Made by a program: the position numbers and the translations under genes. A stretch of DNA of 64,000 nt, from positions 1 through 64,000 of the forward strand of contig WVSL01000014.1 of the NCBI GenBank assembly GCA_015689685.1. Reading direction: 5' to 3'. The DNA comes from Rhodobacterales bacterium HKCCE2091 (GTDB lineage: Bacteria; Pseudomonadota; Alphaproteobacteria; Rhodobacterales; Rhodobacteraceae). The notes below the pieces were generated by a model. It saw only the letters and a program-made list of their open reading frames with translations. It made no database searches and was not told the DNA's origin. Below, piece after piece: positions 1-64,000 of this stretch. Within the stretch, counting starts at the first letter, position 1; each line of letters begins with the position of its first letter.

Positions 1-408
1 GCTTCGGCCGAGGCCGGAACCCGGCCTCTCGACCCGGCCGGGCCGATGACCGCGCCGCTCGCCGCGGGGGTCGCCCCGGCGCGGCTGGAATTCGGCGGCG
101 GCCAGCCCGACGTGGCGCTGGCCGAGGGCCGGAACCAGCTCGGCCGTCTCGCGCCGCCGGAGAACACGGTGATGATCCCCGACGGCAACGTCGCACGGAA
201 GCATGTCGAGATCGGCGTGGAGCCCGACGGCAGCGCCTGGATCGAGAACCTGACGGTGCAGGCCAATTCCGACTCGCTCGCCGTCAACCCGGTCTTCGTC
301 AACGACACCGAGATCACCCAGGTCACCCGCCTGGCCTCGGGTGACGAGATCCGGCTCGGAAGCACCGGCGACACGCGGTTCCGCTTCGTGACGGGCGGGA
401 GGTCGTGA
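1..408 (+). CDS. FHA-domain protein, C-terminal part (runs off left edge)
   Basis: The reading frame is already open at base 1 and continues to a stop at 406-408, so this is the 3' part of a longer gene; the ATG at 46 is probably internal. The last ~95 residues look like a forkhead-associated domain: a GRNQLGR-type strand, a core with ARKHVEI (the S/R-K-H signature next to the phosphothreonine pocket), VFVNDTEI, then LASGDEIRLG. FHA domains bind phosphothreonine in Ser/Thr kinase signalling, often beside PP2C or type VI secretion genes, but the partner genes are outside the window. The preceding Ala/Pro-rich stretch looks like a linker. The stop overlaps possible starts of the next gene, suggesting translational coupling. 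Confidence 0.7.
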   Translation, partial: ASAEAGTRPLDPAGPMTAPLAAGVAPARLEFGGGQPDVALAEGRNQLGRLAPPENTVMIPDGNVARKHVEIGVEPDGSAWIENLTVQANSDSLAVNPVFVNDTEITQVTRLASGDEIRLGSTGDTRFRFVTGGRS

Positions 409-464
409 TGGCGCGCGGATACAGGACCCGTTCAGTACCCAATTCAGACCGGAGTGCATCGGAC

Positions 465-1253
465 ATGAAACTTCATTTCGCAACCTGCCTTGTCGCAATC
501 CTGATCGGCGGCGCCGCGGCGGCGCAGACCCCGGCCCCGGGGCCCGCGGACGGAGAGACGCTCGACCTGATGATGAGCAGCGAGTTCGAGCAGATGCTGG
601 CCGAACAGCGCAGCATGATGATGAGCGGCGGCTATACCGAGCAGGCCGGGATGCAGGGGATGATGGTCGCACCGCTGGTGCCAGTGAACCAGGCGCCGGT
701 CGCGAACGCGGTGCCGGACCCGGGTGCGGGACAGGAGGCCGCCGGTGAGGGCGCGCTGCCGATCACGGTGCAGCCGCCCGCGACGGAAGCGACGGGCGGG
801 CAGGGCGCGCCCGTCGCCGATCCGGCCGAGGGGCGCGCCGTCGTGCAGGCCACGCCGGCGCCCGCCGAGCCGGCGGCGGCGGTGCCGAGCACGCGCGGGG
901 TGTTCTTCAACCTCAGCGAGAACATGATCTTCTTCCGGGTGCAGTTCTCGCTCAACTCCGCGGACCTGATGCCCGAGGCGCTGCCGCAGCTCGACCAGCT
1001 CTGCCTCGCGCTCGCGAACAACCCGGAATACGACCTGAACGTGTTCGGCCACACCGACACCAGCGGCCCGGCGGAGTACAACCTCGACCTCAGCGCCCGT
1101 CGCGCGGCGGCGGTGGCGGGCTACATGATCGGGTCCTGCGGGCTGGAGCCCGACCGGCTGCAACCGGTGGGCCTGGGCGAAGAGGCGACGCTGCCCGACA
1201 TCGCGCCGAACGATGCCCTGAACCGGCGGGTGGAATTCCAGGTCATCCTCTAG
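465..1253 (+). CDS. OmpA-family outer-membrane/peptidoglycan-binding protein
   Basis: From the ATG at 465 the protein opens with a standard signal peptide (MKLHFATC, then a hydrophobic run ending AAAAQ). A Met-rich then Ala/Pro-rich low-complexity linker of about 130 residues follows, and the last ~110 residues form an OmpA C-terminal domain. That domain has VFGHTDTSG, the NLDLSARRAAAV helix whose Asp and Arg normally bind diaminopimelate of peptidoglycan, and the closing NRRVEF motif. It probably tethers the outer membrane or an envelope complex to the cell wall. A GTG at 405 or ATG at 408, preceded by a strong GGGAGG, would add 19-20 residues before the signal peptide. 465 is preferred for the clean signal sequence, but the start is uncertain. 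Confidence 0.8.
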   Translation: MKLHFATCLVAILIGGAAAAQTPAPGPADGETLDLMMSSEFEQMLAEQRSMMMSGGYTEQAGMQGMMVAPLVPVNQAPVANAVPDPGAGQEAAGEGALPITVQPPATEATGGQGAPVADPAEGRAVVQATPAPAEPAAAVPSTRGVFFNLSENMIFFRVQFSLNSADLMPEALPQLDQLCLALANNPEYDLNVFGHTDTSGPAEYNLDLSARRAAAVAGYMIGSCGLEPDRLQPVGLGEEATLPDIAPNDALNRRVEFQVIL

Positions 1254-1271
1254 GGCCTGCGCGCGCCCCGT

Positions 1272-1294
1272 GCCCCGGCCGCCGCGGCCGGGGC
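1272..1294. terminator. GC-rich hairpin between convergent genes
   Basis: Perfect 9-bp inverted repeat GCCCCGGCC / GGCCGGGGC with a 5-base loop. It lies between the stop of the OmpA-like gene and the stop of the convergent CoA-transferase gene. There is no T-run, so it is a candidate bidirectional terminator or RNA-stabilising hairpin rather than a textbook intrinsic terminator. Confidence 0.55.
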
Positions 1295-1295
1295 G

Positions 1296-1955
1296 TCAGA
1301 TCGCCATTTCCGGCACGTCGCGCGGGACGATCAGCGCGGCATCGGTCGCGGCGACGATGTCCTCCGCGCCGATGCCGGGGGCGCGTTCCACGAGATGCAG
1401 CCCGTCCGGTTCCGGCCGGATCACCGCAAGCTCCGTCACCACGAGATCGACGCGGCGGAGCGAGGTCAGCGGCAGGGTGCATTCCGGCACGATCTTCGAC
1501 GCGCCGCGCGCGCTGTGCTGCATCGCCACCACGACCCGCCGCGCGCCTGACACGAGATCCATCGCGCCGCCCATGCCCGGCACCATGTGCCCCGGCACCA
1601 TCCAGTTCGCGAGCCGCCCGTGGCCGTCGACCTGCAATCCGCCGAGCACCGTCATGTCGAGATGCCCGCCGCGGATCAGCCCGAAGCTCATCGCGCTGTC
1701 GATCGACGCCGCGCCCGGAACGGCGGTGACGAAGCCGCCGCCGGCATCGGTGAGGTACTCGTCCTCCATCCCCTCTGGCGGGCGGGCGCCGAGGCCGATG
1801 ACCCCGTTCTCCGCCTGGAAGAACACGCCGAGGTCCGGCGCGATGAAGGTCGCCACCATGCTCGGCAGGCCGATGCCGAGGTTCACGAGCGATCCCGGCT
1901 GCACCTCCTGCGCGACGCGGCGGGCGATCAGTTCCTTCGGGTCCATCGCCGCCAT
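1296..1955 (-). CDS. 3-oxoacid/acetate CoA-transferase subunit B (AtoA/ScoB type)
   Basis: 219 residues, the usual size for the beta subunit of a family I CoA-transferase. The motif AENGVIGLG around residues 48-56 holds the catalytic Glu (E49) that forms the glutamyl-CoA thioester, and GIGLP near residue 27 belongs to the CoA-binding fold. It pairs with the subunit A gene just upstream, whose stop shares a base with this start (TGATG). The two subunits swap CoA between an acyl-CoA and a short carboxylate such as acetate or acetoacetate. It is the last gene of the pta-ackA-type operon. The true substrate cannot be read from sequence. Confidence 0.88.
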   Translation of the reverse strand: MAAMDPKELIARRVAQEVQPGSLVNLGIGLPSMVATFIAPDLGVFFQAENGVIGLGARPPEGMEDEYLTDAGGGFVTAVPGAASIDSAMSFGLIRGGHLDMTVLGGLQVDGHGRLANWMVPGHMVPGMGGAMDLVSGARRVVVAMQHSARGASKIVPECTLPLTSLRRVDLVVTELAVIRPEPDGLHLVERAPGIGAEDIVAATDAALIVPRDVPEMAI

Positions 1956-2608
1956 CAGACCGCCCTTTCCAGCAGGTGATCGACCAGCACGCCCGGTGTC
2001 TTGACCGCGTCGGGCGGGATCACGCCCACCGGCATGATGTGTTCGGGTTCGGCCATCACCACGTCGGCGGCCAGCGCCATCACCGGATTGAAGTTGTGCG
2101 CGGTCAGCGTGTATTCGAGGTTGCCCACGTAATCGGCCTGACGCGCGGCGATCAGCGCGAAATCGGCGCGGATCGGGCGTTCCAGCAGGAAGCGGTTGCC
2201 GTCGATCTCGATCACCTCCTTGCCGTTCTCGACCGGCGTGCCGAGCCCGGTCGCGGTCAACACCCCGCCGAGCCCGACGCCGCCCGCGCGGATGCGCTCC
2301 ACCAGCGTGCCCTGAGGCACCAGTTCCACCTCGATCTCGCCCGAGATCATCTTCGCCTGCGTTTCCGGGTTAAGCCCGATATGCGAGGCGATCACGCGTG
2401 CGACGCATCCGGCCGAGATCAGCTTGCCGATGCCCCGGCCCGGCATCGCGGTGTCGTTGGCGATCACCGTCAGTCCCCGGATGGCGCGCGCGACCATCGC
2501 GTCGATCAGCCGGTGGGGCGATCCAACGCCCATGAACCCGCCGATCATCACCGAGGCCCCGTCGGGGATCAGCGCGGCGGCGGCGGCGCACTTGATGGCG
2601 GTCTTCAT
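1955..2608 (-). CDS. 3-oxoacid/acetate CoA-transferase subunit A (AtoD/ScoA type)
   Basis: 217 residues from the ATG at 2608, which overlaps the acetate kinase stop as ATGA. The family hallmark GGFMGVGSPHRLIDA near the N-terminus and the GLGTPVE segment in the second half are typical of AtoD-like alpha subunits that bind CoA. It acts as a heteromer with the next gene. Placement behind Pta and AckA suggests an operon moving short acyl groups among CoA thioester, acyl phosphate and free acid. Likely cytoplasmic. Confidence 0.88.
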   Translation of the reverse strand: MKTAIKCAAAAALIPDGASVMIGGFMGVGSPHRLIDAMVARAIRGLTVIANDTAMPGRGIGKLISAGCVARVIASHIGLNPETQAKMISGEIEVELVPQGTLVERIRAGGVGLGGVLTATGLGTPVENGKEVIEIDGNRFLLERPIRADFALIAARQADYVGNLEYTLTAHNFNPVMALAADVVMAEPEHIMPVGVIPPDAVKTPGVLVDHLLERAV

Positions 2609-3783
2609 GGCGTCCCCTCCGCGTCCAGCAGGGCCTTCGCGGCCCGCGCGATCATCCGTTCCTCGTCCGTCGGCACCACCATCACCCGCGCGCGGCTGAG
2701 GTCGGTCGAGATGACCGTGGCGTTCGCGGCGTTGCGCGCCCGGTCGAGCTCGATGCCGATCCAGTCCATGCCCTCGCAGACCCGTTCGCGGATCAGGCGG
2801 GAGTTCTCGCCGATGCCGCCGGTGAACACGAGCGCGTCGAGCCCGCCGAGCGCGGCGGCGAGCCCGCCGACCTCGCGCCGGATGCGGAACACGAAATAGT
2901 CGATGGCCTCGTTCGCCTCGGGCGTGCCGGAGGCCTCCAGCACGCGCATGTCGTTCGACAGGCCGGAGATGCCGAGAAGGCCGGATCGCGTGTAGAACAG
3001 CTCCCGCACCTCGTCGATCGAAAGGCCTTCCTGCTGCACGAGGTAGAAGGTCACGCCGGGGTCGATCTGGCCCGTCCGCGTGCCCATCGGCAGCCCGTCG
3101 AGCGCGGTGAACCCCATCGTCGAGGCGATCGAGCGCCCGCCGATCATGCCGCACATCGACGCCCCGCTGCCCAGGTGCGCGACGATCACCCGGCCCGCGT
3201 GCAGGAGCGGCGCGATGCGGGCCAGTTCGCCCGAGATGTAGTCGTAGCTCAGCCCGTGGAAGCCGTAGCGGCGCACGCCCTTGTCGTAATACTCGCGGGG
3301 CAGGGCGAACATGTCGTTCACCTTCGGATGCGTGCGGTGGAACGCGGTGTCGAAACACGCGACCTGGAGCGCGTCGGGGAAGGCCGCCGTCGCGGCCTCG
3401 ATCCCCTTGATGTTGTGCGGCTGGTGGATCGGCGCGAAGGGCGACAGGCGGCGCAGTTCCTCCATCACCTCAGGTGTGATCCGGGCGGGGCCGGTGAAAC
3501 CCGGGCCACCGTGAACGACGCGGTGGCCGACCGCGGCGGCCTTCGCCCGCGGGAACCGGGCGCGCAGCAGGTCGAGCGCGGTGTCGAGAGCGCCGGCATG
3601 GTCCGGGGCCGTCACGTCGCGCGCGATCTCCTCCGCCCCGATCTCCGCTCTCAGCCGCGCGGCACCGCCGATCCGCTCCACCTGTCCGACGGCGATCTCC
3701 TCCGGCTCGTCGGTCATCGCGTAGAGCCCGAACTTGAGCGAGGACGACCCGGCGTTCAGCGTCAGCGCGACGGGATCGGTCAT
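2605..3783 (-). CDS. ackA: Acetate kinase (or related short-chain acid kinase)
   Basis: 392 residues, normal for AckA. The first signature LNAGSSSLKF lies at residues 9-18, the second (GHRVVHGG) around residue 90, and FTGGIGENS near residue 320. It interconverts acetyl phosphate plus ADP with acetate plus ATP, completing the Pta-AckA pathway with the fused Pta encoded just upstream (ATGA overlap at 3780-3783). Butyrate or propionate kinase activity cannot be excluded, but the length and first signature fit AckA. Confidence 0.9.
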   Translation of the reverse strand: MTDPVALTLNAGSSSLKFGLYAMTDEPEEIAVGQVERIGGAARLRAEIGAEEIARDVTAPDHAGALDTALDLLRARFPRAKAAAVGHRVVHGGPGFTGPARITPEVMEELRRLSPFAPIHQPHNIKGIEAATAAFPDALQVACFDTAFHRTHPKVNDMFALPREYYDKGVRRYGFHGLSYDYISGELARIAPLLHAGRVIVAHLGSGASMCGMIGGRSIASTMGFTALDGLPMGTRTGQIDPGVTFYLVQQEGLSIDEVRELFYTRSGLLGISGLSNDMRVLEASGTPEANEAIDYFVFRIRREVGGLAAALGGLDALVFTGGIGENSRLIRERVCEGMDWIGIELDRARNAANATVISTDLSRARVMVVPTDEERMIARAAKALLDAEGTP

Positions 3784-5186
3784 GCCGCGCCGAGCCCCGC
3801 GACGCGGGCCTGGTGAAGCGCGGCGACGGCGCAGGACGCGAGCCGCGACATCCGCCCGTCGGCGCGGGAATTGAGGATCACCGGAACCTTCGCGCCGAGA
3901 ACCAGACCGGCGCTTTCGGCATGGCTGATGAAGGTGAGCTGCTTGGCCAGCATGTTGCCCGCGTCGATTCCCGGCACGACGAGGATCTCGGCCTGCCCCG
4001 CGACGGCGGACTTGATGCCCTTGGTGCGCGCGGCGGCGAGGTTGATGGCGTTGTCCATCGCCAGCGGCCCGTCCACGAGCCCGCCGGTGATCTGGCCGCG
4101 CTCGGCCATCTTCGACAGGAGCGCGGCGTCGATGGAGCTCTGGATCGCGGGGTTCACCGTCTCCACCGCCGACAGGACGCCGACGCGCGGCGTGTCCATC
4201 CCGAGCGAGATCGCGAGGTCGATGGCGTTCTGGCAGATGTCGACCTTGGCGACGAGGTCGGGGGCGATGTTGATCGCGGCGTCGGTGACCATGATCGGCT
4301 CGGGCATCCCTGGCACGTCCATCACGAAGACATGGGTAAAGCGCCGTCCGATCCTGAGGCCGGTGACCTTGTCGAGCATCGGCTTCAGCAGGTCCTCGGT
4401 ATGCAGGTGGCCCTTCATCACAGCCCCGGCGCGGCCCTCGTTCACGAGGTCGCAGGCGATGCGCGGAGCGTCGTGGTGGTTCGCCGCGATGATCTCGAAT
4501 CCCGACACGTCGACCCCCGCCGCCCCGGCCGCGGCCACGATCTTCGCCGGGTCGCCGACGAGGATCGGGGTGATGATGCTTTCCTGCGCCGCCAGCACCG
4601 CGCCGCCGAGCGAGTTCGGCTCCTCGGGGCAGACGACGGCGGTGGCGATGGGCGGCAGCGGCTTCGCGCGTTCGAGGATCGCCTCGAAATGGCGGTGGCG
4701 TTCGACCACGAGGCCGGGCACGTCCATGTCCTCGAACACGAGCTTGCGCACGGGCGCCTGCACCAGCGCCTCGCCCGACAGGATCAGCGCGTCGTCGGAC
4801 ACGCGCCGGATCTCCGTCGACAGGGTCACGGTGCCGTCGTCGTGCTTGGCGGTGACCTCGGCCCGGGCGACGAGTTCCTCGCCCTCGTGCGCGCGGTCCC
4901 CGAACCGGAGGTTCTGGCTGCGGTAGAGCGTGCCGGGGCCGGGCAGGTGCATCCCGAGCACCGCCGAGATCATCGAGGCGATGAACATGCCGGGCGCGAT
5001 GGCCTCGGCCTTGCCGTCGCCGTCCCCGTCCTCTTTCGGCAGGTGCATCGGGTTGTGGTTCCCCGAGGCCGCGGCGAACACGTAGAGATCGTCGGCGGTC
5101 AGGAGCCGCCGCATCTCGGCCGAGGCGCCGACCTCCAGTTCGTCGAACGGGTGGTTCTCGATCTTCACGTCTGTCTCCGTCTGCAT
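3780..5186 (-). CDS. MaoC hot-dog domain fused to phosphate acetyl/butyryltransferase
   Basis: 468 residues in two parts. Residues ~10-140 form a MaoC-like hot-dog domain with FAAASGNHNPMHL, the D/N-x-N-P-x-H signature of (R)-specific enoyl-CoA hydratases; here Asn replaces the usual Asp, as in several members. Residues ~160-465 form a Pta/Ptb domain with TDAAINIAPD and ESAGLVLGAKVPVILNSRAD near the end. The second half moves the acyl group from CoA to phosphate for AckA. The MaoC half may hydrate a crotonyl-type enoyl-CoA or serve a structural role. It is the first gene of the operon. The fusion is well known in alphaproteobacteria, but the role of its MaoC half is unsettled. Confidence 0.85.
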   Translation of the reverse strand: MQTETDVKIENHPFDELEVGASAEMRRLLTADDLYVFAAASGNHNPMHLPKEDGDGDGKAEAIAPGMFIASMISAVLGMHLPGPGTLYRSQNLRFGDRAHEGEELVARAEVTAKHDDGTVTLSTEIRRVSDDALILSGEALVQAPVRKLVFEDMDVPGLVVERHRHFEAILERAKPLPPIATAVVCPEEPNSLGGAVLAAQESIITPILVGDPAKIVAAAGAAGVDVSGFEIIAANHHDAPRIACDLVNEGRAGAVMKGHLHTEDLLKPMLDKVTGLRIGRRFTHVFVMDVPGMPEPIMVTDAAINIAPDLVAKVDICQNAIDLAISLGMDTPRVGVLSAVETVNPAIQSSIDAALLSKMAERGQITGGLVDGPLAMDNAINLAAARTKGIKSAVAGQAEILVVPGIDAGNMLAKQLTFISHAESAGLVLGAKVPVILNSRADGRMSRLASCAVAALHQARVAGLGAA

Positions 5187-5440
5187 CCCGGCGGGTCCAG
5201 AATGCGCGGCCCCGGCGACAGATCAAGTGCGCCGGTCCGCGGGGCCGCCCCGCCGCGCGCCGATGACGCGGGCGCGGGGCCGTGCCGGGGGCGGTTGCGG
5301 AATTTCCGGGCAGCGCGCGTCGCTGCGCCTGCACATCGCGTCGCTTCGATCTGGAATCCTGCCGCGGCGCAGCGTTATACCTCTGCGCAATGCCTGCGCC
5401 GCAGGCCCCGATCCACAAGCCGAACGGAAAGCGGAACACC

Positions 5441-6325
5441 ATGAACAGCTACGCGCTTCGCGTGAAATGCGCCTCGACCCGCGGGATCGTGGCGGCGGTC
5501 TCGACCTTCCTGGCCGAGAACGGCTGCAACATCACCGACAGCGCCCAGTTCGACGACCAGGACACCGGCAACTTCTTCGCGCGCACCAGTTTCGCGTCGG
5601 AGGAAGGGCGCGGGATCGACGACCTGAAGGCCGCGTTCGAGCCGATCGGCAAGAAGTTCGGGATGGAGTGGGAGTTCTTCGATGAGGCCGCGAAGCGCAA
5701 GGTCGTGGTCATGGTCAGCCGTTTTGGCCACTGCATGAACGACCTTCTCTACCGCGCCCGCATCGGCGCGCTGCCGATCGAGATCGTGGCGGTGATCTCG
5801 AACCACATGGATTACCAGAAGGTCGTGGTGAACCAGGACATTCCCTTCCACCGGATCCGGGTGACGAAGGAGAACAAGCCCGAGGCCGAGGCTCAGATCA
5901 TGTCGGTGGTCGAGGAATCGGGCGCGGAACTGGTGGTGCTGGCGCGTTACATGCAGATCCTGTCGGACCGGATGTGCCAGACCATGTCGGGCCGGATCAT
6001 CAACATCCACCATTCCTTCCTGCCGTCCTTCAAGGGCGCGAACCCCTACAAGCAGGCGTTCGAGAAGGGCGTGAAGTTGATCGGTGCGACCTCTCACTAC
6101 GTCACCGCCGATCTCGACGAGGGGCCGATCATCGAGCAGGACACGATCCGCGTGACCCACGCGCAATCTGCCGAGGATTACGTCGCGCTCGGCCGGGACG
6201 TGGAATCGCAGGTGCTGGCGCGGGCGATCCATGCCCATGTCCACGGGCGCGTGTTCCTGAACGGGAACAAGACCGTGGTGTTCCCGGCCTCGCCCGGGTC
6301 CTACGCCTCGGAGCGGATGGGCTGA
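5441..6325 (+). CDS. purU: Formyltetrahydrofolate deformylase
   Basis: 294 residues from the ATG at 5441. Residues ~1-85 are an ACT regulatory domain (RVKCASTRGIVAAVSTFL). Residues ~90-290 are a formyltransferase-fold hydrolase with INIHHSFLPSFKG, where N188 and H190 are the catalytic Asn and His, and LDEGPII, where D226 is the catalytic Asp. It hydrolyses 10-formyl-THF to formate and THF, balancing one-carbon pools. An in-frame upstream extension exists but lacks domain content, and the chosen start matches the family N-terminus. The stop overlaps the next gene. Confidence 0.93.
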   Translation: MNSYALRVKCASTRGIVAAVSTFLAENGCNITDSAQFDDQDTGNFFARTSFASEEGRGIDDLKAAFEPIGKKFGMEWEFFDEAAKRKVVVMVSRFGHCMNDLLYRARIGALPIEIVAVISNHMDYQKVVVNQDIPFHRIRVTKENKPEAEAQIMSVVEESGAELVVLARYMQILSDRMCQTMSGRIINIHHSFLPSFKGANPYKQAFEKGVKLIGATSHYVTADLDEGPIIEQDTIRVTHAQSAEDYVALGRDVESQVLARAIHAHVHGRVFLNGNKTVVFPASPGSYASERMG

Positions 6326-6906
6326 GCGGCGAGAGAGACGGCGGGGACGACCGGCCCCGGCTGCCGCCGGGGCAGAAGGTCACCGCGAAATTCCCGGTGA
6401 TGACGATGGGCACGCCCGCCACGGCGGGTGTCGCCGACTGGTCGCTGACGCTCGACGGCGAGGTGGAGCGTCCGGTGGTGCTGGACTGGGCGGCGTTCAA
6501 CGCTTTGCCGATGCGGGACTTCGAGACCGACATCCACTGCGTGACGAAGTGGTCGAAGCTCGGGACCCGCTGGCGCGGCGTCGACATCGACGTGCTGGTG
6601 GAGCTTGTCCGCCCCGCGCCGGAGGCCCGGTTCGTTCTGGCGAAGGCCGATGGCGACTACACCGCGAACCTGCGGCTGGCGGACCTGACTGCCGGGCAGG
6701 CGATCGTGGCGGTGGGCTACGAGGGGGCGCCGCTGAGCGCCGAGCACGGCGGCCCCGCCCGGCTGGTCGCGCCCCGGCTCTACTTCTGGAAGAGCGCGAA
6801 GTGGCTGCGGGGGCTGCATTTCTCGCAGTTCGACTACAAGGGGACGTGGGAGAAGCTCGGGTATCACAACTACGGCGATCCGTGGAAGGAACAGCGGTAT
6901 CGGTGA
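6322..6906 (+). CDS. Sulfite-oxidase-like molybdopterin oxidoreductase
   Basis: About 194 residues of the sulfite oxidase/YedY-type Mo-cofactor fold. DIHCVTKWSKLGTRWRGV contains the Cys that ligands molybdenum (C73 with this start), followed by GGPARLVAPRLYFWKSAKW, the conserved cofactor-contact region. There is no signal peptide or Tat motif, so this small form is probably cytoplasmic; its substrate is unknown. The start is a problem. The family normally begins M..RLPPGQ, and no ATG, GTG or TTG lies before that block. Only CTG at 6322 fits, overlapping the purU stop as CTGA with GGAG upstream. The first ATG in frame (6400) would cut off the RLPPGQ block. Confidence 0.72.
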   Translation: MSGERDGGDDRPRLPPGQKVTAKFPVMTMGTPATAGVADWSLTLDGEVERPVVLDWAAFNALPMRDFETDIHCVTKWSKLGTRWRGVDIDVLVELVRPAPEARFVLAKADGDYTANLRLADLTAGQAIVAVGYEGAPLSAEHGGPARLVAPRLYFWKSAKWLRGLHFSQFDYKGTWEKLGYHNYGDPWKEQRYR

Positions 6907-7052
6907 GGGGACTTGTCCCGACCGGGTGCTGAGCCGGGCGTCGGCGGGCCGCGGGGCGGCGATCCGACGGTCGGACTGCGGCAGTTTATCCCGTGAGGTC
7001 AGGAGGTGCCCGAAGCTACATTCTGGCGTCACCAGATCGCAGGACCGGCGGG

Positions 7053-7090
7053 GCGGCCCGGCGCTGCTCGGCGGCCTTCGGCCTTGTTCC
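7053..7090 (-). repeat. Dispersed intergenic repeat type 2, copy 1
   Basis: Read on the minus strand, this 38-base stretch starts GGAACAAGGCCGAAGGC and ends CGGGCCGC. It matches the segment at 47592-47629 at 34 of 38 positions. Both copies sit in non-coding gaps downstream of genes, so they form a dispersed repeat family rather than coding similarity. The rest of the 6907-7147 gap holds nothing recognisable. Confidence 0.6.
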
Positions 7091-7147
7091 TCGCCGTCGC
7101 CGGGCAGTTGGATCGCTCCATCTGGGAAGCTCGCGCTCGGCCTCTCC

Positions 7148-8626
7148 TCACGTCCCGCAATAGGTCGTGTAGGGCCCGAAATCGGTGGGGGCGGGCAGGG
7201 CGTAGGCGTCCTGCCCCGGCCGGGTCTCGAACGGCGCGGTGACCGCCGCGAGCAGGCGGTCGAACGGCTCCATGTCGCCCGCGTTCGCCGCCGCCAGGGC
7301 CTCTTCGACCTTGTGGTTGCGCGGGATGTAGACCGGGTTGGCGCGGTCCATTGCCTCGGCGCGGACCTCGGGCGTCTCAGCCTCCTCCGCCCCGCGAGCG
7401 GCGTAGCGCGCGAGCCAGTCGTCGAGCGGCGCGGCATCGCGGAACAGGGCGCGCAGGTGTCCGTCATCGCCCCGCACCGCGCCCGACAGCGCCCGGAAGG
7501 CGCGGGTGAAATCGACCTCCTGCGCGGCCATGATCTCCAGCAGCGCCTCGGCCAGCGCTTCGTCGCCGTCCCGCTCCGACGACAGGCCGAGCTTGGCGCG
7601 GAACACCCGGGTCCATTCCGCCCGGTGAATCGCGGGGAAGGCATCTAGCGCCTCGGTCAGGGTCGCGATCGCCGCGTCCCCGTCATCGGGATTCACGAGT
7701 TCGATCAGGCATTCCGCGAGACGCGCGAGGTTCCATTGGGCGATGGCGGGCTGGTTGGCGTAGGCGTAGCGGCCGAACTGGTCGATGGAACTGAACACGG
7801 CCTTCGGATCGTAGGCGTCGATGAAGGCGCAGGGGCCGTAGTCGATGGTCTCGCCCGAGATCGCCATGTTGTCGGTGTTCATCACGCCGTGGACGAAGCC
7901 GACGCCCATCCACTGCGCCACGAGGCGCGCCTGCCGGTCGCGGACGCGGGCGAAGAAGGCGATGTAGCGGTCGTCGCGTCCCGACAGGTCAGGGTCGTGG
8001 CGCGCGATGGCGTAGTCCGCGAGCTGTTCGAGCCGGTCGGTCTCGCCCCGCGCGGCGAAGAACTGGAACGTCCCGACCCGCAGGTGGGACGACGCGACGC
8101 GGGCCAGGACTGCGCCGGGTTCGAGCCCGTTGCGCATCACCTGTTCGCCGGTGACGGAGGCGGCGAGGGCGCGGGTGGTCGGGATGCCGAGCGCGTGCAT
8201 CGCCTCGCCCACGATGTATTCCCGCAGCACGGGGCCGAGCACCGCCTTGCCGTCGCCCCGGCGCGAGAACGGGGTCGGGCCGGAGCCCTTCAGGTGGATG
8301 TCGCGGCGGTGGCCGTCGCGGTCGATCACCTCTCCCAGGAGCAGCGCCCGCCCGTCGCCGAGTTGCGGGGAGAAACCGCCGAACTGGTGGCCGGCATAGG
8401 CCATCGCCAGCGGCTCCGCGCCCTCGGGGGCCGTGCCGCCCGTCAGCCATGACGCGCCCTCGGGCGCTTCCAGCGCCTCGGTGTCGAGACCGAGATCCTC
8501 CGCCAGCCGCCGGTTCAGCCGAAGCACCCGGGGCGCGGGCGCGGTGTCGCCGGTGACGGGCACGTAGAACCCGGCGAGGTCCCGGGCATAGCTGTTGTCG
8601 AATGCGATCCTGGTCCGGACTGTCAC
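7148..8626 (-). CDS. selO: SelO/YdiU family protein AMPylase (pseudokinase)
   Basis: 492 residues with a GTG start at 8626, typical SelO length. Hallmarks are YAGHQFGGFSPQLGDGRA near residue 95, HLKGSGPTPFSRRGDGKAVL with the nucleotide-binding Lys, REYIVGEAMHALGIPTTRAL, and HGVMNTDNMAISG carrying the metal-binding Asp/Asn. The protein ends TYCGT, with Cys near the C-terminus where the eukaryotic homologue has selenocysteine. SelO transfers AMP to Ser/Thr/Tyr of partner proteins and is linked to redox stress. It is divergent from the binding-protein gene at 8776 and probably monocistronic. Confidence 0.92.
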   Translation of the reverse strand: MTVRTRIAFDNSYARDLAGFYVPVTGDTAPAPRVLRLNRRLAEDLGLDTEALEAPEGASWLTGGTAPEGAEPLAMAYAGHQFGGFSPQLGDGRALLLGEVIDRDGHRRDIHLKGSGPTPFSRRGDGKAVLGPVLREYIVGEAMHALGIPTTRALAASVTGEQVMRNGLEPGAVLARVASSHLRVGTFQFFAARGETDRLEQLADYAIARHDPDLSGRDDRYIAFFARVRDRQARLVAQWMGVGFVHGVMNTDNMAISGETIDYGPCAFIDAYDPKAVFSSIDQFGRYAYANQPAIAQWNLARLAECLIELVNPDDGDAAIATLTEALDAFPAIHRAEWTRVFRAKLGLSSERDGDEALAEALLEIMAAQEVDFTRAFRALSGAVRGDDGHLRALFRDAAPLDDWLARYAARGAEEAETPEVRAEAMDRANPVYIPRNHKVEEALAAANAGDMEPFDRLLAAVTAPFETRPGQDAYALPAPTDFGPYTTYCGT

Positions 8627-8775
8627 GGGGGCCCCGTTCGGTTGCGCGTAGACTTCTCATGATGTGGGACAAGAGCGGGGAAAGAAAACCCGTCTTGCGC
8701 GATCCGGGGCACCGGAGGGTTGCCAGACGGCCCGGGGTGGTCTTTCATTGTGTAAACGATAACAGGGAGAGAGAT

Positions 8776-10119
8776 ATGACCCGGCATGATCTGCTCGCGG
8801 GGGCCGCAACGGCATTCGCACTCACTGCAGTCGCTGCGCAGGCGGACACGATCCGATTCTGGACCACCGAGGAACAACCCGAACGGCTCGCACGGCAGGA
8901 AGCGCTCGCCGAGCAGTTCCAGGAGGCCACCGGCCACGAGGTCGAGGTGATCCCGGTCACCGAAAGCGATCTCGGCACCCGCGCCACAGCCGCCTTCGCC
9001 GCCGGCGACCTGCCCGACGTGATCTACCACACGCTGCAATACGCGCTGCCCTGGGCCGAGGCCGGCATCCTCGACACAGACGCGGCGACGGACGTGATCG
9101 AGGATCTCGGCGCGGACACCTTCGCACCGGGCGCGCTGGAAATGGCGGCCTATGACGGCGGCTATGCCTCGGTCCCGGTCGACGGCTGGACGCAGATGAT
9201 CATCTACCGCGCCGACCTGTTCGAAGAGGCCGGGCTGGAGCCACCGACGAGCTACGCCAACGTGCTGGCCGCCGTGGAGGCGCTGCACAACCCGCCGGAA
9301 ATGTACGGCTTCGTCGCCGCGACCAAGGTCGACGAGAACTTCATGTCCCAGGTTCTGGAGCATGTCTTCCTCGCCAACGGCGTGTCGCCGGTCGGCCCGG
9401 ACGGGTTCCAGCCGCTTGAGGAAGGCCCGACCACCGAGGTGCTGGAATTCTACCGCGCCATCGCCGAGGCTTCGCCGCCGGGCGAGCTCTACTGGGACCA
9501 GTCGCGGTCGGTATACTTCGCGGGCAACGCGGCGATGATCATCTGGTCGCCGTTCATCCTCGATGAACTCGCCGGCCTGCGGGATTCGAACCCGCCGACG
9601 ATCAACGACGACCCGACCTCGACCGACCTGGCGAGCCGCACGGGCATCGTGACCAACTTCTCCGGGCCCTCGAACCCTGACGGCGCGGCCTGGGCCGACA
9701 TCCGCTACTTCGGCATCACCGCCGACGCGAACACGGACGTGGCCGAGGAGTTCGTCGCGTTTTCGATGTCGGACGGCTACGCCGAGACGCTCGCCATCGC
9801 GCCCGAGGGCAAGTTCCCGGTCCGCAACGGCAACGCCGACAACCCGAGCGAATACATCGACGCCTGGGCGACGCTCGACGTGGGCGTGGACCGGCGCGCG
9901 CCGCTCGGCGATCTCTACGCGCAGGAAATGATCGACGAGATCGTCGGCGGGCTCGACGTGGCGCAGCGCTGGGGCGTGGCCGACGGCCAGCTTGCGCTCG
10001 CCAGCCGCATGATCAACAGCCAGGCCGTGAACCGCGTGGTGCGCGAGTTCATCGACGGCGAGATCGACGCGGCCACCGCGGTCGAGCAACTGAACGAGGA
10101 ACTCGGCGCCATCGAATAG
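8776..10119 (+). CDS. ABC transporter sugar-binding protein (family 1)
   Basis: 447 residues. The signal peptide (hydrophobic LLAGAATAFALTAVAA) likely cleaves after AQA. The mature part begins DTIRFWTTEE, followed by the LAEQFQEATGHEVEVIPV pattern typical of carbohydrate-binding MalE/UgpB-like proteins. AGGGAGAGA precedes the ATG at 8776. It would capture a sugar or glycoside in the periplasm for the two permeases and ATPase encoded downstream. A strong hairpin after its stop may raise its level relative to the permeases. The substrate is not directly readable; the GH63-type hydrolase in the operon suggests a glucoside or mannoside of a small polar aglycone. Confidence 0.85.
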   Translation: MTRHDLLAGAATAFALTAVAAQADTIRFWTTEEQPERLARQEALAEQFQEATGHEVEVIPVTESDLGTRATAAFAAGDLPDVIYHTLQYALPWAEAGILDTDAATDVIEDLGADTFAPGALEMAAYDGGYASVPVDGWTQMIIYRADLFEEAGLEPPTSYANVLAAVEALHNPPEMYGFVAATKVDENFMSQVLEHVFLANGVSPVGPDGFQPLEEGPTTEVLEFYRAIAEASPPGELYWDQSRSVYFAGNAAMIIWSPFILDELAGLRDSNPPTINDDPTSTDLASRTGIVTNFSGPSNPDGAAWADIRYFGITADANTDVAEEFVAFSMSDGYAETLAIAPEGKFPVRNGNADNPSEYIDAWATLDVGVDRRAPLGDLYAQEMIDEIVGGLDVAQRWGVADGQLALASRMINSQAVNRVVREFIDGEIDAATAVEQLNEELGAIE

Positions 10120-10132
10120 GCGCGCCTCACCC

Positions 10133-10163
10133 GCCCCGGCCGCGGCGACGCGGCGGCCGGGGC
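10133..10163 (+). terminator. Hairpin after binding-protein gene (attenuator-like)
   Basis: Inverted repeat GCCCCGGCCGC / GCGGCCGGGGC with a 9-base loop, 13 bases after the binding-protein stop and before the first permease. It has no T-tract. This is the position where differential expression or mRNA-protecting hairpins are common in ABC importer operons. Confidence 0.6.
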
Positions 10164-10195
10164 GATACAATCCGCGGGCGGAAGGAGAGACGCCC

Positions 10196-11437
10196 ATGAC
10201 CACCGGGACACCCGAACCGCCGAAGGGCACGACCGCGCTTGCCCGGCGCGAGGCGCGGCTTGCCTACGGGCTGCTGGCGCCGACGCTGATCTCGGTCGCG
10301 CTGGTGGTGGTCCTGCCGCTGCTCGCGATCTTCTGGATCAGCTTCAAGCCCATCGGTCTGGCGGACCTGCGCCCGCCCGCGCCGGTGGCGCGCGAACAGG
10401 TACGCGGCGAGGGCGAAGATCTGCGCGTCGAGTACCGGCTGCGGAACTCGAGCCAGGAGGAGGTCATCACCGGGGTCGTGTTGACCGACGTCCTGCCGGA
10501 CGGGGTCATGCCGTCGGGCGACCTGCCGCCGGAATGCGCGCTGGACGGGCAGGTGCTGACCTGCCGCATCGACGAGATGGCGGGCGGCTACAACGAGCGC
10601 CTGATCGTGCCGCTGGCCGGCGCGGGCGATCCCGATACGCTGGAGGATGCCGCCGAGGCGACCGAGCCCACGGTGACGGGCAGCGCGAACAGCATCCTCA
10701 CCAACACGACCTTCACGCTGGAGAACTTCGCCCGCGTCTTCGACGGCGACGAGTTCTGGGGCGTTCTCGGCGTGACCCTGTTCTACACGGTCTTCGGCAC
10801 CATCGGCGCCCTGCTGGTCGGTCTGTTCGCGGCGCTGCTCCTGAACAAGAGCTTCCGCGGGCAGGGGATCCTGCGCGGGCTCTACCTGTTCCCCTACGTC
10901 GCGCCGGTGATCGCGGTGGCGTTTTCCTGGCTGATCCTGTTCGACCCGTTCTCGGGCTCGGCCAACGCGCTCCTAGTGCAGATGGGCGTGACCGACGAGG
11001 CGATCAACTTCTTTGGCGACCGGCCGCTCGCGCTGGTCATGGTGACGGTGTTCGAGATCTGGCGGTATTTCCCGCTGTCGTTCCTGTTCATCCTCGCGCG
11101 GATGCAGTCGATCGACAGCGATATGTACGAGGCCGCGGACATGGACGGGGCCAGCCCGTTCCAGCAGTTCTGGTACCTGTCGATGCCGCAGCTCCTGGGG
11201 ATCCTGTCGGTCCTGTTCCTGCTGCGCTTCATCTGGACCTTCAACAAGTTCGACGACATCTTCCTGCTGACGGGCGGCAACGCGGGTACGCGGACGCTGA
11301 CGGTGAACGTCTACGAGCAGGCCTTCGCGGTGTCGAACATCGGCGCGGGCGCGGCCGTCGCGGTGGTGGTGTTCTGCTGCCTCGTCCTGTTCTCGATCTT
11401 CTTCTTCAGCTTCATGAGCCGGGAGGAAGGGCTGTGA
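10196..11437 (+). CDS. ABC sugar permease (MalF type) with large periplasmic insert
   Basis: 413 residues, about 110 longer than normal MalF-like permeases. TM1 lies at ~24-48. Residues ~58-168 then form a hydrophilic segment before TM2 at ~185, and the rest is ordinary, with the EAA loop (YEAADMDGASPFQQFW) contacting the ATPase. The insert reads like a beta-rich DUF11/CARDB-type adhesion fold, with a YRLRNSS strand, LTDVLPDGV, two Cys (ECALDGQVLTC) and a closing strand. By topology it should face the periplasm, perhaps docking the binding protein. Starts ATG 10196 after AAGGAGA. Permease identity is secure; the role of the insert is unknown. Confidence 0.88.
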   Translation: MTTGTPEPPKGTTALARREARLAYGLLAPTLISVALVVVLPLLAIFWISFKPIGLADLRPPAPVAREQVRGEGEDLRVEYRLRNSSQEEVITGVVLTDVLPDGVMPSGDLPPECALDGQVLTCRIDEMAGGYNERLIVPLAGAGDPDTLEDAAEATEPTVTGSANSILTNTTFTLENFARVFDGDEFWGVLGVTLFYTVFGTIGALLVGLFAALLLNKSFRGQGILRGLYLFPYVAPVIAVAFSWLILFDPFSGSANALLVQMGVTDEAINFFGDRPLALVMVTVFEIWRYFPLSFLFILARMQSIDSDMYEAADMDGASPFQQFWYLSMPQLLGILSVLFLLRFIWTFNKFDDIFLLTGGNAGTRTLTVNVYEQAFAVSNIGAGAAVAVVVFCCLVLFSIFFFSFMSREEGL

Positions 11438-11459
11438 GGGGTTTCGCCGCCTTCGGCGC

Positions 11460-11552
11460 CGACCCGCGCGGGGGCGTCGCCCCCGCACCCCCGGGGCGCT
11501 GCCCCGCCGCCTGCGGCGGCCCCCCGGAATATTTCGGGGACAGAGAAGGGGG
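11460..11552 (+). repeat. Dispersed intergenic repeat type 1, copy 1
   Basis: The gap between the two permease genes is mostly a GC-rich palindromic stretch (GCGGGGGCG/CGCCCCCGC, CCGCC/GGCGG) ending in GGAATATTTCGGGGACAGAG and an AAGG tail. The same architecture, a C-rich arm then TATT(T), a G-run and a purine AAGAGG-like tail, recurs at 15206-15240 and 21201-21240. This resembles the short intergenic repeat familiar from Rhodobacteraceae genomes. It also supplies the GA-rich Shine-Dalgarno region of the next gene. Confidence 0.55.
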
Positions 11553-11558
11553 GGCGGC

Positions 11559-12767
11559 ATGAGCGCGGTTCGGTTCGGATACGTCACGGGGCCGGTGCTC
11601 GGCGCGCTCTGGATGGTGATCCTCGCGACCACGGTCGCGGTCGCGATGTCCTTCGTGACCGGCGAGGCGTTCCGCCCGGCGGTGCTCCTGTCGCTGGCCT
11701 GGGGCGCGGTCCTGGGCGGGGCGGCGGTCTACCGCCTCGGCGGGCGGATCGGGCTCTGGGCCGGGGGACTGCTGATCTTCGTCGCCACCATCGCGGGGTT
11801 CGGACCGATGGCGATCGAGGCCGGTGCCGTGGCGCGGGGCGCGGCCGGGCTGGTCCTTGGCGCGGCCTTCGCCTGGTCCTTTGGCCTGATCCTCGAGGAC
11901 CTGCCGTCGGGCGCCCTGTCGCGCCACGAGTTCGAGGCCGCGGTGATCCGCTTCCTGACCGGCTTCGGCTACATTTTCTTCACCGCCATCGTGCTGATCC
12001 CGTTCTACGTGATGGTGATGACGAGCCTGAAGAACCAGTCGGAGCTGTTGCAGAACCCGCTCGATTTCTCGATCGACCTGAGCCAGGGCCTGGGGCTGTT
12101 CCGCAGCTACGTGGAGCTGATCCGCGACTTCAATTTCGGGTCCTACCTGTGGACGTCGTTCTACGTCTCGGTGCTCACGGTTCTCATCACGCTCGCCTTC
12201 TCGATCCCCGGCGCCTACGCGGTGGCGCGGCTGCGGTTCCGGGGGCAGGCGATGCTGTCGCGGTCGATCCTCCTGATCTACATGGTGCCGATGATCGTGC
12301 TGGCGCTGCCGATCTACATCGCCTTTTCCGTCACCGGCCTGAGGAACACGATCATCGGGATCGTGATGATCTACCCGGTCACGACGATCCCGGTCGCGCT
12401 CTACATGCTGCAGGGCTATTTCCGCGGGCTTCCGGCGGAGATCGAGGAGGCCGGGCTGATGGACGGGCTGAGCCGCCTCGCGGTGATCTGGAAGATCACC
12501 CTGCCGCTGTCGCTGCCCGCGCTCGCCTCGGTGTCGCTGTATGTCTTCATGATCGCGTGGAACGAGTTCCTGCTGGCATTCATGCTGCTCGACGACCCGT
12601 CGAAGTTCACCCTGACCCGCGGCATCGCGAGCCTGAACTCGTCGGAGATCCCGCGCCAGCACCTGATGGCCGGATCGGTGATCGCGACGGTGCCGATCAT
12701 GGCGCTGTTCCTGGGGCTGGAGCGCTTCATGACCAAGGGCCTGACGGCGGGGTCGGTGAAGGGATGA
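11559..12767 (+). CDS. ABC sugar permease (MalG type) with extra N-terminal membrane segments
   Basis: 402 residues. Residues ~10-115 hold about four additional hydrophobic helices (for example GALWMVILATTVAVAMSF and AGGLLIFVATIAGFGPMAI) not found in ordinary MalG-type proteins. The usual six-TM domain starts at ~135 (FTAIVLIPFYVMVMTSL), with the EAA motif EIEEAGLMDGLSRLAVIWKI near residue 295. It forms the transmembrane channel with the preceding permease. Both partners therefore carry non-standard additions, suggesting a co-evolved importer subtype. Confidence 0.86.
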   Translation: MSAVRFGYVTGPVLGALWMVILATTVAVAMSFVTGEAFRPAVLLSLAWGAVLGGAAVYRLGGRIGLWAGGLLIFVATIAGFGPMAIEAGAVARGAAGLVLGAAFAWSFGLILEDLPSGALSRHEFEAAVIRFLTGFGYIFFTAIVLIPFYVMVMTSLKNQSELLQNPLDFSIDLSQGLGLFRSYVELIRDFNFGSYLWTSFYVSVLTVLITLAFSIPGAYAVARLRFRGQAMLSRSILLIYMVPMIVLALPIYIAFSVTGLRNTIIGIVMIYPVTTIPVALYMLQGYFRGLPAEIEEAGLMDGLSRLAVIWKITLPLSLPALASVSLYVFMIAWNEFLLAFMLLDDPSKFTLTRGIASLNSSEIPRQHLMAGSVIATVPIMALFLGLERFMTKGLTAGSVKG

Positions 12768-12843
12768 CGGATGGTCGCGACAGCGGGGCCGCGAGGACCG
12801 AAAGCCCGATCCGCGGGGATCGGGCGGGACGACGGAGAACGGG

Positions 12844-14100
12844 ATGACGACTGAAGACCGCGACGCGCGCGCGAGAGAGATCCTGCGGGGCAACGACCGG
12901 GGCGGCTACACGATCCCGACCAAGGGGCTCTATCCCTACCAGTGGAACTGGGATTCCGCCTTCGCCGCCTGGGGGTTCTCCACCTTCGACAAGGACCGGG
13001 CGTGGACCGAGCTGGAAACGCTGTTCTCGGCGCAGTGGGACACCGGGATGGTCCCGCACATCGTGTTCTGGCAGCCGGACCCGGGCTACTTCCCCGGCCC
13101 CGATGTCTGGGGCACGGGGGCCGATCCGGCAAGTTCGGGCATCAGCCAGCCGCCGGTGGCCGCGATCCTCGCGCGTAAGATCTACGAATCCGACCCCGGC
13201 GCGGGACGGGAGCGGATGCGCGCGCTCTACCCGAAGATGGTCGCCTGGCACCGCTGGTGGCGGGAGCATCGCTGCGCCGAGGGCGTGGCGGCGATCACGC
13301 ATCCCTGGGAATCCGGGCGCGACAACTGCGCCGATTGGGATCCGGGAATGGCCAATGTCGACGGGTCGAACGTGGGCGAGTATACGCGCCGGGACACTGG
13401 GCATGTCGACGCCTCGATGCGGCCGTCGAAGCAGGATTACGACCGCTACCTCGCGATCCTGCAATTCGGGAAAGCCTGTGGCTGGGACCAGGTCGAGATC
13501 GTGAAGAACGGGCCGTTCTACATGGCCGACCCGGCGATGACCTTCATCCTGATCCGGGCGCACCGGGATCTCGCCGCGCTCGGGGCCGTTCTGGGCGAGG
13601 ACGAGTCGGAGCTGGAGCAATGGGCCGACGAGCTCGTGGCCGGTCTGCCGCTGATGTGGAACAGCGAGATCCAGGCCTACGACGCGCGCGACCTGCGGAC
13701 GATGGCCTTCGCCGGCTGCCTCGGCTCCGGCGCGTTCCTGGCCTGGCTCGCCGGGATCGAGAACGCTGAGATGGAGCAGCGGCTGATGGCGGTCTGGGAC
13801 GGCGTCCGCTACGGCATCCCGTCCAACGATCCGAAGGCGGAGAACTTCAACCCGCGCCGCTACTGGCGCGGGCCGACCTGGCCGGTGGTCAACTCGCTGA
13901 TCGCGATGGGCTTCGCCGATGCCGGACGGGCGGAGGAGGAAGCGCGGCTGAGGCGCGAGACGGTGGAACTGATCGAGGCAGGCGGGTTCTTCGAGTATTT
14001 CGACCCGGTGGACGGCACGCCCTGCGGCGGCGACCATTTCACCTGGACGGCCGCGATCTGGCTGGCCTGGGCCAGCCCCTCGGCGAAGGCGGGAGGATAG
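12844..14100 (+). CDS. GH63-like glycoside hydrolase (glucosyl/mannosylglycerate hydrolase type)
   Basis: 418 residues, no signal peptide. Its (alpha/alpha)6-barrel motifs match bacterial GH63 enzymes such as mannosylglycerate and glucosylglycerate hydrolases: YPYQWNWDSAFAAWGF near residue 32, ISQPPVAA near 100, HPWESGRDN near 153, RYWRGPTWPVVNSL near 340, and FFEYFDP..G near 380, whose Glu is the likely catalytic base. It lies inside the ABC importer operon, between permease and ATPase. It probably hydrolyses the imported glycoside in the cytoplasm to a hexose plus glycerate or a similar aglycone. Trehalase-like or other alpha-glucosidase activity is the main alternative. Confidence 0.75.
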   Translation: MTTEDRDARAREILRGNDRGGYTIPTKGLYPYQWNWDSAFAAWGFSTFDKDRAWTELETLFSAQWDTGMVPHIVFWQPDPGYFPGPDVWGTGADPASSGISQPPVAAILARKIYESDPGAGRERMRALYPKMVAWHRWWREHRCAEGVAAITHPWESGRDNCADWDPGMANVDGSNVGEYTRRDTGHVDASMRPSKQDYDRYLAILQFGKACGWDQVEIVKNGPFYMADPAMTFILIRAHRDLAALGAVLGEDESELEQWADELVAGLPLMWNSEIQAYDARDLRTMAFAGCLGSGAFLAWLAGIENAEMEQRLMAVWDGVRYGIPSNDPKAENFNPRRYWRGPTWPVVNSLIAMGFADAGRAEEEARLRRETVELIEAGGFFEYFDPVDGTPCGGDHFTWTAAIWLAWASPSAKAGG

Positions 14101-14103
14101 GCG

Positions 14104-15150
14104 ATGGGTTCGATCGCGCTGAACAGGGTCGAGAAGTGGTACGGCGACGCGCAGGTCATCAAGGGCGTCGACCTGGAAATCGAGGACGGCGAGTTCATCG
14201 TCTTCGTCGGGCCGTCCGGGTGCGGCAAGTCCACGCTTTTGCGGATGATCGGCGGGCTCGAGGACATCAGCCGCGGCACGCTGACGGTCGATGGCCGCGA
14301 CGCCACCGCCGAGCCGCCGTCGAAGCGGGGGCTGGCGATGGTGTTCCAGTCCTACGCGCTCTACCCGCACATGTCGGTCCGCGACAACATGGGGTTTCCG
14401 CTGAAGACCGCGGGCGCGCCGAAGGCCGAGATCGCGGAGAAGGTGAACCACGCGGGCGACGTCCTGAAGCTCGGTCCCTACCTGGACCGGCGGCCCAAGG
14501 ACCTGTCGGGCGGCCAGCGCCAGCGCGTCGCGATCGGCCGCTGCATCGTGCGCGACCCGACCGCGTTCCTGTTCGACGAGCCCCTGTCGAACCTCGACGC
14601 CGCCCTGCGGGTCGAGATGCGCTACGAGATCGCGAAGCTGCACCAGAACCTCGGCGCGACGATGATCTACGTCACCCATGACCAGGTCGAGGCGATGACG
14701 CTCGCCGACCGGATCGTGGTGCTGGAGTTCGGCAAGATCGCCCAGATCGGCCCCCCGCGGGAACTCTACGAGCGGCCCGCGAACCTGTTCGTGGCGCAGT
14801 TCATCGGCAGCCCGAAGATGAACATCCTGCCGTGCAGGACCGAGGGCGGGCGCTACGCGCTCGAGGGCGCGCGCGGCGGGGCGTTTTCCGGCGACCGGCC
14901 GGCGGCGCATGTCGGTGTCCGGCCCGAACACATCGCGCTCGGCGCGGCGGGCGAGGGCGAGTGCGACGGGGTCGTGGACGTGGTCGAGTACCTCGGCGCG
15001 GACAGCTTCGTGGTGGTCGATTGCGGCAATCTCGGCAAGCTGACGGTGCGGACCATCGGGGACACGCCCGCGAAGCCCGGCGAGACCGTGGGGCTGATCT
15101 TCGATCCCGCGCGGCTGTCGTTCTTCGACGAGGCCGGGCTGCGGGTCTGA
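14104..15150 (+). CDS. Sugar ABC transporter ATP-binding protein (MalK/UgpC type)
   Basis: 348 residues. Walker [10 protein letters not shown] at 36-44, Q-loop [10 protein letters not shown], signature LSGGQRQR, Walker [13 protein letters not shown]-loop [10 protein letters not shown], then a C-terminal TOBE/MalK regulatory region ([11 protein letters not shown]). It energises the importer formed by the two permeases upstream. GGAGG overlapping the end of the GH63 gene supports the start at 14104. It closes the 8776-15150 operon. Confidence 0.93.
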
Positions 15151-15205
15151 GGCCGGGTCCGGCTGTCGATGGTGGAGCGAGGGGGCCGTCTGCCCCCTCG
15201 CGCTC

Positions 15206-15240
15206 CCCCGAAGGTATTTTCGCAGGCAAAGAGGCAGGGG
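15206..15240 (+). repeat. Dispersed intergenic repeat type 1, copy 2
   Basis: Downstream of the ATPase gene: a G-run/C-run palindrome (GGGGGC..GCCCCC), then CCCCCGAAGGTATTTTCG and a purine-rich AAAGAGG tail. It has the same arm, TATTT core and purine tail as the copies at 11521 and 21201. The palindromic arm could also terminate the ABC operon transcript. Confidence 0.5.
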
Positions 15241-15336
15241 TGGCTTGAGAGAGTTGGGCCGCCGCCTCGCGGGGTGCCTTGAGCCGGTCCGCTCGCCCGG
15301 TTTCCCGCCGCGCCGGTTGCGCCTATTGTGCCCCCC

Positions 15337-15900
15337 ATGTCTGCCGACCTGTTCACCTCCTTCCCCCTGCGCCGGACCCGTGTCCACGAGGTCTCCGGCC
15401 CCTCCGCGGCCGGATTCGCGGCGATGGCGGGCGCGGGCACGGAGACGGTGTTCTGGATTCGCGAAAGCTGGCGGCCCGAGGTTCTGAACCCGGTGGGATT
15501 GTCGGAATTCCTCGATCCCGCGCGGCTTCTGGTCGCGGAGGTGTCGGACCAGACGGAGGGGCTCGCGGTGATGGAAGAGGCGCTCAGGGATGGGTCCGTG
15601 CCGTTCGTCGTGATCGAGACCAGCCAGCCGCTCGGCCTGACGCCGGGGCGGCGGTTGCAGCTTGCGGCGAAGGCGGGACAGTCCGTGGGGCTGTGCCTGA
15701 TCCCCGAGGGCATGGGCAGCAACGCCGCCGAGACGCGGTGGCATTGTTCCCCGGTTTTCGACCGTGCCGCGGCGGCTTCGGACTCGACTCTGCAGCGATG
15801 GGATCTTACCAAGAACAAATCGGGAACATTGGGAACCTGGCATGTTCGATGGGATCGCACGTCGCGTCGTGTCCGTGTGGTTTCCCCGGCTCGCGAGTGA
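15337..15900 (+). CDS. imuA: ImuA-type SOS mutagenesis protein (RecA-like)
   Basis: 187 residues from the ATG at 15337; a GTG at 15328 would add three. The core (GTETVFWIRESW, LLVAEVSDQTEGLAVMEEAL, VPFVVIETSQPLGLTPGRRLQLAAKAG) fits the ImuA/SulA-like RecA-fold proteins that accompany imuB and dnaE2. ImuA belongs to the damage-inducible translesion mutasome. The gene runs 59 bases into imuB, so the two are translationally coupled. No convincing alphaproteobacterial LexA box (GTTC-N7-GTTC or GAAC-N7-GAAC) was found just upstream. Identification rests strongly on gene order. Confidence 0.8.
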   Translation: MSADLFTSFPLRRTRVHEVSGPSAAGFAAMAGAGTETVFWIRESWRPEVLNPVGLSEFLDPARLLVAEVSDQTEGLAVMEEALRDGSVPFVVIETSQPLGLTPGRRLQLAAKAGQSVGLCLIPEGMGSNAAETRWHCSPVFDRAAAASDSTLQRWDLTKNKSGTLGTWHVRWDRTSRRVRVVSPARE

Positions 15901-17320
15901 CCGGGTTCTGCGCCTGCGCCCGGTCGATGGCCCGTTTGCCGTCACGCTGAAGGAGGCGAATGCCGAGCGGATCCACTGCCTGAACGCGACGGCCGAACGG
16001 CAGGGCCTGTCGCGGGGCATGAGCTTCGCCGATGCCCGCGCCTTCTGCCCCGAGTTGCAGACCCGCCCCGCCGACCCCGCCGCGGAGGCGCAGTTCCTGA
16101 CCGTGCTGCGCCGATGGGCGGTGCGCTATTGCCCCTGGGTGGGGGTCGAGGGCGGCGACGGGCTGGTGATGGACGTGACCGGGTCGGCGCACCTGTTCGG
16201 CGGCGAGGCGGCGATGCTGTCGGACATGCGCCAGCGGCTGTCCCGCGCCGGGATCACCGCGCGGATCGGGCTCGGCGACGGGCGCGGCGCGGCCTGGGCG
16301 CTGGCCCGCTTCGGCGAGGGCGTGGCGGCACCGGGCGCGGCGCTGGAGGCGCTGGCGGAGGTGCCGGTGGCGGGACTGAGGCTGGAGATGGACACGGTGG
16401 CGGCGCTGCACCGGCTCGGGCTGTCACGCATCGGCGCGCTCGATGCCGCCGCGCGCGCGCCGCTCGCCCGCCGGTTCGGGCCGGACCTGCTGCTCAGGCT
16501 CGACCAGGCGCTCGGGCGGCAGCCGGAATCGGTCGCGCCGCTGCCGGACCCGCCGCATTACGGCGTGCGGATGACCCTGCCGGAGCCCATCGGGCTGACC
16601 GCCGACGTGATGGCGGGGGCCGCGCGGCTCCTGGACCGGCTCTGCGAACGGCTGGTCGCGCGGGAGGAGGGCGCGCGGCGGCTTGCGCTGAGCCTTCGCC
16701 GGGTCGACCAGGACAGCCGGACGGTGGAACTGCGCCTCGCCCGCCCCTTGCGCGATCCGGGGCGCATCCTGCCCCTGTTCGAGCGCGCCGTGGGCGAGGT
16801 CGACGCGGGCTACGGCATCGACATGCTGCGGCTGGAGGCGGTGGAGGTGGAGCCGCTGCCGGTCAGGCAGGTCAGCCATGTCTCCTCGGGCCGCGGCGAC
16901 CGGCTCGACGATCTCATCACCCGGATCGGCACGCGGATCGGGCTGGAGAACATCCGCCGCTACCTGCCCGCCGACAGCCACGTTCCCGAACGCGCCTTTA
17001 TCGTCTCGCCCGCCGCGTGGTCGGAACCCGGCGGCGGCTGGACCGCGCTCCGCCCGCGCCCGATCCGCCTGTTCCCGCCCGAACCCATCGCGGGCGAGGG
17101 CCCGCGCCCGCCCGACCGCTTCCGCTGGCGGCGGATGCAGCTTGCGACCGAACGCGCGACGGGGCCGGAACGGATCGCGCCGGAATGGTGGCTGGAGGAC
17201 GAGGCCTGGCGGCGCGGCATGCGCGACTACTGGCTGGTGGAGACGCGGCAGGGCCGGCGGCTGTGGCTGTTCCACACCCCGCAGGCGCCGGGCTGGTTCG
17301 TGCAGGGGGAATTCGCATGA
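15842..17320 (+). CDS. imuB: ImuB, Y-family polymerase-like mutasome hub
   Basis: 492 residues starting at ATG 15842 inside the end of imuA. The N-terminus RVVSVWFPRLASDRV replaces the catalytic Asp-containing block of active Y-family polymerases, as is normal for ImuB, which lacks polymerase activity. GLSRGMSFADARAFCP, the fingers-like middle and the C-terminal RRMQLATERATGPERI region are typical. ImuB bridges the beta clamp, ImuA and DnaE2 during lesion bypass. The stop overlaps the dnaE2 start (ATGA). Confidence 0.92.
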   Translation: MFDGIARRVVSVWFPRLASDRVLRLRPVDGPFAVTLKEANAERIHCLNATAERQGLSRGMSFADARAFCPELQTRPADPAAEAQFLTVLRRWAVRYCPWVGVEGGDGLVMDVTGSAHLFGGEAAMLSDMRQRLSRAGITARIGLGDGRGAAWALARFGEGVAAPGAALEALAEVPVAGLRLEMDTVAALHRLGLSRIGALDAAARAPLARRFGPDLLLRLDQALGRQPESVAPLPDPPHYGVRMTLPEPIGLTADVMAGAARLLDRLCERLVAREEGARRLALSLRRVDQDSRTVELRLARPLRDPGRILPLFERAVGEVDAGYGIDMLRLEAVEVEPLPVRQVSHVSSGRGDRLDDLITRIGTRIGLENIRRYLPADSHVPERAFIVSPAAWSEPGGGWTALRPRPIRLFPPEPIAGEGPRPPDRFRWRRMQLATERATGPERIAPEWWLEDEAWRRGMRDYWLVETRQGRRLWLFHTPQAPGWFVQGEFA

Positions 17321-20300
17321 GCCGGGCGGTGAAGCGGGTTGTCGCGGGGCCGAAGGGTGCGAAGCGGGTGGCGGTGCGGACGCGCGCGCGCGCCGTGCCG
17401 GGCCGCTCCGGGGGAGAGGGTGCGGATGGGGTCGATGCCGAGGCCGTGGGACTGGAGAGCGGCGGGCCGGAGTCAGGCGACGACGGGGCTTCGTTGGATC
17501 GGTCCGAGGGAGACCGCGCGGAGGGCTTTGCCGGGAGCGGTGATGCGGGCGGGGCGGACGACCGGGAAGGGTGTCCCGACGCGGAGGGGCAAACGCGGCA
17601 GGCCCATTCGGCGGCGGTGTTCCGGGACGCGCCGGGCGAAGAGGATACGGGCGGTGCTGCGGGCCGGGCGTCTGGGGAGCCGTACTGGCCCGAGGATGCG
17701 GAGTTCGAAGCGGATGCGCCGTGGTGGGAGGCTCCGGGAGATGATCCGGAGCCGCCGGATGGCGCGGAGGGTGCGGAGACCGCCGAGGCGGTCACGGGCA
17801 CCTCTTCGGCGGGCTACGACCCCGGGGCAATCGACCTCTCCGACCCAACCGCCGCCGATCTCGGCGCCACCGCCCGTCCCGGTCCCGGACCGGGCTACGC
17901 GGAGCTGTGCGTCACCACCAACTTCACCTTCCTCACCGGCGCCTCGCACCCCGAGGAGATGGTGGTGCGCGCCGCCGAACTGGGGCTGGAAGCCATCGCG
18001 ATCACCGACCGGAATTCGCTCGCGGGCGTTGTCCGGGGCTACCGGGCGCTGCGCGAACTGGAGCGCGAGACGGGCGGAGGCATCCCGATCGCGTCGCAGG
18101 CCCAGATCGACACCTGCCTGCGCCAGGCGGTGGGCGACCCGGTGCATCTCGACCGGCCCGCCGCGCCGCGCCTGCCGCGGCTGATCGTCGGCTGCCGGCT
18201 GGTGCTGCGCGACAGTCCGCTTCACTGGCTCGCCCTGCCGATGGACCGGATGGCCTATGCGCGGCTGTCGCGGCTGCTGACCACCGGCAAGCGGCGGGCG
18301 GAGAAGGGGGAGTGCCATCTCGACCTTCAGGACGTGCTGAAATCCTGTGACGGGATGATCCTGATCGGGCTGCCGCAACAGGGTCTCCGGGCCGCCACGC
18401 ACCACCTGCAACGGATGCAGCGGCGGTTTCCGGGCAACGTGTTCCTTGGCGCCGCGCCGCGCTACGACGGGTCGGACCAGGCCTGGCTCAGGGCCTGCGC
18501 GCGGGCGGCGATGGCGGCCTCGACGCCGATGGTGGCGGTGGGCGACGTGCTGATGCATCGGGCCGCGCGGCGGCAGCTCGCGGACGTGCTGACCTGCATG
18601 CGCGAGCACATCACCATCGACGAGATCGGCACCCGCGCCCTGCCGAACGCCGAACGCCGCCTGAAGGGCCGCGCCGACATGGCGCGCCTGTTCCGCGACC
18701 ATCCCGCCGCGCTCGCCCGCACGCTCCAGATCGCGGCGCGCTGCGCCTTTTCCCTGTCGGAACTCAGCTACGAGTATCCCGACGAAATCACCGACGGCGA
18801 GCCGCCGCAGGTGCGGCTTGAGCGGCTGACGCGCGAGGGGATGCGGCGGCGCTATCCCGGCGGCGCGCCGCAACGGGTGCGCGACCTCGTGGCCAAGGAA
18901 TTGCGGCTGGTGGAGGAACTGGGTTTCCCCGCCTACTTCCTGACCGTCAACGACATCGTCGCCTTCGCGCGGTCTCGCGGCATCCTGTGCCAGGGGCGCG
19001 GGTCGGCCGCGAACTCGATCCTGTGCTACCTGCTCGGCATCACCGATGTCGCGCCGGACATGATCGCGATGGTGTTCGAGCGTTTCATCTCGCGCTTCCG
19101 GGGCGAGCCGCCGGACATCGACGTGGATTTCGAACACGAGCGGCGGGAGGAGGTGATCCAGTGGATCTACGAGAAATACGGCCGCCACCGCGCCGGGCTC
19201 TGCGCCACCGTGATCCACTTTCGGTCCCGCGCCGCGATCCGCGAGGTGGGCAAGGTGATGGGCCTCAGCCAGGACGTCACCGCCAGCCTCGCGGGCCAGA
19301 TCTGGGGGATGTCGAACCGCGGCGCCGATCCCGACCGCATCCGCGAGATCGGGCTCGACCCGTCCGACCGCAGGCTCGCCCAGACCATCCGGCTGATCGG
19401 CGAGGTGATCGGTTTCCCCCGCCATCTCAGCCAGCATGTCGGCGGGTTCATCATCACCAAGGGGCGGCTCGACGAGCTTTGCCCGATCGAGAACGCGGCG
19501 ATGGAGGATCGCACGGTCATCGAGTGGGACAAGGACGACATCGACACCCTGCGCATCCTCAAGGTCGACGTTCTGGGCCTCGGCATGCTCACCTGCATCC
19601 GCAAGGCGTTCGAACTGACCGAACGGCACGAGAACCGGCCGCTCACCATCGCGTCCGTCCCGCAGGAGGACCCGGAGACCTACGCGATGCTGCAACAGGC
19701 CGACGCCATCGGCGTGTTCCAGGTCGAAAGCCGGGCGCAGATGGCGTTCCTGCCGCGGATGAAGCCGGAAACCTTCTACGACCTCGTGATCGAGGTCGCC
19801 ATCGTGCGCCCCGGCCCGATCCAGGGCGGCATGGTGCAGCCCTACGTGCGGCGGCGGCAGGGGCTGGAACGGCCGGAACCGCTCGGACCCGCGCTCGAGG
19901 AGGTGACGCGGCGGACACTAGGTGTGCCTCTGTTCCAGGAACAGGCGATGCAGATCGCCGTCGTCGGCGCGGGGTTCTCGGCCGAGGAAGCGGATCACCT
20001 GCGCCGCTCCATCACCTCGTTCCGGCGCATGGGCACGATCGGCGCGTTCCGGGACAAGTTCATCGCGGGGATGCTTGGCAACGGCTACGACATGGAGACC
20101 GCGGAACGCTGCTTCGGCCAGATCGAGGGCTTCGCCGATTACGGCTTTCCCGAAAGCCACGCCGCCGCCTTCGCGATGCTGGCCTATGTCTCGGCCTGGC
20201 TGAAGCGGCACCACCCGGCGGCGTTTGCCTGCGCGCTCCTGAACTCGCAGCCGATGGGCTTCTACGCGCCCGCGCAGATCGTGCGCGACGCGCGCGAGCA

Positions 20301-21174
20301 CGGGATCGAGGTGCGGCCGATCTGCGTCAACGCGAGCGAGTGGGACTGCACGCTGGAACGCCGCGCCGATGGCGGGCTGGCGCTGCGCCTGGGCTTCCGC
20401 CAGATCAAGGGCTTCCGCGAGGAGGACGCGGGCTGGATCACCGCCGCGCGCGGCAACGGCTACCGCGAGCCTGCCGCGCTCTGGCACCGCGCGGGCCTCG
20501 CCCCGCCCGCGCTGGAACGGCTGGCGGAGGCGGACGCGTTCTCCGACCTCGGGCTCACCCGCCGCGACGCGCTCTGGCAGGTCCGCGCGATCCGGGCCGA
20601 GAAACCGCTGCCGCTCTTCGACGACCCGATCGACGGCGAGGGCATCACCGAGCCGGCGGTGGATCTGCCGCCGATGCATCTCGGGCAGGAGGTGGTGGAG
20701 GATTACGTCTCCACCCGCCTGACCCTCCGCGCGCACCCGATGGAGCTGATCCGCCCGGGCCTCACGGGCCTTACCCCGAACGACCGGCTGATGACCGCGC
20801 CCCTGACCCGCACCGTGATCTGCGGCCTCGTCATCACCCGCCAGCGCCCCGGCACCGCGTCGGGCGTGGTGTTCCTGACGCTGGAGGACGAGACCGGGGT
20901 CGCCAACGTGATCGTCTGGCCCAAGATCTACGAACGTTTCCGCCGCATCGTGATGGGCGCGCGGCTGATCCGCGTCACCGGCTATCTCCAGCGCGAGGGC
21001 ATCGTCGTTCACCTGATCGCGCAGGAGGTCGAGGACCTGTCAGGACACCTCTCCGCCCTCGCCTCGCCGCTGGAGGACGCCGGCGGGACGGGCAGGCGCC
21101 CGCCGAAACCCGCGCAGGCGATGCACCCGAGGGAGCAGGCGAAGAAGCTTTTCCCGAGCCGGGATTTTCATTGA
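17317..21174 (+). CDS. dnaE2: Error-prone DNA polymerase DnaE2 with long acidic N-terminal extension
   Basis: 1285 residues, longer than usual DnaE2 (about 1050-1150). The PHP domain begins only near residue 195 (TNFTFLTGASHPEE, H211). The palm motif PPDIDVDF gives catalytic D602 and D604. The fingers follow, with helix-hairpin-helix motifs and a C-terminal OB fold (GLVITRQRPGTASGVVFLTL). The first ~190 residues are acidic, Gly/Glu/Asp-rich and probably disordered after a basic start (MSRAVKRVVAGPKGAKRVAV). DnaE2 carries out mutagenic translesion synthesis with ImuA/ImuB. The ATG at 17317 overlaps the imuB stop, arguing that the extension is translated; an internal start near the PHP domain would give a normal-sized enzyme. 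Confidence 0.93.
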   Translation: MSRAVKRVVAGPKGAKRVAVRTRARAVPGRSGGEGADGVDAEAVGLESGGPESGDDGASLDRSEGDRAEGFAGSGDAGGADDREGCPDAEGQTRQAHSAAVFRDAPGEEDTGGAAGRASGEPYWPEDAEFEADAPWWEAPGDDPEPPDGAEGAETAEAVTGTSSAGYDPGAIDLSDPTAADLGATARPGPGPGYAELCVTTNFTFLTGASHPEEMVVRAAELGLEAIAITDRNSLAGVVRGYRALRELERETGGGIPIASQAQIDTCLRQAVGDPVHLDRPAAPRLPRLIVGCRLVLRDSPLHWLALPMDRMAYARLSRLLTTGKRRAEKGECHLDLQDVLKSCDGMILIGLPQQGLRAATHHLQRMQRRFPGNVFLGAAPRYDGSDQAWLRACARAAMAASTPMVAVGDVLMHRAARRQLADVLTCMREHITIDEIGTRALPNAERRLKGRADMARLFRDHPAALARTLQIAARCAFSLSELSYEYPDEITDGEPPQVRLERLTREGMRRRYPGGAPQRVRDLVAKELRLVEELGFPAYFLTVNDIVAFARSRGILCQGRGSAANSILCYLLGITDVAPDMIAMVFERFISRFRGEPPDIDVDFEHERREEVIQWIYEKYGRHRAGLCATVIHFRSRAAIREVGKVMGLSQDVTASLAGQIWGMSNRGADPDRIREIGLDPSDRRLAQTIRLIGEVIGFPRHLSQHVGGFIITKGRLDELCPIENAAMEDRTVIEWDKDDIDTLRILKVDVLGLGMLTCIRKAFELTERHENRPLTIASVPQEDPETYAMLQQADAIGVFQVESRAQMAFLPRMKPETFYDLVIEVAIVRPGPIQGGMVQPYVRRRQGLERPEPLGPALEEVTRRTLGVPLFQEQAMQIAVVGAGFSAEEADHLRRSITSFRRMGTIGAFRDKFIAGMLGNGYDMETAERCFGQIEGFADYGFPESHAAAFAMLAYVSAWLKRHHPAAFACALLNSQPMGFYAPAQIVRDAREHGIEVRPICVNASEWDCTLERRADGGLALRLGFRQIKGFREEDAGWITAARGNGYREPAALWHRAGLAPPALERLAEADAFSDLGLTRRDALWQVRAIRAEKPLPLFDDPIDGEGITEPAVDLPPMHLGQEVVEDYVSTRLTLRAHPMELIRPGLTGLTPNDRLMTAPLTRTVICGLVITRQRPGTASGVVFLTLEDETGVANVIVWPKIYERFRRIVMGARLIRVTGYLQREGIVVHLIAQEVEDLSGHLSALASPLEDAGGTGRRPPKPAQAMHPREQAKKLFPSRDFH

Positions 21175-21200
21175 GGGGGCGCGCCGGTGGTGAGTTTGGA

Positions 21201-21240
21201 TGCCTCCGGCGGGAGGTATTCGGGGGACGAAGAAGGGCAG
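21201..21240 (+). repeat. Dispersed intergenic repeat type 1, copy 3
   Basis: Downstream of dnaE2: TGCCTCCGGCGGGAGGTATT followed by a G-run and a GACGAAGAAGGGC tail. This is the clearest copy of the Rhodobacteraceae-type intergenic repeat (CCTCCGGCGGGAGG palindrome, TATT, G-run, AAGAAG tail). Related copies are at 11521 and 15206. Confidence 0.6.
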
Positions 21241-21251
21241 ACACACCGCGC

Positions 21252-21275
21252 CAAGGGACCGGTCATCGTCCCTTG
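21252..21275. terminator. Hairpin between convergent dnaE2 and kdgK
   Basis: Perfect 8-bp inverted repeat CAAGGGAC / GTCCCTTG with an 8-base loop in the gap between two convergent genes. It is a candidate bidirectional terminator, without an obvious T-run on either side. Confidence 0.5.
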
Positions 21276-21289
21276 CCAACGGGACGGCG

Positions 21290-22180
21290 TCACACCGCCA
21301 CCAGCGCCCCCCGCGCCCCGATCACTTTCGCGGCCAGCGCGGTACCCTCGGCGGCTGCCTCGACCGCGCTTTGCCCCGCCATCAGCGCCGCGAAGAAGGC
21401 GCCGTTGAAGCTGTCGCCCGCGGCGGTGGTGTCGACGACCTCCGCTGCGGGGACGGGCGTGACGACAGCTGTCTCCGACCCGTCGCGGATCAGCATCTGG
21501 CCGGGGCCGTTCTTCACGATGATGCGGCTGCAACCGGCCTCGGCGTAGCGCGCGGCGGTGGCGGCGGGGTCGGCGTCGCCGAAGTGGTCGGCCTCGTCCT
21601 CGAAGGACGGCAGCGCGATGTCGGCGGCCTTCGCGCCCTCCATGACCCAGTGCCGCATCTCGTCGCCCGTGGCCCAGAGCCGGGGGCGGAGGTTCGGGTC
21701 GAACGCGACCCAGGCGCCCGCCCATCGCGCGGCGGCGATGGCGGCCAGCAGGCGTTCCCGCCCCGCGTCGGGCAGGATCGCCAGTGTGATTCCCGAAAAG
21801 TATACAAGATCTCCCGCGCCGATCCCCGGCAGCGTGTCGAGATCGTCGGCCAGCGTCCGCGCTGCGGCGGTGCTGCGCCAGTAGGAGAAGCTGCGTTCGC
21901 CGTCCTTCAGCGAGATCAGGTAAAGCCCCACCGTCCGCCCCGGCCGCACCTTCAGTTCCGGCACCACGCCCGCGTCACGGATGAAATCCGTCATCGCCCG
22001 GGACGGCCCGTCATCGCCCACGGCGCTGAGATAGGCGACCTCGAGCCCCTCGACGCCCGCGCGGCGCGCGTACCACGCGGTGTTGAACGTGTCCCCGGCG
22101 AAGCCCATCGCGTAGCGGCCATCCGCCTGCGGGGCCATCTCGATCATGCATTCGCCGATGCACAGCAGGCGCGCGGTCAT
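21290..22180 (-). CDS. kdgK: 2-keto-3-deoxygluconate kinase (PfkB family)
   Basis: 296 residues of the ribokinase/PfkB fold. The N-terminal CIGECMIEM and AGDTFNTAWYARR block contacts the substrate, and the C-terminal DTTAAGDSFNGAFF is PfkB signature 2 with the catalytic Asp. It phosphorylates KDG to KDPG, the common end-product step for both uronate branches encoded in this island. The ATG overlaps the stop of the upstream GntR regulator (22177-22180), so regulator and kinase are co-transcribed. An Eda aldolase for the next step is not in the window. Confidence 0.88.
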   Translation of the reverse strand: MTARLLCIGECMIEMAPQADGRYAMGFAGDTFNTAWYARRAGVEGLEVAYLSAVGDDGPSRAMTDFIRDAGVVPELKVRPGRTVGLYLISLKDGERSFSYWRSTAAARTLADDLDTLPGIGAGDLVYFSGITLAILPDAGRERLLAAIAAARWAGAWVAFDPNLRPRLWATGDEMRHWVMEGAKAADIALPSFEDEADHFGDADPAATAARYAEAGCSRIIVKNGPGQMLIRDGSETAVVTPVPAAEVVDTTAAGDSFNGAFFAALMAGQSAVEAAAEGTALAAKVIGARGALVAV

Positions 22181-22875
22181 TCCCCGGACTCGAAGTATTC
22201 GCTATGCGCCTCGCGGATCCGTTCGAGCGCGTTGCGGATGTCGCCGAGGTGGACCCGCAGGGCCTGTTCCGTCCGTTCCGGGTCGCCGGCCTCGATGGCG
22301 TCGATGATCGCGTGATGTTCGGACAGGACCTGGCGGCGGTGTGCGGTCGAGAGGGTCAGGTAGCGCACGCGGTCCATGTGCGCCTTCTGCTCCTGGATCA
22401 GGGTCCAGGCATGGGGCTGGCCGGCCATTTCGCAGAAGCTCGCGTGGAGTTCCTCGTCGAAGCCGTGGAAGATCGACGGATCCCTGCTGTCGAGCGCGCT
22501 TTCCTGCCGGGCGAGGATTTCGCGCAGGTGGGCGACCTCCTCGGGCCCGGCGCTGGCGGCGACGAGGCGCAGGCATTCGACCTCGATCGCGACACGCACG
22601 AAGGCGGCATCCAGCACCGCGCGTTCGGAGATCTTGGTGATGAGCGTCGCCCGCTGGGGCCGGATCGACACGAAGCCGAGCTTCGACAGGCGGAAGAAGG
22701 CATCGCGCACAGGCTGCCGCGACACGTCGAGTTGCCGGGCGATGTCGGTTTCGGACACCTTGGTGCCGGGCGGCAGCTGCAGCGACACGACCGCGTCGTA
22801 GAGAGAGCGGAAGATCTGGTCGGTGGCCGTGAGCGCCGGGGGCTGCGCAAGCGGCGAAATGGCGAGCTCTGGCAT
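22177..22875 (-). CDS. GntR/FadR-family regulator of the uronate genes
   Basis: 232 residues from the ATG at 22875, chosen because GGAGGTGCC sits just before it; an ATG at 22929 would add 18 residues. The N-terminal winged helix (IFRSLYDAVVSLQLPPGTKVSETDIARQL, then VSRQPVRDAFFRLSKLGFV) is classic GntR. The C-terminal FCD all-helical domain includes DEELHASFCEMAG and EHHAIIDAIEAGD, with His residues that usually bind a metal and an acid ligand. Divergent placement opposite uxaC and co-transcription with kdgK suggest a hexuronate-responsive repressor (UxuR/ExuR-like). Confidence 0.85.
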   Translation of the reverse strand: MPELAISPLAQPPALTATDQIFRSLYDAVVSLQLPPGTKVSETDIARQLDVSRQPVRDAFFRLSKLGFVSIRPQRATLITKISERAVLDAAFVRVAIEVECLRLVAASAGPEEVAHLREILARQESALDSRDPSIFHGFDEELHASFCEMAGQPHAWTLIQEQKAHMDRVRYLTLSTAHRRQVLSEHHAIIDAIEAGDPERTEQALRVHLGDIRNALERIREAHSEYFESGE

Positions 22876-22920
22876 GGCACCTCCGGCTGATGGCCTTTCC
22901 GGAATAGTCCGAAAAGCCCT

Positions 22921-22949
22921 TTGACTCAACTAGCCATCTAGCATATTAG
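22921..22949 (+). promoter_or_regulatory. Predicted sigma-70 promoter of the uxaC operon with overlapping operator
   Basis: TTGACT (22921-22926), a 17-base spacer and TATTAG (22944-22949) make a near-consensus sigma-70 promoter about 35 bases before uxaC. The imperfect palindrome CTAGCATATTAG (22938-22949) covers the -10 element. Its first 11 bases recur at 33061-33071 before the GH4/Tog operon, so it is a candidate operator for the adjacent GntR regulator. Confidence 0.55.
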
Positions 22950-22985
22950 CAGACTAAATTACCAGAACAGGGACGAAAACACCGC

Positions 22986-24392
22986 ATGAGCCTGACCGAT
23001 CCCGACCGCCTGTTCCCGGTGGAGCCGTCGTTGCGCGACCGCGCGCGGGCGCTCTACGACAGCGTGAAGGACCTGCCGATCGTCAGCCCTCATGGCCATT
23101 GCGACCCCCGCTGGTTCGCGGAGAACGAGCGGTTCCCGAACCCCGCCGAACTGTTCGTAGTCCCAGATCACTACGTCTTCCGGATGCTCGTCAGCCAGGG
23201 CGTGAAGCTGACCGACCTCGGCGTTCCGCGCGAGGACGGCGGCGAGACCGAGACCGATCCCCGCGCGATCTGGCGGCGCTTCGCGGAGAACATGAAGCTG
23301 TTCCGCGCCACGCCGTCCGAGATGTGGCTGAACCACTCGTTCGAGCATGTCTTCGGCCTGACCGAGCCGCTGTCGGCCGCCACCGCCGAGATGTACTACG
23401 ACCACATCGACGCGAAACTGGCGGAGCCCGCGTTCCGGCCCCGCGCGCTGTTCGAAAGCTTCGGGATCGAGGTGCTGGCGACGACCGAGGGCGCGCTCGA
23501 CGACCTGCGCTGGCACCGGCAGATGCGCGACAGCGGCTGGACCGGCCGCGTGGTCACGACCTACCGGCCCGATGCCGTCGTCGACCCGGAGTTCGAGGGT
23601 TTCGCCGAGAACGTCGCGCGGCTCGGCGAGATCACGGGCGAGGATACCGCGACCTGGGCCGGATACCTCGACGCGCACCGGGCGCGGCGGGCCTTCTTCA
23701 AGGACCACGGCGCGACCGCATCGGATCACGGCCACGCCTCGGCGCGCACCGCGAACCTGTCGCAGGCGGAGGCCGCGGCGTTGTTCGACAAGGCGCGGGC
23801 CGGGACCTGCTCGGCGGAGGAAGCCGACCTCTTCCGCGGCCAGATGCTGACCGAGATGGCGCGGATGAGCCTTGATGACGGGCTGACGCTGCAGATCCAC
23901 GCGGGGTCGCGGCGGAACCACTCCGCCCAGGTCTTCGCCGCGCATGGCCGCGACAAGGGTTTCGACATCCCCGGGCGCACCGACTACGTCGCGGCGCTGA
24001 AGCCGATGCTGGACGCGGTCGGGATGGAGCCGGGGCTGACCATCATCCTGTTCACCCTCGACGAGACCGTCTACGGCCGCGAACTGGCCCCGCTCGCGGG
24101 GGCCTATCCCTCGCTGAAGCTGGGGCCGCCGTGGTGGTTCTTCGACAGCTACGAGGGCATCAAGCGGTTCCGCGAGGCCACGACGGAAACCTGCGGTTTC
24201 TACAACACGGCCGGATTCAACGACGACACCCGCGCGTTCTGCTCGATCCCCGCCCGCCACGACGTGGCCCGGCGGTCGGATTGCGCCTACCTCGCGACGC
24301 TCGTCGGCACGGGACGCCTGCGCGAAGCGGAGGCTTTCGAGGTCGCACGCGACCTTTCGTACCAGCTGGCAAAGGACGCCTACGGACTTTGA
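22986..24392 (+). CDS. uxaC: Uronate (glucuronate/galacturonate) isomerase
   Basis: 468 residues, standard UxaC length. The N-terminal [19 protein letters not shown] contains the metal-binding H-x-H pair. Later blocks include [43 protein letters not shown] and [17 protein letters not shown], all characteristic of UxaC. It converts D-galacturonate to tagaturonate and D-glucuronate to fructuronate. First gene of a long plus-strand operon that runs to uxaA. Confidence 0.95.
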
Positions 24393-24415
24393 CGGCATTC
24401 TTCAGGGAGGAAGAC

Positions 24416-25396
24416 ATGACGAAACACCTGACCGCGCTGGCCGCCTTCGCAGCGACCACCGCACTCGCCTCGGGCGCATTCGCCTGCGAGGTCACGCTCC
24501 GGTCATCGGACACCCATCCCGACGGATACCCGACCGTGTCCGCCGTGCAGTACATGGGCGAACTGCTGGAAGAACGTTCCGGCGGCCGTCTCTGCGTCGA
24601 GGTGTTCCACTCGGCCCAGCTGGGCGAGGAAGCCGACACGATCGAGCAGACGCAGCTCGGCGTGATCGACCTCAACCGCGTCTCGCTCGGGCCGTTCAAC
24701 AACATCATCGAGGAAACCAAGGTCTTCTCGCTGCCCTACATCTTCCGGTCGGTCGAGCACATGCACAACGTGGTCGACGGCGAGATCGGGCAGGAGATTC
24801 TCGACGCTTTTGCGGATCATGACCTGATCGGCCTTGCCTACTACGACGGCGGCGCGCGGTCGTTCTACAACAGCCAGCGCCCGATCACCTCGATCGCGGA
24901 CATCGAGGGCATGTCCTTCCGCGTCATGCAGTCGGACGTGTTCGTGGACATGGTCGACGCGCTCGGCGGCAACGCGACGCCGATGCCCTACGGCGAGGTC
25001 TACACCTCGATCCAGACCGGCGCGATCGACGGCGCGGAGAACAACTGGCCGTCCTTCGAGTCCTCCGGCCACTACGAGGTCGCGGGCTACTACACGCTCG
25101 ACGAGCACCTGATCGTCCCCGAGGTCCTGGTGATGTCTGAGATCAGCTGGAACCGGCTGTCGGCCGAGGACCAGGAGCTTGTCCGCCAGGCCGCGCGGGA
25201 CAGCGTTCCGTTCATGCGCGAGCAGTGGCAGGCGCGGGAGGAAGCCTCCGAGGAGCTCGTCCGCGCCGCCGGCGTCGAGATCATCGAGGACATCGACAAG
25301 ACCCCGTTCATCGAGGCGATGGTGCCGGTCTACGAGCGCCACGTCACCAGCGACGCCCTGCGCGCACTGGTCACGCGGATCCAGGAAACCGAGTGA
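24416..25396 (+). CDS. TRAP transporter substrate-binding protein (DctP family)
   Basis: 326 residues with a signal peptide ([19 protein letters not shown], mature start [12 protein letters not shown]). DctP-family features include the helix around [21 protein letters not shown], the [11 protein letters not shown] block whose Arg normally clamps the ligand carboxylate, and [27 protein letters not shown] precedes the ATG. It feeds the DctQ/DctM membrane subunits encoded next. Flanking uxaC and kdgF/kduI suggest a uronate or 4,5-unsaturated uronate ligand. Confidence 0.9.
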
Positions 25397-25413
25397 CCTC
25401 CTGACCCCGACAA

Positions 25414-25440
25414 CGGCCGCCCGCATCTCGCGGGCGGCCG
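25414..25440 (+). terminator. Strong hairpin after TRAP binding-protein gene
   Basis: Perfect 11-bp inverted repeat CGGCCGCCCGC / GCGGGCGGCCG, loop ATCTC, followed by the pyrimidine-rich ACTTTCTCTC. It lies 18 bases after the binding-protein stop and 25 before dctQ. Probable partial terminator or stabiliser that lifts binding-protein expression over the membrane subunits. Confidence 0.7.
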
Positions 25441-25464
25441 ACTTTCTCTCTGGCGAGGCTGAAC

Positions 25465-26013
25465 GTGCAAGCAACGGTTCTCCGGATCTCGGCCGTGATC
25501 GGCGTGATTTCCCGCATTTCGCTCTGGCTTTCGGGCGCCGGCCTCGTCGCGATGACGGTGCTGATCGCGTGGCAGGTCTGGGGCCGCTACGTGATGAACG
25601 ACACCCCCACCTGGACCGAGATCACGTCCGTCCTGCTGATGGGCTGGTTCATCCTGCTCGGCGCGGCCGTGGGCCTGCGCGAGGGCAACCACCTCAGCTT
25701 CGACGTGCTGCTGTACGTCCTGCCGAAAGGCGTGAACGGGGTCCTGCACACGGTGTCGGATGCCGTGGTCGCGATCTTCGGCATCGGCATGGTCGTCTAC
25801 GGCATCCAGCTTGCCGCGCAGACCTGGTCGAACACCATGCCGCTTCTCGGTATCTCGGGCGGCATCGGCTACCTCGCGCTCATCTGCGGCGGCGTCCTGA
25901 TGGTCCTGTTCGCGCTTGAGCGGATCCTGCGCCGCGCGGTCGGCCTCCCGACTTACCGGTTCGGCGACGACGTGGAAGACGAGACCGAAGCCGCCATCCA
26001 CGGGGGCGCCTGA
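25465..26013 (+). CDS. TRAP transporter small membrane subunit (DctQ)
   Basis: 182 residues with a GTG start at 25465. Four hydrophobic segments (~18-38, ~52-72, ~92-115, ~130-155) and the conserved W-x-E-I pattern (TPTWTEITSVLLMGWFILLGAA) followed by GLREGNHL are diagnostic of DctQ. It forms the TRAP permease complex with DctM, whose ATG at 26015 follows one base after the stop codon. A long polar tail follows the last TM. Confidence 0.88.
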   Translation: MQATVLRISAVIGVISRISLWLSGAGLVAMTVLIAWQVWGRYVMNDTPTWTEITSVLLMGWFILLGAAVGLREGNHLSFDVLLYVLPKGVNGVLHTVSDAVVAIFGIGMVVYGIQLAAQTWSNTMPLLGISGGIGYLALICGGVLMVLFALERILRRAVGLPTYRFGDDVEDETEAAIHGGA

Positions 26014-26014
26014 C

Positions 26015-27295
26015 ATGGAACTTCTCGTCCTCTTCGGCACCTTCACGGTGCTTCTGCTGATCGGCACGCCGGTCGCCTTCTGCCTTGGCGTCGCGTCCTT
26101 CGCGACCATCGCCTATATCGGCCTGCCGCCGGTGGTGGTGTTCCAGCGCCTGAACTCAGGCATATCGGTCTTCGTCCTGATGGCGATCCCGTTCTTCATC
26201 TACGCGGGCGAGCTGATGGTGCGTGGCGACATCGCCCGAAGGCTCGTGGCGCTCGCCGCGGCGGGCGTCGGGCACATGCGCGGGGGTCTCGGGCAGGTGA
26301 ACATCGCGGCCTCGGTGCTGTTCGGCGGCATCTCGGGCTCCGCCGCCGCCGACGCCTCGGCCATCGGGGGCCTGATGATCCCGCAGATGGAGGAACGCGG
26401 CTACGGGCGCGACTTCGCCGTCAACGTCACGGTGGTCTCGTCGATCATCGCGCTGATGCTGCCGCCGTCGCACAACCTCATCATCTACGCGATCTCGGCG
26501 GGCGGGCGCATTTCCATCGCGGATCTGTTCACCGCGGGCATCCTGCCGGGCCTGATCCTCGCCCTGTCGCTCATGTTCGTCGCCTATTTCGTCGCCAAGA
26601 AGCGCGGATACTCGACCGAGCCCTTCCCGGGCGGCCGCGCCGTCCTGATGCTGCTTCTGAACGCGACGCCCGGCCTGATCCTCGTGGCGATCATCTTCGG
26701 CGGCGTCCGGTCAGGCATCTTCACGGCGTCCGAATCCTCGTGCATCGCGGTGGTCTACGCGATCCTCGCCACCATCCTCGTCTACCGCTCGCTGTCGTGG
26801 AACGATTTCGTCGCGGCCACGCTCGGCGCGGTGCGGACGGCGTCGATGGTGCTGCTGGTGATCGGCTCGGCCGCCGCCTTCGCATGGCTGCTAGCCTACC
26901 TGCGGGTTCCGGCGACGCTGGTGGAGCTGATCTCGGGCGTGTCGGAGAACCCAATCGTGATCCTGCTGATGCTGAACATCCTCCTGCTGTTCCTCGGCAC
27001 CTTCATGGACATGAGCCCGCTGATCGTCATCACAACGCCGATCTTCCTGCCGGTCGCCACGGCCTTCGGCGTCGACCCCGTGCATTTCGGCATCATCCTG
27101 ATCCTGAACCTCGGCATCGGGCTCTGCACGCCGCCGGTGGGCGCGGTCCTGTTCGTCGGCTGTGCGGTGGGGCGTCTGCCCGTGGGGCAGGCGATCCGGA
27201 CGATCTGGCCGTTCTACGGCGCGGCCGTGTTCACCCTGATGCTCGTCACCTACATCCCGGCGCTATCGCTCTGGCTGCCGTCGCTGTTCCGCTGA
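26015..27295 (+). CDS. TRAP transporter large permease subunit (DctM)
   Basis: 426 residues with about 12 hydrophobic segments. Family blocks include AIPFFIYAGELMVRGDIARRL, NIAASVLFGGISGSAAADASAIG, MLPPSHNLIIY, and near the end FMDMSPLIVITTPIFLPVA and LNLGIGLCTPPVGAVLF. It is the ion-coupled transport subunit of the TRAP system encoded with dctP and dctQ, predicted to import uronates into the cytoplasm where UxaC, KdgF and KduI act. Confidence 0.92.
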   Translation: MELLVLFGTFTVLLLIGTPVAFCLGVASFATIAYIGLPPVVVFQRLNSGISVFVLMAIPFFIYAGELMVRGDIARRLVALAAAGVGHMRGGLGQVNIAASVLFGGISGSAAADASAIGGLMIPQMEERGYGRDFAVNVTVVSSIIALMLPPSHNLIIYAISAGGRISIADLFTAGILPGLILALSLMFVAYFVAKKRGYSTEPFPGGRAVLMLLLNATPGLILVAIIFGGVRSGIFTASESSCIAVVYAILATILVYRSLSWNDFVAATLGAVRTASMVLLVIGSAAAFAWLLAYLRVPATLVELISGVSENPIVILLMLNILLLFLGTFMDMSPLIVITTPIFLPVATAFGVDPVHFGIILILNLGIGLCTPPVGAVLFVGCAVGRLPVGQAIRTIWPFYGAAVFTLMLVTYIPALSLWLPSLFR

Positions 27296-27305
27296 GGCCC
27301 GCCCG

Positions 27306-27623
27306 ATGACCCCTGTCCGCACCTTCCCCGAGGTCTCGCCTGACACCGGCGTCCTGCGCCGCGTGCTGTCCGACAGTCCCGAGCTGATGGTCGTGTCCTT
27401 CGGCTTCGAGGAAGGCGCAAGGGGCGCGCTTCACAGCCATCCGCACGTGCAATCCACCTACGTCGAAAGCGGCCGGTTCCGGTTCTCGATCTCGGGCGAG
27501 GAATTCGAGGTCGGCCCCGGCGACAGTTTCGTGATCCCGTCGGGGGCGGAACACGGCTGCGTCTGCCTGAAACCCGGCCGCCTGATCGACACCTTCACCC
27601 CGCGCCGCGACGACTTCTTGTAA
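27306..27623 (+). CDS. kdgF: KdgF-like cupin for unsaturated uronate linearisation
   Basis: 105 residues forming one small cupin domain. Likely metal ligands are in ALHSHPHVQ (H43, H45 or H47, Q49) and SGAEH (H83), matching the His/His/Gln/His arrangement of KdgF. KdgF promotes ring opening of 4,5-unsaturated galacturonate to the linear ketonised form used by KduI. Its place immediately before kduI and kduD supports this over a generic cupin. Cytoplasmic, no signal peptide. Confidence 0.8.
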   Translation: MTPVRTFPEVSPDTGVLRRVLSDSPELMVVSFGFEEGARGALHSHPHVQSTYVESGRFRFSISGEEFEVGPGDSFVIPSGAEHGCVCLKPGRLIDTFTPRRDDFL

Positions 27624-27634
27624 AGGGACACGCC

Positions 27635-28462
27635 ATGACCACCGCCGCCGAAACCCGCTACGCCATCGATCCGGCCAGCGTGAAGGGCCTCGACACGCAG
27701 GGCCTGCGCGACCACTTCCATGTCGGCGGTCTGTTCCGGCCGGGCGAGATCAAGCTGGTCTACAGCCACTACGACCGGCTCATCCTCGGCTCCGCCGTCC
27801 CGGACGGCGGGTCGCTGGTGCTGGATCACGTCGCGGAGGCCGGGACCGCCACGATCCTCGAACGCCGCGAAATGGCGGTGCTGAACATCGGCCCCGCGGG
27901 GCCGGTCTCCGTCGGCGGCGAAAGTTACGAGATCGACACCGGCGAGGTGCTCTATATCGGCATGGGCGCGGGGCCCGTCACCTTCGAGGGGGCCGGCCGC
28001 TACTACATCCTGTCGGCCCCTGCCCACCGCATCTGCCCGACGAAACTCATCAAGGTGTCCGAGGCCCGGCGCGTTGAGATGGGATCGAAGGAGACCGCGA
28101 ACGAGCGGGTCATCATCCAGGTCCTGCACCCGGATGTCTGCGAAAGCTGCCAGCTCCTGATGGGGTACACCCAGTTCGCCGAGGGTTCGGTCTGGAACAC
28201 CATGCCCGCCCACCTGCACGACCGGCGGATGGAGGCGTATCTCTACTTCGACCTGCCCGAGGAAAGCCGGGTGTTCCACTTCATGGGCCGCCCCGACGAG
28301 ACCCGCCACATCGTCATGGCCAACGAGGAGGCCGTGATCTCGCCGCCGTGGTCGATCCATGCGGGCGCGGGAACCGGGGCCTACACGTTCTGCTGGGCGA
28401 TGGCGGGCGACAACGTCGATTTCACCGACATGGACATGGTCGCGATGGGAGACCTGCGGTGA
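27635..28462 (+). CDS. kduI: 5-keto-4-deoxyuronate isomerase
   Basis: 275 residues, normal for KduI. The N-terminal GLRDHFHVGGLFRPGEIKLVYSH block (positions ~25-47) and the metal site MPAHLHDRRMEAYLYFDL, where two His and a Glu bind zinc, with a later His in PPWSIHAGAG, are diagnostic. It isomerises 4-deoxy-L-threo-5-hexosulose uronate to 2,5-diketo-3-deoxygluconate. The stop overlaps the kduD start (GTGA). Confidence 0.94.
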   Translation: MTTAAETRYAIDPASVKGLDTQGLRDHFHVGGLFRPGEIKLVYSHYDRLILGSAVPDGGSLVLDHVAEAGTATILERREMAVLNIGPAGPVSVGGESYEIDTGEVLYIGMGAGPVTFEGAGRYYILSAPAHRICPTKLIKVSEARRVEMGSKETANERVIIQVLHPDVCESCQLLMGYTQFAEGSVWNTMPAHLHDRRMEAYLYFDLPEESRVFHFMGRPDETRHIVMANEEAVISPPWSIHAGAGTGAYTFCWAMAGDNVDFTDMDMVAMGDLR

Positions 28463-29232
28463 GCGGTTCCGAGGTCGCGCCCCTGCTGGGCGACCCCTTC
28501 CGCATCGACGGCCTGCGCGCGCTGGTCACCGGTGCCAATACCGGGATCGGGCAGGCGATTGCCGTCGGGCTCTCTGAGCGCGGCGCGCACGTTCTGGGCG
28601 CCGGGCGGTCGTCCTGCGACGAGACAGTGGCCATGATCGAGGCGGCGGGCGGCACCGGCGAGGCGTTCGCGCTCGACCTCGCCGATCCCGAAGCCGGGGC
28701 CGCGCGGCTGGCGGAGGCCGGCGATCTCGACATCCTCGTGAACAACGCCGGCATCATCCGCCGTGCCGACAGCGTGGACTACACCGCCGCCGACTGGGAC
28801 GACGTGATGGACGTGAACCTGAAGGCCGTGTTCCTGCTGAGCCAGGTGTTCGCGCGGGGCGTCATCGCCCGCGGCGCGCCCGGACGGATCGTCAACATCG
28901 CCTCGCTCCTGTCCTTCCAGGGCGGCATCCGCGTGCCGGCCTACACCGCGTCGAAGCATGGCGTCGCGGGGCTGACGAAGATCCTCGCCAACGAATGGGC
29001 GGCGAAGGGCATCAACGTGAACGCCGTCGCCCCCGGCTACATCGCAACCAACAACACCGAAGCCTTGCGCGACGACCCGAAGCGGTCGGCGGAGATCCTC
29101 GGGCGCATCCCGGCGGGGCGGTGGGGCGATCCCGCCGACATCGCGGGGGCGGTGGCCTTCCTCTGCACCCCCGCCTCGCGCTATGTCACCGGGGCGGTTC
29201 TGAACGTCGACGGGGGCTGGCTTGCACGATAG
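28459..29232 (+). CDS. kduD: 2-deoxy-D-gluconate 3-dehydrogenase / DKII reductase (SDR)
   Basis: 257 residues with a GTG start at 28459 overlapping the kduI stop. Classical SDR: TGANTGIGQAIA cofactor loop near residue 22, NNAGII, the catalytic Ser in NIASLLSFQGG and Tyr/Lys in YTASKHG. It reduces 2,5-diketo-3-deoxygluconate to KDG with NAD(P)H, completing the unsaturated-uronate branch. The long N-terminal run before the Rossmann loop (GDPFRIDGLRALVTG) matches KduD. Confidence 0.9.
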   Translation: MSGSEVAPLLGDPFRIDGLRALVTGANTGIGQAIAVGLSERGAHVLGAGRSSCDETVAMIEAAGGTGEAFALDLADPEAGAARLAEAGDLDILVNNAGIIRRADSVDYTAADWDDVMDVNLKAVFLLSQVFARGVIARGAPGRIVNIASLLSFQGGIRVPAYTASKHGVAGLTKILANEWAAKGINVNAVAPGYIATNNTEALRDDPKRSAEILGRIPAGRWGDPADIAGAVAFLCTPASRYVTGAVLNVDGGWLAR

Positions 29233-30652
29233 GCTGAAACGGGACGGAGACGCGCCGAAGGTCGGCATCGTCCACCTCGGGCCCGGTGCCTTCTTCCGCG
29301 CGTTCATCGCGGTCTGCACCGATGCCGCGATGACCGCGTCGGGGGGGGACTGGGGCATTCTCGCGGTCAGCCTGAAGAGCCCCACGGCGCGCGACCAGCT
29401 CGGGCCGCAAGGCGGTGTCTTCACCGCTGTCGAGCTTGGCCCGGACGGTGAGACGCCGCGCACGATCGGATCGGTGACGGATGTCCTCGTCGCGCCCGAA
29501 GACCCTGCGGCCGTGGTCGCCGCGATGGCCGACCCAACCGTGAAGATCGTGTCGCTGACCGTGACCGAGAAGGGCTATTGCCACAACCCGGCGACCGGGA
29601 AGCTGAACCTCGACCACCCCGACATCGCCCATGATCTCGCGGCGCCGGACGCGCCGCGATCCGCGCCCGGCATGATCGTCGCGGCGCTGGAGGCGCGGCG
29701 CGCGGCCGGCACGCCGCCGTTCACCGTCCTGAGTTGCGACAACCTGCCGTCGAACGGGCCGCTCGTCCGCGGGATGGTGCTGGACTTCGCTCACGCCCGC
29801 GATGCCGCACTCGCGGCCTGGATCGACGACAACGTCAGCTTTCCGGCCACGATGGTCGACCGGATCACGCCCGCGACGACCGGCGAGGATCTCGACCGGA
29901 TCGAGACGATGATCGGGTTCCGGGACGAGGGGCCGGTGGTGCACGAGCCGTTCATCCAGTGGGTGATCGAGGACGATTTCCCGCAGGGCCGCCCCGACTG
30001 GGCCGCCGGCGGCGCGCAGTTCGTGAACAGCGTCGAGGCGCACGAGACGATGAAGCTGCGGTGCCTCAACGGCACCCATTCGACGCTGGCCTATCTCGGC
30101 TACCTCGCCGGGCACCAGACCATCGCCGACACCGTGGCCGACGCGCCCTTCGCCGCGCTGTGCCAGCGGCTGTGGCGGGACGAGATCCTGCCGACCGTGC
30201 CGCAGCCCGAGGGCGAGGACCTGCCCGCCTATTGCACCGCGCTTCTGGAACGCTACCGCAACCCCGCGATCCGCCACCGCACCTGGCAGATCGCGATGGA
30301 CGGCAGCCAGAAGCTGCCGCAGCGCATTCTCGGCACGATCCGCGACACCCTCGCCGAGGGCCGGGTGCCGGAGGGGCTGTGCCTCGCGGTGGCGGGCTGG
30401 ATGCGCTATGTCGGCGGAGTGGACGAGAACGGCGAGGAGATCGACGTGCGCGACCCGCTGGCGAAGGAGCTTCGCGCGGCGTTGGATGCGGCCGACAGCC
30501 CCAAGGACAAGGTCGCCTCGCTGCTCGGGATCGAGGCGGTGTTCGGCGACGACCTTCCCCGGGACCAGCGGTTCCGCGACGCGGTGACGGCGGCCTACCG
30601 GTCGCTGGTCGCGAACGGGTCGCGCGCTACCGTCGAGGCGTACCTGGCATGA
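29222..30652 (+). CDS. Mannitol-dehydrogenase-family uronate reductase (fructuronate/tagaturonate reductase)
   Basis: 476 residues with a TTG start at 29222, overlapping kduD by 11 bases. Long-chain mannitol DH features are VGIVHLGPGAFFRAF for NAD(P) near residue 14, VTEKGYCHNPATGKLNLDHPD near 120, the SCDNLPSNG motif near 178 and the catalytic-Lys block MKLRCLNGTHSTLAYLG near 278. The closest named families are UxuB and mannitol 2-dehydrogenase. The island holds UxaA but no UxuA or separate UxaB, so by context it may reduce tagaturonate to altronate (UxaB role). Which keto-uronate it prefers cannot be settled from sequence alone. Confidence 0.85.
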   Translation: MHDRLKRDGDAPKVGIVHLGPGAFFRAFIAVCTDAAMTASGGDWGILAVSLKSPTARDQLGPQGGVFTAVELGPDGETPRTIGSVTDVLVAPEDPAAVVAAMADPTVKIVSLTVTEKGYCHNPATGKLNLDHPDIAHDLAAPDAPRSAPGMIVAALEARRAAGTPPFTVLSCDNLPSNGPLVRGMVLDFAHARDAALAAWIDDNVSFPATMVDRITPATTGEDLDRIETMIGFRDEGPVVHEPFIQWVIEDDFPQGRPDWAAGGAQFVNSVEAHETMKLRCLNGTHSTLAYLGYLAGHQTIADTVADAPFAALCQRLWRDEILPTVPQPEGEDLPAYCTALLERYRNPAIRHRTWQIAMDGSQKLPQRILGTIRDTLAEGRVPEGLCLAVAGWMRYVGGVDENGEEIDVRDPLAKELRAALDAADSPKDKVASLLGIEAVFGDDLPRDQRFRDAVTAAYRSLVANGSRATVEAYLA

Positions 30653-32172
30653 CCGCGACCATCGTCCTCGACCCCGCGGACGACGTCGCGATCCTGACAT
30701 CGAAGGCGGAGGCGGGGTCGACCCCGCTCTGCTCAGGCACCCCGCTGACCGCCAACGTCCAGGCCGGCCACAAGATCGCGCGGCACGCCATCGCGGGCGG
30801 CGGCCCGATCCTGAAGTTCGGGCAACTCATCGGCTACGCGACCGAAGACATCCCCGAGGGCGCACACGTTCACAGTCACAACTGCGCGTTCGGGGCGCAT
30901 GAAACCACACGCGAGATCGGAGCGGACCTCGCCCGCGCCGAGGCCGCCGTCCCGAAGCCCGCCGACCGCACGTTCGACGGCTACCACCGCGACGATGGCC
31001 GCGTCGGCACCCGCAACGTCATCGCGCTGATCGCAACGGTGAACTGTTCGGCCACGGTGATCCGGCGCGCGGCGGACGAGATCCGGGCGTCGGGGATGCT
31101 GGCCGCCTTCCCCAACATCGACGGCGTCGCCGCCTTCGCCCACGGCACCGGCTGCGGCATGGCCTCGGACGGGCCGGGGTGGGAGAACCTGCAACGGGTG
31201 CTCTGGGGCCACGCCATCCACCCGAACGTCGGCGCTGCGGTCTTCGTCGGGCTCGGCTGCGAGGTCATGCAGATCGCCCGGATGCGCCAGCTTTTCGGCG
31301 GCGGCGAGGCGGAGCGGTTCCACGGCCTGACAATCCAGGAGAACGGCGGCACGCGGGAAACGGTGGCCAAGATCGTCGCCCGCGTCCGCGACCTGCTGCC
31401 CGAGGTGAATGCGACACCGCGCAAACCAGCGCCGCTGTCGAAGCTGACCGTGGCGCTTCAGTGCGGCGGGTCGGACGGCTATTCCGGGATCACCGCGAAC
31501 CCCGCGCTCGGCGCGGCATCGGACCTGATCGTGGGCCACGGCGGCAGCGTGATCCTGTCGGAGACGCCCGAGATCTACGGGGCCGAAGACCTGCTGCTCC
31601 GCCGCGCGCGTAGCCCTGAGGTCGCCGACACGCTGATCGAGCGCCTACGCTGGTGGGAGCGCTACACCGAGATGAACGGCGGCTCGATGGACAACAACCC
31701 GTCCCCCGGCAACAAGGCGGGCGGGCTGACCACGATCCTCGAAAAGTCGCTCGGTGCGGTCGCGAAGGCGGGATCGACGCCGCTGGAGGCCGTTGTGGGC
31801 TACGCGCAGCAGGTGAAGACACCGGGCCTGACCTTCATGGACACGCCGGGCTACGACCCGGTCTCGGCCACCGGCCAGATCGCGGGCGGGGCGCAGATCG
31901 TCGTGTTCACCACCGGGCGCGGATCGGCCTTCGGCTCGAAACCCGCGCCGACGATCAAGCTCGCGACGAACGACCGGCTCTACGCCGCGATGCCCGACGA
32001 CATGGACCTGAACTGCGGCGACATCCTGAGCGCGGGCGTCTCCGTCGCCGACAAAGGCGCGGAGATCCTCGACCTGATCGTGGCGACTGCCAGCGGGCAG
32101 GTCACGCGCAGCGAGGCGCTCGGCCTCGGCGACAACGAGTTCGTGCCCTGGCAGATCGGCGCGGTCATGTGA
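30649..32172 (+). CDS. uxaA: Altronate dehydratase
   Basis: 507 residues from the ATG at 30649, overlapping the reductase stop (ATGA). The N-terminal SAF domain (~1-90; EGAHVHSHNCAF with the metal-site His residues) is followed by the UxaA catalytic region: DGRVGTRNVIAL, VAAFAHGTGCGM, CGGSDGYSGITANPALG and MDTPGYDPVSATGQIAGGAQ. It dehydrates altronate to KDG, using iron. Together with UxaC and the reductase it completes the galacturonate branch. Its 3' end overlaps the convergent AraC gene by 8 bases. Confidence 0.92.
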   Translation: MTATIVLDPADDVAILTSKAEAGSTPLCSGTPLTANVQAGHKIARHAIAGGGPILKFGQLIGYATEDIPEGAHVHSHNCAFGAHETTREIGADLARAEAAVPKPADRTFDGYHRDDGRVGTRNVIALIATVNCSATVIRRAADEIRASGMLAAFPNIDGVAAFAHGTGCGMASDGPGWENLQRVLWGHAIHPNVGAAVFVGLGCEVMQIARMRQLFGGGEAERFHGLTIQENGGTRETVAKIVARVRDLLPEVNATPRKPAPLSKLTVALQCGGSDGYSGITANPALGAASDLIVGHGGSVILSETPEIYGAEDLLLRRARSPEVADTLIERLRWWERYTEMNGGSMDNNPSPGNKAGGLTTILEKSLGAVAKAGSTPLEAVVGYAQQVKTPGLTFMDTPGYDPVSATGQIAGGAQIVVFTTGRGSAFGSKPAPTIKLATNDRLYAAMPDDMDLNCGDILSAGVSVADKGAEILDLIVATASGQVTRSEALGLGDNEFVPWQIGAVM

Positions 32173-33025
32173 CCGGGACCGGCGCCCGGCGCTCGCGGAA
32201 GCTCGACGGGCTGGCCCCCATGTGCCGCTTGAACATGCGGCTGAAGAAATAGGGGTCGGAATAGCCCAGTTCCGCCGCGACGGCCTTCACGCTCATCCCC
32301 TGGCCAAGCCGGTTGGCGGCGAATTCCATCCGTTTCAGTTCGCGGAACTTCTGCGGCGTCATGCCCATCCTGTCGCGAAAGGCGCGGCGGAAGTAGTCGG
32401 CGTTGTAGGGAACCGCGGCATGGGCATCGTCGAGACCGCCGCCGAGCGGGTCCGAGGACAGCCGCGCGGCCACGTTCATGATGTGCATCGACAGCGGATC
32501 ATGGTTTTCCGGCGCGGCGGTTTCCGCGTGCCAGCCGGTGAAGGCATCCTCGAGGAAGGACAGGAGCATGACCATGAACTGGTGATGCTGCTGGAGCGTC
32601 ATCCCCGAAACCGGCCGCCGGTCGCGGTAGGCCGCGACGAGCGGCGCGAGCGTGTCCCAGTCCGACAGCCGGACCTTCGGCGTCAGCGCCATCTGGCCGA
32701 CGACATCGCCGCGGCCGAAAAGTTCCAGCTGGAAGTGTTGCGCGACGCCGGTCAGAAGCTCCGCGCCGCCGCCGTGCGCGCCGCGGAACCGGGTATAGGC
32801 CGGGATCAGCATGGCTTCGCCGGGGCCGAGTTCCAAGCGTTCGGCAGGCTCCCCGACCTGGTAGACGCCGCGCCCGGTCAGGCAGATCACGAGGTCGTGG
32901 ACCGGGTTCACCTTGTCGATCCGCCAGTTGGCCGGGTGGCTCATCCGGATCGGGGATCGCGCAAGCCTGAGCGACAGCGCGCGCATCGGGATGTGGCTGA
33001 GCGGAAGATGTTCGGTTTTATCCAT
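32165..33025 (-). CDS. AraC-family transcriptional regulator
   Basis: 286 residues. The N-terminal half is a cupin-like sensor (DLVICLTGRGVYQVGEPAERLELGPGEAMLIPA at ~45-77). The last ~100 residues carry two helix-turn-helix motifs ending in the AraC signature VKAVAAELGYSDPYFFSRMFKRHMGASPSSFR. It is divergent from the GH4/Tog operon and convergent with uxaA, so it is a good candidate activator of oligogalacturonide uptake genes. The ligand is unknown. Confidence 0.88.
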   Translation of the reverse strand: MDKTEHLPLSHIPMRALSLRLARSPIRMSHPANWRIDKVNPVHDLVICLTGRGVYQVGEPAERLELGPGEAMLIPAYTRFRGAHGGGAELLTGVAQHFQLELFGRGDVVGQMALTPKVRLSDWDTLAPLVAAYRDRRPVSGMTLQQHHQFMVMLLSFLEDAFTGWHAETAAPENHDPLSMHIMNVAARLSSDPLGGGLDDAHAAVPYNADYFRRAFRDRMGMTPQKFRELKRMEFAANRLGQGMSVKAVAAELGYSDPYFFSRMFKRHMGASPSSFRERRAPVPVT

Positions 33026-33060
33026 CCTTTTGTTTCGTTATCATCATTCTGCGAGGCTGA

Positions 33061-33071
33061 CTAGCATATTA
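33061..33071 (+). promoter_or_regulatory. Shared 11-base candidate operator before GH4/Tog operon
   Basis: CTAGCATATTA, identical to the 11 bases at 22938-22948 in the uxaC promoter. It lies in the divergent gap between the AraC gene and the GH4 gene, about 108 bases before the latter. The match is AT-rich in otherwise GC-rich DNA, and both sites precede pectin/uronate operons. No good -35 box was found at the expected distance here. Confidence 0.45.
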
Positions 33072-33178
33072 CTGTCGATCAACAGGCCGATACCCGCGGA
33101 TTCGCGGGGTCCGGGCCGAAAGCAGGGAGGAAATCGCAGGGGTTCCCGGGGTGCCGGGGTACCTTTCGCGGATGCAGC

Positions 33179-34573
33179 ATGCACGAATCCGGACAGGAGA
33201 TACCGGTCCGCATCGCCTATGTCGGCGGCGGATCCCTCAACTGGGCGACGGGCCTGATGGCTGACCTCGCCCATGACACCCGGCTCGCCGCCGAGGTTCG
33301 GCTCTACGACATCGACGCTGCCGCCGCCCGCCGCAATGCGGGCATGGGCGCGCGCTTCGCCGCCGTCTCGCGCGGGACGCCGGCGCGCTACACCGCCTGC
33401 GACAGCCTGGCGGAGGCGCTGGACGGCGCCGACGTGGTGGTCATTTCGATCACGCCTGGCCGGATCGAGGACATGGCCCACGACATCGGCATTCCCGCCC
33501 GCTACGGCATCCCGCAGGCGGTGGGCGACACCGTGGGGCCGGGCGGCTTCCTGCGTGCGATCCGCGCGATCCCGATGCTGGCCGAGATCGGCGCGGCGAT
33601 CGGGGAACACGCGCCGAACGCCCATGTCTGCAACCTCACGAACCCGATGAGCGTCCTGACCGGCGCGCTGTTCGCGGCCTTCCCCGGCATCCGCGCCTGG
33701 GGCGAATGCCACGAGGTCACCAAGATCCGCCGTCTCGTCGCCATGCTGGCGAATGCCGAAGCGGGGGAGGGGACATTCACCCATCGCGACGTGCAGGTGA
33801 ACGTTCTCGGGATCAACCACTTCACCTTCGTCGACCGGATGTCGGTCGGCGGGCGGGACATGCTGCCGGCCTACCGTGCCTTCGCCGAGGCTCACCACGC
33901 GGACGGCTTCCGCCAGGTCGAACCCGGCCACGACGCGCTGCATGACCGCTATTTCGGCACGAAGAACCGTGTCGCCTTCGATCTCCTGCGCCGCTTCGGC
34001 ATCCCCGCCGCGGCCGGCGACAGGCACCTGGCGGAGTTCATGCCCGCCGCCGACTACCTGGCCGACCCCGAAACCTGGGGCTTCGCGCTGACCCCGGTGG
34101 ACTACCGGCTGGAAGCGCAGGCCGAGAAACGCGCGAAGGCGGAAGCCGTGGCCGATGGCCGCGCCGCGCCGGTGGCGAAACGGTCCGACGAGGCGCTCGT
34201 TGACCAGGTCGTCGCGCTGATGGGCGGTGGCACCTACGTCTCCAACGTCAATCTCCCGAACCGGGGACAGGTCGAGGGCCTGCCCCACGGGGTCATCGTG
34301 GAGACCAACGCGCTGTTTACCGGCCTCGGCGTCCAGCCGGTCCATGCGGGCCGCCTGCCGGAGACACTCGAACCCATCGTCCGCGACCATGCCGAACGGC
34401 AGGCGGCGCTCCTGTCCCTGGTCCTCGCGGGGCGGAGCGACGGGCTGTTCGAACTGTTCCGCGACGATCCGCTGGTGCGTCCGCTGTCCGGGGCCGAGGC
34501 GCGCGCGATGTGGGACGAGATGCGCGCCGCGACCGACCGCTGGCTGCCCGAAGCGCTGAAAGGGGCCGCGTGA
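33179..34573 (+). CDS. GH4 family glycosidase, probable alpha-galacturonidase
   Basis: 464 residues. GH4 features: an NAD-binding AYVGGGSLNWATG at the N-terminus, DVVVISITPGR, NLTNPMSVLTG, GECHE (C177 and H178 near the Mn2+ site) and GINHF (H214, metal ligand). GH4 enzymes cleave glycosides by NAD-dependent redox elimination. LplD-like members act on alpha-galacturonides, which fits the Tog transporter and GH28 neighbours; alpha-glucosidase or alpha-galactosidase specificity is the alternative. The ATG at 33179 has only a weak ribosome site. The stop overlaps the next start by one base. Confidence 0.82.
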   Translation: MHESGQEIPVRIAYVGGGSLNWATGLMADLAHDTRLAAEVRLYDIDAAAARRNAGMGARFAAVSRGTPARYTACDSLAEALDGADVVVISITPGRIEDMAHDIGIPARYGIPQAVGDTVGPGGFLRAIRAIPMLAEIGAAIGEHAPNAHVCNLTNPMSVLTGALFAAFPGIRAWGECHEVTKIRRLVAMLANAEAGEGTFTHRDVQVNVLGINHFTFVDRMSVGGRDMLPAYRAFAEAHHADGFRQVEPGHDALHDRYFGTKNRVAFDLLRRFGIPAAAGDRHLAEFMPAADYLADPETWGFALTPVDYRLEAQAEKRAKAEAVADGRAAPVAKRSDEALVDQVVALMGGGTYVSNVNLPNRGQVEGLPHGVIVETNALFTGLGVQPVHAGRLPETLEPIVRDHAERQAALLSLVLAGRSDGLFELFRDDPLVRPLSGAEARAMWDEMRAATDRWLPEALKGAA

Positions 34574-35457
34574 TGGGCGGCGACAACAGGTTCCTCGGGC
34601 TCTGGTACGTCTCGCCCTACCTGATCGGGCTGGTCCTGTTCACGATGTTCCCGTTCCTCGCGTCGTTCTACCTGAGCTTCACGGACTACGACCTGCTGAC
34701 CGCGCCGGAATGGGTCGGGCTGGAGAACTACGAACGGCTCGTGACCCGCGACCGGACCTTCGCGAAATCGCTGCGGGTGACGCTCACCTACGTCTTCACC
34801 ACCGTGCCCCTGAAGCTCTGCTTCGCGCTGTTCATCGCGGTGGTGCTGAACTACCGGCTGAAGGGGATCGGCCTCTTCCGCACCGCCTACTACGTGCCCT
34901 CGATCCTCGGCGGCTCCATCGCCATTGCCGTCCTGTGGCGCTACATCTTCGCCGATACCGGCCTCGTGAACATGATCATCACCGGCTTCGGCGGCGAGCC
35001 GGTCAACTGGTTCGGCGACCCGGGCAACGCGCTCTTCACCATCACGCTGCTGCGCGTGTGGCAGTTCGGGTCGGCGATGGTGATCTTCCTCGCCGCGCTG
35101 CAATCGGTCGACAAGTCGCTTTACGAAGCCGCGTCCATCGACGGGGCGGGGCCGTGGAAGATCTTCCGCCACATCACACTGCCGCTCATCACGCCGGTGA
35201 TCTTCTTCAACCTGATCATGCAGACGGTGCAGGCGTTCCAGGAATTCAACGGGCCGTTCATCATCACCAACGGCGGTCCGCTCCGGTCCACCTACCTGCT
35301 GCCCCTCTACATCTACGAGGAAGCGTTCCAGAGCTTCGACATGGGCTATGCCAGCGCCATCGCCTGGATCCTGTTCCTCATCATCATGACCCTCACTCTC
35401 GTGGCCTTCTGGTCGTCGAAGAAGTGGGTCTACTACGCCGGCGACAAGAGGAACTGA
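34573..35457 (+). CDS. togM: Oligogalacturonide ABC permease (TogM-like)
   Basis: 294 residues, six TM segments (first at ~10-32, LWYVSPYLIGLVLFTMFPFLASFYL). The EAA loop SLYEAASIDGAGPWKIFRHITLP lies near residue 182. It belongs to the MalF-type carbohydrate permeases. Assignment to the Tog (oligogalacturonide) system rests on gene order GH4-permease-permease-ATPase-binding protein-GH28-GH105-CE8. GGCCGCGTG precedes the start, which overlaps the GH4 stop. Confidence 0.8.
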   Translation: MGGDNRFLGLWYVSPYLIGLVLFTMFPFLASFYLSFTDYDLLTAPEWVGLENYERLVTRDRTFAKSLRVTLTYVFTTVPLKLCFALFIAVVLNYRLKGIGLFRTAYYVPSILGGSIAIAVLWRYIFADTGLVNMIITGFGGEPVNWFGDPGNALFTITLLRVWQFGSAMVIFLAALQSVDKSLYEAASIDGAGPWKIFRHITLPLITPVIFFNLIMQTVQAFQEFNGPFIITNGGPLRSTYLLPLYIYEEAFQSFDMGYASAIAWILFLIIMTLTLVAFWSSKKWVYYAGDKRN

Positions 35458-35461
35458 CGCG

Positions 35462-36376
35462 ATGGTCGACGCCACCGACATGGTTCCCGCCACCGCCGCT
35501 TCGCGCGAACCCGCGACGATGCTCGCGCCCAAGAAGAAGCGGCCGTCCCGGGCCGGCGCCATCGTGCGCTACGGGCTGCTGATCGTCGTCGGGCTGGTGA
35601 TGATCTACCCGCTTCTCTGGCTCATCGGCGCGTCCTTCAAGACCAACCAGGAGATCTTCTCGACCCCGTGGTTCTGGCCGCAGAACCCGACGTTCCAGGG
35701 CTACATCGACGGCTGGCAGACCTCGACGCCCTACACGTTCGGGCGGTTCTTCTTCAACTCGCTCTGCATCGTCGTGCCGAAGGTCATCGGCACCGCCGTG
35801 TCCTCGACGCTGGTGGCCTACGGCTTCGCGCGGTTCGACTTCCCGGGCAAGAAGCTGCTGTTCGGGGTGCTGATCGCGACGCTTCTCCTGCCCGACGTGG
35901 TGACGCGGATCCCGCAATACCTCCTGTTCCGGGAGCTCGGCTGGCTCGATACCTTCCTGCCGCTTTTCGTGCCGCAGTGGTTCGCGTGGGAGGCGTTCTT
36001 CGTCTTCATGCTGATCCAGTTCCTCCGCGCCATCCCGCGCGAGATGGAGGAAGCGGCGCGGGTCGACGGGGCGAACACGATGCAGACGCTGATCTTCATC
36101 GTCGTGCCGATGCTGAAACCGGCGATCATCTCGGTCTGCCTGTTCCAGTTCATGTGGACGATGAACGACTTCCTCGGCCCTCTGATCTACATCTCGTCGG
36201 TCGAGAACTACCCGATCTCGCTCGCGCTCCGGCTCGCCATCGACACGACCGAGGCGTTCAACTGGAACGAGATCCTGGCGATGACCGTGCTGGCGCTCAC
36301 GCCGTCGCTCGTCGTGTTCTTCATCGCCCAGAAGTACTTCATCGAGGGCATCGCGACCGGGGGGGTGAAGGGATGA
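35462..36376 (+). CDS. togN: Oligogalacturonide ABC permease (TogN-like)
   Basis: 304 residues. A ~35-residue cytoplasmic N-terminus precedes TM1 (GLLIVVGLVMIYPLLWLIGASF). The EAA motif EMEEAARVDGANTMQTLIFIVVP is near residue 197, typical of MalG-type permeases. It pairs with the upstream TogM-like subunit. A 175-bp gap with inverted repeats separates it from the ATPase gene. Confidence 0.8.
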   Translation: MVDATDMVPATAASREPATMLAPKKKRPSRAGAIVRYGLLIVVGLVMIYPLLWLIGASFKTNQEIFSTPWFWPQNPTFQGYIDGWQTSTPYTFGRFFFNSLCIVVPKVIGTAVSSTLVAYGFARFDFPGKKLLFGVLIATLLLPDVVTRIPQYLLFRELGWLDTFLPLFVPQWFAWEAFFVFMLIQFLRAIPREMEEAARVDGANTMQTLIFIVVPMLKPAIISVCLFQFMWTMNDFLGPLIYISSVENYPISLALRLAIDTTEAFNWNEILAMTVLALTPSLVVFFIAQKYFIEGIATGGVKG

Positions 36377-36462
36377 GTTACCCGTTGGACCCCCGGGGGC
36401 GGCTCACGCTAAACCCGACTGCCCGGGGCTCCGCCCGTTCCGTCCTCGCTCGGTCCACTGGA

Positions 36463-36489
36463 CCGACCGCCGCTTCGCGGACCGGTCGG
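36463..36489 (+). repeat. Hairpin in the gap between togN and togA
   Basis: The 36377-36551 gap is non-coding in character. It contains CCGACC...GGTCGG flanking an inner CCGC-TTC-GCGG stem, a tight imperfect hairpin. It could be a dispersed repeat element or an RNA-processing site. Nothing else was recognised in the gap except a GGGGGAGCAACC ribosome site before togA. Confidence 0.4.
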
Positions 36490-36551
36490 AACCCCCGCGG
36501 GTCAGCGACGCGACGGCTTCTCAACGAATATCTAGCCGGGGGAGCAACCTG

Positions 36552-37679
36552 ATGGCCGAGCTTCAACTCAGATCCGTCGAGAAGACCTACGGCAATGGCT
36601 ACAAGGCCGTCCACGGCATAGACCTTGACGTGGAGGAAGGCGAGTTCATGGTGCTGGTCGGGCCGTCCGGCTGCGCCAAGTCCACCACGCTCCGGATGAT
36701 CGCGGGGCTGGAGACGATCACCGGGGGCGAAGTCCGGATCGGCGACACCGTGGTCAACGACCTCGTGCCCGGCAAGCGCGGCATCGCGATGGTGTTCCAG
36801 AACTACGCGCTCTACCCGCACATGAAGGTCACGAAGAACCTGTCCTTCGGGCTGCGGCTCAAGGGTGTCGCGAAGCCCAGGATCGCGGCGGCGACGGACG
36901 AGGTCTCGGGCATCCTCGAGATCGAACAGCTTCTCGACCGGCTTCCGAAACAGCTTTCGGGCGGGCAGGCGCAGCGCGTCGCACTCGGCCGCGCGCTGAT
37001 CAAGAGCCCCGATGTCTTCCTGTTCGACGAGCCGCTGTCTAACCTCGACGCCAAGCTCCGCGCCTCGATGCGCGTGCGGATCACCGACCTGCACAAGCGC
37101 CTGCGCGACGAGGGCCGCCCGGCCACCGTCGTCTACGTCACCCACGACCAGGTTGAGGCGATGACGATGGGCGACCGCATCTGCGTGATGAAGGACGGCC
37201 GGATCATGCAGGTCGCCGACCCGCAGACGCTCTATGCCCGGCCCGCCAACGCCTTCGTCGCGGGCTTCATCGGGATGCCCGAGATGAACCTCGTGGACGC
37301 GGTCCTGACCCGCGACGGCGGGGTGCCGCAGCTGACCGTCGCGGGGCAGACCGTCGCCGTGCGCGACGGGCTCGCGGGGCGGATCACCGCCGCCGACGGG
37401 CCGGTCCGGCTCGGCATCCGGCCGCAGCACCTGGACGTCGTGGACCCGGATGCCGCCGACGCCTTCACCGGCGAGATCACGACGACCGAATTCCTCGGAC
37501 ACGAGGTCAACCTGCACGTCCGGCTCGGGGGGGAACCGCTGGTCGCGGTGACGCCGGCCGACGACACCACGACCGCGCTCGGGCGCGGGGACCGCGTCGG
37601 GCTGAAGCCGCGCGGCGCAAAGGTCCACCTCTTCGCCCCCGGAGACGAGGGCGAGAACATTTCGCTCGGTACGCATTGA
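36552..37679 (+). CDS. togA: Oligogalacturonide ABC transporter ATPase (TogA-like) with variant Walker A
   Basis: 375 residues of the MalK/UgpC class. Q-loop FQNYALYPHM, signature LSGGQAQR, Walker [13 protein letters not shown]-loop [10 protein letters not shown] and a C-terminal TOBE region (LGIRPQHLDVV) are intact. The Walker A at residues 37-45 reads GPSGCAKST, with Ala (A42) where Gly normally precedes the catalytic Lys. The base is clear in the sequence (GCC). Since all other motifs are intact and the operon is complete, the protein is probably active. Confidence 0.88.
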   Translation: MAELQLRSVEKTYGNGYKAVHGIDLDVEEGEFMVLVGPSGCAKSTTLRMIAGLETITGGEVRIGDTVVNDLVPGKRGIAMVFQNYALYPHMKVTKNLSFGLRLKGVAKPRIAAATDEVSGILEIEQLLDRLPKQLSGGQAQRVALGRALIKSPDVFLFDEPLSNLDAKLRASMRVRITDLHKRLRDEGRPATVVYVTHDQVEAMTMGDRICVMKDGRIMQVADPQTLYARPANAFVAGFIGMPEMNLVDAVLTRDGGVPQLTVAGQTVAVRDGLAGRITAADGPVRLGIRPQHLDVVDPDAADAFTGEITTTEFLGHEVNLHVRLGGEPLVAVTPADDTTTALGRGDRVGLKPRGAKVHLFAPGDEGENISLGTH

Positions 37680-37698
37680 TCATCAGGGAGGAACCAAG

Positions 37699-38964
37699 AT
37701 GAAGACGCGTAGACTACTGGCCATCGCCCTTGCCACGACCGCGCTGACCGGCCCGGCCATGGCCGAAGAGCTCCGGATGAGCTGGTGGGGCGGCGACAGC
37801 CGCCACGAGGCCACCCAGGCCGCGCTCATGGCCTGCGGCGAGGCTCACGGCCATACCATCAGCCCGGAATTCACCGGCTGGGACGGCCACTTCGAACGCC
37901 TGACCACGCAGATCGCTGGCGGCACCGAGGCCGACATCATGCAGGTGAACTGGCCCTGGCTGCCGATCTACTCGCCCGATGGCAGCGGTTTCGCCGACCT
38001 CAACCAGTATTCCGACATCATCGACCTGTCGAACTGGTCCGAGGCCCAGATCGCCGACGGCACCATGAACGGCGCGCTGAACGGCCTGTCGGTGTCGACC
38101 ACCGGGCGCCTGTTCGTGTTCAACGCGACGACGTGGGACGCGGCGGGGCTCGAGATCCCGACGACCTGGGACGAGCTGATCGCGGCGGGGCCGATCTTCG
38201 CCGAGACCCTCGGCGAGGACTACTACCCGTTCGAGGCGATGGGGCTCGACGCCTCGCTCATCGTCACGCTCTACGGCACGCAGCGCACCGGCCGTCCGCT
38301 GATCGACCCCGCCACGAACGAGATCGCCTGGAGCCAGGAGGAGCTGGCCGAGGCGATCGAATTCTACCAGACCCTCGTCGACAACCACGTCATCGAGGGA
38401 TGGCAGGACCGCGCCGCCGCCGGGGGCATCCCGCTGCACGAGAACCCGGAATGGACCGATGGCCGCATCGCCGGGACCTACCAGTGGGATTCGACCTACT
38501 TTAAGATCGCCGACCCGCTCGAGGAAGGGCAGGAACTGGTCTATGCCGGCATCCTGTCGCAGGACGGCCAGCAGACGCCGGGCATCTACCGCAAGGCGTC
38601 GATGGTGTTCTCGATCTCGGCCAACTCGGAACATCCCGAGGCCGCGGCGGAGATCCTGAACTGCCTGCTGAACGAGGAAGCCGGCGTCATGGCGCTCGGC
38701 GCGACGCGCGGCGTGCCCGCGTCCGACGCGGCGCGCGGCATGCTGCTGGAGGCCGAGGCGATCGAGCCGATCCAGATCACCGCGCAGAGCCAGGTGCTGG
38801 AGGCCGACGGTCCCGCGATCCACTCCTTCATGGAGCATCCCGACGTGCGCGGCGCGATGGAGGAGAACCTGGAACTGTTCGCCTACGGCGAGATCGACGC
38901 GGCCACCGCCGCCGAGGAGATGATCTACGCCATCGAGGAAGTCCTGTCGGAAATCGACAGCTGA
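37699..38964 (+). CDS. togB: Oligogalacturonide-binding periplasmic protein (TogB-like)
   Basis: 421 residues with a signal peptide ending AMAEE (cleavage near residue 22). Mature start LRMSWWGGDSRHEAT, then ISPEFTGWDGHFERLTTQIAGGTEADIMQVNWPWL, which resembles TogB/family 1 binding proteins for uronide oligomers. GGGAGGAACCAAG precedes the ATG. It delivers substrate to the TogMN permease. A GC hairpin after its stop separates it from the enzyme genes. Confidence 0.85.
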   Translation: MKTRRLLAIALATTALTGPAMAEELRMSWWGGDSRHEATQAALMACGEAHGHTISPEFTGWDGHFERLTTQIAGGTEADIMQVNWPWLPIYSPDGSGFADLNQYSDIIDLSNWSEAQIADGTMNGALNGLSVSTTGRLFVFNATTWDAAGLEIPTTWDELIAAGPIFAETLGEDYYPFEAMGLDASLIVTLYGTQRTGRPLIDPATNEIAWSQEELAEAIEFYQTLVDNHVIEGWQDRAAAGGIPLHENPEWTDGRIAGTYQWDSTYFKIADPLEEGQELVYAGILSQDGQQTPGIYRKASMVFSISANSEHPEAAAEILNCLLNEEAGVMALGATRGVPASDAARGMLLEAEAIEPIQITAQSQVLEADGPAIHSFMEHPDVRGAMEENLELFAYGEIDAATAAEEMIYAIEEVLSEIDS

Positions 38965-38980
38965 CCGCCTGACGGAACCT

Positions 38981-39008
38981 CGGACGCCGGGTTCCGCCCC
39001 GGCGTCCG
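38981..39008 (+). terminator. Hairpin after togB-like gene
   Basis: Inverted repeat CGGACGCCGGG / CCCGGCGTCCG with a 6-base loop, 17 bases after the binding-protein stop and 33 before GH28. It has no T-tract. It occupies the same position as the hairpins after the other binding-protein genes in this window. Confidence 0.6.
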
Positions 39009-39040
39009 CACCCCGACCCGACCCGAACGGACCCGGACCC

Positions 39041-40552
39041 ATGCCCAAGCTCGACGTTCTCGCGCTGACCGCGAGAACCGCCGCCCTTCTTCTTGCCCCG
39101 GACGGCGTGAAGTTCCGCCAGGCGCGCCCGGTCGCGTGGCGGCTGACCGGCCCCGGCGGCGGCGTTCGGGCAGAGGGTCTGGCCGATACCGCGGTCCTGT
39201 TCCTCGACCGGCTCGACCCCGGCAGCGCCTACCGCGTCGCGACCCCTTTCGGCGAGATCGGGTTCGAGACACCGCCCTGTACCGGGCTGATGGATCTCGG
39301 GATGTTCGGGGCCTCGCCCCATTCCCGCGACAACACCGACGCCTTCGCCCGCGCCGTCGCCGCGGTGCCCGAAGGCGGCACCCTGCGCGTGCCCCCGGGC
39401 CGCTTCGTGACGCGGCCCGTGTTCCTGAAACCGCGCATGACCCTGCATCTCGACCCCGGCGCCGTGATCGCGGCGCCGGGCGACCGGACCGGCTGGCCGC
39501 AGCTTCCCGCGCGCGACGGCGCGGGCCGGGTGACCGGGACATGGGAAGGATTGCCCGAGGCCAGCTTCGCCGCCCCCGTCACCGCGATCGACTGTCCAGG
39601 CCTGAAGATCACCGGGCGCGGCACCATCGACGCCGGTGGTGACCGCGGCGACTGGTGGACCTGGCCCAAGGAAACCCGCGACGGCGCCCGCCGCCCCCGC
39701 GCGGTCCAGATCATCCATTCCGACGACGTGGTGCTGTCCGGCATCACGATCCGCAACGCGCCGTCCTGGACGCTGCACCCCTACCGCTGCCGCCGCCTCA
39801 CAGCCGCCGCGCTGACCATCGCGAACCCGCCCGACAGCCCCAATACCGACGGTTTCAACCCGGAATCGTGCGATAACGTGACGATCACCGGGGTCGACTT
39901 CTCGGTCGGGGACGATTGCATCGCGATCAAGGCGGGCAAGCGCGCGCCGGACCAGGTCGATCACCTCGCCCCCACGCGCGGCGTCCGGATCGCCCATTGC
40001 CGGATGCGGCGCGGGCACGGCGCGGTCGTGATCGGATCGGAGATGTCGGGGGGCATTTCCGATGTCACCGTCGAGAACTGCGAATTCCACGGCACCGACC
40101 GCGGCCTCCGCATCAAGACCCGCCGCGGGCGCGGCGGGCATGTCCGGGACATCCGCCTGCACGGCGTCGAGATGGACGACGTCGCCACGCCGCTCGCCGT
40201 CAACGCGTTCTACTTCTGCGATCCCGATGGCCGCGACGACTGGGTGCAGGACCGCGCCCCGGCGCCGGTCGACGCCACCACGCCCGAGATCTGCGGCATC
40301 TCGTTCGAGCGGGTTACCGCGCGCGGCGTGTCGGTCGCGGCCGCGGCAATCCTCGGCCTGCCGGAAGCGCCGGTGCGCGGGGTGGCGATGCGGGATTTCC
40401 GCGTCAGTTACGCCCCCGCCGCCGACCCGGAACCGCCCCTGATGGCGCTCGGCGTCGCGCCGGTCTCGGGAGCGGGCCTGATCGAGGAGAACGCAGACGT
40501 CGAGGGTGCGCCCGAGGACATGAACGAGACCGAGGAGGCCATCAGATGCTGA
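39041..40552 (+). CDS. GH28 polygalacturonase without signal peptide
   Basis: 503 residues. Residues ~5-75 look like a small fibronectin-III-type domain, followed by the right-handed beta-helix. All GH28 catalytic motifs are present: NTDGF near 268, GDDC at ~290-293 (the Asp pair), GHG near 326 and RIKTRRGRGG near 357. There is no signal peptide, so it should act in the cytoplasm on imported oligogalacturonides as an exo-acting enzyme of the PehX/YteP-neighbour type rather than a secreted depolymerase. Its stop overlaps the GH105 start by 7 bases. Confidence 0.92.
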   Translation: MPKLDVLALTARTAALLLAPDGVKFRQARPVAWRLTGPGGGVRAEGLADTAVLFLDRLDPGSAYRVATPFGEIGFETPPCTGLMDLGMFGASPHSRDNTDAFARAVAAVPEGGTLRVPPGRFVTRPVFLKPRMTLHLDPGAVIAAPGDRTGWPQLPARDGAGRVTGTWEGLPEASFAAPVTAIDCPGLKITGRGTIDAGGDRGDWWTWPKETRDGARRPRAVQIIHSDDVVLSGITIRNAPSWTLHPYRCRRLTAAALTIANPPDSPNTDGFNPESCDNVTITGVDFSVGDDCIAIKAGKRAPDQVDHLAPTRGVRIAHCRMRRGHGAVVIGSEMSGGISDVTVENCEFHGTDRGLRIKTRRGRGGHVRDIRLHGVEMDDVATPLAVNAFYFCDPDGRDDWVQDRAPAPVDATTPEICGISFERVTARGVSVAAAAILGLPEAPVRGVAMRDFRVSYAPAADPEPPLMALGVAPVSGAGLIEENADVEGAPEDMNETEEAIRC

Positions 40553-41643
40553 TGTCGTATTTCGACGGCTACGCCCGTGGCTACCGGCCCTACAAGGACG
40601 GGGCGTTCTGCTACGAGGACGGCTGCGTCTACCGCGGGCTCGAACTGCTGCACCGCGCGACGGGCGAGGACCGGTGGTTCGACCACATCCTGCGGCTCGC
40701 CTCCGCGCAGGTCGGGCCGGGACCGACGCTGTCGGGATACGATCCGAACGAGTACAACATCGACAACATCCTGTCCGGCCGCGCGCTTCTCTACCTGCAC
40801 GAGCAGACCGGCGAGGACCGCTGGCTGGAGGCCGCCGGGCTGCTCGCCGCGCAGCTCGAAACCCACCCGCGCACGCGTACCGGGGTCTACTGGCACAAGC
40901 TGCGGTATCCTTGGCAGGTCTGGCTGGACGGGCTCTACATGGGGCCGCCGTTCCAGATCGGATACGGCCAGCGCACCGGCGACGACGCGCTGGTGGCGGA
41001 CGCGCTGGCGCAGATCGACGCGGCGCTGACCATGACCTACGTGCCCGAGACCGGGCTCTATGCCCATGCAGTCGACGAGGTGAAGCGCCAGCCCTGGGCG
41101 GACCCGGAAACCGGGCAGTCGCGGGCGCACTGGGCCCGCGCGCTCGGCTGGCTGGCGATGGCGCTCGTCGATGTCGCGGCGCTGGTCGGCCCCGCGCGTT
41201 TCGCCCCGCTTCGGGCGCGGACCGAGCGGCTTCTGTCAGACATCGCAGCCCTGCGGCGGCCGGACGGGCTGTGGTTTCAGGTCATCGACCAGCCGGACCT
41301 GCAGGGCAATTACGAGGAAAGTTCCGCCTCGGCGATGTTCGTCTACGCCCTTCTCGGTGCGCGGGACGCCGGGTTGAAGGCGCCGGTTCCGGCAGGGCTG
41401 TTCGACACGCTGGAGGCGCGGGTGCTCCGCCCCCGGCCCGACGGCACGCCGGAAATGGCCGAGATCTGCCATGTCGCGGGCCTGGGCATGTACGGGAACC
41501 GGTTCCGCGACGGAACTGCCGACTACTACATCTCCGAAGCCCGGGTCGCCGACGACGCGAAGGGGGTCGGCCCTCTGATGATGGCCGCCGCGACGTCGAC
41601 GGGCCGGGCCGGGGACCGCGCGCGGGCGCTCGCCGGGGAATGA
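40546..41643 (+). CDS. GH105 unsaturated uronyl hydrolase
   Basis: 365 residues, an (alpha/alpha)6 barrel of the YteR/GH105 class. YPWQVWLDGLYMGPPF near residue 125 holds the catalytic Asp, with DEVKRQPWADPETGQSRAHWARALGWLAMAL and NYEESSASAMFVYAL blocks downstream. It hydrates and removes a 4,5-unsaturated uronate from the non-reducing end of oligomers, releasing the substrate for KdgF-KduI-KduD. No signal peptide. The ATGA overlap with the CE8 gene indicates tight coupling. Confidence 0.9.
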   Translation: MLMSYFDGYARGYRPYKDGAFCYEDGCVYRGLELLHRATGEDRWFDHILRLASAQVGPGPTLSGYDPNEYNIDNILSGRALLYLHEQTGEDRWLEAAGLLAAQLETHPRTRTGVYWHKLRYPWQVWLDGLYMGPPFQIGYGQRTGDDALVADALAQIDAALTMTYVPETGLYAHAVDEVKRQPWADPETGQSRAHWARALGWLAMALVDVAALVGPARFAPLRARTERLLSDIAALRRPDGLWFQVIDQPDLQGNYEESSASAMFVYALLGARDAGLKAPVPAGLFDTLEARVLRPRPDGTPEMAEICHVAGLGMYGNRFRDGTADYYISEARVADDAKGVGPLMMAAATSTGRAGDRARALAGE

Positions 41644-42872
41644 CCGGCGGCCTCCCGCGTCCCGCGCCGGGGACCGCCGCGCCGCCTCACCGTGCGGCGG
41701 TTCTCGGGGACGGGTGGGACGGCGCGGACGGTGCGCCGGACCTGCGGGTGGGGGACGATGTTCCGACCCTACAGGCGGCGGTCGACGCGGCGGGCGACAT
41801 GCCGAAGTCCCGCGTCGTGATCCAGGTTCCGCCCGGCCACCACGCGGGCCCGGTCCTTGTCCCCCCCGACGGCCCGAAGCTGACGATCCGCGGCCCCGGC
41901 GCCGGTCGTGCCGCGCTGGCGGCACGGGTCGAGGCGCAGATGCCGGGCCTGGAATACGCCGCCCGCTACGGCGCGGCGTTCGACCGCGCGGCCCCCGCCA
42001 CCCGCGACCTCTTTGCCCGCATCGCCGCGCGGGAACGGCTGACCACCGGGAACGCCGCCGTCCTGCGGATCGAGCGGGACGGTACCGTCGTCTCGGGGCT
42101 GACCATCCGCAACGACTACGCCTGCGACCGGCCGGAAGCCGCCCCTGCCGGCGCGGTGCCGGACGCGGATGGCCGCTACGCGGAGGGCCAGCACCAGGCG
42201 GTCGCCGTCCATGTCGCGGGCGCGGACCGGGTAAGGCTGACGGGGCTGCGGCTGTCGTCGTTCCAGGACACGCTCTACCTTCAGGCGCCGGGCCGGACGC
42301 TGGTCGAGACCTGCGAGATCGAGGGCGATGTCGACTTCATCTTCGGCGGCGGCACGGCGTGGTTCGAGGATTGCGAGATCCGGAGCCGGGGTCTGCGCGG
42401 GGCGCCATCCTGGGCGCTGGCCCCGTCAACGAACATCCGCGCGCCGCACGGCTTCGTCCTGTGCGCCTGCCGCTTCATCCATGACGGTGCCGAGGCGGGC
42501 CGCGACGGCGGCTTCTTCCTTGGCCGCCAGTGGTTCGAAGGGGTGCGCGCCACGCCCTACGGCACACCCGATGTGCCGGGGTACGTCGCCCGCGCCGCGG
42601 ACCGAAACGTGTACCGCCCGCCCGAGGGACGGATCAGCCGCGCGACTTTGGAAGCGGTCGGAAAGGTCATGCTGGTCGGCTGCCGGATCGGCGGGCACGT
42701 CGATCCTGCCCGCCCGTGGGACGACTGGGCTTCGGGCCGATGGTCCCCCCGCTTCCGCCCGGTGCAGGCCGGGGCGGGGGACTTCCTGCGATATCTCGGG
42801 AACTGGCTCGACCGGGAAGGGCTCGACTACGCCGACCTAGACCCGGACGAGGAGTGGCTCGTCATCCGCTAG
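41640..42872 (+). CDS. CE8 pectin methylesterase without signal peptide
   Basis: 410 residues. Pectinesterase motifs: QHQAVAVHV, FQDTLYL near 207 (Gln and Asp), GDVDFIFGGGTAWFEDCEI near 229 (second catalytic Asp) and LGRQW near 294, where the family usually has LGRPW. The N-terminus is Pro/Ala/Gly-rich but lacks a hydrophobic core, so cytoplasmic action on imported methyl-oligogalacturonides is predicted. Residues ~90-140 form an extra segment that is common in bacterial CE8 proteins. It is the last gene of the pectin operon, and its end overlaps convergent chrR by 4 bases. Confidence 0.9.
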   Translation: MTGGLPRPAPGTAAPPHRAAVLGDGWDGADGAPDLRVGDDVPTLQAAVDAAGDMPKSRVVIQVPPGHHAGPVLVPPDGPKLTIRGPGAGRAALAARVEAQMPGLEYAARYGAAFDRAAPATRDLFARIAARERLTTGNAAVLRIERDGTVVSGLTIRNDYACDRPEAAPAGAVPDADGRYAEGQHQAVAVHVAGADRVRLTGLRLSSFQDTLYLQAPGRTLVETCEIEGDVDFIFGGGTAWFEDCEIRSRGLRGAPSWALAPSTNIRAPHGFVLCACRFIHDGAEAGRDGGFFLGRQWFEGVRATPYGTPDVPGYVARAADRNVYRPPEGRISRATLEAVGKVMLVGCRIGGHVDPARPWDDWASGRWSPRFRPVQAGAGDFLRYLGNWLDREGLDYADLDPDEEWLVIR

Positions 42873-43504
42873 ATGCGAAAGAACCGCTGCGCGAGGCGCG
42901 GCACGAGGCTCTTGAACCGCAGCGGCGCGTCGGTGGCGGCGAGGCAGATGCAGGGCAAGCCGTCGCCCGCAATCGGCAGGTGCACCATGTCGGCATCCGC
43001 GACCTCGAGATCCCCGACGCCGAAGCTGTCGCTTTCGTCGTGGAAGCTCCCTTGAAGCACGAGAGTCAGTTCCAGCCCGTTATGCCCGTGTTCCGGCACC
43101 GCCTCGCCCGGCGGGATGAACAGGAGCCGTGCGCTGCCGTCCGCGTCGTCGTGCAGGATGCTCTGCCGCACGCCCGGCCCGACCGAGCGCCAGCGCGGAT
43201 CGCGGTCGCCGATGAGCTCCGCCAACGGGCCGGGATAGATGCCACGCCGGGCGGGGCGGGGCGGCGCGATCACGGTGTCGTCCAGCCGAGAAAGCACGGC
43301 GTCGCGCAGGCCCGGTGTCAGGTCCTCGGGCCCCGCGCCGTCGAGCGCGGCGCCGCCGAGCGCCTCTTCGGCACCCAGCGCGGCGCGGCAGGTATCGCAC
43401 ATCGAGACATGGGTCGCGACGACCAGCTCGAACGGGTAGGGCAGCGCGCCGGTCGCGTAGTCGCGCAGCATCGCCTCGGGAACATGATGGCCGATCCCGG
43501 TCAT
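42869..43504 (-). CDS. chrR: ChrR-type zinc anti-sigma factor
   Basis: 211 residues. The N-terminal anti-sigma domain has a zinc site H6...H32-x3-C36-x2-C39 (THVSMCDTC). The C-terminal cupin-like domain has H139, H141, E145 and H175 (PEHGHNGLE, MVHLP), each two residues off the Rhodobacter sphaeroides ChrR numbering. ChrR sequesters RpoE and releases it on singlet oxygen or peroxide signals, using the cupin domain. Its ATG overlaps the rpoE stop. The intact ligand set predicts a working sensor. Confidence 0.93.
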   Translation of the reverse strand: MTGIGHHVPEAMLRDYATGALPYPFELVVATHVSMCDTCRAALGAEEALGGAALDGAGPEDLTPGLRDAVLSRLDDTVIAPPRPARRGIYPGPLAELIGDRDPRWRSVGPGVRQSILHDDADGSARLLFIPPGEAVPEHGHNGLELTLVLQGSFHDESDSFGVGDLEVADADMVHLPIAGDGLPCICLAATDAPLRFKSLVPRLAQRFFRI

Positions 43505-44055
43505 GGTCTTCTCAACTCCTTCAACTCGTGGCGGAGCCGCTCGATGCCGAGCCGAAGCCGTGACTTGATGGTGCCGAGGGGCAAACCGGTCGCGGCCTGG
43601 ATCTCTGCATGGGTCAGCTCGCCGAAATAGGCGGTCTCGATGATCTGCCGCTGGTCCGGCCCGAGCGCCTGGAGCGCACGGCGGAGTTCGGCTGTTTCCT
43701 GTTCAAGTGCCAGCACCTGCGACGCGTCCGGCGGGGCCTCCCCCTCGAGGTCCAGCGGCTCGGGCTCGGGCCGGGACTTGCGCCGGTGCAGGTCGATCTG
43801 GCGGTTGCGCGCGATGCGGTAGATCCAGCCCGAAACCGGCGCACGGGCCGGGTCGAACTGGGCGGCCTTCTGCCAGACGGACAGCATCACGTCCTGAACG
43901 ATGTCCTCGGCCTCGGCGGCGCTGGCCCCGCCACGCCGGACCGCCGCCTTGAGGCGCGGGGCGTAGTGGTCGAAGAGCCGCCCGAAGGCCACGCGGTCGC
44001 GCTTGTCGCGTACCGCGAGCATCCACTTCGTCGGGTTGTCGGTATCGTCGTCCAT
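43501..44055 (-). CDS. rpoE: ECF sigma factor RpoE (ECF11, singlet-oxygen response)
   Basis: 184 residues from the ATG at 44055. Region 2 (FGRLFDHYAPRLKAAVRRGG, AEDIVQDVMLSVWQKAAQFDP) and region 4 (IIETAYFGELTHAEIQAATGLPLGTIKSRLRLGIERL) match R. sphaeroides RpoE. An in-frame extension upstream reaches 44232 but runs across the predicted RpoE promoter and lacks family similarity, so it is rejected. An ATG at 44154 would sit almost at the transcription start. It directs its own operon and the divergent FAD-protein operon. Confidence 0.92.
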   Translation of the reverse strand: MDDDTDNPTKWMLAVRDKRDRVAFGRLFDHYAPRLKAAVRRGGASAAEAEDIVQDVMLSVWQKAAQFDPARAPVSGWIYRIARNRQIDLHRRKSRPEPEPLDLEGEAPPDASQVLALEQETAELRRALQALGPDQRQIIETAYFGELTHAEIQAATGLPLGTIKSRLRLGIERLRHELKELRRP

Positions 44056-44158
44056 CCGTGCCCCACCCGGGCCGCACGACCCGTACCACGGCGGCTGCCC
44101 GCCCGCGGGCGCCGCGGATTCGACTGTTTCAGCGATGGACGTGTCGATCAACATGTGA

Positions 44159-44188
44159 GGTCTACGCGCCGCGCGCGCAGCCGGATCA
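44159..44188 (-). promoter_or_regulatory. RpoE-type promoter of rpoE-chrR
   Basis: On the minus strand TGATCC (44188-44183), an 18-base spacer, then TAGACC (44164-44159). TGATCC is the known -35 element of the R. sphaeroides RpoE regulon. This implies autoregulation and a leader of about 95 bases before the rpoE start at 44055. Confidence 0.7.
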
Positions 44189-44203
44189 AATAAAATGATC
44201 CGG
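44181..44203. repeat. Palindrome joining two divergent RpoE -35 elements
   Basis: CCGGATCA (44181-44188), a 7-base A/T spacer, and TGATCCGG (44196-44203) form a perfect 8-bp inverted repeat. Each arm is the -35 region of one divergent promoter. The A/T core is conspicuous in the GC-rich surroundings. Confidence 0.75.
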
Positions 44204-44223
44204 CCGGGCGCGGGGGGCGTAAC
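44196..44223 (+). promoter_or_regulatory. RpoE-type promoter of the FAD-protein operon
   Basis: TGATCC (44196-44201), an 18-base spacer, then TAAC (44220-44223), about 24 bases before the ATG at 44247. It mirrors the rpoE promoter across the palindrome with equal spacing. AACAGGAGTG supplies the ribosome site. Confidence 0.7.
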
Positions 44224-44246
44224 CCCTCCCAAACAGGAGTGTTTCC

Positions 44247-45527
44247 ATGTCCTTCGACGCCGCCCCGGGCGGGGCCAAGCGGATCGCCGTCATCGGTGGC
44301 GGCATATCCGGCCTCGCCGCCGCCTACCTCTTGTCGCCGCGCAACCGCGTCACGCTGTTCGAGGCGGAGCCGCGGCTCGGAGGTCACGCGCGGACGGTGC
44401 TGGCGGGGCGACACGGGGAGACCCCGGTGGATACCGGCTTCATCGTGTTCAACTACCAGAACTACCCGCACCTGACGGCGATGTTCGACGATCTCGGCGT
44501 CCCGGTCGCGAAAAGCTGCATGAGCTTCGGCGCCTCGATCGACGACGGCCGGGTGGAATACGGCCTGCGCGACCTGTCGACGCTGATGGTCCAACGGCGG
44601 AACGCACTTCGGCCCGGGTTCCTGAGGATGCTGCGCGACATCCTGCACTTCAACGCACGGGCGGAAACAGTGGTGTCGGACGACCGGATGACGGTCGAGG
44701 ATCTCGTCGACCGGCTGAGGCTTGGCCGGTGGTTCCGCAACTATTACCTGATGCCGCTTTGCGGGGCGATCTGGTCGACGCCCGCGGAACAGGTCGGCCG
44801 CTTCCCGGCCCGTGCACTGGTGCAGTTCTTCCGCAACCACGCGCTGCTTAGCACGTACGGCCAGCACCAGTGGTGGACGGTCGATGGCGGCAGCATCGAG
44901 TATGTCCGCCGGCTGGAGGCGCGGCTGCGATCGGCCGGATGCGACCTGCGCACCGGGGCGCCCGTGGCGTCGGTCACCCGGCATCCCGGCGGCGTGACGG
45001 TTCGGCCCGTGGGCGGCGAGGCGGAAGTTTTCGACGAGGTCATCTTCGCCACCCATTCCGACCAGACCCTGCGCCTGCTCGCGGATGCCGGCCCGTGGGA
45101 GCGACGGGCGCTGTCGCGCATCCGCTACCAGGACAACCGCGTCGTCCTGCACCGCGACCCCGCGCTGATGCCGCGCCGCCGCGGCTGCTGGTCGAGCTGG
45201 GTCTACCAGGCCGATACCGGCGCCGCGCAGTCGCGGATCGGGGTGACCTACTGGATGAACCGGCTTCAGAACATCCCCGAAACCGACCCCCTGTTCGTGT
45301 CGCTGAACCCGTCCCGCGACATCCCCGACGAGATGATCTACGACGACACAACTTTCAGCCACCCGGTCTACGACACCGCCGCCTTCGCGGCGCAGGGCGA
45401 GATCGAGGAGATGCAGGGGCTGAACCGGACATGGTTCGCAGGGGCCTGGACCGGCAACGGCTTTCACGAGGACGGTTTCGCCAGCGCGGTCCGGATCGCC
45501 CGTGCGATGGAACGGGTCCCGGCATGA
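44247..45527 (+). CDS. FAD-dependent amine-oxidase-like protein of the RpoE regulon
   Basis: 426 residues. The Rossmann FAD motif IAVIGGGISGLAAAYLL is near residue 13, followed by LFEAEPRLGGHARTV and DTGFIVFNYQNYPHL; the C-terminal FAD block is WFAGAWTGNGFHEDGFASAVR. It matches the flavoprotein found beside DUF1365 and CFA-type methyltransferase genes, in Rhodobacter an RpoE-regulated locus linked to fatty-acid modification. First gene of a four-gene operon. Its exact substrate is not deducible here. Confidence 0.88.
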   Translation: MSFDAAPGGAKRIAVIGGGISGLAAAYLLSPRNRVTLFEAEPRLGGHARTVLAGRHGETPVDTGFIVFNYQNYPHLTAMFDDLGVPVAKSCMSFGASIDDGRVEYGLRDLSTLMVQRRNALRPGFLRMLRDILHFNARAETVVSDDRMTVEDLVDRLRLGRWFRNYYLMPLCGAIWSTPAEQVGRFPARALVQFFRNHALLSTYGQHQWWTVDGGSIEYVRRLEARLRSAGCDLRTGAPVASVTRHPGGVTVRPVGGEAEVFDEVIFATHSDQTLRLLADAGPWERRALSRIRYQDNRVVLHRDPALMPRRRGCWSSWVYQADTGAAQSRIGVTYWMNRLQNIPETDPLFVSLNPSRDIPDEMIYDDTTFSHPVYDTAAFAAQGEIEEMQGLNRTWFAGAWTGNGFHEDGFASAVRIARAMERVPA

Positions 45528-46282
45528 GCGGCTGGCCAGAACATGTCCCTGGCCAGACCGTCCACGCGAGGCGCGGATCGGTCTCGAACGCCTTCCGTTA
45601 CGGGGTGGACTACCTGCTGATCGACCCCGACAGCGACAGGGGCCCGTGGTTCTTCTCCCGCAACCGGTTCAACCTCTTCGCCATCCACGACCGCGACCAC
45701 GGCGGACCCCGCGGCGACGGCCGGGGCGCGTCCTGGGCGCGGGAGGTCTTCGTCGCGCGCGGTATCGCACCGGAGGCGTCCGACCGCGTGCTCCTGCTGA
45801 CGCAGCCGCGTTTCCTCGGCATCGGGTTCAACCCGGTCAGTTTCTGGCTGCTCCTGCGCGGGGACGACCTGCTCGCGGCGATCGCGGAGGTCAACAACAC
45901 CTTCGGCGACCGGCATTCCTACCTCTGCGCGCGCGATGATTTCGAGCCCATCGGGCCGGGCGACAGGGTTTCCGCCGCGAAGGTGTTCCACGTCTCGCCG
46001 TTCCAGGACATCGCGGGGCGGTACCGGTTCGCGTTCCGGGTAAACGATGACCGTATCGCCATCGCCATCGGCCTGCGCGACGGAGACGGCGGGCTGCACG
46101 CCACGCTGACCGGCCCGCGGCGGCGGCTAACGTCCGGCGCGATCCTGTGGTCCGCGATCCGCCGCCCGTTCGGCGCCGCGCGGGTGGTGGCGCTGATCTA
46201 CTGGCAGGCGCTGAGGCTGAAGCTCAAGCGCGTCCCCTACCGCAGCCGCCCCGCCCCGCCGGTCGAGGAGGTAAGCGGATGA
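45524..46282 (+). CDS. DUF1365 family protein
   Basis: 252 residues. DUF1365 features: HARRGSVSNAFRYGVDYLLID at the N-terminus, LLTQPRFLGIGFNPVSFWLL near 85, EVNNTFGDRHSYL near 118, and KVFHVSPFQDIAGRYRF near 145. It travels with the FAD protein and cyclopropane/furan fatty-acid genes in many proteobacteria, suggesting a membrane-lipid modification role. ATGA overlaps on both sides show it is translated as part of the operon. The biochemical function is not established from sequence. Confidence 0.87.
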   Translation: MSGWPEHVPGQTVHARRGSVSNAFRYGVDYLLIDPDSDRGPWFFSRNRFNLFAIHDRDHGGPRGDGRGASWAREVFVARGIAPEASDRVLLLTQPRFLGIGFNPVSFWLLLRGDDLLAAIAEVNNTFGDRHSYLCARDDFEPIGPGDRVSAAKVFHVSPFQDIAGRYRFAFRVNDDRIAIAIGLRDGDGGLHATLTGPRRRLTSGAILWSAIRRPFGAARVVALIYWQALRLKLKRVPYRSRPAPPVEEVSG

Positions 46283-46827
46283 CCTGGGTTGCCATCGCCG
46301 CGCTGGCCGTCCTCGCCCTGCTGCTGGTCCGGCGGCTGAGGTTCAGCTTCGCCGCGCAGCGGATCGACGACTGGACCAGAACCGGCCCGGCCTTCGACAT
46401 CCGCGAGGTCCTGGCAGGCAGGATGATTTCCGAGGGCGTGATCTACGGCCCCGACGGCCGCGTCGCCTCGCGCTTCGTGGCCGAGATGGAAGGGACGTGG
46501 GAGGGCAACACCGGCGTTCTGACCGAGGAATTCAGCTACGCCGACGGGGGCACGCAGGCGCGGGAATGGCGGATCAGCCATGACGGCGGCGCGGGTTTCA
46601 CAGCCGAGGCCGACGATCTCGTGGGGCCGGGCCGGGGGCGGCAGGCTGGCGGGGCCGTCCGGATGCGCTACCGTCTCAGGCTCGCCGAGGGCGCGGGGGG
46701 CCATGTGCTCGACGTGACCGACTGGATGTACCTGATGGAGAACGGCACCGTGATGAACCGGTCCGAGATGCGAAAGTTCGGTGTCGTCGTGGCGGAACTC
46801 GTCGCCACGATCAGGCCGGTGGCATGA
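46279..46827 (+). CDS. DUF3833 family membrane-anchored protein
   Basis: 182 residues with a single N-terminal hydrophobic helix (TWVAIAALAVLALLLVRRL). A lipocalin-like soluble part follows (GRMISEGVIYGPDGRVASRFVAEMEGTWEG, VTDWMYLMENGTVMNRSEMRKFGV), matching DUF3833. Likely anchored to the inner membrane facing the periplasm. It lies between DUF1365 and SDR genes in this conserved stress operon. Function unknown. Confidence 0.82.
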   Translation: MTWVAIAALAVLALLLVRRLRFSFAAQRIDDWTRTGPAFDIREVLAGRMISEGVIYGPDGRVASRFVAEMEGTWEGNTGVLTEEFSYADGGTQAREWRISHDGGAGFTAEADDLVGPGRGRQAGGAVRMRYRLRLAEGAGGHVLDVTDWMYLMENGTVMNRSEMRKFGVVVAELVATIRPVA

Positions 46828-47558
46828 GCGGGTTCGCCGGCCAGACCTGGTGGATCGTGGGCGCGAGCGACGGTCTTGGCGCCGAAATCGCGCGGGCGCT
46901 GTCCCGCGAGGGCGCGACGCTGATCCTCTCGGCCCGCAGCGCGGACAAGCTGAACGCGCTTGCCGACGAACTGGACGACGCCCACGCCCTGCCGGTCGAC
47001 GTGACCGACACCGAATCCGTCGAAGCGGGGGTCGAGATCGCGGGCGACGCGGACGGGGTCGTCTGGACCGTGGGCCGCTACGAGCCGATGAGCGCCGGTA
47101 GCTGGGATGCGGAGGAAGGCACCGCGATCGTCGATGTGAACTTCATGGGCGCGATGCGCCTCCTTGGCCGGGTGGTGCCCCGGATGGTGCGGCGCGGTCG
47201 CGGCCATGTCGTGCTGGTCGGCTCCCTGTCGGGCTATCGCGGCATCTCCGGCACGGTGGCCTACGGCGCCAGCAAGGCCGCGATCATGAGCCTCGCCGAG
47301 ACCCTGCGCGCCGATACCGACGGGTCCGGGGTCAAGGTGCAGCTGGCCAATCCCGGCTTCATCCGCACCCGCCTGACCGAGAAGAACGACTTCCGGATGC
47401 CGCAGATCATGGAACCGGAGGAAGCTGCGGGCCACGTCATGGCGCTGATGCGGACGGACCGGTTCAAGGCGGATTTCCCGAAGCCGTTCGCGTGGCTGTT
47501 CACCTGGGGACGTCTGCTGCTGCCGCTGAGCCTGTTCCACCGGATCACGACCCGGTAG
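46824..47558 (+). CDS. Short-chain dehydrogenase of the RpoE operon
   Basis: 244 residues, classical SDR. Cofactor loop VGASDGLGAEIARAL near residue 11, catalytic Ser in LVGSLSGYRG and Tyr-x-x-x-Lys in AYGASKAAI, then NPGFIRTRL. Last gene of the FAD/DUF1365/DUF3833/SDR operon, started by an ATGA overlap. The same gene ends the equivalent Rhodobacter locus, supporting a shared oxidative or lipid-modification pathway; the substrate is unknown. Confidence 0.87.
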   Translation: MSGFAGQTWWIVGASDGLGAEIARALSREGATLILSARSADKLNALADELDDAHALPVDVTDTESVEAGVEIAGDADGVVWTVGRYEPMSAGSWDAEEGTAIVDVNFMGAMRLLGRVVPRMVRRGRGHVVLVGSLSGYRGISGTVAYGASKAAIMSLAETLRADTDGSGVKVQLANPGFIRTRLTEKNDFRMPQIMEPEEAAGHVMALMRTDRFKADFPKPFAWLFTWGRLLLPLSLFHRITTR

Positions 47559-47591
47559 GTGTGCGCGGCGCCGGGCATTGTCGGGCAGCGC

Positions 47592-47629
47592 GGAACAAGG
47601 CCGAAGGCAGCCGCGCATCGTCGGGCCGC
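47592..47629 (+). repeat. Dispersed intergenic repeat type 2, copy 2
   Basis: GGAACAAGGCCGAAGGC followed by a short GC segment and CGGGCCGC, matching 34 of 38 bases of the minus-strand copy at 7053-7090. It lies in the 214-bp gap between two convergent operons. The remainder of the gap shows no gene. Confidence 0.6.
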
Positions 47630-47772
47630 CCCCCGGCCCGGCGATTTGGCTGGCGTCTGGGCACAGCGGTGAGGATCGTCGGATTTGGCAGGCATAAAGT
47701 GCCATAGCGGGACGGTTCGGATCGCCGTGCCGCGGCCCGTCGATGCGCGGCTTCGGGTCTGGATGGATGCGG

Positions 47773-48783
47773 CTACTTCGCCGTTTCTACCGCCTCCACC
47801 TCGTCATGATACGGGCAGGCCACGTCATGCTTCGGCCCCGCCGGTTCCAGTGGCGGGCGGGCTTCGGCGCAGCTTTCACGGGCGATCGGGCAGCGGGTGC
47901 GGAAGACGCAGCCCGAGGGCGGGTTCATCGGCGACGGCAACTCGCCTTTCAGGATCGGCCGGTGGCGCGACTTCTCCAGCTTCGGATCGGGGATCGGCAC
48001 CGAGGAGATCAGCGCCCGCGTATAGGGATGCGCGGGCGTGGCCGTCACTGCCGCCGCGGGTCCGGTTTCCATGATCCGCCCCAGGTACATGACCGAGATC
48101 CGGTTCGAGACGTGGCGCACCACCGACAGGTCATGGGCGATGAAGATCAGGCTGAGGCCCATCTCCTTCTGCAGCGCGCCGAGCAGGTTCACCACCTGCG
48201 CCTGCACCGACACGTCGAGCGCCGACACCGGCTCGTCGCAGATCACCAGCTCCGGCTCGGTGATGAGCGCGCGGGCGATGCCGATGCGCTGGCACTGGCC
48301 GCCGGAGAACTCGTGCGGGTAGCGGTTCTGCAGGTTCGGCAGGAGGCCCACCCGTTCCATCATTTCGCCCACGCGGCGGCGGCGGTCGGTGGCGCCGATC
48401 TCGGGGCGGTGGGTCGCCAGCGGCTCGGCGATGATCTGGCCCACGTTCATCCGCGGGTTCAGCGCCGCGAGCGGGTCCTGGAAGATCATCTGGACATGCC
48501 GGCCGTGGGCGCGGCGCTGCGCCGGGGTGTACTGGGTCAGGTCCTGCCCGCGCCACAGGACGCGGCCGCCCGCCGGGCGGATCGTGCCGACGATGGCGCG
48601 TGCGAGCGTCGACTTGCCGGAGCCGCTTTCCCCCACGAGGCCGAGCGTCTCGCCCCGCGCGAGCGTCAGGTCGGCCTTCGACACGGCCTGCAGGTAATGC
48701 GGCTTCGTCCACGGCAGTGCGCCGCGTTTCGGGATCGCGAAGGTGACGTCGAGCTTCTCGACCCGGAGCAGCGTCTCGCTCAT
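47773..48783 (-). CDS. oppF: Oligopeptide ABC transporter ATPase OppF
   Basis: 336 residues from the ATG at 48783. Walker A GESGSGKST near residue 49, signature FSGGQCQR, Walker B VICDEPVSALD. The C-terminal oligopeptide-transporter extension includes PSGCVFRTRCPIA, in which Cys residues often hold an iron-sulfur or metal site. It dimerises with OppD (ATGA overlap) to power the importer. Last gene of the opp operon. Confidence 0.92.
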   Translation of the reverse strand: MSETLLRVEKLDVTFAIPKRGALPWTKPHYLQAVSKADLTLARGETLGLVGESGSGKSTLARAIVGTIRPAGGRVLWRGQDLTQYTPAQRRAHGRHVQMIFQDPLAALNPRMNVGQIIAEPLATHRPEIGATDRRRRVGEMMERVGLLPNLQNRYPHEFSGGQCQRIGIARALITEPELVICDEPVSALDVSVQAQVVNLLGALQKEMGLSLIFIAHDLSVVRHVSNRISVMYLGRIMETGPAAAVTATPAHPYTRALISSVPIPDPKLEKSRHRPILKGELPSPMNPPSGCVFRTRCPIARESCAEARPPLEPAGPKHDVACPYHDEVEAVETAK

Positions 48784-49763
48784 GGCTTCACCTCCTCCGT
48801 CGGCGCGTGACAGGCGCGGACCCGGTCGCCGTCGAAGGGCACCAGCGGCGGCATCGTCTCGCGGCACGGCGGGTGGGCAAGTGGGCAGCGCGGGGCGAAG
48901 GGACAGCCGGGCGGCAGGCTCAGGAGGTCCGGAGGATCGCCGGGGATCGTCCGCAATTCGTCCTGCGCCACGTCGAGCCGGGGCACGGCGGCCAAGAGGC
49001 CGAGCGTGTAGGGATGCGACGGGGCCTCGAACAGCTTCTCGGTCGGCCCGGCCTCCATCACCCGGCCGCCGTACATGACCATCGTGCGTTCGCAGGCACC
49101 CGCGACGATGCCGAGATCGTGGGTGATGAGGATGATCGCGGTGCCGAACTCCGCGCGGATCTCCGACAGCAGCTCCATGATCTGCGCCTGCACCGTCACG
49201 TCGAGCGCAGTGGTGGGCTCGTCCGCGATCAGGAGCGCGGGGCGGCACAGGAGCGACATGGCGATCATGATCCGCTGGCGCATCCCGCCCGAAAACTCGT
49301 GCGGGTACATCGCCAGCCGGCTGGCGGCGTCGGGAATGCGCACCGCGTCCAGCATCGCGGCGGATTCCTTCATCGCCTCGCGCCGGGACATGCCCCGGTG
49401 CAGTTGCAGGACCTCGGCCATCTGCGTTCCGACGCGGAGGTAGGGGTTCAGCGAGGTCATCGGGTCCTGGAAGATCATCGAGACCCGCTGTGCCCGGACC
49501 TTGTTCAACTTCGAGTCCGGCAAATTCAGGATCTCGGACCCGTCGAGCATCACCGACCCCTCGGCCCGCCCGTTCTTCGCCAGGAGCCCGAGCATGGCGA
49601 AGGCGAGCTGCGTCTTGCCCGAGCCGCTTTCGCCCACCACCGCCAGCGTGTCGCCCGCGCCGACATCGAGCGAGATCCCGTTGACCGCGCCAAGCGCGCC
49701 GTCGGGCGTGTCGAAGGTCACCTTCAGGTCGCGGACCCGGAGAAGCGGTTTCGCGTCCGTCAT
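48780..49763 (-). CDS. oppD: Oligopeptide ABC transporter ATPase OppD
   Basis: 327 residues from the ATG at 49763, which lies two bases before the oppC stop; an upstream in-frame ATG at 49805 would overlap oppC. Walker A GESGSGKTQ near residue 47, signature FSGGMRQR, Walker B LIADEPTTALD, and the Opp C-terminal block PPGCPFAPRCPLA. Partner ATPase of OppF. Confidence 0.92.
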   Translation of the reverse strand: MTDAKPLLRVRDLKVTFDTPDGALGAVNGISLDVGAGDTLAVVGESGSGKTQLAFAMLGLLAKNGRAEGSVMLDGSEILNLPDSKLNKVRAQRVSMIFQDPMTSLNPYLRVGTQMAEVLQLHRGMSRREAMKESAAMLDAVRIPDAASRLAMYPHEFSGGMRQRIMIAMSLLCRPALLIADEPTTALDVTVQAQIMELLSEIRAEFGTAIILITHDLGIVAGACERTMVMYGGRVMEAGPTEKLFEAPSHPYTLGLLAAVPRLDVAQDELRTIPGDPPDLLSLPPGCPFAPRCPLAHPPCRETMPPLVPFDGDRVRACHAPTEEVKP

Positions 49764-49764
49764 C

Positions 49765-50724
49765 TCAGCGATCCTTGGGGTCGAGCGCGTCGCGCAGGCC
49801 GTCACCGAGGAAGAAGAACGAGAACAGCGAGACGACGAAGAAGAACAGCGGCACCAGCAGCATCCAGAGCCCCTGCCGCATCTGATCGGCGCCCTCGTTG
49901 ATGAGCGCGCCCCAGGAGGTCAGCGGCTCCTGCACGCCGAGGCCGAGGAACGAGATGAACGACTCGTAGATGATCATCGAGGGCACCAGCAGCGTGGCGT
50001 AGACGATCACCACGCCGAGCAGGTTCGGCACGATATGGCGCAGGATGATGCGGAACGGGTGGACGCCTGTGGCGATGGCGGCCTCGACGAATTCCTTCTC
50101 GCGCAGCGACAGGGTCTGGCCGCGCGCGATCCGGGCCATGTCGAGCCACGAGATCAGGCCGATGCCGACGAACAGCATCAGGATCGACCGGCCGAACACG
50201 ACGAGCAGCAGGATCAGGACGAACATGTACGGGATCGACATCAGGATATCGACGATCCGCATCATCACGTTGTCGAGCCGGCCGCCGAAATAGCCGGAGA
50301 TCGCGCCGTAGAGCGTGCCGACCACGACCGCGATCAGCGCGCCCACGACCCCGACCATCAGACTGATCTGCGTGCCCTGCACCGTGCGGGCGAAGAGGTC
50401 GCGGGCCTGCGCGTCGGTGCCGAAGTAGTGGCCGGAGTCCGAGCAGGGCGGGATCTCGTTGTCGGGGCCGGACAGGAAGCAGGGGCCGCCGGCCTCGTCG
50501 ACGTTTCCGAGGATGGCCCAGTCGATCGTCTCGATGGAGTGCCGCGCGACCAGCGGCCCGAACAGCGCGAAGGCGGCGACGAGGCCGAGCACGATCAGCG
50601 AGGCGACGGCGGCGCGGTTGCGGAAGAACCGCGCGCGGGCGTCGGCCCAGAGCGACCGGGGCGGCCCCATCGGCGCGGACTGGGCCAGGGTCTCGGCCGC
50701 GGTTCCGGTTGCGAACATGGCCAT
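49765..50724 (-). CDS. oppC: Oligopeptide ABC permease OppC
   Basis: 319 residues. A ~35-residue cytoplasmic tail precedes TM1 (AAVASLIVLGLVAAFALFGPLVA). A periplasmic loop with two Cys (ACFLSG-like PCFLSG and PPCSDSG) follows, then HYFGTDAQARDLFARTV and the permease core with EKEFVEAAIATGVHPFRIILRHIVPN as the EAA loop. Forms the channel with OppB. Confidence 0.9.
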   Translation of the reverse strand: MAMFATGTAAETLAQSAPMGPPRSLWADARARFFRNRAAVASLIVLGLVAAFALFGPLVARHSIETIDWAILGNVDEAGGPCFLSGPDNEIPPCSDSGHYFGTDAQARDLFARTVQGTQISLMVGVVGALIAVVVGTLYGAISGYFGGRLDNVMMRIVDILMSIPYMFVLILLLVVFGRSILMLFVGIGLISWLDMARIARGQTLSLREKEFVEAAIATGVHPFRIILRHIVPNLLGVVIVYATLLVPSMIIYESFISFLGLGVQEPLTSWGALINEGADQMRQGLWMLLVPLFFFVVSLFSFFFLGDGLRDALDPKDR

Positions 50725-50725
50725 G

Positions 50726-51649
50726 TCAGTACCGGATCTTCGGGTCGATCCATGCGTAGAGGATATCGACCACGAGGTTGAACAGGATCGTCAGCGCCCC
50801 GAGCAGGACGGTGATGCCCATCATCACGCCGTAGTCCCGGTTGAGCGCGGAGGCGACGAAGAACTGCCCGATCCCGCCGGTGGAGAAATAGAGGTCGATC
50901 ACGACCGAGCCGGTGATCATGCCGACGAAGGCGGGGCCGAGATAGGACAGGACCGGCAGCAGCGCGGGCTTCAGCGCGTGGCGGAAGACGATGGTGCGCC
51001 CGGGCAGGCCCTTGGCCCGCGCGGTGCGGATGAAGTTCGATGTCATCACTTCGAGCATCGAGGCCCGCGCGATCCGCGCGATGGATGCCATGAAGCTGGT
51101 GGACAGCGCGATGACGGGCAGGATGACGTACTCGATCTGGCCGCCCTGCCAGCCGCCGCCCGGCAACCAGCCGAGCCAGAGCGTGAAGACGAGCACGAGG
51201 ATCGGCGCGAGCACGAAGTTCGGCAGGACCTGCGCCCCGATCGACACCCCGACGGCGAGGTAGTCGAGCCAGGTGTTGTGCCGGATCGCCGCCGCGATGC
51301 CGAGCGCCCCGCCGACGATGACGGCGACCACGAAGCTCCAGAACCCGTAGGTGAGCGTGACCGGAAAACCCTGTTCGATCAGGTCGTTGACGTCCTGGTC
51401 CCGGTACTGGAACGACGGCCCGAAATCGAAATGGACGACCACGTTCCAGATGTAGGACCCAATCTGGACAATGAAGGGCCGGTCGAGCCCGTAGGCGCGT
51501 TCGATGTTGGCGATGACGGCGGCCGGAACCGCGCGTTCGGAGGCGAACGGGCTGCCGGGGGCGGCGTACATCAGCGCGAAGGTGACCACGACCAGGATCA
51601 GCAGGACCGGGATCGCGAGCAGGAGGCGGCGGAGTATGTAGGCGAACAT
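50726..51649 (-). CDS. oppB: Oligopeptide ABC permease OppB
   Basis: 307 residues. MFAYILRRLLLAIPVLLILVV is the typical OppB N-terminus and TM1, and RTARAKGLPGRTIVFRHALKPAL is the EAA loop near residue 227. Its stop lies one base before the oppC start codon. With OppC it forms the membrane pore for peptide import. Confidence 0.92.
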   Translation of the reverse strand: MFAYILRRLLLAIPVLLILVVVTFALMYAAPGSPFASERAVPAAVIANIERAYGLDRPFIVQIGSYIWNVVVHFDFGPSFQYRDQDVNDLIEQGFPVTLTYGFWSFVVAVIVGGALGIAAAIRHNTWLDYLAVGVSIGAQVLPNFVLAPILVLVFTLWLGWLPGGGWQGGQIEYVILPVIALSTSFMASIARIARASMLEVMTSNFIRTARAKGLPGRTIVFRHALKPALLPVLSYLGPAFVGMITGSVVIDLYFSTGGIGQFFVASALNRDYGVMMGITVLLGALTILFNLVVDILYAWIDPKIRY

Positions 51650-51664
51650 GGAGCGGAACCGGGG

Positions 51665-51694
51665 GCCGGGGCGGGCGGCACGGCCCGCCCCGGC
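51665..51694 (-). terminator. Hairpin between oppA and oppB
   Basis: Perfect 12-bp inverted repeat GCCGGGGCGGGC / GCCCGCCCCGGC with a 6-base loop, 9 bases after the oppA stop. It is the same placement as the hairpins behind the other binding-protein genes and is consistent with higher oppA than oppBCDF expression. Confidence 0.65.
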
Positions 51695-51703
51695 GTCCGG
51701 GTC

Positions 51704-53332
51704 TTACTCGGACGCGACGCGGTAGATGTCGCGCACGTACCAGTTGTTCTCGGCGTTGTTGAACGGCCAGTTGTGGATGGTCTCGTCGAGAACGAAGTTC
51801 TGGGTGTAGTGGTAGATCGGGATGATCGCCATGTCCTGGGCCAGGATCTCCTCGGCCTGGGTGTAGAGCGGCTGCGGGTCGTCCGCACGCGCGGCCTCGG
51901 CGAGAAGCGCGTCGTAGTCCTCGTTGACATACTTGCCGTCGTTGTTGGCGTTGTTCGAGGTCAGGAGATCGAGGAAGGTCGACGCCTCGTTGTAGTCCGC
52001 GCACCAGCCCGACCGCGCGAGGTCGAACTGCTGGTTGCCGCGGATATCGAGGTAGGACTGCCACTCGTAGTTGTTGAGCGTGATCTCCACCCCGAGCGGC
52101 GCCCACATCTGGCTGAGTGCGATGGCGATCTGCCGGTGGTTGTCGGAGGTGTTGTAGATCAGGTTCAGCTCGAGCGGGTTGTCGGGGCCGTAGCCGGCCT
52201 CGGCCAGCAGCGCGGCGGCCTGCTCGTTGCGCTCGTCCTGGGTCAGCTCCGAGTAGGCGATGGTCGGAAGCTCGAAGTCCGCCGTGGCCCAGTGGGTGAA
52301 GCTGTAGGCGGGCGCCTGCCCGGCCTGCAGGATCTGGTCGGTCACCACGTCGCGGCGCACGGCGTAGCTGAGCGCGGTGCGGACGCGGGGGTCGGACAGC
52401 GCCTCGTGGCCGCTGCCGGACTGGTTGATCGTGTAGTAGTAGCTGCAGAGCCGCGGCACCGCGTGGGCGACATCGGGGTTCTCGGCCTCGAGGTCGGGAT
52501 AGGAGCCCGCGGGCAGGTCGTCCATCATGTCGAACTCGCCGGCCTGGAAGCGGCTCAGCGCCTGGTTGGCGTCGTTGATGACGTAGCCCGTCACCTCGTC
52601 GATGATGACGTCGTCGGCGCCCCAGTACTCGGGGTTGCGCGACAGGTGGAAGTACTCGTTCACCGCGATCTCGTCGAGGATGTAGGCGCCGTTGGCGACG
52701 ATGTTCTCGGGGTCGGTCCAGTCGGCGCCGAATTCCTCGATCGTGGCCTGGTGCGCGGGCATCAGCGTATAGTGGACGGTCATCTGCGGGAAGTAGGGCA
52801 GCGGCGCGTCGAGCGAGACTTCCAGCGTGTGGTCGTCGATGGCGCGGACGCCGAGCTCGGACGGGTCCATCTCGCCGGCGATGATCGCGCCCGCGTTCAC
52901 CATCTGGGTCAGCTCGACGTACCAGGCGTATTCCGACGCGGTCGCCGGGTCGGCGGCGCGCTGCCAGGCATAGACGAAATCGTGCGCCGTCACCGGGTCG
53001 CCGTTCGACCAGCGGGCGTCGTCACGCAGGGTGAAGGTCCAGGTCTGGTTGTCGTCGCTCGACCAGTCGGTGGCGACGCCGGGGCGCAGGGTGCCGTCGG
53101 AGTTCTGGGTCAGGAGGCCTTCGAATACCTGCCGGGCGACGTGGCCGCCGGCAGTTTCCTCGATCAGCTGCGGGTCGATGGTCGGGAACTGGTCGAGCAG
53201 GCGGTAGCTGAAGCTCTGGTTCTCGGCCAGCGTCTCGCCGGTCTCGGGATGGACCTCCTGCGCGGCGAGATGGCCGGCGGATACGGCGAGCGCCAGCGCC
53301 GAGGACGCTGTCAGAAGGAATGTGCGGGTCAT
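51704..53332 (-). CDS. oppA: Oligopeptide-binding protein OppA
   Basis: 542 residues from the ATG at 53332, preceded by GGGGAGACGAACC. The signal peptide (TFLLTASSALALAVSAGHLAA) is followed by a family 5 binding protein: FPTIDPQLIEETAGGHV, WSNGDPVTAHDFVYAWQR and SDPRVRTALSYAVRRD. E. coli-type OppA features such as NPEYWGADDVIIDEV are clear. It captures peptides in the periplasm for OppBCDF. First gene of the operon. Confidence 0.92.
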   Translation of the reverse strand: MTRTFLLTASSALALAVSAGHLAAQEVHPETGETLAENQSFSYRLLDQFPTIDPQLIEETAGGHVARQVFEGLLTQNSDGTLRPGVATDWSSDDNQTWTFTLRDDARWSNGDPVTAHDFVYAWQRAADPATASEYAWYVELTQMVNAGAIIAGEMDPSELGVRAIDDHTLEVSLDAPLPYFPQMTVHYTLMPAHQATIEEFGADWTDPENIVANGAYILDEIAVNEYFHLSRNPEYWGADDVIIDEVTGYVINDANQALSRFQAGEFDMMDDLPAGSYPDLEAENPDVAHAVPRLCSYYYTINQSGSGHEALSDPRVRTALSYAVRRDVVTDQILQAGQAPAYSFTHWATADFELPTIAYSELTQDERNEQAAALLAEAGYGPDNPLELNLIYNTSDNHRQIAIALSQMWAPLGVEITLNNYEWQSYLDIRGNQQFDLARSGWCADYNEASTFLDLLTSNNANNDGKYVNEDYDALLAEAARADDPQPLYTQAEEILAQDMAIIPIYHYTQNFVLDETIHNWPFNNAENNWYVRDIYRVASE

Positions 53333-53589
53333 GGTTCGTCTCCCCTGTTGATTGGCGTGTCCGGGCGTCTCTGTGACGGAGCCCTGGCAACTGATCCCGC
53401 ATGATCGGGACAAGTTCGTCGATAGTCCAGCGGTCTGCGCGCCGGCAGCGCGTTGACCCGGCGGCAATTTCCGCGACAGGCGGAGTCTTGCCGCCGCCGC
53501 CGTCGACCGCTGCCGCCCTTTCACCGGGACTTTTCGCGGCGGGCGTGGTCAGACTGCGGGCAGCGGGAACGGAAACGAAGGAGACGCGG

Positions 53590-53985
53590 ATGCCGGTCGG
53601 GTACAAGGAGTTGCTCGCCGAGGCCGAGGCGGAGGTGCAGTCCGTCACGGGCGACGACGCGCTGGCGTTGCTGGAGGACGCGGGCGTGGTCTTCGTCGAT
53701 ATCCGCGACGTGCGCGAGCTGGACCGCGAGGGTATGGTCCCCGGCTCCCGCCACGCCCCGCGCGGGATGCTGGAGTTCTGGATCGACCCCGAGAGCCCCT
53801 ATCACAAGCCGTTCTTCGCAGAGGACAGGACCTTCCTGTTCTACTGTGCGTCCGGCTGGCGGTCCCTGCTGGCGGCGCAGGTCGCGCAGCGTATGGGGCT
53901 CCGGTCCGCCAGCATGTCGGGCGGGTTCGGCGACTGGAAGCGGTCCGGCAAGCCGGTTGCGGAGCGGGAGCGGAAGCCGGGCTGA
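53590..53985 (+). CDS. Rhodanese-like sulfurtransferase
   Basis: 131 residues, single rhodanese domain. The conserved VVFVDIRDVRELDREGMVPGSRHAPRGML block leads to the active-site loop FYCASGWRS with catalytic C86, and it ends GGFGDWK. Starts at ATG 53590 after GGAGACGCGG; in-frame sequence upstream lacks domain content. It likely moves sulfane sulfur (thiosulfate or persulfide). Its stop lies in a hairpin shared with the convergent E1-type gene. Confidence 0.88.
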   Translation: MPVGYKELLAEAEAEVQSVTGDDALALLEDAGVVFVDIRDVRELDREGMVPGSRHAPRGMLEFWIDPESPYHKPFFAEDRTFLFYCASGWRSLLAAQVAQRMGLRSASMSGGFGDWKRSGKPVAERERKPG

Positions 53986-54006
53986 GGCCGAAGGGGCGGC
54001 CTCAGC
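53981..54006. terminator. Bidirectional hairpin containing both stop codons
   Basis: GCTGAGGCC (53981-53989) and GGCCTCAGC (53998-54006) form a perfect 9-bp stem with an 8-base loop. The stop codon of the rhodanese gene (TGA, 53983-53985) and that of the convergent E1-type gene (54004-54002) are the same positions in opposite arms. Confidence 0.65.
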
Positions 54007-56374
54007 GGACGGGCAGGGGACGCCCGAGGGTGAGTTGATCGACCGACTGCACCAGCGCGTCGCGGTCGATGCGGAAGTGGCGATAGAGGTCGCCGATGGT
54101 GCCGGTCTGGCCGAAATGCTCGACGCCGTGGGCGATGGTCCGGTGCCCCGCGACGCTGCCGAGCCAGGCCAGCGTGGCCGGGTGGCCGTCGATCACCGTC
54201 ACAAGGCTGCACGTTCGCGGCAGCGGCGCGAGCAGGCGTTCGACATGGGCGCGGGCGCAGGGATTGCCGCGCGCCCTTTCCCGCTGCGCTGCCGTCCAGC
54301 CGGCGTTGAGCCGGTCGGCGGAGGTGACGGCCAGGACGCCGATGTCGCGCCGGCCCTCCGCGATCCGGCCGGCCGCGGCGATGGCCTCGTCCGCGACCGC
54401 GCCCTGGTAGGCGATCACCACGTCACAGTTCGGCCCCGGCGGGCGCAGCCAGTAGGCGCCGTCGACCGCGCCCTGGACAAAGGCGTCGTCCCGCCGCCGT
54501 CCGGGCTGTTCCAGCGGCTTGGTCGACAGGCGCAGGTAGACCGACCCCCCGGTCTCGTCCCTGAGCCAAGTGCGTTCGTCGGGGTCGCCCCCGCCGTCGC
54601 GCTGGAGGTAGTCGAAGGCCCATTGCAGGATCACCGCGAGTTCGTCCGCGAAGGCGGGCTCGAAGCTCGCCAGCCCGTCCTGCGCCATGCCGGTCAGCGG
54701 CGTGCCGATGGACTGGTGCGCGCCGCCCTCGGGCGCCAGCGTGACGCCCGAGGGCGTGCCCGCGATGATGAAACGCGCGTCCTGGTAGCAGGCGTAGTTG
54801 AGCGCATCGAGGCCCCGGTGAACGAAGGGATCGTACACCGTGCCGATCGGGATCAGGCGTTTGCCGAACAGGCTGTGGGACAGCCCCGCCGCGCCGAGCA
54901 GGAGGAACAGGTTCATCTCCGCGATGCCCAGTTCGAGATGCTGGCCGGCCGGCGTGAATTCCCATTTCGCGGTCGAGGGGATGCGCTGTTCGATGAACAC
55001 GTCCGCCACGGTCTCGCGCGCGAAGAGCTTGCGGCGGTTGACCCAGGGGCCGAGCGAGGTGGTGCCGGTCACGTCGGGCGACGTGGTCAGGATCCGGTCT
55101 GCGAAGGCGCTGTCGCCGCGGGCGATGTAGTCGAGAATGCGGCCGAAGGCGGTCTGGGTCGATGTCTCCCGATCCGTGGCGGCGGTGATCGCGGGCGGGC
55201 TCAACCGGGCGTCGTCGCGGCGGCGCGATCCGCCCGCGAAGAACGGCACGCGGTCGAGGAAGGCGCGCAGTGCGGGAGGGTCCGCAACGGTCGCGAAAGG
55301 TTCCCACTCCGCGCCCTCGGCCACGCCCATGCGCGCCTGCCAGTCCGTCATCTGCCGGGTGGTCATCAGCCCGCCGTGATTGTCCTTGTGACCGGCGATC
55401 GGCGTGCCCCACCCCTTGATCGTGTAGGCGAGGAAGCAAGTCGGGCGGTCGTGGTCGATCGCGGCGAAGGTGTCGGCCATCGTCTCCACGCAGTTGCCGC
55501 CCAGGTTCTCCATCAGCGCGGCGAGTTCGGTGTCGTCGCGGCGGTCGATCAACGCCGAGACCTCGCCCTGGTCGCCGAGATCCTCCATCAGCCGCTGCCG
55601 CCAGACCGCGCCGCCTTGGTAGGTGAGCGCGGCGTATTCCTGGTTCGAGCAGCGGTCGATCCAGTCGCGCAGCCGGTCGCCACCCGGCTCCGCGAAAGCC
55701 GCGCGTTGCAGCGCGCCGTACTTGACCCGGACGACATCCCATCCGAAGGCGCCGAAGATCTTCTCGATCCGGTCGAACAGCCCTTCGCGCACGATCCCGT
55801 CCAGCGACTGGCGGTTGTAGTCTATGATCCACCAGCAGTTGCGCAGGTCGTTCTTCCAGCCCTCCTGGAGCGCCTCGTAGACGTTGCCCTCGTCGAGCTC
55901 CGCGTCGCCGACCAGCGCCACCATCCGGCCCGGCGTCACCCCGGCACCCCAGGTTTTCGCGGTCACGTAGTCCTGCACCAGCGAGGCGAAGGCGGTGATC
56001 GCGACGCCGAGCCCGACCGAGCCGGTGGAGAAATCGACGTCGTCGCTGTCCTTCGTGCGGGAGGGATAGCTCTGCGCGCCGCCGAGCCCGCGGAAGGCTT
56101 CGAGTTTCTCCCGGCTCTGGCGGCCCATCAGGTACTGGATCGCGTGAAAGACCGGCGAGGCATGAGGCTTGACCGCGACCCGATCCTCCGGCCTCAGCGC
56201 GGAGAAGTAGAGCGCGGTCATGATCGACACCATCGAGGCGGAGGACGCCTGGTGCCCGCCCACCTTGATCCCGTCGACCTTGGGCCGAAGGTGGTTGGCG
56301 TTGTGGATCATCCAGTGCGACAGCCACAGAAGCCGCTGCTCGATGGTCTTGAGATATTCGCGATCGGTGGTCAT
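54002..56374 (-). CDS. MdeB/AceE-like homodimeric 2-oxoacid dehydrogenase E1 (thiamine diphosphate)
   Basis: 790 residues from the ATG at 56374 (GGGAGG upstream). Transketolase-fold features: HQASSASMVSIMTALYFSAL, the FSTGSVGLG block, and the ThDP/Mg motif GDAELDEGNVYEA running to IIDYNRQSLDG. The pyrimidine-domain Glu region follows (HLELGIAEMNLFLLLGAAG). It is shorter than pyruvate dehydrogenase AceE (~890) and close to MdeB, an E1-like enzyme for 2-oxobutyrate beside methionine gamma-lyase in Pseudomonas. Here an Lrp-type gene is divergent as in that system, but no mdeA or E2 gene is nearby. Function on pyruvate or 2-oxobutyrate is inferred. Confidence 0.78.
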   Translation of the reverse strand: MTTDREYLKTIEQRLLWLSHWMIHNANHLRPKVDGIKVGGHQASSASMVSIMTALYFSALRPEDRVAVKPHASPVFHAIQYLMGRQSREKLEAFRGLGGAQSYPSRTKDSDDVDFSTGSVGLGVAITAFASLVQDYVTAKTWGAGVTPGRMVALVGDAELDEGNVYEALQEGWKNDLRNCWWIIDYNRQSLDGIVREGLFDRIEKIFGAFGWDVVRVKYGALQRAAFAEPGGDRLRDWIDRCSNQEYAALTYQGGAVWRQRLMEDLGDQGEVSALIDRRDDTELAALMENLGGNCVETMADTFAAIDHDRPTCFLAYTIKGWGTPIAGHKDNHGGLMTTRQMTDWQARMGVAEGAEWEPFATVADPPALRAFLDRVPFFAGGSRRRDDARLSPPAITAATDRETSTQTAFGRILDYIARGDSAFADRILTTSPDVTGTTSLGPWVNRRKLFARETVADVFIEQRIPSTAKWEFTPAGQHLELGIAEMNLFLLLGAAGLSHSLFGKRLIPIGTVYDPFVHRGLDALNYACYQDARFIIAGTPSGVTLAPEGGAHQSIGTPLTGMAQDGLASFEPAFADELAVILQWAFDYLQRDGGGDPDERTWLRDETGGSVYLRLSTKPLEQPGRRRDDAFVQGAVDGAYWLRPPGPNCDVVIAYQGAVADEAIAAAGRIAEGRRDIGVLAVTSADRLNAGWTAAQRERARGNPCARAHVERLLAPLPRTCSLVTVIDGHPATLAWLGSVAGHRTIAHGVEHFGQTGTIGDLYRHFRIDRDALVQSVDQLTLGRPLPVR

Positions 56375-56485
56375 GGCGGGCCTCCCTCGCGCGAGTTTAC
56401 CGCAAGGTGCATGTCGGTTTCCGTCAAAGGCACTAGAGAAACTGGAAAGATGCGCCGGCTTCCGGCAAGATTCCTCGAAAGCTTG

Positions 56486-56965
56486 ATGGAAACAGCCAAG
56501 TTGGTGCCGGGCATGGACGCGATCGACGAGAGAATCCTCCATCACCTCCAGTCGGACGCGCGGCTGTCGCACCAGGACCTGGCGGAGCGTGTCGGGCTGT
56601 CGCCCTCGCCCTGCGCGCGCCGGATCCGCAAGCTGGAGGCGGACGGCATCATCACCGGCTACAGCGCGCGGATCAACGAGGCGAAGATGGGTTTCGGGTT
56701 CAGCGTCTTCGTTTCGGTCCGGCTGGATCAGCAGGTCGACAGCAGGCTCGACACCTTCGAGCGGCAGGTGCGGGTCTGCTCGCAGGTCGTCGATTGCTGG
56801 CTGATGACCGGCAGCTTCGACTACCTCCTGCGGGTCGCCGTCGCGGATCTGCACGAGTTCGAGACGTTCCTGACCGGAACGCTGACGAAGATCGCGGGCG
56901 TCGCGTCGATCGAATCCTCGATCCCGATCCGCCGCGTGAAGGACCAGTTCGCCCGCCTGCGCTGA
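56486..56965 (+). CDS. Lrp/AsnC-family regulator
   Basis: 159 residues from the ATG at 56486; an ATG at 56450 (after GAAACTGGAAAG) or 56513 would change length by +12 or -9 residues. The N-terminal winged helix (DERILHHLQSDARLSHQDLAERVGLSPSPCARRIRKLEADGII) and the C-terminal RAM/ActR ligand domain (DCWLMTGSFDYLLRVAVADLHEFE) are classic. It is divergent from the MdeB-like gene, the same arrangement as mdeR-mdeB, so it probably activates it in response to an amino acid. Convergent with the AcoR-type gene, 11 bases apart. Confidence 0.87.
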   Translation: METAKLVPGMDAIDERILHHLQSDARLSHQDLAERVGLSPSPCARRIRKLEADGIITGYSARINEAKMGFGFSVFVSVRLDQQVDSRLDTFERQVRVCSQVVDCWLMTGSFDYLLRVAVADLHEFETFLTGTLTKIAGVASIESSIPIRRVKDQFARLR

Positions 56966-56976
56966 CCGACAGTCGG

Positions 56977-59022
56977 TCAGGGCTTCTCGATGTGGTACTG
57001 CTTGAGCTTGCGGTAGAGTGTCGGCCGCGAGATCCCGAGCTTGGCGGCGACGCGGGTCAGGTTGCCCTTCTCGGCCACCAGCGCCCGCCGGATCGCGGAG
57101 GCCTCGATGCTTTCGAGATCGCCGGAATAGCCGCTGAGGATGTTGCCGATGGAATCGTCGCCGGTGTCGTCGCCGTCGGCGAAGTCGTCGCGGATCTCGG
57201 GCGGCAGGTCCTCGGCGCGGACGAGCGTGTCGGTCTTCAGCAGGATCAGCCGCTGCACGACGTTGCGCAACTCGCGGACGTTGCCAGGCCACCGGTAGGC
57301 GCGGAGGTGGTTCAGCGCGCCGTCGCTGTAGCCGAGCGGCTCGCGCCCGGCTTCCTCGGCAAGGGTGCGGGTGAAGTGTTCCAGCAGGAGTACGAGGTCG
57401 TTGCCGCGCTCGCGCAGGGGCGGAACCTCGATGGTGATGACGCCGATCCGGTAGAACAGGTCGCGGCGGAACTTTCCGTTGGCGATTTCCTTGCGGAGAT
57501 CGCGGTTGGTCATGGCCACCAGCCGCACGTCGACCGGGCGCCGCTTGCTGTCGCCGATCCGGTAGACCGCGCGCTGTTCGAGCGCCCGCAGCAGGTAGGG
57601 TTGCAACTCGATCGGCATGTCGCCGACCTCGTCGAGACAGAGGACGCCGCCGTCGGCGAGCTCGAACTTGCCCTCGCGCCCGCCGCGCACCGCGCCGGTG
57701 AAGGCGCCTTCGACGTAGCCGAAGAGCTCCGCCCCGATCAGGTCGCCGGAGATCGCCGCGCAGTTGACCGTGACGTAGGGCGCATCGGGCTTCTTGCTGC
57801 GGCCGTGGATGAGGCGGGCGAAGAGCTCCTTGCCGACGCCGGTTTCGCCCTGGATCAGCACCGTGACGTTCGCCGCCGCCGCGCGTTCGGCCAGTTCGAT
57901 CGCGTCGAGCATCCGCGGGGCCTCGCCCACGATCACCACCTCGGCCTCCGACACGCCCGGGCGCGGCCTGATCCGACGCGGCTCCGCCGCCGGGCGGGTC
58001 CGGGCGCGGTGGTTGTCGATGAACAGCGCCGCGCCGCGATAGGTGCCTTCGAAGCTCAGCCGCTCGAGCCCCTTCGGCTGGAACTCCGGCGGCAGGATCT
58101 TCCCGATGTCGGTGCCCGAAAGCTCCTGGTTCTGGGACAGGAGCTTCTTGCCGACGGCGAGTTTCTCGAACGGCAGTTGAAGCCGTTCGTCGAGTCCGCG
58201 GCGGAACTGGATCCGGCCGGTCTTGTCGAGCAGGATCACGCCGTCCTCGGCGCGGCTGAACTCCGACATCAGGAAGGCTTCGAGCAGCTGCGTGCGTTCC
58301 TTGCGCTGCTGCTCGGCCAGGGCGATCTCGATCTCGCGCGCGGCGGCCATGACCAGCGCGAGGTTGTGTTCGCGGAAGATCTGCGGCGGGCCGGACAGGT
58401 CGACCACGCCGATGACCGACTGGTCGATCGGGTCGTGGATCGGCACGCCCGCGCAGGTCCAGTTCTGCACCCCTTCGACGAAGTGCTCGGCGGCGTGAAC
58501 GTAGGTCGGCTGCCCGGTCTTGAGCGCGGTGCCGATGCCGTTGGTGCCGATGGCGTTCTCGCTCCAGATGCCGCCGATCTCGAGATGGATGTCGTGGCCC
58601 TGTTCCAGCACCGACTGGTCGCCGATGGCGTCGATGATGACGCCCAATTCGTCGGCGAGGATCAGGATCGTGCGCGCGTTCTTGAGGTGCGGGGCCAGCC
58701 GCTCGAACGCCTGCTGCGCGGCGTCGCGAAGCTGCGAGTTGAGCTGCTGTCGGCGCCAGACGTCGTTCTCGTCGGTGATCCGCCGGGACCCGTGGCGGGC
58801 TGCGTCGACGCCGGATTCGATGCTTCGGCGCCAGGAATCCGCGATCACGTCGCGGACGCTCTCCGGGCCGGCCTCGTCCGTCTGCCGCGCGGTGACGAAC
58901 CGTTCCCACGCGCGTCTTGTACGCGACTCCGAGTATTCACCGCTGCCGACCGCCGGGCTCACGGCGACCCCTGGGTTGTCGAAATAGCTGCGCCTAGGCA
59001 TAGCCGGTATGAACCTTTCCAT
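56977..59022 (-). CDS. AcoR-type sigma-54-dependent activator
   Basis: 681 residues. N-terminal AcoR region with a GAF sensor at ~110-240 (GGIWSENAIGTNGIGTAL, NWTCAGVPIHDPID), then a PAS-like segment. The sigma-54 AAA+ domain follows, with Walker A GETGVGKE near 391, the GAFTGA loop near 440, and LDEVGDMP. The C-terminal Fis helix-turn-helix is NLTRVAAKLGISRPTLYRKLK. Regulators of this class control alkane/alkene, acetoin and alcohol oxidation operons. Its place at the end of the GroEL/ADH cluster suggests it activates that operon and the oxygenase predicted beyond the window. Confidence 0.9.
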   Translation of the reverse strand: MERFIPAMPRRSYFDNPGVAVSPAVGSGEYSESRTRRAWERFVTARQTDEAGPESVRDVIADSWRRSIESGVDAARHGSRRITDENDVWRRQQLNSQLRDAAQQAFERLAPHLKNARTILILADELGVIIDAIGDQSVLEQGHDIHLEIGGIWSENAIGTNGIGTALKTGQPTYVHAAEHFVEGVQNWTCAGVPIHDPIDQSVIGVVDLSGPPQIFREHNLALVMAAAREIEIALAEQQRKERTQLLEAFLMSEFSRAEDGVILLDKTGRIQFRRGLDERLQLPFEKLAVGKKLLSQNQELSGTDIGKILPPEFQPKGLERLSFEGTYRGAALFIDNHRARTRPAAEPRRIRPRPGVSEAEVVIVGEAPRMLDAIELAERAAAANVTVLIQGETGVGKELFARLIHGRSKKPDAPYVTVNCAAISGDLIGAELFGYVEGAFTGAVRGGREGKFELADGGVLCLDEVGDMPIELQPYLLRALEQRAVYRIGDSKRRPVDVRLVAMTNRDLRKEIANGKFRRDLFYRIGVITIEVPPLRERGNDLVLLLEHFTRTLAEEAGREPLGYSDGALNHLRAYRWPGNVRELRNVVQRLILLKTDTLVRAEDLPPEIRDDFADGDDTGDDSIGNILSGYSGDLESIEASAIRRALVAEKGNLTRVAAKLGISRPTLYRKLKQYHIEKP

Positions 59023-59059
59023 TCCAGTTCAGGCGCCGGGGCTGTTCCGTGGCGGTCGG

Positions 59060-59542
59060 TCATGTCAGGCCCAGTCGTTCCTCCAGCGCGGCGGCGAGGT
59101 CCTTCTCGGAGAAGTCGGGAGTGATCGCGACACCATCGAGATCCGCGATCGCCGCGCGGATTTCGTCGTCGATCGGAGAGATGAACCCGTTTTCGCTGGT
59201 CGCCGGAACGAATGTCCTGCCCATGAAGTTGCCACGGAGCTCTCCAAGCAGCTGGAGCTGGCGTCCGTTGTTGCTGTCGGCGAGCACAACACGATTGTTG
59301 ACGCTCACTCTCACGTAGGGGGCCGGCGCGTCGCTGGCGGGACGCGCCTTGAGATCGTGGATGATGAGCCCGTCGGGCTTGGGTTCCTCGCGCCGCGCGG
59401 CCTGTTCGGCACGCATCCTCGAGAAACCGCCGTTGCTGATCTGATCGGCAAGCCTGCGGATGACCGGAGCATTCTCCGAGATCAGTCGTTTGGCGCGCAC
59501 ATCCTCCTGCCGCGCGCCGTCGCGTTTCGAGAATATGTCCAT
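59060..59542 (-). CDS. Conserved-looking hypothetical protein in the oxygenase-accessory cluster
   Basis: 160 residues from the ATG at 59542 (GGAGGGAGG upstream); an in-frame start at 59575 would remove that ribosome site. Not recognised. The N-terminal part is helical and basic (MDIFSKRDGARQEDVRAKRL, then ISENAPVIRRLADQIS). A Pro/Lys linker follows, then a compact C-terminal part (YVRVSVNNRVVLADSNNGRQ, then LQLLGELRGNF). No signal peptide, membrane segment or metal motif. It lies between the AcoR-type gene and the glyoxalase gene on the same strand. Clear ribosome site and coding bias support a real gene. Confidence 0.7.
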   Translation of the reverse strand: MDIFSKRDGARQEDVRAKRLISENAPVIRRLADQISNGGFSRMRAEQAARREEPKPDGLIIHDLKARPASDAPAPYVRVSVNNRVVLADSNNGRQLQLLGELRGNFMGRTFVPATSENGFISPIDDEIRAAIADLDGVAITPDFSEKDLAAALEERLGLT

Positions 59543-59744
59543 ATTCTCAGCCTCCCTCCGAGTTGAAGTTATCAAGTTGTTACGTGCATTGCCACGACAA
59601 AGCGCCGGCTCCGCGTGGCGCGGAATTGGTTAAGTGCGTGAACAGATTGACTTTCCCTGCGGGTTAGCCGACCGATTCCGCGCGTGTTTCCATCGCTCTA
59701 GCTGTCGGGCGCTGCGGCCCGCGCCGCCGGACGCGGGCGGGCGG

Positions 59745-60140
59745 TCACTTGTAGCGGCCCCCGCGTTCCAGCACCTCGATCTGGTAGCCGTCGGGATCCT
59801 GCACGAAGAAGAACCGCGCCAGCGTTTCGCCGTCATGCTTGAAGTCGACGATGTTGCGCGGTTCGAAGCCCGCGGCGACGAAGCGCGCGTGCTCGGCATC
59901 CAGGTCGGTGACGCTGACGGCGAGATGGCCGTAGCCGTCGCCCAGGTCGTAGGGTTCGGTCCGGTCCTTGTTGACGGTCAGTTCGACTTCGAACGGGGTC
60001 TCGTCGCCCCAGAGGTAGATCAGGGTGAAGGACTCGAAGTCGAGCCGCTCGACATGGGTCAGTCCGAACGCCTCGCGGTAGAAGGCTTCGGAGCGCGCGC
60101 CGTCGAGGACGCGGATCATCGAGTGGATTGCCTTGGCCAT
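59745..60140 (-). CDS. Glyoxalase I (VOC family lactoylglutathione lyase)
   Basis: 131 residues, two beta-alpha-beta-beta-beta units. Metal ligands H6, E53, H72 and E122 match the His/Glu/His/Glu set of E. coli GloA, and FYREAFGL and DPDGYQIEVLERGG are typical. It isomerises the methylglyoxal-glutathione hemithioacetal. In a propane/acetone oxidation cluster it would detoxify methylglyoxal made from acetol, an inference from context. Followed on the same strand by the hypothetical and AcoR-type genes. Confidence 0.87.
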   Translation of the reverse strand: MAKAIHSMIRVLDGARSEAFYREAFGLTHVERLDFESFTLIYLWGDETPFEVELTVNKDRTEPYDLGDGYGHLAVSVTDLDAEHARFVAAGFEPRNIVDFKHDGETLARFFFVQDPDGYQIEVLERGGRYK

Positions 60141-60257
60141 GTCGGTCCTCGTGTCGTTTCGGGGCAGGGGCCCCGCGGCCTCCGACTGGGACAGGGGCCG
60201 CGGGGCATCGTCGGGCGGGACGGGAAACCCGCTACCGACAGGGAGGTCCGGCCGGGA

Positions 60258-61301
60258 TCAGGGGACGATGACGCCCCGCCCGGTGAACTTGCGGTTCTTG
60301 AAGTCGGAGATCGCGGTGTTGATGTCGCTGAGCTTGTACTCGGTCTGGTGCATCTTCACCTTGCCGTCGGCGTTCATCTCCATCAACTCCACCAGTTCGA
60401 TGTAGTCGCCCACGAGGCTGCCGCCGATCTTGATCTCGCGCGCCACCAGTTCCAGCGTCGGGATCTCCACCGTGCCGCCGTAGCCGATCATGATCAGCTC
60501 GCCGCCCTGGCGGAGCAGCTTCCAGCACAGGTTCTCGGTGCCGTGTTCGCCGACGAAGTCGATCACGACGTGGGCGCCGCCGCCGGTCAGGTCCGCGACC
60601 TCCTCGATCAGGTTGTCGCCGCCGTCGAGGACTATGTCCGCGCCGAGCTCCTTCGCCAGCTGCCGGGCGGCCGGTTCCCTGTCGACCGCGATCACCCGCG
60701 CGCCGCTCGTGTGCTTGAGCACCTGGAGCGCGATGTGCCCGAGCCCGCCGATCCCGAGCAACAGGACGTAGCCGCCGGGATTGAGCAGCTTCGCCGCCTT
60801 CTTCGCGGCGCGGTAGGCGGTGATGCCGGCATCTGCCATCGGCGCGACCTGAAGCGGCGTGATCCCGGTGTTCAGCTTGATGACCGACTGCTCGCTGGTC
60901 TTGAAGTACTCCGCGAAGCCGCCGTCGAGGCCGAGGCCGGGGAACAGGCCGTGGTCGCAGTACATGTCATGGCCGTAGCGGCAGTTGAGGCAGATGCCGC
61001 AGCTCCGGAACGGGTGGCAGATCACCGCGTCGCCGGGCTTCACCGAGGTCACGGCGCTGCCGACGTCCTCGACCCAACCGGCGTTCTCGTGGCCCATGAT
61101 GTAGGGCAGGAGCGAGCCTTCGCCGTCCATGATGTCCTTCCAGACACCTTCGATGATGTGCAGGTCGGTGCGGCACAGGCCGGCCGCACCGACCTTGACG
61201 ATCACCTCGTTCGGGGCCGTGATCATGGGGGGACGGACGTCTTCGATCTTCAGCTCCACGTTCATCGCGGGATCGTATTCGTATAGTCTTGCAGCCTTCA
61301 T
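60258..61301 (-). CDS. Zinc-dependent alcohol dehydrogenase (2-propanol dehydrogenase type)
   Basis: 347 residues of the MDR superfamily. Catalytic zinc residues C43, H71 and E72 (GLCRTDLH, MGHENAG), structural zinc C101, C104, C107 and C115, and the NAD site LLGIGGLGHIALQ near residue 172. The sequence resembles the ADH that accompanies propane monooxygenase genes in actinobacteria and alphaproteobacteria, oxidising 1- or 2-propanol. It directly follows the GroEL gene in the operon. Confidence 0.88.
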   Translation of the reverse strand: MKAARLYEYDPAMNVELKIEDVRPPMITAPNEVIVKVGAAGLCRTDLHIIEGVWKDIMDGEGSLLPYIMGHENAGWVEDVGSAVTSVKPGDAVICHPFRSCGICLNCRYGHDMYCDHGLFPGLGLDGGFAEYFKTSEQSVIKLNTGITPLQVAPMADAGITAYRAAKKAAKLLNPGGYVLLLGIGGLGHIALQVLKHTSGARVIAVDREPAARQLAKELGADIVLDGGDNLIEEVADLTGGGAHVVIDFVGEHGTENLCWKLLRQGGELIMIGYGGTVEIPTLELVAREIKIGGSLVGDYIELVELMEMNADGKVKMHQTEYKLSDINTAISDFKNRKFTGRGVIVP

Positions 61302-61367
61302 CGGGCGTTCTCCTCTGGGCAGGGACCGGCCGCGCGCCCCATCCGGCGGCGCGACCGGCGCGTGTGG

Positions 61368-62999
61368 TTACTGGCGTCCGAGACGTTCCGCGCCGCCGCC
61401 GAGCGCGGGGCCCTCGGTGGGATCGGCCTCGCCTTCCTCGAGGTCTCCGACGAGGGTCTCGGTGGTCAGGATCAGGGTGGCGACCGACGCGGCGTTGACG
61501 AGCGCGCTGGCCGGAACGCGGGCGGGGTCTATGATCCCGGCCTCGAACATGTCGGCGTAGTTGCCCGCGGCGGCGTCGTAGCCCTGACCCGCGGCGCCCC
61601 CGGCGACCTTCTCGACCACGGTCTCGGCGTCCGCGCCGGCATTGGTCGCGATCCGCCAGACCGGCTGCGTGAGCACCGAGCGGACCAGCGCGATGCCCTT
61701 GCCGACGTCCCCCATCGCGGTGAGGTTGTCGAGCACCGGCGCCACCTGCGCGAGGGCGGTGCCGCCGCCGGCGACCACGCCGTCCTCGGCCGCCGCGCGG
61801 ACGGCGCAGAGCGCGTCCTCGATCAGCTGGATCTTGCGCTTCTGTTCGACCGGGGTGAAGCCGCCGGCGTAGATGATCGCGCTGCCGCCCGAGAGTTTCG
61901 CCAGCCGCTCGCGCAGCTTGTCCTGCTCGATGTTCGGCGGGGCGACGTCGTACATGCGCTGCACCTGGTTGCGGCGCGCGACAACCGCGGCCGGATCGCC
62001 CTCGCCCCGGAGGACGCTGGTGGTCGAGGCCGTCGCACGCACCATCTCGGCCCCGCCGAGCTGGTCGCGGGTCACGTTCTCCAGCTTCTTGCCGAGGTCG
62101 CGGGCGAGGACCTGGCCGCCGGTGATGATCGCGAGGTCGTCCATCATCGCCGTGCGCCAATGGCCGTATTCCGGTGGGTGGACGACGAGGAACCTGCCGG
62201 CGCCGCCCTGGTCGAGCAGTCGCACCACCACGTCGGGCGCGATTTCCTCCGCGATGATCAGGAGCGGACGGTTCTCGCCGTCGGCGATCGCGATCGCCGC
62301 GTCAAGCATGGAGGGATGAAGGATCTTCTGGTCCGTCATCAGGATCAGCGGATTGCGCAGCACCGCTTCCATGTGCTCGCGGTCGGTGACCATGTGATGC
62401 GAGATGTAGCCGCGCTCGAACGACATGCCCTCCATCACCTCCATCGTGGTCTCGATGGTGACGCCGAAATCGGCCGAGATGACGCCCTCGCGCCCGACCC
62501 GCCCGTAGGCCTCGGCCACGAGGTCGCCGAGTTCGGGATCGGTGGCGGAGACGCGGGCGACGGCCTTGAGGTATTCGGGGTTGGACTCGCAATCGCGCGA
62601 GCTTTCGTCGATGGCCGCGATCACGCGCTCCACCGCCATCTCGATGCCGCGGCAGAGATCGACCGGGCGGACGCCGTTGTCGGTCAGCGCGACGCCCTTC
62701 TGGATCAGCGCGTTGGCCAGCACGATCGCGGTCGTGGTGCCGTCGCCCGCGACCTCGTTGGTCTGCATCGAGACCTCGCGGACGACCTGCGCCCCCATGT
62801 TCTCGAAGCGGTCGGTCAGTTCGATTTCTGACGCGATCGACACGCCGTCGCGGGTGACGAGCGGGGTGCCGACCGGGCGGTCGACCATCGCGTTGAGGCC
62901 CTTCGGCCCGAGGGTCGGTTCGACCGCCGCGGCGAGGCGCGCGACGCCCCGGGCGAGGGCCTTGCGGGCGAGTTTCCCGTGGACGAGCAGTTTAGCCAT
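61368..62999 (-). CDS. Divergent GroEL-type chaperonin (MimG-like)
   Basis: 543 residues from the ATG at 62999 (AGGAGGAAGAC upstream). ATP-site motifs TLGPKG and NEVAGDGTTTA are intact, and the second half retains GGGTALAQ and AGIIDPARV. It lacks the Gly-Gly-Met tail of housekeeping GroEL, ending GGGAERLGRQ. No groES is adjacent. Such stand-alone chaperonins are needed for folding the large hydroxylase of propane/acetone monooxygenases (MimG in Mycobacterium). The ADH gene follows it. Confidence 0.9.
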   Translation of the reverse strand: MAKLLVHGKLARKALARGVARLAAAVEPTLGPKGLNAMVDRPVGTPLVTRDGVSIASEIELTDRFENMGAQVVREVSMQTNEVAGDGTTTAIVLANALIQKGVALTDNGVRPVDLCRGIEMAVERVIAAIDESSRDCESNPEYLKAVARVSATDPELGDLVAEAYGRVGREGVISADFGVTIETTMEVMEGMSFERGYISHHMVTDREHMEAVLRNPLILMTDQKILHPSMLDAAIAIADGENRPLLIIAEEIAPDVVVRLLDQGGAGRFLVVHPPEYGHWRTAMMDDLAIITGGQVLARDLGKKLENVTRDQLGGAEMVRATASTTSVLRGEGDPAAVVARRNQVQRMYDVAPPNIEQDKLRERLAKLSGGSAIIYAGGFTPVEQKRKIQLIEDALCAVRAAAEDGVVAGGGTALAQVAPVLDNLTAMGDVGKGIALVRSVLTQPVWRIATNAGADAETVVEKVAGGAAGQGYDAAAGNYADMFEAGIIDPARVPASALVNAASVATLILTTETLVGDLEEGEADPTEGPALGGGAERLGRQ

Positions 63000-63065
63000 G
63001 TCTTCCTCCTTCACCGCGCAGGGGTTCTGCGGGTGCCTCCTGGACTTGCATTGCGTTTGGTCGGG

Positions 63066-63869
63066 TTATCCGGTTGCCGCGGATCTCCCTTTCGGTGGAA
63101 CGCGGCCGGCGATGAAATCCACGAGCGTGGGTCCATCCGGCCCGATCTCGACCTCCTTGTAGCGGGCCGAGGCCAGCCCCCGGCACAGAGCCCCGTTGAA
63201 CTCCATGTTGATCCGGGTGCCGCGGAGACGTTCGAGGTGCCGGGCCAGGGCCGCGGGGTCGATGCGCTGCTTGTCCCAGGTCGGAAATGCCGGATCATCC
63301 GGGTGTTCCGCCAAACCCTGCGACACCAGCAGCGCCCGGTACCGGGGCTTCTGACGCGTCTCCTCCTCGCCGGTGAACGCGAGCCGGTCGAAGTCGCCGA
63401 GCGTCATGCCGACGATCTGCTCCGCCGTGAGCCCGCGTTCCTGCAGCGCCAGGAGCATGACCTCCTGCCGCCGGTCGAAGGCCTTGGCCTCGAACTTCGC
63501 CGTCACCTCGTCGAGATCGGCGCCGTCGCAGTACTTGGCGAAGACCTCTCCGAAGGCCCGGCCGCTGTTGACGCCCTCGTTGACTTCGTCGCCGAAGCAA
63601 TGGTCGTGAAGCGTCACGGTCAGGCCGCGGACCCAGGGCAGGGCCGAGACCTCGCGCCTGATGCCGAAGGCCATCAGGAACGCGAAGTTCGGCGAGCACC
63701 AGTAGGTGGGAAGCCGGAACCCGACTTCCACCCGCCCGGAGTCGACGATCTCCAGGTGCTCGACGAAGCCCATCTCGGTGATGGGTTCGTCGAGCTCCGG
63801 ATCGGTCACCAGTTCGAGGCGTTCCCAGACGTCGCTTTCGAGGTCGGCCCTGATGATGTCCGTCAGCAT
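63066..63869 (-). CDS. MIP18/DUF59 N-terminal protein of monooxygenase clusters
   Basis: 267 residues. Residues ~10-100 form a MIP18 (DUF59) iron-sulfur assembly-type domain: ERLELVTDPELDEPITEMGFV and VEVGFRLPTYWCSPNFAFLMA, with the Cys placed where the family has its conserved one. The C-terminal ~165 residues (helical, DRRQEVMLLALQERGLT, GTRINMEFNGALCRGLASARY) match nothing recognised. The gene sits between an amidohydrolase and GroEL, as in propane monooxygenase loci, and may help assemble the diiron site. The gap to the amidohydrolase stop is four bases. Confidence 0.75.
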   Translation of the reverse strand: MLTDIIRADLESDVWERLELVTDPELDEPITEMGFVEHLEIVDSGRVEVGFRLPTYWCSPNFAFLMAFGIRREVSALPWVRGLTVTLHDHCFGDEVNEGVNSGRAFGEVFAKYCDGADLDEVTAKFEAKAFDRRQEVMLLALQERGLTAEQIVGMTLGDFDRLAFTGEEETRQKPRYRALLVSQGLAEHPDDPAFPTWDKQRIDPAALARHLERLRGTRINMEFNGALCRGLASARYKEVEIGPDGPTLVDFIAGRVPPKGRSAATG

Positions 63870-63873
63870 CGCC

Positions 63874-64000
63874 TCACTCCGCCGCGATCTGCACCGGCGC
63901 GCCAGCGAGCTGCTTCTTCTTCGCCTCGACGTCGACGCCGTAGAGCCGGGCCGCGTTCAGGCCAAGGATCTTCTCCTTGATCTCGTCGGTCAGCTGCACG
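63874..64000 (-). CDS. Amidohydrolase-family protein, C-terminal end (runs off right edge)
   Basis: Only the last 41 codons are present on the minus strand, ending at TGA 63876-63874. The tail has KEKILGLNAARLYGVDVE, the conserved closing motif of amidohydrolase 2-type proteins (last helix of the TIM barrel). Such a gene regularly lies between the monooxygenase subunits and the DUF59 and GroEL genes in propane-oxidation clusters. The start and the upstream operon are outside the window. Confidence 0.65.
   Translation of the reverse strand, partial: VQLTDEIKEKILGLNAARLYGVDVEAKKKQLAGAPVQIAAE

Follow-up and report, generated by a model that had tools for sequence, protein, structure and literature searches.

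A propane/acetone-type monooxygenase operon of Rhodobacterales and its linked, divergent sigma-54, a putative operon-private module

The right edge of the window (the 64,000-nucleotide stretch analyzed here, positions 1-64,000 of contig WVSL01000014.1 of Rhodobacterales bacterium HKCCE2091, GCA_015689685.1) falls inside a complete propane/acetone-type monooxygenase operon, which is flanked by an rpoN gene and a WD40 protein gene. The monooxygenase is of a known kind, and the unexpected part is regulatory. The linked RpoN is, by its sequence, a divergent sigma-54, and no further sigma-54 gene was found in this genome (99.96% complete; a single PF04552 match). It is likely (probability about 0.75) that this sigma factor, an AcoR-type activator and a candidate promoter form an operon-private module whose recognition elements have co-diverged, with transcription by the linked RpoN being putative. 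This reading builds directly on gene content and order, the single rpoN, a census of GAFTGA activators and the co-variation of one RpoN residue with one promoter base.

The Operon and its Monooxygenase

All genes lie on the minus strand in the order alpha, reductase, beta, coupling protein, amidohydrolase, DUF59, GroEL, ADH, VOC, orf171, AcoR (Table 1). The first-pass annotation had listed six of the features within the window, and Pfam and NCBIfam matches recovered every one of them where it had placed them. Its expectation that the hydroxylase, reductase and coupling protein would lie to the right was borne out: these core genes occupy the region 1-5.3 kb beyond the edge in prm/mim order, and two of their products, well within the 8 kb or so that it had set as a limit, are PF02332 proteins. 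The hydroxylase genes found past the edge rule out a chance or incomplete neighborhood. The likeness to prm/mim accessory genes that it had proposed also holds, as the available part of PMC4428276 names the same set downstream of prmABCD: a metal-dependent hydrolase, a metal-sulfur cluster biosynthetic enzyme, an alcohol dehydrogenase and GroEL.

Table 1. Features of the operon and its flank; C6 is the contig beyond position 64,000, into which window coordinates continue one to one.
Feature	Position	Strand	Remarks
AcoR-type sigma-54 activator, 681 aa	56977-59022	-	GAF E 3.4e-15, Sigma54_activat E 2.6e-63, HTH_8 E 1.2e-12
orf171, uncharacterized protein, 171 aa	59060-59575	-	linked with activator gene; 59542 likelier start (160 aa)
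VOC/glyoxalase-fold protein, 131 aa	59745-60140	-	PF00903 E 8.7e-14
Zinc-dependent alcohol dehydrogenase (ADH), 347 aa	60258-61301	-	PF08240 E 1.6e-27, PF00107 E 1.2e-26
GroEL-like chaperonin, 548 aa	61368-63014	-	PF00118 (Cpn60_TCP1) E 8.1e-61
DUF59/MIP18-type (FeS_assembly_P) protein, 267 aa	63066-63869	-	PF01883 E 4.8e-10
Amidohydrolase, 3' end in window	63874-64000 (whole gene C6:63874-64899)	-	PF04909 (Amidohydro_2) E 4.2e-52
MmoB/DmpM coupling protein	C6:64979-65350	-	
Beta hydroxylase	C6:65368-66432	-	PF02332 region 65563-66261, E 2.5e-74
Reductase (ferredoxin-FAD-NAD)	C6:66481-67566	-	
Alpha hydroxylase	C6:67619-69283	-	PF02332 region 68528-69202, E 5.1e-62
Sigma-54-type promoter, predicted	C6:69533-69548	-	
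rpoN	C6:69837-71213	-	

The SDIMO component set is complete, with PF02332 alpha and beta proteins, a ferredoxin-FAD-NAD reductase and an MmoB/DmpM coupling protein. The E, ExxH, E, ExxH positions of alpha align with those of MmoX, which we take to be the diiron ligands. The layout matches that of PrmABCD/MimABCD (group 5), alpha-reductase-beta-coupling followed by amidohydrolase, DUF59, ADH and GroEL genes. MimD (NF045941) is the sole NCBIfam match of the coupling protein, below the equivalog cut-off (108.6 vs 150 bits), and the MmoC and MmoY equivalog cut-offs of soluble methane monooxygenase are missed as well (219.2 vs 500 and 108.2 vs 700 bits). A toluene/phenol-type monooxygenase was ruled out, such plasmid matches being just 23-28% identical. 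These results support a full soluble diiron monooxygenase operon of PrmABCD/MimABCD-like type, with propane, acetone and 2-propanol as candidate substrates.

The GroEL-like protein scores above the NCBIfam subfamily cut-off PRK12849 and below the GroEL equivalog TIGR02348 (513.7 vs 582.1 bits), and may have a MimG/MmoG-like role; a second groEL-like place, with DNA 66-70% alike, is present on contig C34. A DUF59 homolog occurs at the same position in the loci that extend that far. The orf171 gene was absent from the gene list of the first-pass annotation. Its product belongs to no Pfam or NCBIfam family, and homologs are found in 10 of 296 host-family genomes, namely the nine with an intact alpha and G120. 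Its AlphaFold2 model (pLDDT 80.1, pTM 0.53) found no structure in the PDB with an E below 0.5 by Foldseek.

The Operon-linked Sigma-54

The rpoN gene lies 553 nt upstream of the alpha gene on the same strand. Its product contains the activator-interacting (PF00309, E 3.1e-7), core-binding (PF04963, E 1.5e-27) and DNA-binding (PF04552, E 3.9e-37) domains, misses the TIGR02395 cut-off (246.6 vs 277.35 bits) and has the RpoN box SRRVVSKYRE in place of the usual ARRTVAKYRE.

Linkage of rpoN to the operon is widespread. Among 49 other operon-bearing genomes searched whole, 42 have a locus-linked rpoN, which is the sole copy in 28; further rpoN genes are present in 14, solely an unlinked ordinary rpoN in six, and none in one MAG (linkage set by tblastn positions; five rows of ~20-23 bits left out). 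By locus, rpoN is inside 43 of 80, and the rhizobial and Roseibium loci have none within the flank fetched. Operon and rpoN also occur together on plasmids. Within the host family, rpoN is present in 9/9 genomes with an intact alpha vs 94/296 overall (hypergeometric 2.5e-5, relatedness ignored), where 94 is 103 less nine genomes with partial matches alone (~20-23 bits) and a few of the 94 are fragments. In the other 202 of the 296 genomes sampled, PF04552 matched nothing beyond such partial hits. In G219, where alpha is decayed, a decayed piece of rpoN lies directly upstream and no PF04552 match was found genome-wide. In a 66-row tree, one ordinary rpoN (L114) is nested in the linked part and L216 falls outside it.

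The Activator

The AcoR-type protein has the corresponding architecture of a GAF domain, an AAA+ domain with GAFTGA and a Fis-type HTH. The GAFTGA loop is a requirement for working with sigma-54. Ten PF00158 matches were found in the HKCCE2091 genome, eight of which were read as loci (two are pieces of one gene), and among the proteins read GAFTGA is present solely in AcoR. The others, named by eye from their translations, are DctD-like with GAFPGA, NtrC/NtrX-like lacking the motif, or ClpB- and MoxR-looking; GAFPGA proteins might still work through sigma-54. In nine further genomes with a linked rpoN as the only copy, exactly one GAFTGA protein each was found among the PF00158 places read (30 of 42), always on the rpoN contig and about 12-17 kb from rpoN. 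A scan for the canonical -24/-12 pattern showed no enrichment (13 sites vs 25 in a reversed control).

Co-variation of RpoN Residue 457 with Promoter Base -23

The candidate promoter upstream of alpha in HKCCE2091 is GGGAACGCCGCTTGCA. In our own scoring this site was equaled by 2 of 100 shuffles. Of 81 upstream regions scored, 11 have a best site that more than 5 of 100 shuffles equal. Judged by its motif alone, the HKCCE2091 site does not exceed chance (4 matches with up to two mismatches in L006 vs 3.33 expected).

The evidence for joint change comes from comparison across loci. In the main clade, T457 is replaced by Val, Ile or Met together with A in place of C at -23 in 29 of 30 rows, the remaining one having Ala and C. 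In a second clade, with a different operon, the pairing occurs in 3/3, all Val; gene names of the P450/ABC operon were assigned by eye from translations. Pooled, V/I/M goes with A in 32/32 rows and Thr with C in 16/17, the other Thr row having T, and there is one row with Ala and C. It looks as if the recognition helix and the promoter have changed jointly in the clade. Independent box-switch pairs number two on starred branches and three at most (sign test p 0.5), and grouping all V/I/M rows into a single clade is rejected (p-AU 0.0115), the group having been named after inspection of the tree. Two one-off companions are R456S paired with -24 G to C (L039) and T457R paired with TGGCCC, -22 A to C, a site read by eye (L239). 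Five other host-family rpoN genes without the operon have V, A or R in place of the Thr, and a further one has C.

The RpoN-box helix sits in the major groove at -24, according to the accessible part of PMC4496707. Residue 457 may read base -23. Roseibium promoters have A (L025, L028) or T (L016, L019) at -23 and an ordinary RRTV sigma-54, so that A at -23 does not need an altered box; a strict rule that A requires V/I/M is thus rejected by TGGAAT with RRTV.

A structured RNA leader was also considered and rejected. Two blocks are invariant across 27 aligned leaders, and the stem joining them never varies either, so there is no covariation for RNA structure; a search of the surrounding 1.2 kb against Rfam found nothing at E 1 or below.

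Proposed Working and Alternatives

The following model is proposed. The GAF domain of AcoR, perhaps with orf171, would sense a small C3-pathway inducer. Through its GAFTGA loop, the AAA+ ring would open promoter complexes in which RNA polymerase is joined to the RpoN of the operon itself. Transcription from the alpha-upstream promoter by the linked RpoN would drive the genes from alpha to VOC, and probably orf171 and acoR. The hydroxylase would be matured by the GroEL-like and DUF59 proteins, with ADH and the amidohydrolase acting downstream. Inducer, substrate and accessory roles are likewise conjectural. The common view of sigma-54 is that of a global factor on which many activators depend. 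As the operon-linked RpoN is the sole sigma-54 found in the genome, this usually global factor would now be operon-private.

Alternatively, the linked RpoN could be a general sigma-54 merely housed here, with the box and base changes reflecting drift in a fast gene and no change of specificity. The gene does evolve fast: in same-strand relatives whose box is changed, identity is 44-57% for rpoN and 93-97% for alpha. Soluble methane monooxygenase is already known to be under RpoN control, as far as the available portion of PMC5874634 goes, and ordinary sigma-54 tolerates -23 A in Roseibium. However, a general sigma-54 would have little to do in 10 genomes where the proteins read include just one GAFTGA activator each, and the lack of canonical-site enrichment, the consistent residue-base pairing and the rejection of a one-clade origin (with its post hoc group) also speak against this unlikely explanation. 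Slightly less probable still is that the linked rpoN serves the operon while other sigma-54 copies, where present, read it too, linkage being due to co-transfer on plasmids or islands. Co-location on plasmids, the 14 genomes with more than one rpoN and the rpoN-free rhizobial and Roseibium flanks fit such a scenario, but more than half of the genomes searched whole (28/49) have no other copy, and the linked group has retained its distinct promoter base.

An operon-private module is the preferred reading. A stronger version is tentative, somewhat short of an even chance: a natural re-coding in which residue 457 (V/I/M) of the private RpoN in Rhodobacterales reads -23 A, having arisen at least twice, with L039 and L239 as one-off companions, to give an orthogonal module usable in hosts that lost sigma-54. 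Here sigma-54 apparently serves a single catabolic operon, although most sampled genomes of the family gave no PF04552 match other than partial ones. If an operon that depends on sigma-54 brings along both the sigma factor and the activator, its entry into hosts that have no sigma-54 would be accounted for. The residue-base pairs provide a ready design to test, and perhaps to build, orthogonal sigma-54 systems.

Comparison with Known Systems

Searches of the open-licence PMC literature listed no study of a Rhodobacterales sigma-54 that is linked to an operon and carries a changed RpoN box. PrmABCD/MimABCD clusters of Rhodococcus, Gordonia and Mycobacterium share the core order and the hydrolase, DUF59-type, ADH and GroEL genes, with a Fis-type regulator in the prmABCD clusters of some strains (PMC4428276, available text); PMC4428276 contains no word that starts with 'sigma'. 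The HKCCE2091 operon differs by the added VOC and orf171 genes and the flanking rpoN and WD40 genes. The alpha protein of a Rhodococcus plasmid is 65% identical to that of HKCCE2091.

Soluble methane monooxygenase clusters (mmoXYBZDC, mmoR, mmoG) belong to another enzyme branch and have another gene order. In this system rpoN presumably adjoins the mmo genes, and a 2003 study by Stafford is, by its title, reportedly on rpoN, mmoR and mmoG. Shared with the operon described here are the sigma-54 promoter before alpha, a GAF-type activator and a GroEL-like protein, and inactivation of rpoN in Methylosinus trichosporium abolished mmo expression (PMC5874634, in part). Their promoters have YTGGCACG (same source), in contrast to TGGAAC with a changed RpoN box in the main clade.

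In Cereibacter sphaeroides, the consulted part of PMC11999139 assigns RpoN1 to nif, RpoN2 to fla and RpoN3 to xrpA, and RpoN4 has no known role; if RpoN4 is the operon-linked copy, the operon would give it a candidate function. Cereibacter johrii has one rpoN copy beside the operon, and a genome with four (G046) has them among flagellar genes, by nifS/iscA-like genes, elsewhere and by the operon (names by eye). The C. sphaeroides paralogs share one cell, whereas the operon-linked copy of HKCCE2091 is the only one. Each studied C. sphaeroides RpoN pairs with its own activator, and base -11 helps to separate RpoN1 from RpoN2, according to the same part of PMC11999139, whereas the HKCCE2091-type change lies at -23 and T457.

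Operon content and enzyme type

Profile searches recovered the features that the first-pass annotation had listed at their claimed positions on the minus strand, and the diiron monooxygenase that it expected no more than about 8 kb past the right edge is present, as hits to PF02332 in two proteins show (E = 2.5e-74 and 5.1e-62). Hydroxylase (alpha and beta), reductase and coupling protein are all present to the right of the window on contig C6, which extends to 105 kb in a 4.44-Mb draft genome that is 99.96% complete. Next to the operon lies a convergent Lrp/AsnC-like gene, recognized by eye; it and the AcoR gene end 12 bases apart.

Features of the operon and its surroundings (C6 numbering continues that of the window; L006 is the locus of the source genome)
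Feature	Position	Strand	Remark
WD40-repeat protein	C6:72381-73514 (L006:16381-17514)	minus	right of window
rpoN	C6:69837-71213	minus	upstream of alpha
Leader of alpha transcript	L006:13284-13560	minus	~250 nt
alpha	C6:67619-69283	minus	554 aa
reductase	C6:66481-67566	minus	
beta	C6:65368-66432	minus	
coupling protein	C6:64979-65350	minus	PF02406, E = 2.9e-27
amidohydrolase	C6:63874-64899	minus	
DUF59		minus	next in order
GroEL-like		minus	next in order
ADH		minus	next in order
VOC		minus	next in order
orf171	C6:59060-59575	minus	next in order
AcoR	C6:56977-59022	minus	next in order
Lrp/AsnC-like ORF	C6:56144-56965	plus	

The closest solved structures to the enzyme are methane monooxygenase hydroxylase chains, and the diiron-ligand positions of alpha line up in the alignment. 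The same core order and accessory set is described for prmABCD clusters (PMC4428276). Gene order and content suggest a "group 5" enzyme; the proteins score below the NCBIfam equivalog cut-offs of sMMO and MimD. The diiron monooxygenase part is of a known kind, and the earlier annotation of the locus was right.

Scanning named genomes gave 535 relatives. The top 80 were retained (alpha identity 91-97%); they come from Rhodobacteraceae, Roseibium, rhizobia and a few others, and keep the core order with variable accessory genes. Plasmids that carry relatives include p-SCP4 of Ponticoccus alexandrii (94.4%) and p2 of Gemmobacter fulvus (92.4%), each with rpoN close by. On the latter, a 311-kb plasmid, rpoN adjoins a sigma-54 activator gene of the same orientation, both lying upstream of the operon (L277:4611-7777).

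A sigma-54 gene linked to the operon

In the source genome 553 nt separate rpoN from alpha, which lies downstream of it. A genome-wide profile search gave no PF04552 match other than this rpoN, whose product has all three sigma-54 domains, with a score below the NCBIfam equivalog cut-off. PF00158 gave ten matches, eight of which were read as loci (two being pieces of one gene); among these eight places, GAFTGA occurs only in the AcoR-type protein. Of the others, one is DctD-like with GAFPGA, those of NtrC/NtrX type are without the motif, and the remainder resemble ClpB and MoxR. The canonical -24/-12 pattern (at most one mismatch) occurs at 13 sites, excluding the operon's own promoter, versus 25 in a reversed control, so no wide canonical regulon is visible.

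rpoN lies near the operon in 43 of the best 80 loci (sharing the operon's strand in 29 and opposite to it in 14). A whole-genome search of 49 operon-bearing genomes, for which completeness figures are not given (L042 not included), found rpoN in the locus in 42, as the sole copy in 28 and with further copies in 14; six have unlinked rpoN only, and one MAG has none. Nine genomes with a sole linked rpoN each have one GAFTGA protein, on the rpoN contig some 12-17 kb away (30 of 42 PF00158 places read); the same 30 places include three GAFPGA/GAYPGA proteins and 18 without the motif. Among 296 family genomes, rpoN (full or fragmentary) occurs in 94 and intact alpha in nine, all nine with rpoN (hypergeometric 2.5e-5, relatedness ignored). 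In a further genome, G219, alpha is decayed, and immediately before it lies a piece of rpoN, likewise decayed (L234, G219:C11:122653-141610); no further cluster gene was found in this 19-kb stretch, nor any PF04552 match in the whole genome.

A quick tree of 163 rows placed all 47 linked rpoN genes in one 52-row part (support 92) together with five unlinked rows, and 110 ordinary unlinked RRTV rows outside it. The linked genes probably share one origin, though this is not firm, since a tree of 66 rows, built after masking the RpoN box, put ordinary row L114 within the linked part and L216 beyond it. Both trees unite the 30 same-strand rpoN genes whose box is changed in one clade (support 100).

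Promoter site and recognition helix

For 81 sequences, the 600 nt preceding alpha were searched for a -24/-12 type site with a scoring scheme made for this analysis. In 70, at most five of 100 shuffles matched the best site, which mostly lies 190-340 nt ahead of the start codon; for the source genome two of 100 shuffles score as well. A plain motif search at the source locus gave 4 sites against 3.33 expected, no more than chance would yield; the promoter case rests on the conserved position. The leader of the alpha transcript, aligned with 26 relatives, has a mean identity of 47%, with blocks AAGAACGAAGG and ACCTTTGCC invariant in all 27; these sequences gave neither an Rfam match nor covariation.

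Residue 457 (the RpoN-box Thr, numbered by alignment with E. coli) is Val in 22, Met in four, Ile in three and Ala in one member of the 30-member clade, and base -23 is A in 29, with C in L022, the Ala row. Among the 17 linked sigma factors that retain Thr, base -23 is C for 16 and T for the other. L039 combines R456S with TGCCGC, a -24 G to C change. Forcing the V/I/M rows and L022 into one clade was rejected (p-AU 0.0115, the group having been chosen after the tree was seen). Independent pairs number two (starred) or three, too few for the sign test (p = 0.5) to decide. Since the RpoN-box helix sits in the -24 major groove, according to the review PMC4496707, it is plausible that residue 457 reads the promoter base directly.

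A strict code between 457 and -23 is ruled out by Roseibium, which has -23 A or T with an ordinary RRTV sigma-54. Rhizobial promoters have -23 C, as does the promoter of genome G117, which has an RRTV copy elsewhere. Outside the V/I/M pattern, Thr is changed in L216 (RRAV, unlinked to the operon) and L206 (RRCV).

A second operon-linked sigma-54 occurs at L238, L239, L240 and L241, with rpoN as the last gene of a long operon of P450-, ferredoxin-, reductase-, glutamine-synthetase-, ABC transporter-, ALDH- and amidotransferase-like genes (named by eye), and three of four have their own TGGAA[CT] promoter. In this second clade, L220, L221 and L229 carry RRV, with TGGAAC, TGGAAT and TGGAAC before the P450-like gene; in the fourth member residue 457 is Arg and the site reads TGGCCC.

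Conserved proteins near the operon

Homologs of orf171 occur in ten of 296 family genomes, the nine with intact alpha and G120, where the gene lies by an acoR homolog on a 5-kb contig that has no further gene of the cluster. Family and fold searches with orf171 gave no significant match. It adjoins acoR wherever both are in view in the compared loci, and we infer that it may be a partner of the regulator. A WD40 homolog is present in 84 of 85 operon loci, rhizobia included (one a short match at the locus end), and near it a 344-aa protein (49/85) and two small proteins (43/85 and 39/85) are conserved. These four are possibly uncharacterized accessory proteins.

Comparison with known systems

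The best explanation of these sequence patterns would be an operon-private module of sigma-54, activator and promoter with co-diverged recognition; we give it a probability of about 75%, slightly reduced in view of how the motif control and the tree of 66 rows came out. That a diiron monooxygenase is controlled by sigma-54 has a precedent, because sMMO operons require RpoN, the GAF-type MmoR and the GroEL-like MmoG (PMC5874634). In Cereibacter sphaeroides, RpoN paralogs have their own activators, and RpoN4 had no known role (PMC11999139). Genome G046 has four copies, by flagellar genes, by nifS/iscA-like genes, elsewhere, and by the operon (named by eye). Within the open-licence literature searched, a sole-copy sigma-54 bound to an operon and a helix and promoter that change as a pair appear to be new.
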